A stretch of 49,349 nt of DNA from Defluviicoccus sp. (GTDB taxonomy: Bacteria > Pseudomonadota > Alphaproteobacteria > MPNO01), in contig JAJDVM010000298.1 in assembly GCA_022826125.1 (NCBI GenBank), forward strand, positions 1 to 49,349, in the 5' to 3' direction. Both the position numbers and the translations under genes were made by a program. Positions 1 to 49,349 of the stretch are shown one piece after another. The notes beneath the pieces were generated by a model. It saw nothing but the letters and a program-made list of their open reading frames with translations. It made no database searches and was not told the origin of the DNA. The number at the start of each line of letters is the position of its first letter. The stretch's first letter is position 1.

Positions 1-31
1 GACGCGAGCCGACGCGTACCGGAGTGCGGCC

Positions 32-784
32 ATGACCGATCCGGCCATCATCGCGGCGATCGCGCTCGTATTCCTCTTCGCCGGGGGTATCAAGGGGGTG
101 ATCGGCCTCGGCCTGCCGACGGTAAGCCTCGGGCTGTTGGCGATCTTCCTCGATCTGACGACCGCGATGGCCCTGCTCACCATGCCGGCGGCGGCGACCA
201 ATGTGTGGCAGGCGGCGGTCGGCGGGAACGCCCGGATGATCGTCCGCAGGTTGTGGCCGTTCATGCTGGCGGCGACGATCACGGTATGGCTCGGCGCGAT
301 GGCGCTCACCCGGATCGACCTCGCGCTCTTGTCCGCGCTCCTCGGCCTGATCCTTCTCCTCTACGCGGGTCTCAGCCTCGGCGGATGGCGGTTCGCGATA
401 CCGGTGCGCGCCGAGGGCTGGTGGGGGCCCCTGTTCGGCTCGGTGAACGGAATCCTTACCGGGATGACCGGGTCTTTCGTGGTTCCCGGGATCATGTATT
501 TGCAGGCGATCGGGCTGGGCCGCGATGCGCTGGTCCAGGCGATGGGGTTCCTGTTCGGCGCTTCGGCTCTCGCGTTGGCGGTGGCGCTGGGCGGTTCGGG
601 GCTTTTCCCCAGGGATACCGGGATCGTATCGGCCGCCGCGCTGGTTCCCGCCCTGATCGGCATGGCGGTCGGCCAGCGGGTCCGCCGGCGCCTGTCCGAA
701 GAGCGGTTCAGGCGTGTCTTTTTCGTGGGCATTCTCGCGCTCGGGGCCTATATCTTTGCCGCCGCCGTGCTGGAGCGCTGGTAA
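32..784 (+). CDS. TSUP family membrane permease (TauE/SafE-like)
   Basis: Predicted inner-membrane protein of 250 residues, a usual length for the TauE/SafE (TSUP) family, whose members move sulfite, sulfonates or other small organic anions. The sequence is almost all hydrophobic segments, with Gly-rich turns near the N-terminus (GGIKGVIGLGLPT, about residues 18-30) and in the middle (NGILTGMTGSF), which are the two pseudo-repeats typical of the family. A GGAG sits about 8 bases before the ATG. The substrate cannot be told from sequence. It lies 75 bases before thrS on the same strand, but a likely promoter between them suggests separate control. The gene starts close to the window edge, so its own promoter is not visible. 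Confidence 0.85.
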   Translation: MTDPAIIAAIALVFLFAGGIKGVIGLGLPTVSLGLLAIFLDLTTAMALLTMPAAATNVWQAAVGGNARMIVRRLWPFMLAATITVWLGAMALTRIDLALLSALLGLILLLYAGLSLGGWRFAIPVRAEGWWGPLFGSVNGILTGMTGSFVVPGIMYLQAIGLGRDALVQAMGFLFGASALALAVALGGSGLFPRDTGIVSAAALVPALIGMAVGQRVRRRLSEERFRRVFFVGILALGAYIFAAAVLERW

Positions 785-792
785 CCCGCCGC

Positions 793-820
793 TTGTGACC
801 GGGCCGCGATTGCGCTAAAT
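793..820 (+). promoter_or_regulatory. Possible sigma70-type promoter of thrS
   Basis: TTGTGA (793-798) and CTAAAT (815-820) are separated by 16 bases and lie about 40 bases before the thrS start, in the only gap between the permease and thrS. The match is fair, not strong; it is a prediction by eye. Confidence 0.35.
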
Positions 821-859
821 GCGCGCGGTCCGTCCGGCGGCGTAGTCGCGAAGGGAACC

Positions 860-2818
860 ATGGCAACCGTAACCCAACAGCAGACGGCGCGCGTGGTCGT
901 CACTCTCCCCGACGGCAGCCGGCGGCCGTTCGATGTCCCGCCGACGGGCGCGGACGTTGCCGCGTCGATCGGTCCCGGCCTCGCGAAGGCGGCGATCGCG
1001 GTCAAGGTCGACGGCGAGGTCCGCGATCTCGCGCGGCCGATCGAGCGCGACGCCGCGGTCGAGATCGTCACGCGCCGTTCGGACGACGCGCTGGAGCTGA
1101 TCCGCCACGACGCGGCCCATGTGATGGCCGAAGCGGTGCAGGAGCTGTTCCCCGGGACCCAGGTGACCATCGGCCCGGCGATCGAGAACGGCTTCTACTA
1201 CGACTTCGCGCGCGAGACCCCGTTCTCGACAGAGGACCTCGACGTCATCGAGCGCAAGATGCACGAGATCGTCGGCCGCGACGAACCGATCGTCCGCGAG
1301 GTGTGGGACCGGGGAGACGCGGTCGGCCGCTTCAGCGAGCAGGGCGAGCACTACAAGGCGGAAATCATCGAAGGCCTGCCCGACGACGAGGCGGTGACGG
1401 TCTACCGGCAGGGCGAATGGCAGGATTTGTGCCGCGGCCCGCATTTGCCGTCGACCGGTCATGTCGGCAAGGGCTTCAAGCTGCTCAAGGTCGCGGGCGC
1501 CTACTGGCGGGGCGATTCCCGGAACGAGATGCTGCAACGCATCTACGGCACCGCCTGGCGCGACGAGAAGGAGCTGAAGGCCCATCTCCACCAGCTCGAG
1601 GAAGCCGAGCGGCGCGACCACCGCCGGCTCGGGCGCGAGATGAACCTGTTCCACTTCCAGGAGGAGGCGCCCGGATCCGCCTTCTGGCATCCGAGGGGAT
1701 GGAGCCTCTATCTCAGGCTGATCGAGTACATGCGCCGGCGCCAGGACGCGGCGGGCTATGTTGAGATTTCCACGCCCGAATTGATGGACCGCTCGCTGTG
1801 GGAGCTCTCCGGCCATTGGGAGACGTTCCGCGAGCACATGTTCATCTCCGAGACGGAGGACGGGAGGGTATTCGCCGTCAAGCCGATGAACTGCCCGGGC
1901 GGCGTCCAGGTGTTCCGGCAGGGCATGAAGAGCTATCGCGACCTGCCGCTCCGCGTCGCGGAGTTCGGCCGGGTCCACCGCTACGAGCCCTCCGGCGCGC
2001 TGCACGGTCTGATGCGGGTGCGCGCGTTCACCCAGGACGACGCGCACATCTTCTGCACGCCGGAACAGATGGAGGCCGAGTGCCGGACGGTGATCGCCCT
2101 GATCATCGACATCTACCGCGATTTCGGCTTCGAGGACGTGCGCATCAAGTTCTCCGACCGGCCGGAGAAGAGGATCGGTTCGGACGAGGTCTGGGACCGG
2201 CTCGAAGGCGCGCTCAGAGGCGCGCTCGACGGGATGGGCGTGGAATACGGCGTCAACCCGGGCGAGGGCGCGTTTTACGGACCCAAGATCGAATTCGTCC
2301 TGCGCGACGCGATCGGCCGCGACTGGCAGTGCGGCACGCTCCAGGTCGACCTCAACCTGCCCGAGCGGCTGGACGCCGCCTATATCGGCGAGGACGGCGA
2401 GCGCCACCGCCCGGTGATGCTGCACCGGGCGCTGTTCGGATCTCTCGAACGCTTTCTCGGCATCCTGCTCGAGCACTATGCCGGCCATCTGCCGTTCTGG
2501 CTCGCGCCGCTGCAGGCGGTGGTCGCGACGATCACCGGCGATGCCGACGACTACGCGGACGAGGTCGCGGCCGCCGCGAGGAAGGCGGGGTTGCAGGTGG
2601 AGCTTGACCGCAGGAACGAGAAGATCGGCTACAAGGTCCGCGAGCACAGCGTCCGCAAGGTGCCGGTGATGCTGGTGGTGGGGCGCAACGAGATCGAGGC
2701 CCGCACGGTTGCCGTGCGGCGCCTCGGAGGCAGGAGCCAAGAAGTCCTTGCGCTGGATACGGCTATCGATAGACTTAAGGTGGAAGCTGCCGGTCCGGAC
2801 CAAGACGCCGACGCGTGA
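860..2818 (+). CDS. thrS: Threonine--tRNA ligase
   Basis: Cytoplasmic class II aminoacyl-tRNA synthetase that charges tRNA-Thr. The 652-residue length is normal. The order is an N-terminal TGS domain (about 1-65), the tRNA-SAD editing-type domain with its HDAAH-like motif (about 70-230), the class II catalytic core with PMNCPGG (zinc-ligand Cys), RVHRYEPSG and the motif 3 region around [12 protein letters not shown], and a C-terminal anticodon-binding domain (from about 550). The ATG follows an AAGGGA ribosome-binding site. It opens the conserved cluster thrS-infC-rpmI-rplT-pheST. Nothing essential is missing. Confidence 0.98.
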
Positions 2819-2854
2819 CTGCAACGAAAACCTTGAATTGTTGCTTTATCGGCA

Positions 2855-2880
2855 CGGCCCGCGCCGAATGACGCGGGCCG
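2855..2880 (+). other. Perfect 9-bp hairpin between thrS and infC
   Basis: CGGCCCGCG (2855-2863) and CGCGGGCCG (2872-2880) are exact inverted repeats around an 8-base loop. No T-run follows, so a classic intrinsic terminator is unlikely. It lies 28 bases before the infC ribosome-binding site. It could trim the thrS message, give partial termination, or form part of an infC leader structure. Confidence 0.55.
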
Positions 2881-2920
2881 CATCCATGCCGGCAGCGTCG
2901 TAAAACAGGGAGACCGGTCC

Positions 2921-3457
2921 ATAGCAAGACCACCCATTATGGAGCCGCCCGTTCGCGAGGAACGCGGCGTCAACCAGGCGATCCGGGCCCAGGCCGTCAG
3001 GGTCGTCGATACCAACGGCACCGTGCTCGGTGTCTTCCCCACCGCCGATGCGATCGAACTTGCCGCCGAACGAGGCCTCGACCTCGTCGAGGTGTCGCCC
3101 AACAGCGACCCGCCCGTGTGCAAGATCCTCGACTACGGCAAGCTCAAATACGAACAGCAGAAGAAGAAGACCGAGGCCCGCAAGAAGCAGAAGACGATCG
3201 AGGTCAAGGAGATCAAGCTCCGCCCGGCGATCGACCGGCACGACTACGACGTCAAGATGCGCTTCATCCGGCGTTTCCTCGACGAGGGCGACAAGGTCAA
3301 GGTCACCATGCGCTTCCGGGGCCGCGAGATGGCGCACCAGGATCTCGGCCTGAAGGTGTTGTTCCGGGTGCGCGACGAACTCGAGGAGCTGGCCAAGGTC
3401 GAGCAGCTGCCCAAGATGGAAGGCCGCCAGATGGTCATGGTGATGGCGCCCAAGTAG
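2921..3457 (+). CDS. infC: Translation initiation factor IF-3, probable AUA start
   Basis: IF-3 binds the 30S subunit, prevents premature 50S joining and checks the start codon. The N-domain (RVNxxIR-like GVNQAIRAQ, then [22 protein letters not shown]), a Lys-rich linker, and the C-domain ([13 protein letters not shown]) are complete. An ATG exists at 2939, but it has no ribosome-binding site at proper distance. GGGAGA (2908-2913) lies 7 bases before an in-frame ATA at 2921, and that start would add the residues ARPPI plus the internal Met, giving an N-terminus (M)[13 protein letters not shown] like alphaproteobacterial IF-3 proteins. The E. coli gene starts with AUU and controls itself through that rare codon, so ATA is preferred here. 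Product 178 residues. The call of the gene is certain; the start is inferred. Confidence 0.93.
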
Positions 3458-3471
3458 CGCCTGCCGTCTTC

Positions 3472-3500
3472 TTGCGCGGGACGGCGCGCGCCGCTATAAC
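3472..3500 (+). promoter_or_regulatory. Likely sigma70-type promoter for rpmI-rplT
   Basis: TTGCGC (3472-3477) and TATAAC (3495-3500) are exactly 17 bases apart, just after the infC stop and 110 bases before rpmI. The -10 box differs from consensus at one base. This would let the two ribosomal protein genes be made independently of infC. Confidence 0.55.
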
Positions 3501-3519
3501 CCGCCGTCTGTTTGGAATC

Positions 3520-3553
3520 GTCCGGCGAGGCGGCCGGACCCGACAGGGTCCGG
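3520..3553 (+). promoter_or_regulatory. rpmI-rplT leader with two mutually exclusive hairpins
   Basis: Bases 3534-3539 (CCGGAC) can pair either upstream with GTCCGG at 3520-3525 or, as part of CCGGACCC (3534-3541), downstream with GGGTCCGG (3546-3553) around the loop GACA. The second stem is a perfect 8-bp hairpin. Both lie within the untranslated leader between the predicted promoter and rpmI. This is the geometry of a regulated leader; L20 autoregulation of this operon is known in E. coli and Bacillus, but a role here is inference. Confidence 0.45.
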
Positions 3554-3609
3554 AACCGCGGGGCATGCCGAGGCGGTTCGCGTTTCCACGTCCCGAGACG
3601 GAGGATGAA

Positions 3610-3807
3610 ATGCCCAAGCTCAAGTCCAAGAGCGGGGCGAAGAAGCGGTTTCGCACGACCGCGACCGGCAAGGTACGGTCCAACTTCGCCTTCAAGCGAC
3701 ACAATCTGCGCAAGCGCACGCAGAAGATGAAGCGCAAGGCGCGCGGGACCCGCATCATGGCGCCGGAAGACGCCCGGATCGTGAAGTCCTACCTGCCCTA
3801 CGCCTGA
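3610..3807 (+). CDS. rpmI: 50S ribosomal protein L35 (bL35)
   Basis: Small basic large-subunit protein of 65 residues, the normal length. It begins [14 protein letters not shown] and carries the family signature with many Lys/Arg and the end [10 protein letters not shown]. Start ATG at 3610 follows GGAGGA with 5 bases between, so the short form is right and the longer upstream reading frame is not used. It is followed after 10 bases by rplT, its usual partner. Confidence 0.97.
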
Positions 3808-3817
3808 GGAGCGCGCC

Positions 3818-4177
3818 ATGGCCAGAGTGAAGCGCGGCGTGACGACACACGCCCGGCACAAAAAGGTTCTCGACCTCGCCGCCGGCTACCGCGAACGCAA
3901 CCGCACCAGCTTCCGCGTCGCGATCGAGCGCGTCGAGAAGGGGCTGCAATACGCCTACCGCGACCGGCGCAACCGCAAGCGCAATTTCCGCGCCCTTTGG
4001 ATCCAGCGCATCAATGCCGGGGCCCGTCAGCACGGCCTCACCTACTCCCAGTTCATGAACGGCATGAAACGGGCGGGAATCGAGGTGGACCGCAAAATGC
4101 TGGCCGATCTCGCGGTGCGTGAGCCCGATGCTTTCAAGGCGATCGTCGAGCAGGCGCAGGCGGCGCTGTCCGACTAG
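3818..4177 (+). CDS. rplT: 50S ribosomal protein L20 (bL20)
   Basis: Large-subunit assembly protein of 119 residues that binds 23S rRNA early in assembly. It begins [18 protein letters not shown] and contains the conserved [20 protein letters not shown] stretch. Its N-terminal tail is highly basic. In well studied bacteria L20 also represses its own operon, which fits the structured leader before rpmI. A GAGG ribosome-binding site lies before the ATG. Confidence 0.98.
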
Positions 4178-4225
4178 GCGGGAAGGGGTCCGCTGCCGGG
4201 CGGGCCGAAACCGGCGGGTCTTGGG

Positions 4226-5299
4226 ATGGACGACCTCGAACAGCTTCGTTCGGATTTACTGACGCGGATCGAGTCCGCCGACCTCGACGCCCTGGAAGGG
4301 CTTCGCGTCGAGACCCTCGGCCGGAGGGGCCGCGTGACCGCGCTGATGAAGGAGCTCGGCGCGCTCGCCCCCGAACAACGGAGGGACGCCGGCCGGGCGC
4401 TCAACGCGCTGAAGACCGCCGTGACCGACGCCATCGACGCCCGCCGGGCGGCGCTCGAAACCGGCGCGCTCGACGCCCGTCTCTCCGGAGAGACGATCGA
4501 TGTCTCGCTGCCGCCGAGGCCCGAGCCCGACGGACGGGTCCATCCCATCAGCCAGGCCATCGAGGAGATCGTGGCGATCTTCTGCCAGATGGGGTTCACG
4601 GTCGCCGAGGGGCCGGATATCGAGGACGATTTTCACAACTTCACGGCGCTGAACATCCCGCCGGAGCATCCGGCGCGGCAGGACCATGACACGTTCTATT
4701 TCGAGGAGGGCGAGGACGGCGAACGGCTGCTGCTCCGGACCCATACCTCGCCGGTCCAGATCCGCACGATGCTCGTCCAGGAGCCTCCCATCCGCATCGT
4801 CGTGCCGGGACGCACCTACCGCGCCGACCACGACGCCACGCACTCGCCGATGTTCCACCAGGTCGAAGGGCTGGTAATCGACGAGGAGACCCATATGGGG
4901 CATCTCAAGGGCTGCCTGATCGAGTTCTGCCGCGCGTTCTTCGGCGTGGACGATCTGCCGGTCCGTTTCCGGCCGAGCTTCTTCCCCTTCACCGAGCCGT
5001 CCGCCGAGGTCGATATCGGCTGCAGCCGGTCCGCCGATGGACTCACGATCGGGGCCGGCGACGGCTGGCTCGAAATCCTCGGTAGCGGGATGGTCCATCC
5101 CAAGGTGCTGGAGAACTGCAACATCGATCCGTCGCGGTACCAGGGCTTCGCCTTCGGCATGGGCGTGGAGCGCGTCGCGATGCTCAAATACGGCATCCCG
5201 GACCTCCGCACCTTCTTCGACTCCGACTTGCGCTGGCTCCGCCATTACGGCTTCCCGGCGCTCGACATGCCCAACGTCGCCGCGGGGTTCGCGCGGTGA
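4226..5299 (+). CDS. pheS: Phenylalanine--tRNA ligase alpha subunit
   Basis: Catalytic subunit of the (alpha beta)2 enzyme that charges tRNA-Phe. The 357-residue protein has the N-terminal coiled-coil tRNA-binding arm (about 1-85) and the class II core with [11 protein letters not shown] (motif 1 region), [12 protein letters not shown] (motif 2 region), [13 protein letters not shown] and the motif 3 region [18 protein letters not shown]. It is joined to pheT by a GTGA stop/start overlap, which supports coupled production of equal subunit amounts. Confidence 0.98.
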
Positions 5300-7695
5300 A
5301 GTTCACCCTGTCCTGGCTCCGCGAGCATCTCGAAACCGAAACCCCGCTCGAGGCGATCGCCGAACGGCTGTCGATGATCGGGCTCGAGGTCGACGCCGTC
5401 GTCGATCCGGCCGCCGCGCTCGCGGATTTCGTGGTCGGCGACGTGGTCGAGGCGGGGCCCCATCCCAACGCCGACCGTCTCCGCGTCTGCACCGTCGATG
5501 TCGGCAGCGGCGAGCGCTTCGAGGTGGTGTGCGGCGCGCCCAACGCGCGGACCGGCATGAAGGGCGTGTTCGCCCGCCCCGGCTGCGTCATTCCGGCTAC
5601 CGGGAGCAAGCTCAAGAAGTCGAAGATCCGGGGCGTCGAGAGCAGCGGGATGCTGTGTTCCGAGCGCGAGCTCGGACTGTCGGACGAGCATGAGGGGATC
5701 GTCGACCTCGAAGGGGATTTCGCGGCCGGCTCCCCGGCCGCCGAGGCGCTCGGCATCGGCGATCCGGTCATCGAGATCGGCCTCACGCCGAACCGCTCGG
5801 ATTGCGCGGGCGTGCGCGGCATCGCCCGCGACCTCGCCGCGGCCGGGATGGGGCGCCTGAAACCGCTCGATACCGGGGCGGTCGAGGGGAGTTTCGAGAG
5901 CCCGCTTTCCTGGCGGCGTGACTTCGGGGCCGGCGACGGCGAAGCATGCCCCTTCGTGGTCGGCCGGACGTTCCGGAACGTTCGCAACGGGCCGAGCCCC
6001 AAATGGCTCCAGGACCGGCTTATCGCGATCGGGTTGCGGCCCATCTCGGCGTTGGTCGACATCACCAACTACGTCACCTTCGACCTCGCGCGTCCGCTCC
6101 ACGTCTTCGACGCCGACAAGGTGGCGGGCGACCCCACCATGCGTTTCGCCAGGGAGGGCGAGAGCGTCGCCGCGCTCGGCGGGCGGACCTACGAGCTCGA
6201 TCCGTCGATGACGGTGATCGCCGACGATAACGGCGTGCTCGCGATCGGCGGGGTGATGGGAGGGGAGGGGACCGGTTGCGGGGACGACACGACCGACGTG
6301 TTCCTCGAGGTCGCTCTGTTCGATCCAGTGCGGACCGCGACTACCGGGCGCAAGCTCGGCATCATCTCCGACGCCCGCTACCGGTTCGAGCGCGGGATCG
6401 ACCCGACCTCCGCGCTGTGGGGCGCGGAAGTGGCGGCGAAGCTGATTCTCGACATCTGCGGCGGCGAGGCGAGCGAGCTCACCATGGCGGGCGAAATGCC
6501 CGATCATGGCCGCACCGTCACACTGCGTAAATCGCGCATCGCCTCGCTCGGCGGCGTCGAGATCGAAGGCGGCGTCGTGCAGGGGATCCTCCGCGACCTC
6601 GGTTTCGGGATCGAAGACGGCGGCGAGAGCCTGACCGCTGCCGTGCCGCCCTGGCGCCCCGATATCGAGGGCGAGGCCGACCTCGTCGAGGAAGTGCTCA
6701 GGATCAACGGCTTCGAGGCGATTCCGGCGGTACCCCTTCGCGCCGCGACCGCGGTGCCCGGCGCGGCGTGGTCTCAGGCGCAGACCCGGCGCGGACGGGT
6801 CAGGCGTGCGCTCGCCGCCCGCGGACTGACCGAAGCGGTGACCTTCTCCTTCACGTCGGACGAGAAGGCCGAGGCCTTCGGCGACGACACATCGCTCCGC
6901 CTCGCCAACCCGATCAGCGTCGATCTCGTGCAGATGCGCCCCTCGATCCTGCCCAACCTTCTCGACGCGGCGGCGCGCAACGCCGCGCGGGGCATCGCCG
7001 ATATCGCCCTGTTCGAAATCGGCCCGCAATTCGCGGGCGGCGATGGGGCGCAGTCGCAGGCGGCCTGCGGGCTCCGCGTCGGCGGCACCGCGGCCCGGCA
7101 TTGGACCGGTACGCGCGCCGAAGTCGATGCCTATCACGCCAAGGCCGACGCGTTGGCGGCGCTCGAGGCGGCGGGCGTTCTCGCCCACAACCTCCGCATC
7201 GGCGACGACGTGCCGGGCTGGTACCACCCCGGCCGCGCGGCTGCCCTCATGCTGGGCCCCAAGCCGCTCGCCCGGTTCGGCGAGGTGCATCCGGCGATGC
7301 TGGAGCGTTTCGACGTGCGCGGGCCCGCCTCCGCCTTCGAGGTTCTGCTCGACGATGTTCCCGCCCGCAGGGCGGCGAAGGGAAGCTCCCGCCCGATGCT
7401 TCATCTGGCGGCGTTGCAGCCGGTGGAGCGCGATTTCGCCTTCGTGGTCGACGAGGCGACTCCCGGCGCGGCGCTGGCCACGGCGGCGCGCGGCGCTGAC
7501 AAGTCGCTGATCGACGACGTTGCGCTGTTCGACGTCTATCGCGGTCCGGAGCTAGGGGACGGCAGGAAATCCGTCGCGCTCTGCGTCACCCTGCAGCCGC
7601 GCGATGCGACCCTGACCGACGCGGAAATCGAGGCGGTCGGCGAACGCATCGTCGCGGCGGTCTCCAAGGCGACGGGGGCCGTGTTGCGAGGCTGA
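5296..7695 (+). CDS. pheT: Phenylalanine--tRNA ligase beta subunit
   Basis: Non-catalytic and editing subunit of PheRS, 799 residues, a normal length. Seen in order: an N-terminal EMAP-like tRNA-binding domain (about 40-150, with NADRLRVC and the [10 protein letters not shown] motif), B3/4 editing domain, B5 domain, a class II-like core, and a C-terminal FDX-ACB anticodon-binding domain (about 705-799, beginning [17 protein letters not shown]). It starts with GTG that overlaps the pheS stop by 4 bases. lepA follows after 5 bases. Confidence 0.97.
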
Positions 7696-7700
7696 CCGGG

Positions 7701-9503
7701 ATGATCGATCTCTCGCATATCCGCAATTTCGCCATCATCGCCCATATCGACCACGGCAAGTCGACGCTCGCCGACCGCCTGATCCTGACCTGCGGCGGGG
7801 TCGAGGAGCGCGAGTTCCGCGACCAGATCCTCGACACCATGGAGCTGGAGCGCGAGCGCGGCATCACCATCAAGGCGCAGACCGTGCGCCTTCCCTACAA
7901 GGCGCGGGACGGGCGGACCTATCAGCTCAACCTGATGGACACGCCGGGCCATGTCGATTTCACCTACGAGGTGTCGCGCTCGCTCGCCGCCTGCGAGGGC
8001 TCGATCCTGGTGGTCGACTCGACCCAGGGAGTCGAGGCCCAGACGCTCGCCAACGCCTATCTCGCGATCGAGGCGGACCACGAGATCATCCCGGTGCTCA
8101 ACAAGATCGACCTGCCGGCCTCCGAGCCGGCGCGGATCCGGACCCAGGTCGAGGACGTGATCGGCCTCGCCGCCGAGGACTGCATATCCGTCTCGGCCAA
8201 GACCGGCGAGGGGATCGAGGACGTGCTGGAGGCGCTGATCCAGCGTCTGCCGCCGCCGGCGGGCGACCGGGAGGCGCCGCTCAGCGCGCTCCTGGTCGAT
8301 TCATGGTACGACGCCTATCTCGGCGTGATCATCCTGGTCCGCGTGCGGCACGGCACGCTCGCGCGCGGCATGAAGGTCCGGATGATGGCGACCGGCGCGG
8401 TCCACCAGATCGACCGGGTAGGCACCTTCACCCCGAAGCGCACCGAGACCGACTCGCTCGGCCCGGGCGAGATCGGCTTCATCACCGCCAGCATCAAGCA
8501 TGTCGCCGAGACCCAGGTCGGCGACACGATCACCGAAGAGCGCCGCCCCGCCGATGCGCCGCTCCCCGGCTTCCGGCCGAGCGTGCCGGTGGTGTTCTGC
8601 GGCCTGTTCCCGGTCGACGCGGCGGACTACGAGGATTTGCGCGAGAGCCTCGCCCGGCTGCGGCTCAACGATTCGAGCTTCCACTACGAGCCCGAGACCT
8701 CGGCGGCGCTGGGTTTCGGCTTCCGCTGCGGGTTCCTCGGCCTGCTCCATCTCGAAATCGTCCAGGAACGCCTGTCGCGCGAATTCGATCTCGATCTCGT
8801 CACCACGGCACCCTCCGTGGTCTATCGGGTCCATACCAACGACGGCGACGTGGAGGAGGTGCACAACCCGGCCGACATGCCCGACCCGGTGCGCATCCGG
8901 AAGATCGAGGAGCCCTGGATCAAAGCGACGATCATGGTGCCCGACGCCTATCTCGGCGCGGTGCTGGCGCTCTGCGAGGACCGCCGGGGCACGCAGATCG
9001 AGCTCACCTATGTCGGCGGGCGGGCGATGGTGGTCTACCGGCTGCCGCTGAACGAGGTGGTGTTCGACTTCTACGACCGGCTCAAATCGGTCAGCCGGGG
9101 GTATGCGAGCTTCGACTACCAGCTCGAAGCCTACGAAGAGGGCGACCTCGTCAAGCTCGCGATCCTGGTCAACGCCGAGCCGGTCGACGCGCTCTCGATG
9201 ATCGTCCACCGCGGCCGGTCGGAACAGCGCGGCCGCGCGATCTGCATACGCCTGAAGGACCTGATCCCGCGCCAGCTCTTCAAGGTGCCGCTGCAGGCCG
9301 CGATCGGCGGCAAGGTGATCGCGCGCGAGACCATCAGCGCGCTCAGGAAGGACGTGACCGCCAAGTGCTATGGTGGCGACGTCACCCGCAAGCGCAAGCT
9401 CCTCGAACGCCAGAAAGAGGGCAAGAAGCGAATGCGCCAGTTCGGCCAGGTCGAGATCCCGCAATCCGCCTTCATCGACGCGCTCCGCATCGGCGACGAC
9501 TGA
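7701..9503 (+). CDS. lepA: Elongation factor 4 (LepA), back-translocating GTPase
   Basis: Ribosome-bound translational GTPase, 600 residues. The G motifs are all present: AHIDHGKST (P-loop), [22 protein letters not shown] and SAKTGEG. Domains II, III and V follow, and the C-terminal LepA-specific domain ends with [21 protein letters not shown]-type sequence. It starts 5 bases after pheT, so it is probably read from the same message. Its 3' end faces the amidase gene with only 6 bases between the two stops. Confidence 0.98.
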
Positions 9504-9509
9504 CCTGGG

Positions 9510-10847
9510 CTACAGCACCGTCAGCAGTCCCGCCGCCGCGCCGAACAGCGCCGCGTCCTCGTTGACGAAACCCATCGCCTGGAGGCCGAGCGGCAGGCCG
9601 TCGACCTCCATGACGGGCATCGTGAGGGCGGGGATGCCGAGGAGGGAGGCGGGAACGTTGAACGCCGGATCGCCGGTCGATCCGAGGCCGACCGGGGCGG
9701 GTCCCGTGGCGCCGAGGGTGATGCAGATTTCGCAGCTTCCGCCGAGGCCGGCCCATGCCGCGCGTGCGCGGTCGCGGTCGCGCAACAGGCCCTGGTACTG
9801 CTCCTGTGTCATCCCCTCTGCCTCGGCAAGGCGCTCGACGGAGACCCCGCTGAGCCCGGACCGGTCCATGTCCTTCGCATAGGTGTTGAGCGGCCAGCGG
9901 GTCTCCCAGGCGTTGACGCTGCGCGCCAGCGGAACCGCGTCCGCGATCGCGTCCTCGACACCCGCCACCGTCTCGTCCGAGCGGCGGTCGACGCATTCGA
10001 TGCCCGCCGCCTCCAGTTTCTCGCGAACCGACGAAAACGCGGCCTTCGCCGCATCGCCCGCGACCTCCCAGCCCGCGGTCTCCAGCACCGCGATACGGCC
10101 CGGCCGCCGGGCCGCCGGGCGCACCATGGGACCGGAAACGCCCGGATAGCCCGGGTCGCCGCCGCATCGCGCGGACATCTCCCGCGCCACGACCCAGGTC
10201 TCGTCGATGGTGGCGGCGATGGTTCCGGTGCAGCTCTGGCTGAACACGTCGTAACTGCCGCCCCGGTTGATGCCGCCGACGCTCGGCTTGAAGCCGAAGA
10301 CGCCGCAATAGCTCGAAGGCCGCAGGATCGAGCCGATCACCTGGGTGCCGAGCGCCGCCGGCACCATGCCGCAGGCGACCGAAGCGGCCGACCCGCTGCT
10401 CGACCCGCCCGGCGTTCGCGTGAGGTCCCAGGGGTTGCGCGTTCCGCGCGGTTCGGTGGCCGCGAACTCGGTGGTCACCGTCTTGCCCAGGATCACCGCG
10501 CCCGCCTCGCGCAGCGCTGCGACCGCGGCGGCGTCGCGCTTGCCTTCCCAGCCGGCGAAGAGCGGCGAGCCCTGCTCGGTCGCCATGTCGGCGGTTTCCA
10601 TGATGTCCTTGACGCCGACCGGCATGCCGTCGATGGCGGACAGCGGCCGTCCGTCCTTCCACCGCGCCGAAGCCTCGTCCGCCGCCGCGCGGGCCGCGTC
10701 GGGGTTGACGGTAACGAAAGCGCCGACGTCGCCGTCATCCGCCTCGATCCGCGCGAAGCAGCGTTCGAGGAATCCGCGCGGACTGTCCTCGCCGGTGGCG
10801 AAGGACGCGGTGGACGCGAAGTAGGAGCGGGGTTCGGGACGGGTCAT
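9510..10847 (-). CDS. Amidase signature family enzyme
   Basis: Ser-cisSer-Lys hydrolase of 445 residues, acting on an unknown amide. The Lys of the triad lies in GVKDIMETADM, the cis-Ser in GGSSSGSAAS, and the nucleophile Ser in QVIGSILRPSSYCG, the usual GSIRxP site with Leu inserted where Ile-Arg is common. The family includes GatA, but no gatB or gatC is near and the C-terminal half differs, so a catabolic amidase is more likely. A possible transporter-gene tail lies directly upstream on the same strand. Confidence 0.85.
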   Translation of the reverse strand: MTRPEPRSYFASTASFATGEDSPRGFLERCFARIEADDGDVGAFVTVNPDAARAAADEASARWKDGRPLSAIDGMPVGVKDIMETADMATEQGSPLFAGWEGKRDAAAVAALREAGAVILGKTVTTEFAATEPRGTRNPWDLTRTPGGSSSGSAASVACGMVPAALGTQVIGSILRPSSYCGVFGFKPSVGGINRGGSYDVFSQSCTGTIAATIDETWVVAREMSARCGGDPGYPGVSGPMVRPAARRPGRIAVLETAGWEVAGDAAKAAFSSVREKLEAAGIECVDRRSDETVAGVEDAIADAVPLARSVNAWETRWPLNTYAKDMDRSGLSGVSVERLAEAEGMTQEQYQGLLRDRDRARAAWAGLGGSCEICITLGATGPAPVGLGSTGDPAFNVPASLLGIPALTMPVMEVDGLPLGLQAMGFVNEDAALFGAAAGLLTVL

Positions 10848-10877
10848 TTCGATACCTTTCCTTCGGGGGCTGCCGCG

Positions 10878-10982
10878 CTACTCGATCGTCCGGTTCGGCA
10901 GGACGAGCGCGATCTCGGGGAACATAACCGGCACCGTCATGCATACCAGCATCGCCGCCCGGAAGGCGGCGGAAAGTCTTGC
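10878..10982 (-). pseudogene. Possible remnant of a TRAP-type (DctM-like) permease C-terminus
   Basis: Read on the minus strand, about 30 codons before a TAG (10880-10878) give a hydrophobic tail that contains VPVMFPEIALVLP, the kind of last membrane helix and FPxxALxLP end seen in TRAP large permeases. No start or rest of the gene is present; the frame loses meaning toward tRNA-Ser. It lies 30 bases before the amidase start, in the place where a co-transcribed transporter gene would end. The assignment rests on a short, weak match. Confidence 0.3.
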
Positions 10983-11070
10983 CGGCTTGGGGACTCCCCT
11001 TCCTGAACCGTACGACTACAGCAGACGATGGCCGAACCCGCCGACGCCCCTGTCAACCGCCCGTCCAGGC

Positions 11071-11098
11071 TTGCGCCGGGCCTGCCCGATGATAGAGT
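11071..11098 (+). promoter_or_regulatory. Possible promoter of tRNA-Ser
   Basis: TTGCGC (11071-11076) and TAGAGT (11093-11098) are 16 bases apart and end 9 bases before the mature tRNA 5' end. The -35 box is identical to that proposed for rpmI. Confidence 0.4.
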
Positions 11099-11107
11099 GC
11101 GCGCGAT

Positions 11108-11197
11108 GGAGGGGTGGCCGAGCGGCTGAAGGCGCACGCTTGGAAAGCGTGTATACCGGAAACGGTATCGTGGGTTCGAATCCCACTCCCTCCGCCA
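11108..11197 (+). tRNA. tRNA-Ser (anticodon GGA)
   Basis: A full class II tRNA with encoded CCA. The acceptor stem GGAGGGG pairs with TCCCTCC (last pair G-U), the anticodon stem CACGC/GCGTG encloses TTGGAAA with anticodon GGA, there is a long variable arm TATACCG-GAAA-CGGTAT, and the T arm is GTGGG-TTCGAAT-CCCAC. It reads UCC and UCU codons. It is the only RNA gene found with certainty in the window. Confidence 0.97.
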
Positions 11198-11205
11198 GCC
11201 ACGAT

Positions 11206-11679
11206 TCACCTTGTCTCCAGCACCGAAAACGGAATATGGACGCCGACCCCGGCAAAGGTCGCGTCCGGGTGCCAGGCGAATCCGAACTCCCAGATGAGCT
11301 CGCTTTCCCGTTCCTTCCATTGCACGATCGGCAGTGCTCCCACGCGCACCCAGTTGTTGCGGGTATAGTTCCCCGCGACGCCGGCGTTCAGCCCCGCGCG
11401 CCAATCCTCGGCAATTTCGAACGTGCCGGACAATCCGACATACGGCCCCCAGCGCGAATGGGAATTCCGCACCACACCCGCCCGCCAGCGCAGCCACTCC
11501 CCGGTGACGGGTCCGCTGACGCCCGCAGAAGGGTGGTTGGTGCTGTATTCGCTCTTCCGCTCCGAGTCCGGATGGGTGCTCTTCACGAAGGCGAGGTTCA
11601 TCCGGTAACCCGAGTCGCCGAAAGCCGGGGCAATATCCGCCAACAGGACCGCGGCCATGAGCAACGGGCGGTACATCAT
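11206..11679 (-). CDS. Small exported protein, possibly outer-membrane beta-barrel-like
   Basis: Unrecognised protein of about 157 residues from the Met chosen here; Mets 7 residues and 4 residues upstream are also possible. It begins with a signal peptide (MMYRPLLMAAVLLADIAPAFG, likely cut near FG/DS). The mature part has alternating aromatic and polar residues (GPYVGLSGTF, NYTRNNWVRVGALPIVQW) and ends FAGVGVHIPFSVLETR, as in small outer-membrane or periplasmic beta proteins. Its stop lies 8 bases past tRNA-Ser on the other strand. No function is assigned. Confidence 0.55.
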   Translation of the reverse strand: MMYRPLLMAAVLLADIAPAFGDSGYRMNLAFVKSTHPDSERKSEYSTNHPSAGVSGPVTGEWLRWRAGVVRNSHSRWGPYVGLSGTFEIAEDWRAGLNAGVAGNYTRNNWVRVGALPIVQWKERESELIWEFGFAWHPDATFAGVGVHIPFSVLETR

Positions 11680-11735
11680 GCTCGCCATTTCGCAACCCAT
11701 CTCGACAAACCGTTTCTCCGCCGACCTCGCCCGCC

Positions 11736-12434
11736 TCAGAACGTCTCCACCCAGGGTCTGACCTCCACCTCCCAGGTCCAGGCGCTGCGGTGCTGGCGGT
11801 GGATATGGAGATAGGTCTCGGCGATCGCGTCGGGGTCGAGCGTGCCGTCCGGCCCGCGCTCGGTCACACGGGCGTCGCCGGCCTTGGCGATGCCGCCGTC
11901 GATCACGAAATGGGCGACATGGATGTTCTTCGGTTGCAACTCCCGCGCGAGGCTCTGGGCGAGTCCGCGCAGCCCGAACTTGCCCATCGCGAAGGAGCTT
12001 GAGTTGGGATAGCCCTTGACGCTGGCCGAGGCGCCGGTGAGCAGGATGGTCCCCGATCCGCGCTCGATCATCCGGCGCGCCGCCTGCTGGGCGACCAGGA
12101 ACCCGCCGAAGCAGCTGATCTCGATCACCCGGCGCACCTGTTCCGGATCGAGGTCGACGACCGGCCCGCGCGCCCGGAAGGACGGGTTGAACACGACGAC
12201 GTCGGGCGCGCCCATGTCGGTGGTCACAGCTTCGAACAGCGCTGCCACCGAGGCCGGATCGGACGCATCGCAGACATGCGCCGAGCCGCCGATCTCGCCT
12301 GCGAGGCCGTCGAGCTTGTCGGCGTTGCGCGCGGCAAGCGCCACCGCCATGCCTTCCTTGTGGAACAGCCGTGCAAGCGAGGCGCTGAGCCCGCCGCCGA
12401 CGCCCACGATGAGTGCCTTTTCCCGATCAGCCAT
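11736..12434 (-). CDS. SDR-family protein with Phe in place of the catalytic Tyr
   Basis: Rossmann-fold short-chain dehydrogenase/reductase-like protein of 232 residues. The ATG at 12434 follows GAGGGAG with 8 bases between, so the longer upstream reading frame is not used. The nucleotide-binding loop is GVGGGLS (about 11-17), the Ser is in GASASVKG (about 134-141), but the YxxxK site reads FAMGK (Phe148, Lys152), and NNAG is FNPS. This matches a known atypical SDR subgroup with Phe for Tyr, whose chemistry is uncertain. It may bind NAD(P)H without normal ketone reduction. Confidence 0.85.
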   Translation of the reverse strand: MADREKALIVGVGGGLSASLARLFHKEGMAVALAARNADKLDGLAGEIGGSAHVCDASDPASVAALFEAVTTDMGAPDVVVFNPSFRARGPVVDLDPEQVRRVIEISCFGGFLVAQQAARRMIERGSGTILLTGASASVKGYPNSSSFAMGKFGLRGLAQSLARELQPKNIHVAHFVIDGGIAKAGDARVTERGPDGTLDPDAIAETYLHIHRQHRSAWTWEVEVRPWVETF

Positions 12435-12587
12435 GAAACCGCTCCCTCGATTCGAACCGCGGCGATCAGCCGCCACGCTCAAATTGAACAAGCGGCCCGC
12501 CCGACGCCAGCGGAAATTGCGGTCATGGCCGGCGCACCGGCGTCAAGGCGCCGGAAACGGGCGCCACGGCATTTTCCGGCTTGACCG

Positions 12588-12618
12588 GGTCGCGGCGGTC
12601 CGTACCGACCGGGCGACC
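12588..12618 (+). repeat. Two-tier stem-loop (11 bp)
   Basis: Outer arms GGTCGC (12588-12593) and GCGACC (12613-12618) enclose inner arms CGGTC (12596-12600) and GACCG (12607-12611) around a 6-base loop. Only two bases on one side and one on the other are unpaired. It runs straight into the 21-base repeats. It could be part of an old mobile-element end. Confidence 0.5.
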
Positions 12619-12660
12619 GGATAGACGAGTAACACTACAGACCGGATACATGGGTAACAG
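12615..12660. repeat. Two imperfect 21-base direct repeats, IS-end-like
   Basis: Copies at 12615-12635 and 12640-12660 share GACCGGATA, then GTAACA at the same spacing, and differ mainly in the middle (GACGA versus CATGG). The second copy resembles ends of IS481-type elements, which carry GTTACCCATGTATCCGG-like terminal repeats. No transposase is near, so this would be a relic. The family link is from memory and needs a database search. Confidence 0.4.
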
Positions 12661-12761
12661 TGTTCCCGGTTCGTTCGGCTTCCGCGCGCTCCGGCGACCG
12701 TGCCAAAGGTGGAGTTGCCCGCTCACGGGCGCTATATCCCAGCCTGATGCCGGAGCCGCGA

Positions 12762-14549
12762 ATGACAGACCGTCCGAACCCGGGAGCCGTCGGCGCGTTG
12801 CCCGAATGGAACCTCGCCGATCTTTACACGGCGCCCGACAGCCCGGAGCTCGCGGCCGATCTCGACAAGGCGGAGCGCGAAGCCCGTGCGTTCCAAAGGC
12901 GCTGGAAAGGGAAGCTCGCGGCGACCGACGGGAAGGCGTTCGGCCGCGCCATCGAGACCTACGAGGCGGTCTCGGAGCTGGCTGCCCGCGTCGAGAGCTA
13001 CGCGCAGCTCCTGCACGCGTCCGATCTCAGCGATGCCGCGACCGGAAAGTTTCGTCAGGCGGTCCGCGAGCGCGTGACCGCCATCACCGGCGAGCTCCTG
13101 TTCTTCACGCTCGAGATCGACCGGATGGGGGACGACGAGCTGGAGACCAGGCTCGCCGACCCGAAAGCCGCCCGTTACCGGCCGTGGCTGCGCGACATCC
13201 GGCTGTCCCGCGCCCATCGTCTGGACGAGGAGACCGAGCGGCTGTTTCATGTGAAGCGCCTCACCGGACGGGCGGCGTGGACGCGGCTGTTCGACGAGAC
13301 CATGGCGGCGCTCAGGTTCCCGGTCGGCGGCCGGAAATTGACCGGCCAGGAGGCGCTCCACCTGCTCTCCGATCCCGACGCCGCGCTGCGCAGGGAGGCC
13401 GCCGAGTCGGTCGGACGGATTCTCGGGGAAAATGTGCGTCTGTTCGCCCTGATCGCCAATACGCTGGCCAAGGACAAGGAGATAGAGGACGGATGGCGCG
13501 GATACGAAACCCCACAGGCCGCGCGGCATCTTTCGAACCGGGTCGAAGCGCCGGTGGTCGAGGCGCTGATCCGGGCGGTCACGGAAGCTTGCCCCCGCCT
13601 GTCCCACCGCTACTACGCGCTGAAGGCGCGCTGGTTCGGTGTCGATATGCTGGATTACTGGGACCGCAACGCGCCGCTTCCCGGCGGCGAAGACGCCGAC
13701 ATTCCATGGGGCGAGGCGGAGAGGATCGTGCTCGACGCCTATGGCGCGTTCTCCCCCAGGATGCGCCGGATCGCCAGCCGGTTTTTCGACGAGCGCTGGA
13801 TCGACGCCGCGCCGAGACCCGGAAAGTCGCCGGGCGCGTTCTCCCATTCCACGGTGCCTTCGGCGCATCCCTATATCCTGCTCAACTACCAGGGCGGGAC
13901 GCGCGACGTGATGGTGCTGGCGCACGAGCTCGGACACGGCGTTCATCAGGCGCTTGCCGCGGCGCAGGGCCGGCTGATGGCGGAAACGCCGTTGACCCTG
14001 GCCGAGACCGCATCCGTGTTCGGCGAGATGCTGACGTTCCGCGCCCTGCTCGACCGCGCGGGGGAGCCGGCGCGGCGCAAGCGGCTCCTCGCCTCCAAGG
14101 TCGAGGACATGCTGAACACCGTGATCCGCCAGATCGCCTTCTACCGGTTCGAAAGCATCGTCCATGAGGAGCGGCGCGAGGGCGAGCTGACCGCCGAGCG
14201 CCTGTGCGATATCTGGCTCGACGTCCAGCGCGAAAGCCTCGGTCCTGCGATCCGGCTCGGCGGCGACTACCGGTACTACTGGACCTATATCCCCCATTTC
14301 GTCCATTCGCCGTTCTATGTCTACGCCTATGCCTTCGGGGACTGTCTGGTGAACTCGCTCTATGCGGTCCATGAGGCGGGAGAGCCCGATTTCCCGGAGA
14401 AATATCTCTCGATGCTGGAGGCCGGGGGAACGCTGCATCACCGGGAGTTGCTGGCGCCGTTCGGGCTCGACGCGTCCGAGCCCGCGTTCTGGACCAAGGG
14501 TCTGTCCCTGATCGAGACGATGATCGACGAGCTGGAGGCCGTTTCGTGA
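12762..14549 (+). CDS. M3 family oligoendopeptidase (PepF-like)
   Basis: Cytoplasmic zinc metallopeptidase of 595 residues that cuts short peptides. The HELGH zinc motif is at His388-His392, and the third ligand Glu lies in the following ETASVFGEM stretch. The N-terminal part (about 110-230) is the oligopeptidase F helical lobe. The ATG at 12762 follows GGAG with 6 bases between; two earlier in-frame Mets have no ribosome-binding site. Its stop overlaps the next gene by 4 bases (GTGA), so both are probably co-expressed. Confidence 0.92.
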   Translation: MTDRPNPGAVGALPEWNLADLYTAPDSPELAADLDKAEREARAFQRRWKGKLAATDGKAFGRAIETYEAVSELAARVESYAQLLHASDLSDAATGKFRQAVRERVTAITGELLFFTLEIDRMGDDELETRLADPKAARYRPWLRDIRLSRAHRLDEETERLFHVKRLTGRAAWTRLFDETMAALRFPVGGRKLTGQEALHLLSDPDAALRREAAESVGRILGENVRLFALIANTLAKDKEIEDGWRGYETPQAARHLSNRVEAPVVEALIRAVTEACPRLSHRYYALKARWFGVDMLDYWDRNAPLPGGEDADIPWGEAERIVLDAYGAFSPRMRRIASRFFDERWIDAAPRPGKSPGAFSHSTVPSAHPYILLNYQGGTRDVMVLAHELGHGVHQALAAAQGRLMAETPLTLAETASVFGEMLTFRALLDRAGEPARRKRLLASKVEDMLNTVIRQIAFYRFESIVHEERREGELTAERLCDIWLDVQRESLGPAIRLGGDYRYYWTYIPHFVHSPFYVYAYAFGDCLVNSLYAVHEAGEPDFPEKYLSMLEAGGTLHHRELLAPFGLDASEPAFWTKGLSLIETMIDELEAVS

Positions 14550-15925
14550 GGCGTCCGCCCGCCCGTCCCGGCAATGCCGCGCGCCGCGACGAGGAAAACC
14601 GGCTGACCGGCAGGGTGCGGCGCTACACCCGTGTCGGCACAGCGGTCGGCGGCATCGCGGCACGGTTCGCGGGCGAGCGTTATCTCGGCGTCCGGATGGA
14701 CCGGGACCGGAGCGCCGAGGATCTCAGGCGCGCGCTCGGCGGCCTCAAGGGGCCGCTGATGAAGGTCGCGCAGCTGATGTCGACCGTTCCGGACGTCCTG
14801 CCGCCCGAATACGTCGCCGAGCTCGGCGAGTTGCAGGCGAATGCGCCGCCGATGGGCTGGCTCTTCGTCCGCCGTCGGATGACGGCCGAGCTCGGCGACG
14901 GGTGGGAAAAGCGTTTCCGGAGCTTCGAACGCAAGGCCGCCGCGGCCGCCTCGCTCGGCCAGGTGCACCGCGCGGTCGGGCTCGACGGGCGCTCGCTTGC
15001 CTGCAAGCTCCAGTACCCCGACATGGCGTCCGCCGTCGAGGCCGATCTGCGCCAACTCCGCGTCGTGTTCGCCGTCTACCGCCGGTACGACAAGGCGGTC
15101 GATCCGCGCGAGGTGCAGGCCGAGATCGCCGCCCGGCTGCGCGAAGAGGTCGATTACGACCGCGAGCTGCGCCACATGGAGCTCTACCGGTCGATGCACG
15201 CGGAGGAGGAGGGCGTGCACGTGCCCGAACCGGTCACCGGCCTTTCGACCAGGCGGCTGCTGACCATGACATGGCTCGACGGGCGCAGGCTGCTGGAGAT
15301 CGCGGACGAGGATATCGAGACCCGGAACGCAGTCGCCTACAACATGTTCCGCGCTTGGTACGTCCCGTTCTACTATTACGGGATCATCCACGGCGATCCG
15401 CATCTCGGCAATTACACCGTGCGGGCGGACCGGTCGGTGAATCTGCTCGATTTCGGCTGCATCCGCGTGTTCCCGCCGACGTTCGTAAAGGGCGTGATCG
15501 ACCTTTACCACGCGATCGCCCGGGACGACCGCGCCCTTGCGGTGGAGGCATACGAGAGCTGGGGGTTCGTCGACCTCTCCAACGAGACGATCGACACGCT
15601 GAATACGTGGGCCTCGTTCCTCTACGCCCCGCTGCTGGAGGACAGGCCGCGTCCGATCGAGGGTTCCAACAGCCGGGTCTATGGCGCTCAGGTCGCCGGG
15701 AAGGTGCATCGTGAGCTGCGCAGGCTGGGCGGGGTGCGCCCGCCCCGCGAATTCGTGCTGATGGACCGCGCCGCGATCGGCCTCGGCTCGGTCTTCATGC
15801 ATCTCAGGGCCGAGATCAACTGGCACCGGCTGTTCCACGACCTGATCGCCGATTTCGACGCCGACACGCTCGCCGCGCGCCAGGCAGAAGCGATGAAGAG
15901 CGCGGACGTGCCGCCGCCGGCCTAG
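14546..15925 (+). CDS. ABC1/AarF (UbiB-type) atypical kinase-like protein
   Basis: Member of the UbiB/COQ8 protein-kinase-like family, 459 residues, many of which support ubiquinone synthesis. Seen: the Lys-Gln motif as KVAQ (KxGQ in the classic form, here Ala for Gly), the Ala-rich loop AAAASLGQVHRA, the ATP-lysine in ACKLQYPD, the catalytic HGDPHLGNY and metal-binding LLDFG. Unlike E. coli UbiB no C-terminal membrane helices are evident. It starts with GTG overlapping the peptidase stop. No other ubi gene is near, so the role is inferred from family only. Confidence 0.9.
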   Translation: MRRPPARPGNAARRDEENRLTGRVRRYTRVGTAVGGIAARFAGERYLGVRMDRDRSAEDLRRALGGLKGPLMKVAQLMSTVPDVLPPEYVAELGELQANAPPMGWLFVRRRMTAELGDGWEKRFRSFERKAAAAASLGQVHRAVGLDGRSLACKLQYPDMASAVEADLRQLRVVFAVYRRYDKAVDPREVQAEIAARLREEVDYDRELRHMELYRSMHAEEEGVHVPEPVTGLSTRRLLTMTWLDGRRLLEIADEDIETRNAVAYNMFRAWYVPFYYYGIIHGDPHLGNYTVRADRSVNLLDFGCIRVFPPTFVKGVIDLYHAIARDDRALAVEAYESWGFVDLSNETIDTLNTWASFLYAPLLEDRPRPIEGSNSRVYGAQVAGKVHRELRRLGGVRPPREFVLMDRAAIGLGSVFMHLRAEINWHRLFHDLIADFDADTLAARQAEAMKSADVPPPA

Positions 15926-17169
15926 CGGAGCTCGCCCACCACCCGGCGTATGGCGCCGGCCAGCACGTCCAGCTCGTCGGGCGTGACGACCAGCGGAGGC
16001 ATCAGGTAGACCACGTTGCCCAGCGGGCGGATCCACACGCCTTCCTCGACGAAGCGCATCCGCATGCCCGCGAGGTCGTCGATCCGGTCCAGTTCGACGA
16101 CGCCCACCGCGCCCAGCACCCGGACGTCCGCCACCCTCCTCATTGCCCGGCAGGGTTCCAAAGCCTCGCGCAGGTGAGCCTCGATTCGCCGCGCCTGCTC
16201 CAGCCGCGGCTCGCGCTCGAACAGGTCGAGCGAGGCGTTAGCCGCGGCGCATCCGAGCGGGTTCGCCATGAAGGTCGGGCCGTGCATCAGCGCCCGCTCC
16301 GGCTCCTCGCTGTCGAACGCGGAAAAGACCCGCTCCGTGGCGACGGTGGCGGCGAGGCCCATCGTGCCGCCGGTAAGCGCTTTCGAGAGGCAGACGATGT
16401 CGGGCGAAATCTCCGCCTGCTCGAAGGCGAACATCGTGCCGGTCCGTCCGAACCCGGTCGCGACCTCGTCCAGGATGAGAAGCTGATCGTGTCTGCGACA
16501 GGCATCGGCGACGGCGGCCAGGGTTTCCGGTGGATGAAAACGCACGCCCCCGGCCGCCTGGACCAGCGGCTCGACGACCACCGCGGCGATTTCGCCGGCA
16601 TGGCGCGCGATGGCGCTCTCGAAATCCGCGGCCGCCGTGCCGCCGCGCGGCAAATCGAGCACGATCTGGGACGGCACGTAGTTGCCGAGGAGCCGGTGCA
16701 TCCCGTCCTCGGGATCGCAGACCGCCATCGCGCCCAGCGTATCGCCGTGATACGCGCCCCGGAAGCAAACGAAGCGGTCGCGCCCCGCCCCGCCGGAGTT
16801 CCGCCAGTACTGGACCACCATCTTGAGCGCGATCTCGACCGAGACCGAGCCCGAATCGCTGAAGAACACGCGGTTGAGATCCGAGCCCAGCAACCCGGTC
16901 AACCGCCGCGCGAGCCGCATCGCGGGCTCGTGCACCATGCCGCCGAACATGACGTGTGGCATCGCGCTCAGCTGCGCTTCCATCGCCGCGACGATATGGG
17001 GGTGGTTGTAGCCGTGGCACGCCGTCCACCAGGACGCGATGCCGTCGATCAATTCGCGCCCGTCGGCGAGGCCGATCCGCGCCCCCCGGGTGCCGACCGC
17101 CTGGATCGGCGGCGGCATGCCTTTCATCGGCGTGTAGGGGAACCAGAGGTTCCCGGCCGTCTCAACCAC
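15922..17169 (-). CDS. bioA: Adenosylmethionine--8-amino-7-oxononanoate aminotransferase
   Basis: PLP enzyme that makes 7,8-diaminopelargonate in biotin synthesis, using S-adenosylmethionine as amino donor. Length 415 residues is normal. Diagnostic features are [16 protein letters not shown] near the N-terminus, the cofactor Asp in [14 protein letters not shown], and the PLP-Lys in CLSKALTGG. It starts with GTG, overlapping the end of bioB by 8 bases. Its stop shares CTAG with the stop of the convergent AarF gene. bioF and bioD are not in the window. Confidence 0.95.
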
Positions 17170-18127
17170 CGGCGGGTCCGGCTGCTTCCATCGGCTCGAT
17201 TCCCAGCCGGTCGAACAGGCCCCGGTCTTCGGGGACCGCGGGGTTGGGCGTCGTCAGGAGGCGCTCGCCGTGGAAGATCGAATTCGCCCCGGCGAGGAAG
17301 CAGAGCGCCTGCGTGGCGTCGTCCATCTCCAGGCGTCCGGCCGAGAGCCGCACCATCGAGCGCGGCATCATGATCCTCGCGACCGCGATGGTGCGTACGA
17401 ATTCCAGCGGGTCCAGCTCCGGCGCGTTCGCGAGGGGGGTGCCGGCGACCGCGACGAGCCGGTTGATCGGAACGCTTTCCGGCGGTTCGGGGAGCGTCGC
17501 CAGCGCAACCAGCATGTCGGCGCGGTCCTTGCGGGTCTCACCCATCCCGAGGATGCCGCCGCAACAGACCGCGATCCCGGCCTCGCGCACCTTGGCCAGC
17601 GTGTCGAGCCGGTCGGCAAAACTCCGGGTGGTGATGATTTCGCCGTAATACGCTTCCGAGGTGTCGATGTTGTGGTTGTAGAAGTCGAGCCCCGCCGCGC
17701 GCAGGCGTTCGGCCTGACCCGCCTCCAGAAGGCCGAGGGTAGCGCAGGTCTCGAGGCCGATTTCCCCGACGCCCGCGATCATCGCCTCGACCGCGTCGAG
17801 GTCGCGGTCGTTCGGGCCGCGCCACGCCGCCCCCATGCAGAACCGCGTCGCCCCCGCCGCCTTGGCCGCCCTGGCGGCGTCCAGCACTTCTTCGAGCGGC
17901 ATCAGGCGCTCGTTCTCCACGCCGGTGTCGAAATGGGCGCTCTGCGGACAATAGGCGCAGTTCTCCGGACAGCCGCCGGTCTTGATGCTGAGCAGCGTCG
18001 AGACCTGGACCCGGTTGGGATCGAAATGGCGGCGGTGGACCGCCTGCGCCTGAAAGATCAGGTCATTGAAGGGGAGCGAGAACAGCGCGAGCGCCTTGTC
18101 CCGCGTCCACGTCACGGCCTCGGACAT
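17162..18127 (-). CDS. bioB: Biotin synthase
   Basis: Radical-SAM enzyme that inserts sulfur into dethiobiotin; 321 residues. The radical-SAM cluster Cys53-Cys57-Cys60 lies in [13 protein letters not shown], and the Cys and Arg ligands of the second cluster fall in [18 protein letters not shown] and [14 protein letters not shown] and [10 protein letters not shown] are typical. It leads a two-gene operon with bioA. No BioR-type operator (TTATnnATAA) was seen upstream. A TATAGT element lies 7 bases before the ATG and there is no clear ribosome-binding site, so the message may be nearly leaderless. Confidence 0.97.
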
Positions 18128-18134
18128 GGCCGGG

Positions 18135-18140
18135 ACTATA
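18135..18140 (-). promoter_or_regulatory. Possible -10 element of bioBA
   Basis: TATAGT on the minus strand ends 7 bases before the bioB ATG. No good -35 box is seen at 16-18 bases. If used, transcription would begin at or just before the start codon. Confidence 0.25.
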
Positions 18141-18190
18141 CTGCCGTGTAGAAACCGCCGCCAGCCCGCGGGCCCCGGCGAATGGCATGG

Positions 18191-18213
18191 AAAAGGCCGC
18201 GCAAGGCGACCTT
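18191..18213 (-). terminator. Intrinsic terminator of rpsU
   Basis: On the minus strand AAGGTCGC and GCGGCCTT pair over 8 bases (one G-U) around loop CTTGC, and the second arm runs into TTTT. It starts 26 bases after the rpsU stop, before bioB. Confidence 0.6.
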
Positions 18214-18239
18214 ATCTTGAGCCCGGCAAGCGCCGAGGA

Positions 18240-18443
18240 CTAGTAGCCTTCGCGCTCCAGGCGTTTTCTTTCGAGCTTGCGTGCGCGGCGGATGGCTTCG
18301 GCCTTTTCCCGCGCGCGCCGTTCCGACGGCTTTTCGTAGGAGCGCCGCATCTTCATCTCGCGGAAGATGCCTTCGCGCTGCATTTTCTTCTTGAGCGCCC
18401 TCAGCGCCTGATCGACATCGTTGTCGCGTACGAGAACTTCCAC
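18240..18443 (-). CDS. rpsU: 30S ribosomal protein S21 (bS21)
   Basis: Small-subunit protein of 67 residues needed for initiation. It begins (M)[18 protein letters not shown] and has the conserved [19 protein letters not shown] and a basic tail ending in Tyr, as expected. The start is GTG. A GGAG lies about 14 bases before it. A small palindrome (ACGGT-AAA-ACCGT) covers the start codon, which may affect initiation. It is not next to dnaG or rpoD here, as is usual in alphaproteobacteria. Confidence 0.95.
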
Positions 18444-18528
18444 GGTTTTACCGTCTCCGTTGCATCCGGTCGGCGCATTATAGCACGGGCCCGCGCGGGA
18501 AAGGAACGCCCGTGCTTCGGGCCCCGAC

Positions 18529-18924
18529 CTATGAAGAAAAATACTGGGCGAGCCCTACCGCCGCGTCGGACGGGTCGACGATAATGGCGAAGCGGCCGAT
18601 ATCGGGTACGTCCATCGGCGCCATGAGGATCTTGCCGCCGAGCTCCGTGCATTTGGCGCAGGCCGCGTCGACGTCCTCCACCGTGAGATAGGCCATCCAG
18701 TGGGACGGAACGCCCTCCAGCCCCAGGGACTGCATCGACATCATCCCGCCGACCGGGCGGTCGCCCTGCTTGAAGAACGTATAGGTGCCGCCATCCTCCA
18801 TCCGGTTCGCGTCGGTGGTCCAGCCCATCAATTCGGTAAAGAAGGTCTCGCAGGCCTCGGTGTCGGTGCTCACCAGCTCGTTCCAGCCGAACGTGCCGGG
18901 GGTCATCGGAGGGGTCTCGGTCAT
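18529..18924 (-). CDS. VOC (glyoxalase/bleomycin resistance) family protein
   Basis: Small metal-binding-fold protein of 131 residues with two VOC half-repeats: [26 protein letters not shown]-type first beta-alpha module and a second ending [22 protein letters not shown]. The ATG at 18924 follows AGGAAAG; the longer upstream reading is ignored. The ending [11 protein letters not shown] is common in VOC proteins annotated as glyoxalases, but the substrate is unknown. It diverges from ribF. Confidence 0.85.
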
Positions 18925-19010
18925 CGCGCTTTCCTGTCGTCGGGTCGGGCGCCGGATCATAGCGATTTTGTCCGCCGGTTGGAGAAATCGCCCGTTACCG
19001 GACGAGCGGT

Positions 19011-19039
19011 TTGACACCTGAATCGCCCGTCGATAGGTA
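19011..19039 (+). promoter_or_regulatory. Possible promoter of the ribF-ileS-lspA run
   Basis: A perfect TTGACA (19011-19016) is followed after 17 bases by a weak -10, TAGGTA (19034-19039), 9 bases before the ribF ATG. No FMN riboswitch fits in the 124-base gap to the divergent VOC gene. Confidence 0.4.
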
Positions 19040-19048
19040 AGCGCCGCT

Positions 19049-20017
19049 ATGCGCATCGTCCGCCACCCGTCCGCCATCCCCGACAGCGCCCGCGGGGCCG
19101 CGGTGACCGTCGGGAACTTCGACGGCGTCCACCGCGGCCACGAAGCCGTGATCGGCGTCGCCGCGAAGGCGGCCCGCGACCTCGGCGCGCCGCTGGCGGT
19201 AGTGACCTTCGAACCGCATCCCCGGCGCTTTTTCCGGCCGGAGGAGCCGCCGTTTCAATTGACGCCGCTGCGGTCGAAGGCGAGGCGTTTCGAATCCCTC
19301 GGCGTCGATACCCTGCTGGCGCTCCGGTTCGACGCCGCGATGGCGCGCGTGGCCCCCGGGACGTTCATCGACGACGTCCTCGTGCAAGGTCTCGCGGCGC
19401 GGCATCTCGCTATCGGCTACGACTTCGTGTTCGGCCACAACCGGCAAGGCAATGTCGAGACGCTGGCGCGCTGGGCGAAGGGCGCGGGCGTCAGGTTCGA
19501 GGTGGTCGAGCCGGTCACCGGCTGGGGCGAGACGGTATATTCCTCCACGAACATCCGCGCCTGCCTGCGCGACGGCAAGCCGGGCGCGGCGGCAACGCAG
19601 CTCGGCCGTTGCTGGGAAATCGAGGGCCGGGTGCGCCAGGGCGACAAGCGCGGGCGGTTACTCGGCTTCCCGACCGCCAATCTCGCCCTCGCCGACACGG
19701 TACGTCCGGCGCTTGGGGTCTACGCCGTGTGGGCCGGAATCGAGCGGGACGGTGAGACGGAGTGGCACCCGGGCTGCGCCAATCTCGGCATCCGCCCGAC
19801 GGTCGGCGGCACGGTAGTTGGGCTCGAAACCCATGTCTTCGATTTCGACCGGGATATCTACGGGCGCTTGCTGCGGGTGGCGCTCGTCGAGTATATCCGG
19901 CCCGAGCGCAAGTTCGACGGGCTGGACCGGCTTCGCGACCAGATCGCCAGGGACAGCCAGGCCGCGCGCGAGCTACTCGCTTCCATCGAATCCGGCGATC
20001 CCAGGGCCCCGCAATGA
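19049..20017 (+). CDS. ribF: Bifunctional riboflavin kinase / FMN adenylyltransferase
   Basis: Makes FMN from riboflavin and FAD from FMN; 322 residues. The N-terminal nucleotidyltransferase domain has GNFDGVHRGHEAVI (HxGH-type site) and SSTNIRACLRDG; the C-terminal kinase domain has GRLLGFPTANLAL and ends with the family's LDRLRDQIARD region. It overlaps ileS by 4 bases (ATGA). The ribF-ileS-lspA order is widespread in Proteobacteria. Confidence 0.97.
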   Translation: MRIVRHPSAIPDSARGAAVTVGNFDGVHRGHEAVIGVAAKAARDLGAPLAVVTFEPHPRRFFRPEEPPFQLTPLRSKARRFESLGVDTLLALRFDAAMARVAPGTFIDDVLVQGLAARHLAIGYDFVFGHNRQGNVETLARWAKGAGVRFEVVEPVTGWGETVYSSTNIRACLRDGKPGAAATQLGRCWEIEGRVRQGDKRGRLLGFPTANLALADTVRPALGVYAVWAGIERDGETEWHPGCANLGIRPTVGGTVVGLETHVFDFDRDIYGRLLRVALVEYIRPERKFDGLDRLRDQIARDSQAARELLASIESGDPRAPQ

Positions 20018-22833
20018 CGACCGATTACCGTGCAACCGTCTTCCTGCCGAAGACCGAATTCGGGATGCGCGCGAGGCTGCCGCAGCGCGAGCCGGCGATC
20101 CTCGAACGCTGGCAGCGCGACGACCTGTTCGGCCGGTTGCGCGACTCCGCCCGGGGCCGGGAGAAATTCATCCTCCATGACGGGCCGCCCTACGCGAACG
20201 GCCATCTCCACATCGGGCATGCGCTCAACAAGATCCTGAAGGACGTCATCAACCGCTCTCAGCAGATGCTCGGGCGCGATGCGAACTACGTGCCGGGATG
20301 GGACTGCCACGGGCTGCCCATCGAATGGACGATCGAGGAGAAATACCGCGCCGACGGCCGCGACAAGGACGGAGTGCCGCTGATCGAGTTCCGCCGCGAA
20401 TGCCGCGATTTCGCCGCCCACTGGATCGAGGTGCAGCGCGAGGAGTTCGAGCGCCTCGGCGTTCTCGGCGACTGGGAGAACCCCTACACCACCATGTCCT
20501 ACGAGGCCGAGGCGCAGATCGTCCGCGAGCTCGGCCGGTTCCTGATGAACGGCGGGCTCTATCTCGGCGCCAAGCCGGTGCTCTGGTCGGTGGTCGAGAA
20601 GACCGCGCTCGCCGAGGCCGAGGTCGAGTATCTCGATCACGAATCGACCACCGTCCATGTGCGCTTCCCCGTGGTTCGGCCCGGTCTCGGGCCGCTGACC
20701 GGTGTATCGGTGGCGATCTGGACGACGACGCCCTGGACCATCCCGGGAAACCGCGCCATCGCCTACGGCGAGGACATCGGCTACGCGGTCTATGAGGTTA
20801 CCGAGGTCGCCGCCGACAGCCTGGCGCTCGTCGGCGAAAGGGTGCTTCTCGCCGAAGAGTTGAGCGCGCAGGCGTTCGCGGAGATCGGCGTTACCGGCTG
20901 GGACAGGGTGGCCGCGCTCGCCGGACGGGACCTCGCGGGGACCGTTTGCCGCCATCCGCTCCACGGCGAGGGCTACGATTTCGACGTGCCGCTCCTGCCG
21001 GGCGATCACGTGACCGTGGAGCAGGGCACGGGCCTCGTCCATACCGCGCCCGGCCACGGCAGCGAGGACTTCGAGGTGGGGCAGGCGCACGGGCTCGAGG
21101 TCCCGCGCACCATCGGGGACGACGGCCTGTTCTACGACCACGTTCCGCTGTTCGCTGGCCAGCACGTCTACAAGGTGGACGGCGCGGTCGCCGATGCCAT
21201 CGCGGCGACCGGGAAACTCCTGGCGCGGGGCACCCTGGTGCACGCCTATCCGCATTCGTGGCGCTCGAAGAAACCCCTGATCTTCCGCAACACGCCGCAA
21301 TGGTTCATCGGAATGGCGGAGAACGCGCTGCGGCAGAAGGCGCTCGACGCGATCGCGCGCACCGCGTTCTACCCCGAGTCGGGACGCAACCGGCTGGAAG
21401 GCATGATCGCCGCCCGGCCCGACTGGTGCGTCTCGCGCCAGCGCGCCTGGGGGGTGCCGATCGCCGTGTTCGTCGACAAGAAGACGGGAGAGCCGCTGCG
21501 CGACGAGAGGGTGCTGGAGCGCGTCGTCGCGGCGGTCGAGGAGGAGGGCGCGGACGCCTGGTTCGAGAGCCCGCCCGAACGCTTCCTCGCGCCCGACCAC
21601 GATCCCGCCGATTACGAGCAGGTCACCGACATCCTCGACGTCTGGTTCGATTCCGGCGCGAGCCACAGCTTCACGCTGGAAACGCGGGACGATCTCGTCT
21701 GGCCCGCCTCGCTCTATCTCGAAGGTTCCGACCAGCATCGCGGCTGGTTCCACTCCTCGCTGCTCGAAGCCTGCGGCACGCGGGGAAGCGCGCCCTACGA
21801 GGCGGTGTTGACCCACGGCTTTGTGCTCGACGAGCAGGGCCGGAAAATGTCGAAATCGCTCGGCAACGTGGTGGCGCCGCAGGAGGTGATCGCCAAATTC
21901 GGCGCCGACATTCTCCGCCTCTGGGTGGTCGCCTCGGATTACTCGGCCGACCTCCGGATCGGCGAGCACATCATCGACCAGAACGTCGAAGCCTACCGGC
22001 GGATCCGCAACACGCTGCGCTTCATGCTGGGCAATCTCGCGGATTTCGACGAAAGCGAGCGGGTGCCGCCCGAGGCGATGCCGGAGCTCGAACGCTGGGT
22101 CTTGCATCGGCTGCACGGGCTGGATCGGGAGGTGCGCGCGGGGTTCGGCGAATTCGACTTCCACCCGCTGTTCACCGCGCTGCACAATTTCTGCGCCGTC
22201 GAGCTGTCGGCGTTTTATTTCGACATCCGCAAGGACGCGCTCTATTGCGGGCGGCGAGACGATCCGGTCCGGCGCGCCGCGCGGACGGTGCTCGATGCGC
22301 TGTTCTCCTGCCTGACCGCCTGGCTTGCGCCGATTCTGTGCTTCACCGCGGAAGAGGCGTGGCTCACGCGCTTCGGAGACGATGCGGACAGCGTCCATCT
22401 CCGGCTTTTCCCGGAGATCCCGGAAAGCTGGCGAGCGGACGAAATCGCCGGGCGCTGGGAGACCGTGCGCACCGTCCGCCGCGTGGTCACGGGCGCGATC
22501 GAGCGGGAGCGCGCGGAAAAGCGCATCGGCTCCAGCCTGCAGGCCCATCCCGAAATATTCGTCGGCTCCGAAACGGCGGAAGCGCTGGCGGACCTCGCCT
22601 TCGACGAGATCGCGATCACCTCGGATGCCACGGTCACCGCGGGCGCGGTCCCCGCCGATGCCTTCACCCTGCCCGAAGTCCCCGGAATCGGCGTCATCGT
22701 CCGGCTGGCCACGGGCCGGAAGTGCGAGCGTTGCTGGAAAATTCTGCCCGAGGTCGGCGCCTTGCCCGATCATCCCGATATCTGCGAACGCTGCGCCGAC
22801 GCGGTCGTGCAGTTCGGCGCCGCCGCCGAATAG
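20014..22833 (+). CDS. ileS: Isoleucine--tRNA ligase
   Basis: Class I synthetase with post-transfer editing, 939 residues. The HIGH motif is HLHIGHALNK, the KMSKS motif is GRKMSKSLGN, the editing domain contains TTTPWTIPGN, and a C-terminal zinc finger (CERCWK...CERC) is present. The start at 20014 (ATGA with the ribF stop) gives the expected N-terminus MTTDYRATVFLPKTEF; the longer reading frame upstream is ribF sequence in another frame. Confidence 0.98.
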   Translation: MTTDYRATVFLPKTEFGMRARLPQREPAILERWQRDDLFGRLRDSARGREKFILHDGPPYANGHLHIGHALNKILKDVINRSQQMLGRDANYVPGWDCHGLPIEWTIEEKYRADGRDKDGVPLIEFRRECRDFAAHWIEVQREEFERLGVLGDWENPYTTMSYEAEAQIVRELGRFLMNGGLYLGAKPVLWSVVEKTALAEAEVEYLDHESTTVHVRFPVVRPGLGPLTGVSVAIWTTTPWTIPGNRAIAYGEDIGYAVYEVTEVAADSLALVGERVLLAEELSAQAFAEIGVTGWDRVAALAGRDLAGTVCRHPLHGEGYDFDVPLLPGDHVTVEQGTGLVHTAPGHGSEDFEVGQAHGLEVPRTIGDDGLFYDHVPLFAGQHVYKVDGAVADAIAATGKLLARGTLVHAYPHSWRSKKPLIFRNTPQWFIGMAENALRQKALDAIARTAFYPESGRNRLEGMIAARPDWCVSRQRAWGVPIAVFVDKKTGEPLRDERVLERVVAAVEEEGADAWFESPPERFLAPDHDPADYEQVTDILDVWFDSGASHSFTLETRDDLVWPASLYLEGSDQHRGWFHSSLLEACGTRGSAPYEAVLTHGFVLDEQGRKMSKSLGNVVAPQEVIAKFGADILRLWVVASDYSADLRIGEHIIDQNVEAYRRIRNTLRFMLGNLADFDESERVPPEAMPELERWVLHRLHGLDREVRAGFGEFDFHPLFTALHNFCAVELSAFYFDIRKDALYCGRRDDPVRRAARTVLDALFSCLTAWLAPILCFTAEEAWLTRFGDDADSVHLRLFPEIPESWRADEIAGRWETVRTVRRVVTGAIERERAEKRIGSSLQAHPEIFVGSETAEALADLAFDEIAITSDATVTAGAVPADAFTLPEVPGIGVIVRLATGRKCERCWKILPEVGALPDHPDICERCADAVVQFGAAAE

Positions 22834-22838
22834 CTCCC

Positions 22839-23342
22839 ATGGCCGACCCAATGCCGCGGGCCGGGCTGTTGACCGCACTCGCCGTGGCGCTCGCCGATCA
22901 AGCCTCCAAGTGGGCGATTCTGCAGTGGCTCCAGGGGCTCGGACACAATCTGACGGTGACGCCATTCTTCGATCTGGTGCTGGTCTACAACCGGGGTGCC
23001 AGTTTCGGCCTGTTTCAGACCGATTCGCCCTGGGGTCCGCGGCTCCTGTCGGGCTTCACCGTCGTCGTGATCGCCGGGCTGCTGATCTGGATGTGGCGCA
23101 CCCGGGAGCGCCCGCTGGCGTTTGCGCTGGGCCTGATCGCCGGAGGCGCGGCGGGCAACCTGATCGACAGGCTTGCGCTGGGCCATGTGGTCGATTTCCT
23201 CGACTTTCATGTCGGCGCCTACCATTGGCCGGCGTTCAACCTGGCGGACAGCGCGATCACCGTCGGCGTCGCGATAGTTCTCTACGCAAGCTTGATCGGA
23301 AAGCGGACTGACCGTACCGTGTCGGGCCCGACCGGAGAGTAG
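22839..23342 (+). CDS. lspA: Lipoprotein signal peptidase (signal peptidase II)
   Basis: Inner-membrane aspartic peptidase of 167 residues that removes the signal peptide from diacylated prolipoproteins. Four membrane segments are visible; the catalytic Asp residues lie in GNLIDRLALGHVVDF and FNLADSAI. ADQASKW near the N-terminus is also typical. The ATG at 22839 is 5 bases after the ileS stop. The lipoprotein gene immediately downstream would be a substrate. Confidence 0.97.
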   Translation: MADPMPRAGLLTALAVALADQASKWAILQWLQGLGHNLTVTPFFDLVLVYNRGASFGLFQTDSPWGPRLLSGFTVVVIAGLLIWMWRTRERPLAFALGLIAGGAAGNLIDRLALGHVVDFLDFHVGAYHWPAFNLADSAITVGVAIVLYASLIGKRTDRTVSGPTGE

Positions 23343-23358
23343 GCATGAGGCGTCCCGA

Positions 23359-23925
23359 ATGAGGTTGGCAGGCAAAATTCCGGCGTTCCTGGGAATGCTC
23401 GCCGTGGCGGGAGTCGCCGGCTGCGGCGAGGAGATGCGCCAGAGCATCGGGCTCGGTAACGAGCCGCCCGACGAGTTCGCCGTCGTTACCCGGGCGCCCC
23501 TGGCGTTGCCTCCCGACTACAACCTTCGTCCTCCCGCGCCCGGCGCCCGGCGGCCTCAGGAAGCCGAGATCAGGGACGAGGTAAGGCAGACCCTGGTCCG
23601 CAGCGCCTCCACCAGCGCGGTTCCCGCCGGAGACACCTCGCCCGGAGAGAGCGCGCTCCTGCGACGCGCCGGAGCCGGCGAGGCCGACCCCGGCATCCGG
23701 GGCAAGGTCAACGCGGAGACCGCCGCTCTCGCCGAATCCGGGACGGGGTTCGTCGACAAGATCGTATTCTGGCGCACACCCGAGCGTCCGGGCGAGGTGG
23801 TCGATGCCAGGAAGGAGGCGCAGCGGCTGCAGACCAACCAGGCGCTCGGCAAACCGCCTTCCGCCGGCAGCACGCCGACGATCGAACGCCGCGAGGGCGG
23901 ATTCCTCAAGGGTATCTTCAACTGA
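23359..23925 (+). CDS. bamF: DUF3035 lipoprotein, BamF-like
   Basis: Predicted outer-membrane lipoprotein of 188 residues. The signal peptide ends in a lipobox (VAGVAGC, Cys about 22). The family signature DEFAVVTRAPLALPPDYNLRPP follows at about residues 38-58. This motif defines the alphaproteobacterial BamF subunit of the outer-membrane barrel assembly complex. The remainder is low in structure and Pro/Ala/Glu-rich. GAGG lies 9 bases before the ATG. Position after lspA is shared by many relatives. The symbol rests on the family motif. Confidence 0.82.
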   Translation: MRLAGKIPAFLGMLAVAGVAGCGEEMRQSIGLGNEPPDEFAVVTRAPLALPPDYNLRPPAPGARRPQEAEIRDEVRQTLVRSASTSAVPAGDTSPGESALLRRAGAGEADPGIRGKVNAETAALAESGTGFVDKIVFWRTPERPGEVVDARKEAQRLQTNQALGKPPSAGSTPTIERREGGFLKGIFN

Positions 23926-23927
23926 CC

Positions 23928-25307
23928 TTGCGCCGCCGGGTCCGCCTCGCGCCCTTTAGACGCCCGACCCTGCCTCGCGCCGCGCTCGGCGCCGCCCTGC
24001 TGTCCGCCGCGGCGGTCGCGGGCGCACCGCTCGAGGCCGGCGTCTTCAACCCCAAGACCTTCACCCTGGACAACGGGCTTCGGGTCGTCGTGGTCGAGAA
24101 CCCACGCGCCCCCATCGTCGTCCATACGGTCTGGTACAGGGTCGGCGCCGCCGACGAGCCCCCGGGGAAATCCGGCATCGCCCATTTTCTCGAACATCTG
24201 ATGTTCAAGGGAACGCCGTCGGTTCCATCCGGGCAGTTCTCGAAGATCGTTGCCGCGAACGGCGGTTCGGACAACGCCTTCACGAGCCAGGACTACACCG
24301 CCTACGTCCAGCGCGTGGCCAGCGACAAGCTGGAACTGGTCATGCGGATGGAGGCCGACCGCATGGCCAATCTTCGCCTGACCGACGAGAAGGTGGCGCC
24401 CGAACGGGGCGTGGTCCAGGAAGAGCGGCGCCAGCGCACCGGCAACAGCCCGTCCGCCCAGCTATACGAGCGCCGCCGCGCGATCGCCTATCTGCGCCAT
24501 CCCTACGGGATCCCGGTGATCGGCTGGAAGCGCGAGATCGACGAGCTGACGACGCAAGACGCGCTCGCCTTCTATCGTCGTCACTACGCACCCAACAACG
24601 CGATCCTGATCGTCGCCGGCGACGCCACCGCCGCCGGGGTACGCAGGCTCGCCGAGAAATATTACGGGGCGATCCCCCGAAGCCCGGTGCCGGAGCGCGT
24701 CCGGCCGGTGGAGCCCGATCAACTCGCCGCTAAGCGGATCACGATGAAGAACCCGCGCGTGCACGTGCCCGGCGTCTCGATAACCTGGCGCGCGCCGAGC
24801 TATTCGGCGGGCGAGACCCGGCACGCATACCCGCTTCTGGTCCTCTCCGACATCCTGGGCGGCGGAAGCACCAGCCGCCTGCACCGCCGCCTGGTGATCG
24901 AGGAAAGGGCCGCGTCGGGCGCCGGCGCCGGGTATCTCGGGACCGCGCTCGACATGGGCGAATTTTCGGTTTCCGCATCGGCGCTGGCGGGCGGCGACAT
25001 CGCCAGGACCGAAGCGCTGTTGAAGGAAGAGATCGAACGGGTCGTCGAACGCGGGGTGAGCGAAGCCGAGCTCGCGCGTACCAAGCGGGCGATGCTGGCG
25101 GGCGCGATCTACGCCCGTGACGGTCTGCGCGCCTCGCCTCGCGTAATCGGTCGCGCGCTTACGACTGGCCAGACGATCGCCGACGTGGAGGCCTGGCCGG
25201 AACGGATCCGAGCGGTGACGGCGGCCGCGGTGCAGGACGCCGCGCGCGCGGTCTTCGTGGAACGACGTTCGGTCACCGCCGTTCTGCTGCCCGGGCCTCC
25301 CGGCTAG
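23928..25307 (+). CDS. M16 zinc metallopeptidase, active subunit
   Basis: Secreted, probably periplasmic M16 (pitrilysin/PqqL-type) peptidase of 459 residues. The inverted zinc motif is His86-Phe-Leu-Glu89-His90 (HFLEH), and the distal Glu ligand lies in the ERGVVQEERR stretch. An N-terminal signal-like segment (about 18-37) ends at LEA. The only start that keeps the signal peptide is TTG at 23928, two bases after the preceding stop; no strong ribosome-binding site is seen. The next gene is its inactive partner. Confidence 0.88.
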   Translation: MRRRVRLAPFRRPTLPRAALGAALLSAAAVAGAPLEAGVFNPKTFTLDNGLRVVVVENPRAPIVVHTVWYRVGAADEPPGKSGIAHFLEHLMFKGTPSVPSGQFSKIVAANGGSDNAFTSQDYTAYVQRVASDKLELVMRMEADRMANLRLTDEKVAPERGVVQEERRQRTGNSPSAQLYERRRAIAYLRHPYGIPVIGWKREIDELTTQDALAFYRRHYAPNNAILIVAGDATAAGVRRLAEKYYGAIPRSPVPERVRPVEPDQLAAKRITMKNPRVHVPGVSITWRAPSYSAGETRHAYPLLVLSDILGGGSTSRLHRRLVIEERAASGAGAGYLGTALDMGEFSVSASALAGGDIARTEALLKEEIERVVERGVSEAELARTKRAMLAGAIYARDGLRASPRVIGRALTTGQTIADVEAWPERIRAVTAAAVQDAARAVFVERRSVTAVLLPGPPG

Positions 25308-25319
25308 GGTCCACTGCCG

Positions 25320-26642
25320 ATGCGACGAAAATTGCGAGCCTGTACCGGGGCGCTGCTCCTTGCTTTCGTCGCCGTCTGGCCGGCGGCAGCGACCGAGATC
25401 CAGCGCGTCCGCTCGCCCGGCGGGATCGAGGCTTGGCTCGTCGAGGACAAATCGGTGCCGGTGATCAGCTTCCGGTTCTCGTTCAGGGGCGGCGCCGGGT
25501 TGGATCCGGCCGGTAAATCGGGCCTCGCCAACATGGTCTCCGCGCTGCTCGACGAGGGCGCCGGCGATCTGGATTCGCAGGGCTTCCAGAGGGCGCTCGA
25601 GGACATCGCCGCTTCGATAGGCTTCGATGCCGGAACCGAGCGTTTTCACGGCACGCTCAGGACGTTGAGTGAGCACCGGTCGCGCGCCTTCGTTCTGCTG
25701 AGAAAGGCGCTCGCCGCTCCGCGCTTCGACCGAGAGCCGGTTGAACGCATTCGCCGCCAGATCGTCGCCGGCATCGAGAGCGGCAAGGACAACCCCCGGC
25801 GGATCGCGGGACGGACCTGGTCCCGGCTCGTATTCGGCGACCATCCTTACGCCCGGCCGCTGTCCGGAACGCGAGAGACCGTGGCCGCGATCGCCGTCGA
25901 CGACATGCGGCGCTTCGTCCGCGATCGCTTCGTTCGCGACGGGCTGACCGTGGGCGTCGCGGGCGACATCTCGGCCGCCGAGCTGGCCGGAAGACTGGAC
26001 GACGTATTCGGTGCGCTCGCCGTTTCCGGGACGACGACCGACATCGCCGATCCCACGCCGGTCGCAGGGGGCAGGATGGAGATCGTCCGGAAACCGGTTC
26101 CGCAAAGCGTCGTCGTGTTCGGACAGGCGGGGGTGAAGCGCGACGATCCCGATTACTACGCCGCCTATGTGATGAACCACCTGCTCGGCGGCGGGCGCAC
26201 CTCGCGCCTCAACGAGGAGATCCGGGAGAAAAGGGGTCTCGTCTACTCCGTTCACACCTATCTTTCGTTGCGCGACCGGGCCGGGACGATCGTGGGGCAG
26301 CTCGCGACCGCCAACGCGCGCGTAAAGGCCGCCCTCGACCTCGTGCGCGGCGAATGGGAACGGATGGCGCGCGACGGGGTTACCGAGGACGAGCTGACGG
26401 CGGCCAAGCGTTACATCAACGGTTCCTTCCCGTTGCGCCTCGATTCCACCCGCAGCATCGCCCGCATGCTGGTCGCGATCCAGCTGAACGGGCTGGGCAT
26501 CGACTATATCGAGCGGCGGCCGGCGTTGATCGACGCGGTGACCGTCTCCGACATCCGGCGGGTCGCGCGCCGGCTGCTTTCGCCCGACAGGCTCACGATC
26601 GTCGTGGTGGGGAGCCCCGACGGCCTCGAATCGACACCGTAG
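25320..26642 (+). CDS. M16 family protein, non-catalytic partner
   Basis: Secreted M16-fold protein of 440 residues with a clear signal peptide (cut near AAAT). Where the partner has HFLEH this protein has NMVSALLDEG, so the zinc ligands are gone, but the C-terminal half keeps the R/Y pair region (RLNEEIREKRGLVYSVHTY) that binds substrate. Tandem active and inactive M16 proteins form heterodimers in known bacterial systems; here this is inferred from order and sequence. Confidence 0.88.
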   Translation: MRRKLRACTGALLLAFVAVWPAAATEIQRVRSPGGIEAWLVEDKSVPVISFRFSFRGGAGLDPAGKSGLANMVSALLDEGAGDLDSQGFQRALEDIAASIGFDAGTERFHGTLRTLSEHRSRAFVLLRKALAAPRFDREPVERIRRQIVAGIESGKDNPRRIAGRTWSRLVFGDHPYARPLSGTRETVAAIAVDDMRRFVRDRFVRDGLTVGVAGDISAAELAGRLDDVFGALAVSGTTTDIADPTPVAGGRMEIVRKPVPQSVVVFGQAGVKRDDPDYYAAYVMNHLLGGGRTSRLNEEIREKRGLVYSVHTYLSLRDRAGTIVGQLATANARVKAALDLVRGEWERMARDGVTEDELTAAKRYINGSFPLRLDSTRSIARMLVAIQLNGLGIDYIERRPALIDAVTVSDIRRVARRLLSPDRLTIVVVGSPDGLESTP

Positions 26643-26711
26643 CGCCCGGTCGTATTTTCGGCGTCCGACACGGGCTATGATCGGCTCCCCGCCAGCGGCA
26701 ACGACCGGTCG

Positions 26712-28019
26712 ATGCCCTATACCCAGGATCTGACTTCCTGCTTTGCCGATACCATCGGACCGCGCGGTCTGGACAGGGGCGATTTCGAGTCTGCGCTGGA
26801 GGCGACGGCTCCCGGGCTGGCAGGGATCGGCGAGGCGTATGCCGACGGCAGCCTGCCGCTGCTCCGGCTGCCCGGCCGGCGCTCCGATCTCGACGAACTT
26901 ATTCGGCTCGCCGACCGCTACAGGTCCGATTTCGACGAGGTCGCGGTGCTGGGCACCGGCGGCTCCAGCCTCGGCGGGAGGTCGCTTTGTGCGCTCGCCG
27001 ATCGGGGATTCGGCCCGCCCGCGGGCGCTCACCGGCTTCGCTTCATGGACAATGTCGATCCGGACACGTGGGAGGCCCTGTTCGCGGCCCTCGACCTCCG
27101 TCGTACCGGCTGGCTCGTGGTGTCGAAGTCAGGCGAGACGGCGGAGACCGTCGCTCAGCTTCTCGTCGTGCTCGATGCGCTCGACCGCGGCGGGCTCGAT
27201 GCCGGCGAGCGGATGACCGCGGTCGCCCAGCCCGGAGACAGCACGTTGCGTCGCATCGCCGCGGCGCACGGCATCTCGGTGCTCGACTGCGATCCCGGGA
27301 TCGGCGGGCGCTACTCGGTGTTGTCCGTAGCCGGGCTGTTGCCTGCGGCGATCGCGGGGCTCGACGGGGCGGCGGTAAGGGGCGGCGCGTCGGAGGTGCT
27401 CGATCCCGTGCTCGCGGGCGCGGCCCCCGACTCGATCCCCGCCGCCCAGGGCGCCGCGTTGGCGGTCGCGGCCTACCGCACGCGCGAGATCGCCCAGACG
27501 GTGCTGATGCCCTATGCCGACGCGCTTTCGGCATTCGCCCTCTGGTTCCGCCAGCTCTGGGCCGAGAGCCTTGGCAAGGACGGCGCCGGAACCACCCCCA
27601 TCGACGCGCTGGGCACCGTCGACCAGCACAGCCAGCTGCAACTCTGGCTCGACGGGCCGGCGGACAAGCTGTTCACCCTGGTGACGCTCGAACGGGCCGG
27701 GCTCGGCGCCGAAGTGCCATCCGCCCTCGCCGCCGATCCCGGGCTTTCCTATATAAGAGGTCGGACGATCGGCGACCTGATGGAGGCCGAGCAGCGGGCG
27801 ACCGCCGGGACGCTGGCGCGCAACGGGCGGCTGACACGGGTGATTTCGCTCCCCGGGCTCGACGAAAGGGCGATGGGCGCACTGATGATGCATTTCATGC
27901 TGGAGACCATGATCGCCGCGCATCTGCTCGGCGTCGATGCCTTCGACCAGCCCGCCGTGGAAGAGGGAAAGATCCTGGCCCGATCGTATCTCGCCGCCAC
28001 GTCCCGGAGGGCGACATGA
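26712..28019 (+). CDS. pgi: Glucose-6-phosphate isomerase
   Basis: SIS-fold enzyme of 435 residues that interconverts glucose-6-P and fructose-6-P. Phosphate-binding loops are GTGGSSLGG and SKSGETAET; the catalytic Glu region is [11 protein letters not shown], and the His region [15 protein letters not shown]. It is much shorter than E. coli Pgi (about 550) but matches the compact forms of bacteria in this group. It overlaps mutL by 4 bases (ATGA). Confidence 0.93.
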
Positions 28020-29791
28020 CCATCCGGCGTTTGCCGCCGACGCTGGTCAACAGGATCGCCGCGGGCGAGGTGGTGGAGCGCCCGTCTTCGGCGGTCAAGG
28101 AGCTGGTGGAAAACGCCATCGACGCCGGCGCCGGGCGGATCGACGTCGTGTTGCGCGACGGCGGCAGGACGCTGATCGCGGTCTCCGACGACGGTTGCGG
28201 CATGACCGCCGACGAGCTCGCGCTCGCCGTCGAACGGCACGCCACCTCCAAGCTCCCCGACGACGATCTGTCGCGGATCGGCACGCTCGGTTTCCGCGGC
28301 GAGGCGCTGCCCTCGATCGGCTCGGTCAGCCGCCTTTCCATCGTGAGCCGCGCGGAGGGCGCCGGCGAGGCCTGCGCGATCTCGGTCGAAGGCGGGGCGA
28401 TCGGGGACGTCCGCCCCGCTCCGCTCGCCAGTGGCACGCGGGTCGAGGTGCGCGACCTCTTCTACGCAACGCCGGCCCGGCTCAAGTTCCTCAAGACCGC
28501 GCGGTCCGAGCTTCGCCACGCGGTCGACGCGGTGCGCCGGCTTGCGCTCGCCGAGCCGGCGATCGCCTTCACGCTCGCGAGCGAGGACCGGACCCACCTT
28601 CGCTACGACGCTGGGACCGGGGACATGCTCGACGCCGATGCCGGGCGCCTCGTCCAGGTGATGGGCGCCGATTTCGTGGAAAACTCCGCCGCCATCGACG
28701 CCGAACGCGAGGGGCTGAGGCTCTCCGGGCGTGCCGGGCTGCCGACGCTCAATCGCGGCAACGCCCAGCAGCAGTTCGTCTTCGTCAACGGCCGTCCGGT
28801 GCAGGACCGGCTGTTCTCCGGCGCGATCCGCGCGGCCTATACCGACCTTCTGGCCCGCGACAGGCATCCGCTGGTCGTGCTGCGCCTCGAGGTTCCCCGA
28901 GAGCTGGTCGACGTCAACGTGCATCCCGCCAAGACCGAGGTGCGGTTCCGCGATGCCGGTCTCGTCCGGGGGCTGATCGTGGGAGCGCTGAAACATGCGC
29001 TCGCCGGCGCCGGACACCGCGCGTCGTCGACCGTCTCCGATTACGCCCTCGGTAAATTCCAACCCGCCTACCGGTCGGATTCGCCGGCGCCCGCGACGCG
29101 CCATCTCGCCGAAACCGCCGCCCGGTTTCAGGCACCGCCCGGGCCCGACGCGGGGGACTTCGCGCCCGCGGCCGCCACGGAGACCGGCGAGGCATCGCCG
29201 CACGAGCCGTCCTACCCCCTCGGCGCGGCCCGCGCTCAGCTTCACGGAACCTACGTCGTCGCCCAGACCGAGGACGGAATCGTCATCGTCGACCAGCACG
29301 CCGCCCACGAGCGCATCGTCTACGAGCGCATCAAGGCGGCGGTCGGCGAAGGCGGGGCGGACCGGCAGGAACTCCTGATCCCCGAGGTGGTGGAGCTCGA
29401 CGAGGCGGCGGCGGACCGGGTCGCCGGGCGGGCGGGCGAGCTTGCCGAGCTCGGCCTCGACCTCGAGCGTTTCGGGCCGGAGGCGGTGATCGTCCGCGCG
29501 GTGCCGGCGCTGCTCGGCGTGAGCGAGGCGGCCGGGCTGGTGCGCGATCTCGCCGACGAGCTCGCCGAGCACGGCACCGGGCTCGCGCTGAAAGAGCGGC
29601 TCGACGAGGTGTGCTCGACGATGGCCTGCCACGGCAGCGTTCGCGCCGGACGGCGGCTGACCGCGGACGAGATGAACGCGCTCCTCCGCCAGATGGAGGC
29701 CACACCGGGTTCCGGCCAGTGCAACCACGGCCGGCCGACCTATGTCGAGCTCAAGCTCGACGACATCGAGCGCCTGTTCGGGAGGCGCTAA
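28016..29791 (+). CDS. mutL: DNA mismatch repair protein MutL, endonuclease type
   Basis: GHKL ATPase of mismatch repair, 591 residues. The N-terminal ATPase has [17 protein letters not shown] and GFRGEAL. The C-terminal domain has the nicking-endonuclease motif DQHA-x2-E-x4-E (Asp426 to Glu437), ACHGSVRAG (537-545) and CNHGRP (569-574; the usual form is CPHGRP). So the protein should nick DNA itself, as in bacteria without MutH. A GGAGGG site precedes the ATG at 28016. Its stop overlaps that of the convergent dioxygenase subunit gene. Confidence 0.97.
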
Positions 29792-30264
29792 AACGGGACG
29801 CTGATCCCGTCGTGAACGGCGTCGCAGTCGACGAGGTCCACCCTTTTCCAGCGGATCCTGAAGCCGTCGCCCGCCCGCAGCAGCCGGTGCCAGACGGTGC
29901 CGGCGAAGACCCGGCGGACGTCCCGGCGGGACTCGACCATCTCGAACTTGGCGCGGACGGTGCATTCGTCCCCGTCCTCCGCCTCGACGGTGGGGTTGGC
30001 GACGATGCGGCTGGTGCGCGAGACCGGGGTCTGGGCGTGCAAAGCGGCCTCGGCGAGGCGGCGGATGCGGGTCTCCAGCAGCCGCCGGTCGTCATAGATC
30101 AGCGAGACGATTTCGCGCGGGTTCGCCTGCCCCTCCTCCAGGGGGACCCAGTACCAGCCGTCCTCGGTGAACAGCGCGAGCCAGTCGTCCCAGCGGCGCT
30201 CGTCCAGCAGCCGGGCCTCGGCGATCAGGAAGCTCTCGATGTCCTGCGGGGCGAGCCGGGTCAC
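29788..30264 (-). CDS. Aromatic-ring-hydroxylating dioxygenase, small (beta) subunit
   Basis: Cone-fold (SnoaL-like) structural subunit of 158 residues. The typical features are [33 protein letters not shown] and [12 protein letters not shown]. It starts with GTG overlapping the large subunit stop by 4 bases. No ferredoxin or reductase gene is near, so electron-transfer partners must be elsewhere. Substrate unknown. Confidence 0.9.
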
Positions 30265-31583
30265 GGGCCTGCCATGTAGCCGAGCCACGCGTCGTACATG
30301 TTCCGGATATAGACTTCGCTGGTCGAATCGACGCCCTCGACGCCGCCCTTTCCGTCCGGCCGGTCGGTCTCGTAGCCGCGGCCGACCTCGATCCATTCGG
30401 CGCCGGCCGAGGTGACGCCGGAGCCGATCCGCCCGTAGGTCTCGAGATCGTCCGTCAGGACCGGCGAGCCGGTCCCGTTGGTGACGTTGGCGAACGCGAC
30501 CGTGTCCTCGAACATCTTCGCGGGCGCGCCCTTGAGCCGGAACGCGTAAGTGTGGACCTCCGTCCGGTCGACCGCGATCGGGTGGACCACGCGGAGCTGG
30601 CGGAACTGGCTCATGAAGGAGAGGTTGGGCCAGACGTTGGAGTTCCAGCGCGTCACCTCCATGATTCGCCGCGTCTCCTCCGCCCCCTTCTGCGCTTCGA
30701 GTGCGGCGAGATATTCGGCGAAGGCCGGATCGCCGCTCGCCGCGACCAGCTTCTCGTCGTCGTGATAGTCGCCGAGGAAGGCGTGCCCGCCGGGATAGGT
30801 CCAGATCCCCACCTGCTCGCGCCAGAACTCGTGCGGCGCGCCGTTCTGGCGCATCTGGCGGACCGCGATCTCGCCCGCGCCCGTCGTATGCACGGAGTCG
30901 TCCTGCGCCCTCGCGGCGTCGATGGAGGAGCGGTGGACGAAGATCGGGTGCGCCGCGTCGCACAGATTCTCCAGATAGAGCTTCCAGTTGCCGTCATAGG
31001 CGTGCTTGAACACCCCGCCCGCGACCTCGATCTCGTCGTCCGGCGACCGGTCGACCATGTCGTCGAAGGAAGTCGTCATGTAGCCGAGAAAATCGGCCAG
31101 CGAGGGGCCGTCCGCGAAGAGCGAGGCGAAGACGAAGCCGCGATAGCTATCCACGCGCGGCGCCGCGACCATCGCGGTCCCCGGGTCGTCGGGGTCGAAA
31201 TGCGCCGGATAGCCGTGCCGGAGCGGCACATGGATCAGCCGGCCGTCGGTGGCGTAAGTCCAGCCGTGGTAGCAGCACTCGAATTGCTTCGCGCTGCCCC
31301 TGTCCTTCGCCACCACCATCGCGCCGCGATGGGCGCACTGGTTGTGGATCACGCGGATGTTGCCGTCCTCGTGGCGCACCATGACCATCGGCCGCCGGCC
31401 GATCCGGGTTCGAACGAAATCGCCCGGTGCCCTTACCTCGCTCTCGTGCCCGACATAGACCCAGGCGCGGCCGAAGATACGCTCCATCTCGGTTTCGAAG
31501 ATCGCGGGGTCGGCGTAGACCCGGCGATGCACCCGCCCGGGCCGGACCAGCCCGGCGATCTCGTCTCTGGTGGGTTCCGGCAT
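30261..31583 (-). CDS. Rieske non-heme iron dioxygenase, large (alpha) subunit
   Basis: Catalytic subunit of 440 residues. The Rieske [2Fe-2S] ligands are Cys83-x-His85 and Cys103-x2-His106 (CAHRG and CCYHGW), and the mononuclear iron site is Asn206-x2-Asp209-x2-His212-x4-His217. The start at 31583 follows GGAGGAGG; an upstream extension of 61 codons is rejected. The protein resembles benzoate- or phenylpropionate-type oxygenases in general layout, but the substrate cannot be given. Confidence 0.92.
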   Translation of the reverse strand: MPEPTRDEIAGLVRPGRVHRRVYADPAIFETEMERIFGRAWVYVGHESEVRAPGDFVRTRIGRRPMVMVRHEDGNIRVIHNQCAHRGAMVVAKDRGSAKQFECCYHGWTYATDGRLIHVPLRHGYPAHFDPDDPGTAMVAAPRVDSYRGFVFASLFADGPSLADFLGYMTTSFDDMVDRSPDDEIEVAGGVFKHAYDGNWKLYLENLCDAAHPIFVHRSSIDAARAQDDSVHTTGAGEIAVRQMRQNGAPHEFWREQVGIWTYPGGHAFLGDYHDDEKLVAASGDPAFAEYLAALEAQKGAEETRRIMEVTRWNSNVWPNLSFMSQFRQLRVVHPIAVDRTEVHTYAFRLKGAPAKMFEDTVAFANVTNGTGSPVLTDDLETYGRIGSGVTSAGAEWIEVGRGYETDRPDGKGGVEGVDSTSEVYIRNMYDAWLGYMAGP

Positions 31584-31713
31584 CGCCTCCTCCCCGGCGC
31601 GCGTCGACGCGAGATTACACCACCGCGCGATGCCCGGAACCCCGCAATCCGGGTTGGACGCGCCGGCCGCTCCGTGCCACGCTTCGCCATCCGACATCGC
31701 CATGGAGGCAGAC

Positions 31714-32343
31714 ATGGGCACCGACGCGGGCGCAGTTCCCGGAACCGTGGTGGAGGACAGGCTCATCGAGGCGCGCGGCCATCACGCCTGCGAGGTCAGG
31801 AAGGGCGAGGTGTACCGGATCGTCGACGTCGAGGGGCAGCAGGTCGCCGATTTCCTCTGTTTCGATCTGCATCGTCTCGAAGAGAAGCTCTCGCCGCACA
31901 ACACGCTCCTGCTCAACAACCAGGTGTTTCCCGGGGTCGGCTACACCCTCTATTCCGACGAGGCCGGCGCGCTGATGACTATGACCGCCGACACCAACGG
32001 CACGCACGACATCATCGCGGGCGCCTGCTCGCGCTTCACCAACGAGATCCGCTACGGCGTCAAGGACACGCCCAACTGCCGCGACAACTTCGCCGCCGCG
32101 CTGGCGCCCTGGGGGATCGAATGGAAGCAGATCCCATACAACATCAACGTGTTCATGAACTGCCCGATCCAGGCGGACGGCACCTTCACCATCGAACTGC
32201 CGAGCTCGAAGGCGGGCGATTATGTCGACTTCACCGCCGAGAGGGACGTGCTGGTGGCGATGTCGAACTGCCCGCAGGAGCGCAACAAGTGCAACAACTT
32301 CGACCCGACGCCGATGCGGGCGATCCACTACCGGCCGGCGTGA
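31714..32343 (+). CDS. DUF1989 / urea carboxylase-associated family protein
   Basis: Cytoplasmic protein of 209 residues of the DUF1989 family, some of which sit next to urea carboxylase or aminomethyltransferases. Cys-rich motifs are CSRFTNEIRYG, NCRDNF, NVFMNCPI and SNCPQERNKCNNFDPTP, consistent with metal binding. GGAGG (31704-31708) lies 5 bases before this ATG, so it is chosen over one 12 bases upstream. It diverges from the Rieske operon across 130 bases. Its role is unknown. Confidence 0.85.
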   Translation: MGTDAGAVPGTVVEDRLIEARGHHACEVRKGEVYRIVDVEGQQVADFLCFDLHRLEEKLSPHNTLLLNNQVFPGVGYTLYSDEAGALMTMTADTNGTHDIIAGACSRFTNEIRYGVKDTPNCRDNFAAALAPWGIEWKQIPYNINVFMNCPIQADGTFTIELPSSKAGDYVDFTAERDVLVAMSNCPQERNKCNNFDPTPMRAIHYRPA

Positions 32344-32357
32344 GCTTTCCACCCGTC

Positions 32358-32396
32358 ATTTCGACCGAAGCGCCGACAGGGGCGGAGCGGAGAAAT
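32358..32396. repeat. Imperfect inverted repeat of dispersed-repeat type
   Basis: ATTTC (32358-32362) and CGCC (32371-32374) mirror GGCG (32381-32384) and GAAAT (32392-32396), with CCG/CGG pairs between. The wording GTCATTTCGACCGAAG...GGAGAAAT is like a hairpin repeat found many times in various genomes. Only one copy is in this window. It lies between the convergent DUF1989 and DUF6285 genes and may act as a terminator. Confidence 0.5.
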
Positions 32397-32440
32397 CCCG
32401 CGCGCGTGAAGAAGATCGGGTAGATCCGGATCTGATTGAC

Positions 32441-32791
32441 CTACCCCGTGTCATAGCCCGGGTTGCATTCGGCCAGCCTGGCCGCGTTCCCGCGGGTGAG
32501 GATCGCGTAGGCCTCTTCGTTCCCGTCGAGCGCGCCCGCGCGCAGCTTCGCCGCGAAGGCGCGGTTGAGGGTTTCCAGATCGCCATCCTCGCCGAGCAGA
32601 CGTGCGAGCGCCGCCCGTTCGTCCTCCTCCGGCGCGGCCCCGGCGGCGAGCTCGCGCGAAGCGGCCGCCATCGCCGCGCCGACCAGATGGGCGCGGTAAC
32701 GGTGCTCCGCCGGCAGGTTGGGCAGGAGCCCCTCCATCAGCGTCTGTCTCGCCGTTTCCAGCAGGTCGCGAATGTCCGGCTTGTCACGCAT
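32441..32791 (-). CDS. DUF6285 protein, LvaB-like
   Basis: Small cytoplasmic protein of 116 residues, last gene of the operon. It begins MRDKPDIRDLLETARQTL and contains RYRAHLVGAAMAAASREL, the wording of DUF6285 proteins which always lie next to an APH-fold kinase. It overlaps the kinase by 8 bases. From memory, P. putida LvaB, the partner needed by kinase LvaA, is of this type, so a kinase-partner role is inferred. Confidence 0.8.
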   Translation of the reverse strand: MRDKPDIRDLLETARQTLMEGLLPNLPAEHRYRAHLVGAAMAAASRELAAGAAPEEDERAALARLLGEDGDLETLNRAFAAKLRAGALDGNEEAYAILTRGNAARLAECNPGYDTG

Positions 32792-33785
32792 GGTTCCGTC
32801 CCGGTGCCGTCAGGGAGAGGATTTCGTGTTCGAGTTCCGGCAGGCGCCGGCCGATCAGCGCGAGCTCGAGGTCCCGTTCCGCCCCCGACAAATGGCGGCC
32901 GCATTGATGGAGCGCGATCACCGCCCAGCGGACATGCGCCATGACCTCGTAGAAGTGGATTTTCACGGGGTCGATCCGGCGCCCGCTCTCGGCCTCGTAG
33001 CCGGCGTAGAACGGGGCGCGGTCGGCGATCCCGCCGGCCTCCAGCCGGTTCGCGCCGAAACGCCAGCACCTGGCGCAGAACCAGGCGACGTCCTCCATCG
33101 GGTCCGACCAGCCGGCGAATTCCCAGTCGAGGATGCCGGTCAGGCGTCCGTCCTCCACCATGTAGTTGCCGGTGCGGAAATCGTGGTGGCACAGCACGAT
33201 CTCGCCGAGCGCGACCGGATGCGTCTCCATCCAGCGCAAGCCCCATTCGATGGCGGGGTGCGGCATCGGCTCGGCATCCAGAAATCTCCTGTAGAGCGCG
33301 ATGCTTTCCGCCGCCGGGTCGTCCGGCGGAGCGCCGAGGAAGTCGGGCGCTCCGGGCGAGGGGACGATCGTGTGAAGCCGCGCGAGTTCGCGGCCCAGCC
33401 GTTCGGCGAGCGCCGGGTTCGGCCCTTGCCGCACGACCCGGTTGCCGAGCGCTTCCCCGGGGACCCGGCGCATCAGGTAGAACGGGGTCCCGACGATCCC
33501 GGGGTCGTCCGACCGCCAGAGCGGTTCCGGCACCGTCATGCCGACCGACCCGGCGAGCTTCAGATAGGCGAACTGATGAGCGACCGGCTGGCTCAACGGG
33601 ACCGAGGATTTCGCCTCGGTCCTCAGCACCAGCGCGAGCCGGCCGGCGAGAGGGCCGCCCGCGATCTCGACGTCGAGAGCCCGGTTTTCCTGAATCGCGC
33701 CGCCGGTCAGGCGCATCTCGTTGGCGATGGTGACCGAATCGGCGCCCGCTCGTTCCCGGATGAATGCCGCGAGGGCCTCGCTCAC
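32784..33785 (-). CDS. APH-fold phosphotransferase, LvaA/ACAD10-11 kinase-like
   Basis: Kinase of the aminoglycoside phosphotransferase fold, 333 residues. The catalytic loop is His200-x-Asp202 with Asn207 (CHHDFRTGN), and the metal-binding motif is DWE (Asp220-Glu222). It starts with GTG inside the stop of the acyl-CoA dehydrogenase gene (GTGA), a coupling that suggests linked activities. In animals ACAD10 and ACAD11 join these two domains in one protein, and in P. putida LvaA phosphorylates 4-hydroxyacyl-CoA. An antibiotic-resistance role is unlikely here. Confidence 0.9.
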   Translation of the reverse strand: MSEALAAFIRERAGADSVTIANEMRLTGGAIQENRALDVEIAGGPLAGRLALVLRTEAKSSVPLSQPVAHQFAYLKLAGSVGMTVPEPLWRSDDPGIVGTPFYLMRRVPGEALGNRVVRQGPNPALAERLGRELARLHTIVPSPGAPDFLGAPPDDPAAESIALYRRFLDAEPMPHPAIEWGLRWMETHPVALGEIVLCHHDFRTGNYMVEDGRLTGILDWEFAGWSDPMEDVAWFCARCWRFGANRLEAGGIADRAPFYAGYEAESGRRIDPVKIHFYEVMAHVRWAVIALHQCGRHLSGAERDLELALIGRRLPELEHEILSLTAPGRNHA

Positions 33786-34978
33786 CGCCAGCTCCAGAAA
33801 TCGACCCCCTCTTCGAGCAGGAAGCGGGACAGCACCATCTTGTGCACCTCGGACGCGCCGTCGACCAGCCGGGCCTGGCGGGCGTAGCGGTACATCCATT
33901 CGAGCTTGGTGTCCCTGGAATAGCCGCGCGCGCCGAGGAGCTGGATCGCCGTGTCGATCGCGTTGTGCAGCGCCTCCGACACCACCACCTTGGCCATCGA
34001 GACCTCCTTGCGCGCGAAGTCTCCAGCATCGAGTCGCGCCGCCGCCCGCATGGTGAGCAGGCGCCCGATATCGACCTGCATCGCCGCCTCGCCCAGCATC
34101 CACTGGACGCCCTCGTGGTCGGCGAGTTTCGAACCGAAGCTTTCGCGCTCGCGCACATGGTCGAAGGTCTCTTCCAGCGCCCGCTTCGCCATCCCGGTCC
34201 AGCGCATGCAATGGGTGAGCCTGGCCGTCCCCAGCCGGATCTGGGTGAGCTTGAGTCCGTCGCCCACCTCCATCAGCCGGTCCTCGTCGGGGATTTCCAT
34301 GCGATCGAAGCGGACCTCGCAGTGCCCGCCATGCTCCTCCGGACCCATGATCGGGATGCGCCGGACGATCTCGAAGCCGGGCCGACCTGCATCGAACAGG
34401 AACGCGGAGAGTCCGCGCCGCCGGTCGTCCGAGGTACGCGCGATGAGGATGAAGTGCCGCGCGGATTCCGCTCCGGTGATGAACCACTTGTGCCCGTCGA
34501 CGATCCAGCGGCCGCCGTCCTGCGTGGCGGTGGTCAGCATGGCCGACGGGTCGGAGCCCGAACCGGGCATCGGCTCCGTCATCGCGAAGGACGACCTTAC
34601 CTTTCCGTCGACGATCGGCTGCAGCCAGCGTTCCTTCTGCGCCTCGGTCGCGACCTTCTCCAGCACCATCATGTTGCCGTCGTCCGGCGCGGCGCAGTTG
34701 AAGCAGACCGGGCCGTAGATCGAGCGGTTCATCTCCTCGTAGCAGGCCGCCATGCCGATTACCGGCAGGCCCTGCCCGCCGCGCGATCTGGGCATCTGGA
34801 GCGCCCAAAGACCCTCCGCCTTGACCCTGGCGCGCACGGTGTCGAGCACGTCCTCGCGCAAATTCTCGTGCTCGTCGGCGTTCGCCGGGTCCCGTTCCAG
34901 CGGCAGGATGTGCGCCTCGACGAAGGCGCGGACGCGGCGGCGGTAGTCGTCCAGCTCGGGGGGCAGGGTGAAATCCAT
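33782..34978 (-). CDS. Acyl-CoA dehydrogenase, LvaC/ACAD10-11-like
   Basis: FAD-dependent acyl-CoA dehydrogenase fold, 398 residues. It has the N-terminal helical domain, the flavin-binding segment FAMTEPMPGSGSDPS and WFITGAESA, and the C-terminal helical domain with HEGVQWMLGEAAMQVDIGRLL and QLLGARGYSR. The catalytic-base position cannot be fixed by eye. By its neighbours it may act on a phosphorylated 4-hydroxyacyl-CoA and eliminate phosphate, as proposed for LvaC, rather than in normal beta-oxidation. It starts 6 bases after the hydrolase stop. Confidence 0.9.
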   Translation of the reverse strand: MDFTLPPELDDYRRRVRAFVEAHILPLERDPANADEHENLREDVLDTVRARVKAEGLWALQMPRSRGGQGLPVIGMAACYEEMNRSIYGPVCFNCAAPDDGNMMVLEKVATEAQKERWLQPIVDGKVRSSFAMTEPMPGSGSDPSAMLTTATQDGGRWIVDGHKWFITGAESARHFILIARTSDDRRRGLSAFLFDAGRPGFEIVRRIPIMGPEEHGGHCEVRFDRMEIPDEDRLMEVGDGLKLTQIRLGTARLTHCMRWTGMAKRALEETFDHVRERESFGSKLADHEGVQWMLGEAAMQVDIGRLLTMRAAARLDAGDFARKEVSMAKVVVSEALHNAIDTAIQLLGARGYSRDTKLEWMYRYARQARLVDGASEVHKMVLSRFLLEEGVDFWSWR

Positions 34979-34984
34979 GGCGTT

Positions 34985-35788
34985 TTATAGCGCGGCGGGC
35001 AGGAGGAAATCCCGCATCGCGTCCAGCGTCTCGTTGGGCCGTTCGGCGAGCATCGAGTGGCCGCAGCCGGAGAGCACGACATGGCGCGTGTCGGGAATGG
35101 CGCGCGCGAGCGCGATGCCGCCCTTCATCGGTGTCATCGTGTCGCGCTCGCCGAGGATCAGGAGCGTTTCCGCCTCCACCGCACGGGCGCGCTCCTCCCC
35201 GTCGGAGAAGTCGGCGCAGGCCGCAAGCCCGGCCGCCAGCACGCCGTCGCCGGCGCGTTCCAGCAGGCGCTGCCCGCCGCCGTTCATCCAGAGCCCCGGG
35301 CTTCGGTGGCCGCCGATCTGCGACCCGGCGCTCAGGCCCCAATAGGTGATCAGGTCGATCGCCCTGTGGTCGTTCCGCCGCGCAGCATCGAGAAGGTCGT
35401 CGTGCACCGGCATCGCGGCGGCCGGGCCGAGGAGGATCAGCTTCCCGGTCGCCGCCGGATCGTCGGCGGCCGCGCAGAGGACGATCAGCGAGCCCATGCT
35501 GTGGCCGGCCAGAACCGCGCGCTCCACGCCCAGCGCGTCGCGCGCCCGGCCGAGCCAGCCCGCCATGTCTCCGATCGTGGCCGGCGGTTCCCCGCTCGAC
35601 CGTCCGTGACCCGGCAGGTCGATGGCGGCGACGGAAAACCCGTGATGGGCGAAGTAGCGCGCCGGCAGGTGCCATACCGAATGATCGTTGGCCGCGCCGT
35701 GGACGAAGAGGATCGCGGGCCGCGCGGGATCGAAGGGCCGCCCGCCGGTCGCCGCGAAGGTCCTCAGCCCGTCCACGGCGAATTCCAT
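34985..35788 (-). CDS. Alpha/beta hydrolase
   Basis: Serine hydrolase of 267 residues. The oxyanion region is FVHGAANDHSVW, the nucleophile is in GHSMGS, the acid is probably Asp in LGERDTMTP, and the His is in SGCGHSM. Substrate unknown; an esterase or lactonase that feeds a hydroxy acid into the following genes would fit the operon. Gaps are 4 bases upstream and 6 bases downstream, so it is one transcription unit with its neighbours. Confidence 0.88.
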   Translation of the reverse strand: MEFAVDGLRTFAATGGRPFDPARPAILFVHGAANDHSVWHLPARYFAHHGFSVAAIDLPGHGRSSGEPPATIGDMAGWLGRARDALGVERAVLAGHSMGSLIVLCAAADDPAATGKLILLGPAAAMPVHDDLLDAARRNDHRAIDLITYWGLSAGSQIGGHRSPGLWMNGGGQRLLERAGDGVLAAGLAACADFSDGEERARAVEAETLLILGERDTMTPMKGGIALARAIPDTRHVVLSGCGHSMLAERPNETLDAMRDFLLPAAL

Positions 35789-35792
35789 CGCG

Positions 35793-37109
35793 CTACTCCG
35801 CCGCGCGCGGGGCCGCGGCCCGCGCCGCCGCCCTCAGCGCCTGGTCCAGATCCTCGATCAGGTCGGCCGGGTCCTCCAGCCCCACCGAGAGCCGGACGAG
35901 ACCTTCGCCGATGCCGGCCGCCCTGAGCGCCGCCGCGTCCATCTGCTGATGCGTGGTGGACGCCGGGTGGATGACCAGCGACTTGGCGTCGCCGACATTG
36001 GCGAGATGGGAGAACAGCCTGAGCCGCTCGATGAAGATGCGCCCGGCCTCGCGCCCGCCGCCGATCTCGAAGGAGAACACGGCACCGCAGCCCTTCGGAA
36101 GGAGCCGCCGGGCAAGCTCCCGGTCGGGATGGCTTTCGAGCTCGGGCCAGCCGACCCAGGACACCGCGCGGTGCCCGTCCAGGAAGGAGACGATCGCACG
36201 TGCGTTCTCGACGTGCCGCGCCATCCTGACAGGCAGGGTCTCGACCCCCTGGATCAGGTAGAAGGCGTTGGCCGGGCTCATCGAGGCGCCGAAATCGCGC
36301 AACCCCTCCGCGCGCGCTCGCATGACGAAGGCGCCCGGACCGAACTCCTCGGAGAAGTTGATGCCGTGATAGCCGGCATAGGGTTCCGTGAGCGTGGGAA
36401 ACTTCCCCGACTCCTGCCAGTCGAAGGTGCCGCCGTCGACCAGCACGCCCCCGATCGCGACACCGTGCCCGCCGAGGAACTTGGTCGCCGAGTGCAGCAC
36501 CAGGTCGGCGCCGTGATCGAACGGTCTGAACAAAGCGGGCGAGGCGAAGGTGTTGTCGATCAGCACTGGAATGCCGGCGGCATGGGCGATGTCGGCGATG
36601 CGCGGCAGGTCCATCACCTCCAGCCCCGGATTGCCCAGGGTCTCGCCGAAGATCAGCCGGGTCTCGGGCCGGATCGCCGCCTCGAACGCCGCGGGATCGC
36701 GCGGGTCGACATAAGTCGTCTCGATGCCAAAGCGCGGCAGGGTGTGGGTGAACAAATTGTGGCTGCCGCCGTAGATCGACGCCGAGGAGACGATATGTCC
36801 GCCGGCACCCATCAGCGTCGCCACCGCGAGATGCAGCGCCGCCTGGCCGCTCGCCGTCGCGACCGCGCCCACGCCGCCTTCGAGCGCGGCGATCCGCTCC
36901 TCGAACACCGCCGTCGTCGGGTTGGAGATGCGGGTGTAGATGTGGCCCGCGCGTTCCAGGTTGAACAGCGAGGCGGCATAGTCGGTGTCGGGGAAGACGT
37001 AGGAGGTGGTCTGGTAGATCGGAACCGCCCGCGCGCCGGTCGCCGGGTCGGGCTGCTGGCCGGCATGCAGGCTCAGCGTGTCGAATTTCGGCAGCTTCGC
37101 ATCGACCAT
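35793..37109 (-). CDS. metY: O-acetylhomoserine (thiol)-lyase
   Basis: PLP-dependent Cys/Met metabolism enzyme of 438 residues that makes homocysteine from O-acetylhomoserine and sulfide. The PLP-Lys is in LHSATKFLGGHG, and the substrate loop ends with SLPVRM-like TLPVRMARH. The length of about 430 and FDTLSLHAGQQPDPATGARAVPIYQTTS start are usual for MetY, rather than the shorter MetZ/MetB. It follows GGGAG before the ATG. It is the first gene of the tightly packed - strand operon. No SAM riboswitch was recognised upstream. Confidence 0.9.
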   Translation of the reverse strand: MVDAKLPKFDTLSLHAGQQPDPATGARAVPIYQTTSYVFPDTDYAASLFNLERAGHIYTRISNPTTAVFEERIAALEGGVGAVATASGQAALHLAVATLMGAGGHIVSSASIYGGSHNLFTHTLPRFGIETTYVDPRDPAAFEAAIRPETRLIFGETLGNPGLEVMDLPRIADIAHAAGIPVLIDNTFASPALFRPFDHGADLVLHSATKFLGGHGVAIGGVLVDGGTFDWQESGKFPTLTEPYAGYHGINFSEEFGPGAFVMRARAEGLRDFGASMSPANAFYLIQGVETLPVRMARHVENARAIVSFLDGHRAVSWVGWPELESHPDRELARRLLPKGCGAVFSFEIGGGREAGRIFIERLRLFSHLANVGDAKSLVIHPASTTHQQMDAAALRAAGIGEGLVRLSVGLEDPADLIEDLDQALRAAARAAAPRAAE

Positions 37110-37161
37110 GTCTTCGTTCTCCCGGCGGCACCTGGGCGCGAGTGTAGCCGGCGCGTTCGAA

Positions 37162-37190
37162 TTGTCGCCCTATTTCGGCGGCGATAGAGT
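37162..37190 (+). promoter_or_regulatory. Possible promoter of the acyl-CoA synthetase gene
   Basis: TTGTCG (37162-37167) and TAGAGT (37185-37190) are 17 bases apart and 33 bases before the start codon. The -10 context GATAGAGTG is the same as that before tRNA-Ser. Confidence 0.45.
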
Positions 37191-37223
37191 GATTCCGTCG
37201 ACCGGAGCGAAGGAGGCATTGCG

Positions 37224-38858
37224 ATGGAAGGTCTGATGATGGGGACGCAGCTGCTGGTCTCGTCCCTGCTGAGGAATGCGGCGATCAACCATCCGACGAC
37301 CGAGGTGGTCTCGCGCAGCGTCGAAGGCCCGATCCACCGCTACGGTTACGCCGATCTCGAACGCCGCGCCAGGCGTCTCGCCAACGCGCTCCAGGGCCTC
37401 GGCGTGGGCCCCTCCGACCGGGTCGGAACGCTCGCCTGGAACACCTGGCGGCATCTCGAGATCTATTACGCGGCCTCCGGCTCGGGGGCGGTCTGCCATA
37501 CCATCAACCCCCGCCTGTTCCCGCCGCAGATCGTCTACATCGTCAATCACGGCGAGGACAAGGTGCTGTTCCTCGACCTCACCTTCGTTCCGCTGGTCGA
37601 ACAGCTCGCGAGCCGGTTCGAGACGGTGGAGGCGTTCGTCATCATGACCGACGAGGCCAACATGCCGGAGATCCGCCTGCCGGGCGCGCTCTGCTTCGAG
37701 ACGCTGATGAAGGCCGCCTCGGAAGACTTCGAATGGCCTTCCTTCGACGAGAACACCGCGTCGTCGCTCTGCTACTCCTCGGGCACGACGGGCAATCCGA
37801 AGGGCGTGCTCTACAGCCACCGTTCCACCGTGCTGCATGCGATGGCGGCGGCGCTCCCCGATGTGGTCGATGTCTCCGCGCGCGATGTCACGATGCCGGT
37901 GGTTCCCATGTTCCACGTCAACGCCTGGGGGTTTCCCTATTACACGCCCATGATGGGCGCGAAGCTGGTGCTGCCCGGCCCTCTCGCCGACGGCGCCTCG
38001 ATCCACGAGCTGCTGGAGAACGAAGGAGTCACGATATCGGCCGGCGTGCCGACGGTGTGGCTGGGACTGCTTCAGTATCTGGAGGAAACCGGCAAGGCGC
38101 TTTCCACCGTCAAGCGGCTGGTCATCGGCGGGTCGGCCGTGCCGAGGGCGATGACGGAGGCGTTCCTCGACCGCTACGGCGTCGAGGTGCGGCACGCCTG
38201 GGGCATGACCGAGATGTCTCCCCTCGGGACGATCAACACGCCGCCGCACGGGATGCAGGACGAGACGCCGGAGCAGTTCTGCGACCGCCAGGTCAAGCAG
38301 GGACGGGCGTTCTTCGGAGTCGAGATGAAGATCGTCGACGACGACGACAATACGCTGCCGGAGGACGGGGTCGCCTTCGGCATGCTCAAGGTCCGCGGAC
38401 CCTGGGTGTGCAGCGCCTATTACAAGGAAAGCGGGTCCGACACCCACGACGGCAACGGCTGGTTCGCGACCGGCGACGTCGCCACCATCGACGAAACGCG
38501 AAACATGCAGGTCACCGACCGCTCGAAGGACGTCATCAAATCGGGCGGCGAGTGGATATCCTCGATCGAGCTCGAGAACATCGCCGTCGGCCATCCCGAT
38601 GTCGCCGAAGCCGCTTCGATCGGCGTGCAGCATCCCAAATGGGACGAGCGCCCCCTGCTCGTGGTGGTCCGCCGCGAGGGTGCGGAGCTCTCCCGCGGAG
38701 ACATGCTCGCCTATTTCGAGGGCAGGGTGGCGCGCTGGTGGGTGCCGGACGACGTGGTCTTCGTCGACGAGCTGCCCCACACCGCGACCGGCAAGCTCCT
38801 CAAGATGCAACTCCGCGAGGACTACAAGGACTACGTCCTGCCGACCGCCGGGGGCTAG
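37224..38858 (+). CDS. Acyl-CoA synthetase (AMP-forming, AlkK/LvaE-like)
   Basis: Adenylate-forming enzyme of 544 residues that activates a medium- or long-chain acid to its CoA ester. The P-loop is [13 protein letters not shown] (about 185-197), A5-type motif [10 protein letters not shown]7 GDVATID and the catalytic Lys in TATGKLLK near the C-terminus. GGAGG lies 8 bases before the ATG. It diverges from metY and the Lva-like operon, and would supply acyl-CoA to them. It shares CTAG at the stop with gluQ. Confidence 0.93.
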
Positions 38859-39715
38859 ACAATCTCGAACCCGGCCATCGCCCGGACCTCCTCGCTGGTG
38901 TGCCCACGTTCCCGAAGGGACCGGATCGAAAGGCTGTCGTGCCGCTTGGCGAGGCGCTGGCCGGTATCGTCGGTCAAGAGTCCGTGGTGCCGGTATTCCG
39001 GCGTGCCGAAGCCGAGCAGCGCCTGGAGTAGTCGATGGACATGGCTCGCCTCTAACAGGTCCTCGCCGCGGGTCACCAGGGTTATCCCCTGGATGTGGTC
39101 GTCGACGGTGACCGCGAGATGATAGCTGGTGGGCGTGTCCTTCCGGGCGAGCACCACGTCGCCGAAGATTTCCGGGCGGGCTTCGATCTTCCCGCGCTCA
39201 CGGTCATGCCAGGCGAGCGGGCCGGCGCGGACCGCGGCGCGGGCCATGTCGAGCCGCAGCGCGTGGGCTTCCCCGGCCGCGATCCGATCCTGCGTTTCCG
39301 CGCGGGGAAGGCCCCGGCAGATGCCGGGATAGACCGGACCGTCGGGTCCGTGCGGCGCGGCGCCGGAGCGTTCGATCTCCGCCCTGATCGCGGCGCGGGT
39401 GCAGAAGCACGGATAGAGCAGGCCCGCCCCGTCGAGAGTTTCCAGCGCCCGGGCGTAATCGTCCATGTGCTCGGACTGGCGCCGGACTCCCGCCTCCCAG
39501 CCGAGGCCCAGCCATTCGAGGTCTCGGTATATCGCCGCTTCGTATTCGGGCCGGCAGCGGCCGCGATCGATGTCCTCGATCCGCAACAGAAATCGCCCGG
39601 CCTCTCCGGCAAGCGACCCGGCAAACAGTGCCGAATAGGCGTGCCCCAGGTGCAGGAACCCGGTCGGGCTCGGCGCGAAGCGGGTGACGGCGCCGCGCTG
39701 TCCGTCTTTTGCCAT
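38855..39715 (-). CDS. gluQ: Glutamyl-Q tRNA(Asp) synthetase
   Basis: Truncated GluRS paralogue of 286 residues that attaches Glu to queuosine in the wobble base of tRNA-Asp. It has RFAPSPTGFLHLGHA (HIGH motif), IEDIDRGRC, the zinc-binding CFCTR...Y..C region, and LAKRHDSLSI as the KMSKS equivalent. It lacks the anticodon-binding half of full GluRS. The start at 39715 fits the conserved N-terminus; 16 upstream codons are not included. Confidence 0.93.
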   Translation of the reverse strand: MAKDGQRGAVTRFAPSPTGFLHLGHAYSALFAGSLAGEAGRFLLRIEDIDRGRCRPEYEAAIYRDLEWLGLGWEAGVRRQSEHMDDYARALETLDGAGLLYPCFCTRAAIRAEIERSGAAPHGPDGPVYPGICRGLPRAETQDRIAAGEAHALRLDMARAAVRAGPLAWHDRERGKIEARPEIFGDVVLARKDTPTSYHLAVTVDDHIQGITLVTRGEDLLEASHVHRLLQALLGFGTPEYRHHGLLTDDTGQRLAKRHDSLSIRSLRERGHTSEEVRAMAGFEIV

Positions 39716-39780
39716 GGCCACGGTTCTATGCCATAGAGCGCCGGCCGACGGTATCGCCCACACGCTGCTACGATCCTCCC

Positions 39781-40410
39781 ATGCGCCGCGCCCTGACCAA
39801 CGCTTCCTATGCCGAGGCGGTTGCCGAACTGTCGGCCCGAGACCCCGCGCTCGGCGAAGTCGTCGAAACCTGGGGCGTCCCGCCGAGATGGAAACGCCCC
39901 CAGGGTTTCCCCACCCTGGTGCTGCTCATCCTGGAGCAGCAGGTGTCGCTGGCGTCGGCCAAGGCGACCTTCGCGCGGCTGGAGGAGCGCGCCGGCGCGG
40001 TCGAGCCCGATGCCATCCTCGCGCTCGGCGAGGAGCGGATGAAGGAAGCCGGGCTGTCGCGGCAAAAGGCCCGCTACGTGCACGGGCTGGCGGAAGCGGT
40101 CGCAGGCGGGACGCTCGACTTCCGCAAGCTCGGCCGCGCGGACGACGAGGCGGTGCGGTCGGCCCTGATACCGATCAAGGGTATCGGCGACTGGACGGTC
40201 GACATCTATCTCCTCAGCGCGCTCCAGCGGCCGGACGTATGGCCGGCACGCGACCTTGCGCTACAGGAGGCGGCGCGGGCGGTGAGAGGGCTCGATGCGC
40301 GTCCGGACGAGGCGGCCATGAAGGAGATCGGCGAGGCGTGGCGGCCCTGGCGCTCGGTCGCCGCGCGCATCCTCTGGCACCTCTATCTCAACACCAGGCG
40401 GCTGCGCTGA
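39781..40410 (+). CDS. DNA-3-methyladenine glycosylase II-like (AlkA type)
   Basis: HhH-GPD DNA repair glycosylase of 209 residues that removes alkylated bases. The helix-hairpin-helix is IPIKGIGDWTVDIYLL (about 130-145) and the catalytic Asp is Asp158 in WPARDLAL. It lacks the N-terminal domain of E. coli AlkA, as do many bacterial members. The ATG at 39781 has no clear ribosome-binding site. It diverges from gluQ. Confidence 0.9.
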   Translation: MRRALTNASYAEAVAELSARDPALGEVVETWGVPPRWKRPQGFPTLVLLILEQQVSLASAKATFARLEERAGAVEPDAILALGEERMKEAGLSRQKARYVHGLAEAVAGGTLDFRKLGRADDEAVRSALIPIKGIGDWTVDIYLLSALQRPDVWPARDLALQEAARAVRGLDARPDEAAMKEIGEAWRPWRSVAARILWHLYLNTRRLR

Positions 40411-40574
40411 CGGGGTCCACCGCCGGTTTCCCTCCATGGACATGGGGCAGTCCCCCGTTTAGGTTTTCGCCTTCCGCATCGACTGTCTTGCCGGCAACCG
40501 TTCGGCGGCCCGGCCTCGCGAGCCGGTCCCCGCGGATCTCGCCGGTTCTTCCTACAGGCCCGTGATCGTCCCGC

Positions 40575-41513
40575 ATGCTTGTGCTTCAGCAACTCATCAA
40601 CGGACTGATGCTCGGCGGCCTCTACGTAATGGTCGCGGTCGCGTTCACGTTGATCATCGGGATGCTCAACTTCCTCAACTTCACGATCCCGGCGCTGTTC
40701 ATGTTCGCGGCCATGATGATGTGGGCGACGATGACCGGGAATCTTCCCTTCGGGAACGATTTCCTGTTTTCGGTCTTCGGCGAACACCATATCTGGATCG
40801 CCGGGGCGATCGTTTCCATCGTCAGCATCTGCGTCGTCTCGCTGATCATCGAGCGGTTCACCTACCGCTACATGAAGGCCAAGTACGGCGATGCCACCGA
40901 GCATGCGCTGCCGCTGGTCAGCTCCCTCGGTTTCCTGATCATCTTCGAGCATCTGGTGATCAGCCAATGGGGGTCCGACCCGTTGCAGATCGAATCGCCC
41001 TTCGGCGATGCCACCTTCACGATCGGGACCTTGATATTCAGCTATCCCCAGGTCATCAGCCTCGCGCTGTCGCTGGCGATCGTATTCCTTCTCAGCCACG
41101 TCATCCGGCACACCAAACTCGGGCGGGCGCTGCGCTCGATCGCCGAGCGGCCGGATACCGCGACGCTGATGGGTGTCGACGTGCTCCGGATCGTTCCGGT
41201 GGTCTATGTGATTACCGGCCTCCTGTGCGCGATTTCGGGGATCCTGTTCACCATCAACTACACCAGCATCGACGCCTATATCGGCGATACCGTCGCGACG
41301 GTGGCGATCGCCGGGATGGTTCTCGGGGGCCTGGGGAATGTCTGGGGCGCGGTGGTCGGCGGTCTGTTCGTCGGGATTCTCGAGGTTTTCTCGATCTACA
41401 TCGTCGGCGCCGATTTCGTGAAAGTGCCCATCTGGGGGCTCCTCCTCCTGATCCTCGTCCTGAAGCCCACCGGGTTGTTCGGACATACCGCGATCGGCAA
41501 GGGCAAGTTCTGA
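40575..41513 (+). CDS. livH: Branched-chain amino acid-type ABC transporter permease LivH
   Basis: Inner-membrane permease of 312 residues with about eight membrane helices. It begins with the family signature LINGLMLGGLYVMVAVAFTL and has LGRALRSIAERPDTATLMGVDV (the ATPase-contact EAA-like loop) and GGLGNVWGAVVGG. livM follows after one base. The ligand is not necessarily an amino acid; this family also takes up aromatic acids and amides. Confidence 0.95.
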   Translation: MLVLQQLINGLMLGGLYVMVAVAFTLIIGMLNFLNFTIPALFMFAAMMMWATMTGNLPFGNDFLFSVFGEHHIWIAGAIVSIVSICVVSLIIERFTYRYMKAKYGDATEHALPLVSSLGFLIIFEHLVISQWGSDPLQIESPFGDATFTIGTLIFSYPQVISLALSLAIVFLLSHVIRHTKLGRALRSIAERPDTATLMGVDVLRIVPVVYVITGLLCAISGILFTINYTSIDAYIGDTVATVAIAGMVLGGLGNVWGAVVGGLFVGILEVFSIYIVGADFVKVPIWGLLLLILVLKPTGLFGHTAIGKGKF

Positions 41514-41514
41514 C

Positions 41515-42411
41515 ATGAGCGGCTATATCGAAGCCCAGCTCATCATCCTCTGCCTGAGCGTCATCTACGCCTACGCCATCTTTCTGCCCGCGGCGTCCGG
41601 CCAGCTCAATCTGGGGGCGGCCGGCTTCATCACCCTCGGCGCCTATACCAGCGGCTGGCTGAACGCTTCCGACGGGCTGGGCATTCCCATGGCCTTGAGC
41701 ATCGTCCTTTCGATGCTGTTCGTCGGTGCCATCGGCTTCGCGATTTCGCTGCCCATCCTGCGCACGCGCGGCGTCTACATGGTGCTCGCAACCTTCGCTT
41801 TCGCCGAGGTGGTATCCGGCATCGCGATCAACATGGAGTTTCTCGGCGGGGCCGCCGGGATGCCGGTCGATGCCCACGCGCCGGTCGAAATCGTGGTGGC
41901 CGTCGCGGTCGCCGTCGTCCTCTTCTGCTTCTACTTCATGTCGACCCGGCTCGGGCTCGCGCTCCGATCCATACACGACGACGAAAGCGTCGCCCTCTTG
42001 TTCGGCGTGAATGTCCGGACCGCCAGGGTCGTCGCGTTTACCGTCGGCGGGATGCTCGCCGGCCTCGGCGGCGCGATCTACGGCCACCATTACAACTATG
42101 TCGAGGCGCAGACCTTCAACGTGCTGTTGAGCATCTACATTCTGCTCTATGTGCTGCTCGGCGGGACCCAGACCGCGTGGGGGCCGCTGGTCGGTGCGAT
42201 CTTCTTTACCGTCGTTCCCGAGATTTTCCGGCGACTGGCGGTCGACATGGGGTCGGACTGGCTTGCCGACAGCCGCTTCATCTTCTTCGGCATGTTCATC
42301 GTTCTGATGATGGTGTTCCGTCCGGAAGGCGTGGTCACCCGGACGATGCAGGATCGGTGCGTGGGCTATCTCTCGGGCCGTCGCGCTCGTACGGCGCACG
42401 CGGGCGAGTAG
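41515..42411 (+). CDS. livM: Branched-chain amino acid-type ABC transporter permease LivM
   Basis: Second permease of the transporter, 298 residues. It has LSVIYAYAIFLPAASGQLNLGAAGF, the ATPase-contact stretch TRLGLALRSIHDDESVALLFGV and FRPEGVVTR near the end, typical of LivM. It pairs with LivH in the membrane. Confidence 0.95.
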   Translation: MSGYIEAQLIILCLSVIYAYAIFLPAASGQLNLGAAGFITLGAYTSGWLNASDGLGIPMALSIVLSMLFVGAIGFAISLPILRTRGVYMVLATFAFAEVVSGIAINMEFLGGAAGMPVDAHAPVEIVVAVAVAVVLFCFYFMSTRLGLALRSIHDDESVALLFGVNVRTARVVAFTVGGMLAGLGGAIYGHHYNYVEAQTFNVLLSIYILLYVLLGGTQTAWGPLVGAIFFTVVPEIFRRLAVDMGSDWLADSRFIFFGMFIVLMMVFRPEGVVTRTMQDRCVGYLSGRRARTAHAGE

Positions 42412-42416
42412 GTCGG

Positions 42417-43208
42417 TTGGCCGAAAACGTGCTCACCATCGCGGGCCTCCACAAGAGCTTCGGCGGGCTCAAGGTCATCGACGACGTCTCCTTCGATGTC
42501 GTGCGTGGCAGCCGGACCGCCCTGATAGGACCCAACGGCGCCGGCAAGACGACGATTTTCAACCTGCTGACCGGCGTCTACCCGGTAGACTCCGGCACCC
42601 TAGTTCTCGCCGGCTCCGATATCACCGATATCCCGTCGAAGGATCGGGTCGTCCATGGCATGTCGCGAAGCTTCCAGAACATTCGCCTGATGCCGCATCT
42701 GTCCACCGTGGAGAACGTGATGCTCGGCCAGCACGCCCGCGCGCACTCGCTCCGCGAGCTGATGTTCCCTCTCGGCCTGGTCTCGAGGAACAGATGGCGG
42801 GCCGAGGCGGAGGCCGCTCTGGCGAATGCCGGCCTAGACACCTATCCGGGCGAGGTCGTCGCCAATCTTCCCTACGGGGTGCAGAAACGCATCGAGGTGG
42901 TTCGGGCGATGATCTCGCGGCCCGAGCTGCTGTTGCTGGACGAGCCGGCCGCGGGCCTCAACGACGTCGAGACCCGACAACTCCGGGAGTTGCTGGAAAA
43001 GGTGTCCGAATCGGGGGTCACCATCCTGGTCGTCGAACACGACATGCATTTTGTCCGCAACCTTTGCGACCATGTCGTCGTGCTTAATTTCGGACGGAAG
43101 ATCTTCGAGGGATCGCCGGAGGAGGTTCATCGTTCGCCGGTGGTGCTCGAAGCCTATCTGGGAACCGACGAACCCGGATCCGGGGAAGGCGCCGCCGGTG
43201 CTTCTTGA
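42417..43208 (+). CDS. livG: ABC transporter ATPase LivG
   Basis: ATPase of the Liv transporter, 263 residues. Walker A is GPNGAGKT, the signature is LPYGVQKRIEVVRA (LivG type), Walker B is LLLLDEPAAGLN, and the switch His is in VEHDM. The start is taken at TTG 42417, five bases after the livM stop, with GTG at 42429 as the other choice. It overlaps livF by 11 bases. Confidence 0.95.
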   Translation: MAENVLTIAGLHKSFGGLKVIDDVSFDVVRGSRTALIGPNGAGKTTIFNLLTGVYPVDSGTLVLAGSDITDIPSKDRVVHGMSRSFQNIRLMPHLSTVENVMLGQHARAHSLRELMFPLGLVSRNRWRAEAEAALANAGLDTYPGEVVANLPYGVQKRIEVVRAMISRPELLLLDEPAAGLNDVETRQLRELLEKVSESGVTILVVEHDMHFVRNLCDHVVVLNFGRKIFEGSPEEVHRSPVVLEAYLGTDEPGSGEGAAGAS

Positions 43209-43917
43209 CGCGAAAGAGCTCAACGTCCGCTACGGACGCAACCATGCCGTCAAGACCGCCAGCGTCTCCCTCGATCACGGCGAGATCGTGACCGTCCTCG
43301 GTGCGAACGGCGCCGGGAAGAGCTCCCTGCTCAAGGCCCTGCTCGGCACGGTCCGCTCGGACGGCAAGGTGCTTTTCGACGGAACCGACATTTCCGGCTG
43401 GTCCGCGCCCAGGCGGGTCAAGGCGGGTCTCGTCATGGTTCCCGAGGGGCGCCAGATCTTCGTCAGCCTGACGGTGCACGAGAACCTGCTGATGGGTGCC
43501 TGGTGCCGGGACGACGATCCGGAGGCCGAGACGGAGGCGATCTACGACCGTTTTCCCAACCTCGCGGAGCGCCGCCACATGCCGGCCTCGGTTCTGTCGG
43601 GCGGCGAACAGCAGATGTTGGCCATCAGCCGCGCGCTGCTCGCGAGGCCCAAGCTGATGATGCTCGACGAGCCCTCTCTCGGCCTCAGCCCTATTCTGGT
43701 AAGACAACTTTTCGACCTGATACGGGACCTCAACCGGGACGGGCTGGCTATCATGCTGGTCGAACAGAACACCCGCATGGCATTGGCGACGGCGCGGCGC
43801 GGCTACGTGCTGGAACTCGGCGCGATCGTGTTGAAGGGAAACGCGAAGGAGCTGTCGAGCGATACCCGACTTGAAGACGCGTATCTCGGCGGGAAATCCG
43901 ACCGGGTAAATCTGTAA
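43198..43917 (+). CDS. livF: ABC transporter ATPase LivF
   Basis: Second ATPase, 239 residues. Walker A is GANGAGKSS, signature LSGGEQQMLAISRAL, Walker B LMMLDEPSLGLSP, and the switch His is replaced by Gln in VEQNTR as usual in LivF. The GTG start at 43198 follows GGGGAAGG and lies within the end of livG. Confidence 0.95.
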   Translation: MLLDAKELNVRYGRNHAVKTASVSLDHGEIVTVLGANGAGKSSLLKALLGTVRSDGKVLFDGTDISGWSAPRRVKAGLVMVPEGRQIFVSLTVHENLLMGAWCRDDDPEAETEAIYDRFPNLAERRHMPASVLSGGEQQMLAISRALLARPKLMMLDEPSLGLSPILVRQLFDLIRDLNRDGLAIMLVEQNTRMALATARRGYVLELGAIVLKGNAKELSSDTRLEDAYLGGKSDRVNL

Positions 43918-43940
43918 CCGGATCCACGAAAGGAAGTCAC

Positions 43941-45140
43941 ATGAGAGCGTATGCCAGAAACGCGTTGCTGGGGACGGGGGCGGTTCTCGCCTCGATGACC
44001 GTCGGTCATGTGCCGGCCCTCGCGCAGAACGAGATCGTCATCGGCCTCAGCTTCGGCAGGACCGGCCTCTACTCGACCATCAACAAGACGACCGAAGTCG
44101 CCGTCGACATCGCGACCGAGGAGATCAACGCCGCCGGCGGGATCAACGGCAAGAAGGTGAGAGTCGTCAAATTCGACACCGCGGGCGATCCGAAACAGGC
44201 GGTCGTGGCGGTGCGCAAGTTCGCGCGCGACGACAAGGCGCTTGCCGTGATCGGGCCGTTTTCCTCGAGCGAGGCCCGGGTCGCGTTCGCGGCGGGCGAG
44301 CGCGAGAAAATCGTCCAGATCCCCAACGCGTCGTCCGCGCCAAGCCTGGCCGATAAGTTCTCCTACGCGTTCCGCCTGACGGAGAGCGAATACCTCCAGT
44401 TCTTGCGGGTGGTCAAGACGCTCAAGAAGCGGAACGCGCTGAAGAAATCGGTGGCGATCATGTACGGCACCGACGACGTGGTCTCCAAGGCGGTCGGCCT
44501 CGCCATCATGAAGCCGATCTTCGAGAAGGAAGGCGTAAAGATCACCGGACCGCTCGGCTTTCCGTCCAAGGCCTTCGACGTTGCGCCGCAGGTCTCCGAG
44601 CTCAAGGGCAAGAAGCTCGACTATATCGGGGTCGCGACGATCACCCCCGTCGCCATCCGAGTTCTCAAGGAGATCCGCAGACAGGGCATCCAGACGCCGC
44701 TGATCGGGTCGCAGATCTGGGCCGATCCCGAAATCATCGAGAAATTCGGCAAGGCCGGCGACGGCTCGGTCTTCATCACCTATTTCTACTATGACAGGGA
44801 CGAGCGCTCGCGGACCTTCTCAAGGAAGTTCGTCGAGGCCGCGGCGAAGCTCGGCATCGAGAAGCCGTTCCCGCATCACGTCGACGTCAGCGCCTACGAC
44901 ACGATGTATGTCCTGAAGTCGGTGATGGAGGCCGCCAAGACTACCGGCGATCCGTCGGAGCTCGCTGCGGAGCGCACGGCGATCCGCGACACGCTCGGAA
45001 AGCTGACCTATGACGGGCTCATCGGAAAGATCTGCTTCGAGAGCACCGGGGACGCCCAGCTTCCCGGTTATGTCCTGACGATGAAGGACAAGAAGTGGGT
45101 GCTGCTCGACGAGCACAAGGCACTTCCCTGCAAGAAGTAG
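43941..45140 (+). CDS. livK: Liv-type periplasmic substrate-binding protein
   Basis: Type I periplasmic binding protein of 399 residues with a signal peptide cut near ALAQ. It has IVIGLSFGRTGLYS at the mature N-terminus and EEINAAGGINGKKVRVV, the family hallmarks. AAAGGAAG precedes the ATG. The gene is last in the operon, where it often is first. The ligand is not evident; the symbol shows family membership only. Confidence 0.92.
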   Translation: MRAYARNALLGTGAVLASMTVGHVPALAQNEIVIGLSFGRTGLYSTINKTTEVAVDIATEEINAAGGINGKKVRVVKFDTAGDPKQAVVAVRKFARDDKALAVIGPFSSSEARVAFAAGEREKIVQIPNASSAPSLADKFSYAFRLTESEYLQFLRVVKTLKKRNALKKSVAIMYGTDDVVSKAVGLAIMKPIFEKEGVKITGPLGFPSKAFDVAPQVSELKGKKLDYIGVATITPVAIRVLKEIRRQGIQTPLIGSQIWADPEIIEKFGKAGDGSVFITYFYYDRDERSRTFSRKFVEAAAKLGIEKPFPHHVDVSAYDTMYVLKSVMEAAKTTGDPSELAAERTAIRDTLGKLTYDGLIGKICFESTGDAQLPGYVLTMKDKKWVLLDEHKALPCKK

Positions 45141-45160
45141 CCAAGCTTCGCGTCATCGTG

Positions 45161-45190
45161 CGGCCGGGCGGCACTGGCACCGCCCGGCCG
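45161..45190 (+). terminator. GC-rich hairpin after the liv operon
   Basis: CGGCCGGGCGG (45161-45171) and CCGCCCGGCCG (45180-45190) are a perfect 11-bp inverted repeat with loop CACTGGCA, beginning 20 bases after the livK stop. There is no T-run, but position and strength suggest a terminator or message-stabilising end. Confidence 0.55.
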
Positions 45191-45212
45191 CGGTCATCGA
45201 CCCGGAGACAGA

Positions 45213-45881
45213 ATGGCCGATCTCATCGAGCTTGCCGGGCCCGAGGCCGGGCCCGCGTCGGGCGGACCGCCCGACTCCCTTGTCGTACTGGTGCACGGCT
45301 ACGGCGCCGACGGCAACGACCTGATCGGGCTTGCGCCGCATTTCGCCGAGGTGCTGCCGGACGCCGCCTTCGTCTCGCCGCACGCGCCCTACCCGTGCGA
45401 GATGGCGCCGTTCGGGCGCCAGTGGTTCAACGTCTGGAACGAGGATCCGGTCTCGCGACTGGAGGAAATCCGGCACGCGGCCGCGATTCTCAATGCCTTC
45501 GTCGACGAGCGGTGCGCGGCGCTCGGTATCGGCGACGACCGTCTCGCGCTGCTGGGTTTCAGCCAGGGGACGATGATGTCGCTCTTCGTCGCGCCGAGGC
45601 GGGCCGCGCCCTGCGCCGGCGTGCTCGGCTATTCCGGGCGCCTCGAAGGTGCGGACCTTCTGGCCGCTGAAACCGTCTCCCGGCCGCCAGTGGTGTTGGT
45701 GCACGGCGATTCCGACGAGCTTCTGCCGCTCCATCGCTTGCAGCACGCGCAGGCGGCGCTGGAGGAAAACGGGTTCGAGGTCGCCGCCCATGTCCGGCCC
45801 GGGCTCGGTCACGGGATCGACGAGGCCGGTATCGAGATCGGCCGCAGCTTCCTGTCCTCCCGCCTCGCACCTGGCTCCTGA
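45213..45881 (+). CDS. Carboxylesterase / phospholipase family hydrolase
   Basis: Alpha/beta hydrolase of the acyl-protein-thioesterase/carboxylesterase type (PF02230-like), 222 residues. The oxyanion segment is VLVHGYGADGNDL, the nucleophile lies in LLGFSQGT, the Asp in HGDSDELLP and the His in GLGHGID. Substrate unknown. It follows the liv hairpin, so it may have its own promoter. Confidence 0.9.
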   Translation: MADLIELAGPEAGPASGGPPDSLVVLVHGYGADGNDLIGLAPHFAEVLPDAAFVSPHAPYPCEMAPFGRQWFNVWNEDPVSRLEEIRHAAAILNAFVDERCAALGIGDDRLALLGFSQGTMMSLFVAPRRAAPCAGVLGYSGRLEGADLLAAETVSRPPVVLVHGDSDELLPLHRLQHAQAALEENGFEVAAHVRPGLGHGIDEAGIEIGRSFLSSRLAPGS

Positions 45882-45953
45882 CGCGATCCGCCCACGTTGA
45901 CACCCCGGCGGGGGTCCAACAATGATTCGGCCCGCCCTTCGGAGACGTTGACC

Positions 45954-47168
45954 ATGCCGATCGACCCCGGGGGCCGCCAGGGCCCCCTCAACGATTTGCG
46001 CGTGCTGGAGATGGGCCAGCTCATCGCCGGGCCTTTCTGCGGCCAGCTGCTGGCCGATTTCGGTGCCGAGGTGATCAAGCTCGAGCAGCCCGGCCGGGGC
46101 GATCCGATGCGCGAATGGGGGCAGGAGAAGCCGCACGGCAAGCCGCTCTGGTTCCCGGTGCTCGCCCGCAACAAGAAATCGGTCACCGTCAACGCGCGGG
46201 AAGAGGAGGGCCAGGACATCGTCCGCCGCCTCGCCGCGCAATCCGACATCCTGATCGAGAATTTCCGCCCCGGGACGATGGAGCGCTGGAACCTCGGCTA
46301 CGATCGGCTGGCGGAAATCAACCCGGGTATCGTCATGGTTCGCGTCTCGGGCTACGGCCAGACCGGGCCCTACTCCCAGCGCGCGGGCTATGGCGCGATC
46401 GGCGAAGCGATGGGCGGTCTGCGCTATGTCGTGGGCGACCCGGCGACCCCGCCGAGCCGCACCGGCATCTCTATCGGCGACACGCTGGCCGCCACCTTCG
46501 CGGCGCTCGGCGCGGTGATGGCGATTCACAACCGGCAGCGCTCCGGCCGCGGCCAGATGGTCGACAGCGCGATCTACGAGGCCGTGCTCGCGGTGATGGA
46601 GTGCCTGGTCACCGAGTACGACATCGGCGATTACGTGCGCGAACGCACGGGCTCGATCCTGCCGATGATCGCGCCGTCCAACGTCTACCCCACCAGAGAG
46701 GGCAAAATGGTGCTGATCGGCGCCAACCAGGACAGCGTGTTCGGCCGCCTGGCCGACGCCATGGGCGAGCCCGAACTCGCCACCGACGAGCGCTACGCCA
46801 CCCACACGGCGCGCGGCAACAACCAGACGGAGCTCGACGACAGGATCGCCGCCTGGACCGCCACGCTGGAGGCGCCGGCGCTGATCGAGCGGCTCAACGA
46901 GCACGGCATCCCCAACGGCGACATCTACCGCGCGCCCGACATGCTGGCCGACGCCCATTTCAAGGCGCGCGAGGCGATCGTCCGTATCGCCGATCCGGTG
47001 TTCGGCCCCATGAGGATGCAGAGCGTCGCGCCGAAGCTCTCGGAAACCCCCGGCGCGGTGCTCAGGACCGGCCCGGCGCTCGGCGAGCACAACGCCGAAA
47101 TCCTCGGCGGCCTCCTCGGTATTGCCGAGCCCGAACGCGCCCGCCTCGCCGAGGCGGGGGTCGTTTAG
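45954..47168 (+). CDS. Family III (CaiB/BaiF) CoA-transferase
   Basis: CoA-transferase of 404 residues, of the interlaced-ring family with formyl-CoA transferase. It has LRVLEMGQLIAGPFCGQLLADFGAEVIKLE at the N-terminus and GISIGDTLAA in the middle. Where formyl-CoA transferase has the acylated Asp, in a YD-type motif, this protein appears to read AGYGAIGEAMGG (Gly147), as do other close relatives; the true catalytic residue needs alignment. GGAGA lies 8 bases before ATG 45954. Substrate unknown. Confidence 0.9.
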   Translation: MPIDPGGRQGPLNDLRVLEMGQLIAGPFCGQLLADFGAEVIKLEQPGRGDPMREWGQEKPHGKPLWFPVLARNKKSVTVNAREEEGQDIVRRLAAQSDILIENFRPGTMERWNLGYDRLAEINPGIVMVRVSGYGQTGPYSQRAGYGAIGEAMGGLRYVVGDPATPPSRTGISIGDTLAATFAALGAVMAIHNRQRSGRGQMVDSAIYEAVLAVMECLVTEYDIGDYVRERTGSILPMIAPSNVYPTREGKMVLIGANQDSVFGRLADAMGEPELATDERYATHTARGNNQTELDDRIAAWTATLEAPALIERLNEHGIPNGDIYRAPDMLADAHFKAREAIVRIADPVFGPMRMQSVAPKLSETPGAVLRTGPALGEHNAEILGGLLGIAEPERARLAEAGVV

Positions 47169-47219
47169 GGCGCTCAACTCTTCGAAGACCGATAGCGGCT
47201 CCTCCTTGGACGAACGCGC

Positions 47220-47630
47220 ATGGAGCTACAATTTCCGATAGAATTTCTGGTGTCCGGAACGCCAATTTCTTCTCAGTCCAGGCATGCAAGGTCGCGCGAT
47301 GGCTGGAAGCGGCGCGTAAAGGAAGCGAGTTTCAACGCATTGCCGGAGGATCATTGGGCAACGGACAGGCGAATCGCCGCGACTTTGTTCTTTTTTCCCG
47401 AACGGCCGATGCAGGGAGATGTGGACAATATCGTGAAGCTGGTTCTGGACGCCCTGGCCCGGCATATCTATCTCGACGACCGGCAGGTGGAGCGCGTCGT
47501 CGTCCAGAAGTTCGAACCCGAACACGTGTTTCCGTTCGCCTCTCCGAGCGCCCGGCTGAAAGAGGCGCTCGGTGGAGACAGGCCGATGCTCTATGTGCGA
47601 ATATCCGACGACCCGTTCGAGGAACTCTCG
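47220..47630 (+). pseudogene. RusA-like Holliday junction resolvase, 3' end broken by IS110 element
   Basis: The first 137 codons show a RusA-type resolvase: Asp67-x-Asp69-Asn70 with Lys73 (GDVDNIVKLVLDAL) and the last acidic cluster in YLDDRQV (86-89), matching the three Asp and one Lys of E. coli RusA. After Ser137 the frame runs antisense into the IS, adding about 99 foreign residues to a stop at 47930. Usual length is about 120-150, so the break may be near the natural end and activity may survive. No phage genes surround it. No good ribosome-binding site was seen. Confidence 0.72.
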
Positions 47631-47642
47631 AGTAACTACCGC

Positions 47643-49070
47643 CTACGCCATCGCCATTCGATCTTTGGTCGCCTCTTGGTCTTCGGTAGGCTGGACCAGT
47701 TTGTAGCCGAGGGTTCGGGCCTTGCGATGCAGGTTTGCGAGTGTGCGGTCGATGCGCCGTTTCTCGTAGGCGTCCATCCCCTTTTCGACATATTCCTCTC
47801 CCCGCGTCACCATCAGGTAGATCAGACAGGCGATCTCACGGGCGGTCGCGGTGATCGCGACGGGCGTATCCTTTCGGGCAAGACGCGCCCGATGTCTGGC
47901 GCCGATGAAGGTCTGGCTCCTTCGCGCTGACATAGCCGCCATGCGCAGGGCCTGCCCGACCGGGTTGATCGCCTTGTGCGCCCGGCCCGGTAAAGGCTTG
48001 CCACCGCTGATCCTGGTGCCCGGCGCCACCCCCAGCCAGGAGCAGAAATGCTGGGCGGAAGGAAAGGCGGAGAAGTCCGGGCCGATTTCGGAGGCAATCG
48101 TCAGGGCGGTTCCGGTGCCGATGGTCGGGATTGCGGTCAGGTCGACGCCCATCATGTTGGTCAGGGCCGTGGCCAACGCCTTGTCGTGCAGGGCGCGCTT
48201 TCTGCCTGCGCTGCGGTGTGAAGCGGTATCCGGGGCCGCACCTCCCGCTCCCGGGGGAGGCATTTCGTCGAACGCGCCGTCATCCGCGGAGCTATCCGGC
48301 GGCGTCAGATCGTCGATCTGCTCCGCGATCCGCGCCTCACAGTCCTCGATCTGCCGGTCGAGAAAGTCATATCGCTGCATGGCCTGCTCCAGGGCAAAGA
48401 GATGCTCCTCGCGCCAGGTGCCCTCCAGACTCGCGGCGATCCTGTCCGCGCTGGCCTTGATCTGCCGATGCCGGAACGAAGCCAGGCGCTGCGGGTCGCG
48501 TTCGCCGTCAATGATCGCCCGCAGGATCTTCATGCCGGTCCGCCCCGTGATGTCGGTGAGCACCGAGTCCAGCCTGACATTCATCTCGGTCAGCGCCTTC
48601 TGCATGTGCTGCACGCAGCGCGAGCGGTCCTCGGTCAAGCGCTTCATCTGGCGCACATAGGAGCGAAGCGGGCAGACCGCATCGCCAGGGCGGAAGGCGC
48701 CCCGCAGAAGCCCGTAGGACAGCAACTGCCAGATCCACTGGCAGTCCAGCACGTCGCTCTTGCGACCGGCGATCTGCTTGGTCATCCGGGGCGGCACCAG
48801 AAGTACTTCGAAGCCGGCGCGCTCCAACACCTCGTAGACCGGGATCCAGTAGACCGAAGTCGATTCCATCGCCACCTTCTTCACGCCACACGACGAAAGC
48901 CAGTCCGCCATCGCCTCAAGATCGCGGGTGAAGCCGTCGAACGCCCGGACCGGTTCCGAAGATGTGGCAGGATCGACGGCTACGAAGTGACGATCCTTGC
49001 CGATGTCGATACCGGCGCAGTCCGGGTTCACTACCCTCAAGCGCTGCATCTTCCTGTTCTTGCGTGCCAT
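47643..49070 (-). CDS. IS110-family transposase (DEDD recombinase)
   Basis: RuvC-like DEDD plus serine recombinase of 475 residues. Acidic residues are Asp22 (GIDIGKDRH), Glu69 (AMESTSVYW), Asp106 and Asp109 (KSDVLDCQW). The C-terminal Tnp20 domain has IPTIGTGTALTIASEIG and the nucleophile Ser355 in ISGGK. A Pro-rich linker (about 255-290) joins the two halves. ATG 49070 follows GAGGGG; a TTG 18 bases upstream is possible. The enzyme appears intact. Confidence 0.95.
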   Translation of the reverse strand: MARKNRKMQRLRVVNPDCAGIDIGKDRHFVAVDPATSSEPVRAFDGFTRDLEAMADWLSSCGVKKVAMESTSVYWIPVYEVLERAGFEVLLVPPRMTKQIAGRKSDVLDCQWIWQLLSYGLLRGAFRPGDAVCPLRSYVRQMKRLTEDRSRCVQHMQKALTEMNVRLDSVLTDITGRTGMKILRAIIDGERDPQRLASFRHRQIKASADRIAASLEGTWREEHLFALEQAMQRYDFLDRQIEDCEARIAEQIDDLTPPDSSADDGAFDEMPPPGAGGAAPDTASHRSAGRKRALHDKALATALTNMMGVDLTAIPTIGTGTALTIASEIGPDFSAFPSAQHFCSWLGVAPGTRISGGKPLPGRAHKAINPVGQALRMAAMSARRSQTFIGARHRARLARKDTPVAITATAREIACLIYLMVTRGEEYVEKGMDAYEKRRIDRTLANLHRKARTLGYKLVQPTEDQEATKDRMAMA

Positions 49071-49109
49071 CCGGGCCACCCCTCTCAAGTCACGTTGCGC
49101 TGCGGGCGG

Positions 49110-49290
49110 GGAGAAACCTCACGACAATCCTCAATCTCTCGAACGAGGTCGCGGCGAACCGCGCCATCAGTGACACAAGCCGATCATGGTTCGGGCCATG
49201 CTGTCATACGGGTGCCCAACGGGCACACCAGTGAAAATCGGGCCTCGACTCCCCGACCGCTGACACTTCACGGTGTCGCCGCCGCAGGCA
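49110..49290 (-). ncRNA. Candidate bridge RNA in the IS110 left end
   Basis: The non-coding left end holds four hairpins: CGCGG/CCGCG with a UUCG loop on the minus strand (49150-49163), CATGG/CCATG (49185-49200), GTGCCC/GGGCAC (49212-49226) and GACAC/GTGTC (49262-49277). A long left end before the transposase and a short right end is the layout of IS110-group elements such as IS621, where this region makes a bridge RNA that pairs with donor and target DNA. Limits are approximate and the guide loops were not identified with confidence. Confidence 0.5.
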
Positions 49291-49349
49291 CAACCCCCCG
49301 TTACTCTCGCGACTAAGCCGACGCATCGCGGGGGTGACCGCTGTCATGA

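What the first reader, a model, noticed from the sequence alone, without database searches (positions are those of the whole stretch)
49071..49309. IS110 left end looks like a bridge RNA gene
Seen: 239 non-coding bases before an intact DEDD/Ser transposase, with four hairpins, one with a UUCG loop. Known: IS110-group elements (IS621) encode a bridge RNA there which specifies target and donor DNA. Inferred: this is a new family member with its own guide loops. Short shared words exist between this RNA and the junction (TTCGAGAG, 49137-49144 region, against CTCTCGAG at 47625-47632), but they are too short to assign guides.
Basis: partly seen in the sequence, partly recalled or inferred. Interest (0 to 1): 0.65.

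Follow-up and report, generated by a model that had tools for sequence, protein, structure and literature searches.

The report
Bridge RNA of an IS110 element
The stretch encodes the guide ("bridge") RNA of a jumping gene of the IS110 family: in this and some 25 related elements, one loop of the RNA spells the DNA next to which the element sits and another spells the element's own end, so it is a well-supported new example of a mechanism discovered in 2024.

Summary
The window ends in a complete 1,716-bp IS110-type element (47627-49342, minus strand) with an AG core at both ends (+ strand CT, 49341-49342 and 47625-47626), an intact 475-aa DEDD/Ser recombinase, and a 272-nt left end carrying a structured RNA (about 49102-49260). 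In 16 AG-core relatives, five RNA bases plus AG match the element's own left flank (97% over the five bases; permutation excess 2.53, null maximum 0.72). A second seven-base stretch matches its own right end (100%; 1.88 against 0.77). Ten relatives fetched afterwards as a test gave 7/7 for the target guide in nine and 7/7 for the donor guide in eight. Five helices are supported by compensatory changes. The closest described element is ISPpu9, with the same AG repeat and end layout. One departure: both left guides lie on the 3' side of their loops, the opposite of IS621 and ISEc21 and the order reported for IS1111 seekRNAs. The right target guide is only weakly supported and is poor in this element. 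No right donor guide was found. Expression and activity are untested.

The parts
47627..49342 (-). IS110-type element, 1,716 bp with one core copy
   Evidence: Ends fixed by a 99.4% identical copy with another left flank (L008) and four further copies, and by the reconstructed empty site
47643..49070 (-). tnp, DEDD/Ser recombinase, 475 aa
   Evidence: Pfam hits; phmmer to IS621 8wt6 in both domains, E 2.7e-6; residues D22, E69, D106, D109, S355
49071..49342 (-). Left end, non-coding, 272 nt including the core
49102..49260 (-). Bridge RNA, minimal span enclosed by the outer stem P1
   Evidence: Five helices with compensatory changes; RNA ends inferred, not measured
49341..49342 (-). Core dinucleotide AG, left copy (CT on +)
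47625..47626 (-). Core dinucleotide AG, right copy (CT on +)
49343..49347 (-). Left target ATGAC in the flank
   Evidence: Equals the five RNA bases before AG in the target-binding loop
49201..49207 (-). Left target guide LTG, AUGAC+AG, 3' side of target-binding loop
   Evidence: Covaries with own flank in 16 elements; test set 9/10 exact
49136..49142 (-). Left donor guide LDG, UCGAG+AG, 3' side of donor-binding loop
   Evidence: Covaries with own right end in 15 elements, 100% match; test set 8/10 exact
47627..47631 (-). Left donor TCGAG at the right end of the element
49233..49239 (-). Candidate right target guide (RTG), 5' side of target-binding loop
   Evidence: Register best in both sets, but weak: z about 3.6 pooled, new set alone p 0.13; poor pairing in this element
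49241..49244 (-). Target-loop basal stem, 5' strand GGCC (3' strand 49194-49197)
   Evidence: GC/AU/UA exchanges on both sides
49210..49229 (-). Apical hairpin P2 of the target-binding loop
49186..49192 (-). Donor-loop basal stem, 5' strand GAACCAU (3' strand about 49113-49120)
   Evidence: AU to CG and CG to GC exchanges between the alpha and gamma sets
49144..49169 (-). Apical hairpin P4 of the donor-binding loop, UUCG loop
   Evidence: compensatory changes
49251..49260 (-). Outer stem P1, 5' strand (3' strand 49102-49111)
49300..49306 (-). Subterminal inverted repeat GAGTAAC, left copy
   Evidence: Pairs with GTTACTC at 47630-47636; the repeat changes together to GTTTG/CAAAC in Pseudomonas relatives
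47630..47636 (-). Subterminal inverted repeat GTTACTC, right copy
49265..49293 (-). Promoter-like word TTGTGC-17-TGAAGT just before P1 (tentative)
   Evidence: TTG plus a TGAAGT-like word 17 nt later in six of seven relatives; inferred by eye
47220..47624 (+). Interrupted RusA-like gene, target of the insertion
   Evidence: Pfam RusA 1.6e-9; joining flanks gives EELS-stop overlapping the ATGA start of a tyrosine recombinase

Best explanation
The left end encodes a bridge RNA of about 160 nt, transcribed in the direction of tnp. The recombinase binds it. [quoted passage not shown] Strand exchange at the shared AG core then inserts the element without further duplication. Shown here: element ends, conserved structure, covariation of both left guides with target and donor. 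Inferred from IS621: transcription, binding, circle formation, catalysis. The right half of the target is read weakly if at all; the right donor guide is unassigned.
For: Ends and AG core. Guide-target and guide-donor covariation above all permutations. Test on ten elements fetched afterwards: LTG 7/7 in nine, 6/7 in one; LDG 7/7 in eight, 6/7 in two. Structure: 96.3% and 97.8% of cells paired, 5 and 11 pairs changed on both sides, 0/500 shuffles on percentage paired, both-side changes and covariation score. Conserved G-U pairs in four helices, which would be mismatches in the antisense RNA. Homology to IS621 and ISCro4 recombinases in the PDB. ISPpu9 has the same AG repeat and a 41-nt left and 14-nt right box (PMC8450116).
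Against: No RNA or transposition data for this element. The right target guide matches this element's own right flank poorly. Right donor guide not found. Of the eight plasmid loci read before the test and re-run, L077's donor guide matches 5/7 and L074 lacks the motif; the decayed C301 copy does not match its flank. Rfam has no matching family.
Confidence: 0.93

Rival explanations
1. The stretch is only a structured 5' leader that controls translation of the transposase, as described for ISPpu9, whose 244-nt leader hides the ribosome-binding site and is opened by an antisense RNA, Asr9.
For: ISPpu9, apparently of the same group, has such a leader and a stable antisense RNA (PMC8450116). The fold lies directly upstream of tnp.
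Against: Leader control does not predict that loop bases follow the insertion site and the element's far end, which they do. Conserved G-U pairs favour the sense RNA. Both functions can coexist.
Confidence: 0.05
2. The matches arise because the element carries pieces of its flank inside it, or because ends were misplaced, so that guide and flank are copies of one sequence without function.
For: Guide and flank are short identical words.
Against: A 99.4% identical element sits at another site with the same word next to it. The word keeps the same place in the fold in about 25 elements with more than a dozen different words. The empty site restores two overlapping reading frames.
Confidence: 0.01
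3. Only the target is read by RNA; the donor match reflects protein-recognised end sequence that happens to be similar.
For: Within the alpha set the donor guide shows only three variants (TCGAG, TCAAG, TTGAG).
Against: The match follows across groups: TCGAG, TCAAG, TTGAG, ATGAG, ATAAG, ATAGG, TTAGA, TCAGG, TTGTG, TTAGG.
Confidence: 0.03

Closest known systems
ISPpu9 of Pseudomonas putida KT2440 (IS110 family)
   Same: Published AG direct repeat, a 41-nt conserved box after AG at the left end and a 14-nt box before AG at the right end, a long leader before tnp (PMC8450116). Here the inverted repeat ends 41 nt after the core; the right end has the same layout.
   Different: ISPpu9 targets REP palindromes; here the target is a RusA/recombinase junction. 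Its sequence was not in the collections searched, so no alignment was made; the Pseudomonas loci L016-L027 stand in for it.
IS621 bridge RNA (IS110 group)
   Same: DEDD/Ser recombinase with matches in both domains, RNA in the left end, two guide loops, left guides read the bottom strand and include the core (PMC11208160, PMC11208158).
   Different: Core AG, not CT; recombinase 475 aa, while IS621-branch transposases are given as 315-330 aa (PMC11187229); [quoted passage not shown] right guides weak or unassigned; inverted repeat of seven bases whose left copy starts about 35 nt from the core.
IS1111-group seekRNA (ISEc11, ISPa11, ISKpn4)
   Same: Bottom-strand guide lies 3' of the (here only candidate) top-strand guide (PMC11187229).
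   Different: In IS1111 the RNA lies downstream of tnp; here it lies upstream.
ISEc21 (IS110 family, seekRNA)
   Same: RNA upstream of tnp, two-part target match (PMC11187229).
   Different: The reported order of the two target matches is the reverse.

Membership tests
IS110 family | DEDD RuvC-like N-terminal domain and C-terminal domain with a conserved Ser in G--P----SG | tested here: met
   Pfam PF01548 and PF02371; D22, E69, D106, D109, S355, GVAPGTRISGG
IS110 group | Long left end, short right end, guide RNA upstream of tnp | tested here: met
   Left end 272 nt, right end 16-18 nt after the stop
IS110 group | Dinucleotide core shared by target and both ends, no other duplication | tested here: met
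   AG at both ends in 15-16 elements; the empty site restores two gene ends
Bridge RNA | Conserved structured RNA with two internal loops | tested here: met
Bridge RNA | Left target guide matches own insertion site | tested here: met
Bridge RNA | Left donor guide matches own right end | tested here: met
Bridge RNA | Right target guide pairs with the top strand | tested here: inconclusive
   Best register the same in two sets; new set p 0.13; poor in this element
Bridge RNA | Right donor guide pairs with the start of the left end | tested here: inconclusive
   No diagonal clearly above the permutation null
[quoted passage not shown]
   LTG follows hairpin P2, LDG follows hairpin P4; basal stems supported by compensatory changes
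IS1111 group | Guide RNA downstream of tnp | tested here: not met
   The RNA is upstream
Bridge RNA | RNA is made and bound by the recombinase; circle formed | not testable with these tools
   needs RNA sequencing, binding assays and circle-junction PCR

The most novel reading that the evidence does not exclude
This branch (window element, ISPpu9-like Pseudomonas elements, Burkholderiales and rhizobial relatives) carries a bridge RNA in the IS110 position but with inverted loop topology: bottom-strand guides on the 3' side of both loops, as in IS1111 order, with target choice resting mainly on five bases plus the core. It could be an intermediate between IS110 and IS1111 bridge RNAs. Whether the ISPpu10 drawing in the 2024 paper already shows this could not be checked, as figures are not held.
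Probability: 0.45. Interest if true: 0.55.

Novelty: new member of a known kind. Interest (0 to 1): 0.4.

Why it matters
It gives an IS110 branch with guides that can be read off from sequence alone, including natural reprogramming: close relatives differ in the guide and in the target in step. The inverted loop order and the recombinase of 475 aa make the branch a useful comparison with IS621 and IS1111 for work on programmable recombinases. It also offers a second reading of the ISPpu9 leader as a bridge RNA.

Tried and rejected
Rfam: no family. Viral contigs: no relative. Single-sequence folds of the left end gave long-range structures that differ between copies, so the comparative structure was used. 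RNAalifold on the alpha set proposed a small hairpin AUCGG/CUGAU and one around LDG; dropped because the P4 extension has compensatory support in the gamma set. GGUU near the 3' end was first taken as the right donor guide; it is a stem strand. A same-strand similarity between the left end near the inverted repeat and the donor loop was tested and not supported. One L010 string was mis-extracted and corrected. A covariance model was not built (one attempt failed on string length) because the direct test sufficed.

Full report
Setting. The window is the whole of contig C343 of a 5.87-Mb, 377-contig genome. The last 141 bases are identical to the first 141 of contig C224, which continues the sequence past the window; an overlap of that size is what a k=141 assembly leaves at a junction (inference). 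All coordinates below are window coordinates; the element reads on the minus strand.

The element. The transposase runs from 49070 to 47643 (475 aa), with both IS110 Pfam domains and weak but two-domain similarity to the solved IS621 and ISCro4 recombinases. The active-site pattern D22, E69, D106, D109, S355 is complete. A 99.4% identical copy (L008, another alphaproteobacterial MAG) and copies L009, L010, L012 and L029 share the same ends and differ in flanks. The ends are AG at 49341-49342 and AG at 47625-47626. Joining the flanks with one AG/CT gives a RusA-like frame ending EELS-stop that overlaps the ATGA start of a tyrosine recombinase, a natural gene junction. The element is therefore 1,716 bp, with a 272-nt left end and a right end of 16-18 nt after the stop, which is the IS110-group layout.

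Guides. Sixteen AG-core elements were collected: seven from alphaproteobacterial and similar MAGs, eight from Pseudomonas and Rhodanobacter, one from Colwellia. In every one the left end has a word of five bases plus AG inside the RNA, and the same word (at most one or two mismatches) at the flank boundary. Every RNA column was compared with every flank or end position, against permutations of which RNA goes with which DNA. For the left target the best diagonal had an excess of 2.53 (mean match 0.97), null maximum 0.72; for the right end of the element 1.88 (mean match 1.00), null maximum 0.77. For the right target and the start of the left end nothing exceeded the null. In the window the target guide is AUGAC+AG (49201-49207) and the flank ATGAC+AG (49341-49347).

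Test set. A rule for finding the two guides from the RNA alone was written after reading eight plasmid-borne relatives. It was then applied to ten elements fetched afterwards (L082-L091). The target guide matched the left flank 7/7 in nine and 6/7 in one. The donor guide matched the right end 7/7 in eight and 6/7 in two. Six of these share one target guide (TAAAAAA, next to the A-run of what looks like an IS3-type frameshift site), so they are not ten independent words; L082, L086, L087 and L088 have four different ones. Among the earlier loci L077 and L074 are exceptions.

Structure. Five helices were defined: the outer P1, and a basal stem and an apical hairpin for each of two internal loops. 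In the alpha set 96.3% of cells pair, with five pairs changed on both sides. In the gamma set 97.8% pair, with eleven such pairs. No shuffle of 500 reached either value for percentage paired, both-side changes or covariation score, while the count of further pair types was not above chance; slid versions pair at 28-57%. Between the sets the donor-loop stem GAACCAU/AUGGUUC becomes GCACGGU/ACCGUGU with both sides changed. Conserved G-U pairs mark the sense strand as the structured one. The structure was derived from these sequences, so the slid control leans towards it; the exchanges between the sets suffer less from that. Both left guides follow the apical hairpin, so they lie on the 3' side of their loops. 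In IS621 they lie on the 5' side (PMC11208158), and in ISEc21 the bottom-strand match is also first (PMC11187229). IS1111 seekRNAs have the order seen here.

Right guides. With the loop geometry known, the 5' side of the target loop was tested against the right flank. One register is best in the discovery set (p below 0.001, register chosen on those data) and again best in six new elements (p 0.13 alone; pooled z about 3.6). Related sequences inflate such values. In the window element itself the pairing is poor. No right donor guide was found.

Relation to known elements. ISPpu9 inserts in REP sequences with an AG repeat, has a 41-nt conserved box after AG and a 14-nt box before AG at the other end, and a 244-nt leader (PMC8450116). 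The window element and the Pseudomonas loci show the same layout. Bridge RNAs are already predicted for most IS110-group elements, ISPpu10 among those drawn (PMC11208160). The finding is therefore a new member of a known kind. The inverted loop order is the one point that may be new; I could not see the published drawing.

Noticed in passing
L006 (G000:C128) 3232-4668: A second, 75%-identical IS110 transposase in the same genome, intact frame, left end lost and right end adjoining a group II intron reverse-transcriptase-like frame; the Gammaproteobacteria locus L013 also has such a frame next to it.
   Followed up: partly
L004 (G000:C301), about 1501-1662: A decayed left end with donor guide intact but target guide GTTTC that does not match its flank (GGCAAG); the left end is shortened.
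   Followed up: partly
47220-47624 and L005 126-644: RusA-like gene followed by a short tyrosine recombinase frame (172 aa, ends early), interrupted exactly at their overlapping junction by the element.
   Followed up: partly
L008 2600-2731, L012 2690-2740 and 4390-4410: Targets of the closest relatives are rich in TGTCAT/ATGACA repeats; in L012 ATGTCATGA stands on both sides of the element.
   Followed up: no
L075, L076, L078, L079, L083-L085, L089-L091: A related branch with target guide (U/C)AAAAAA sits at TAAAAAA runs that look like IS3-family frameshift sites, a conserved niche for insertion.
   Followed up: partly
literature, PMC8450116: Orphan ssr9 copies of ISPpu9, flanked by the A and B boxes at non-REP sites, could be mini-elements moved in trans with their own target guide; testable from the KT2440 sequence.
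   Followed up: no
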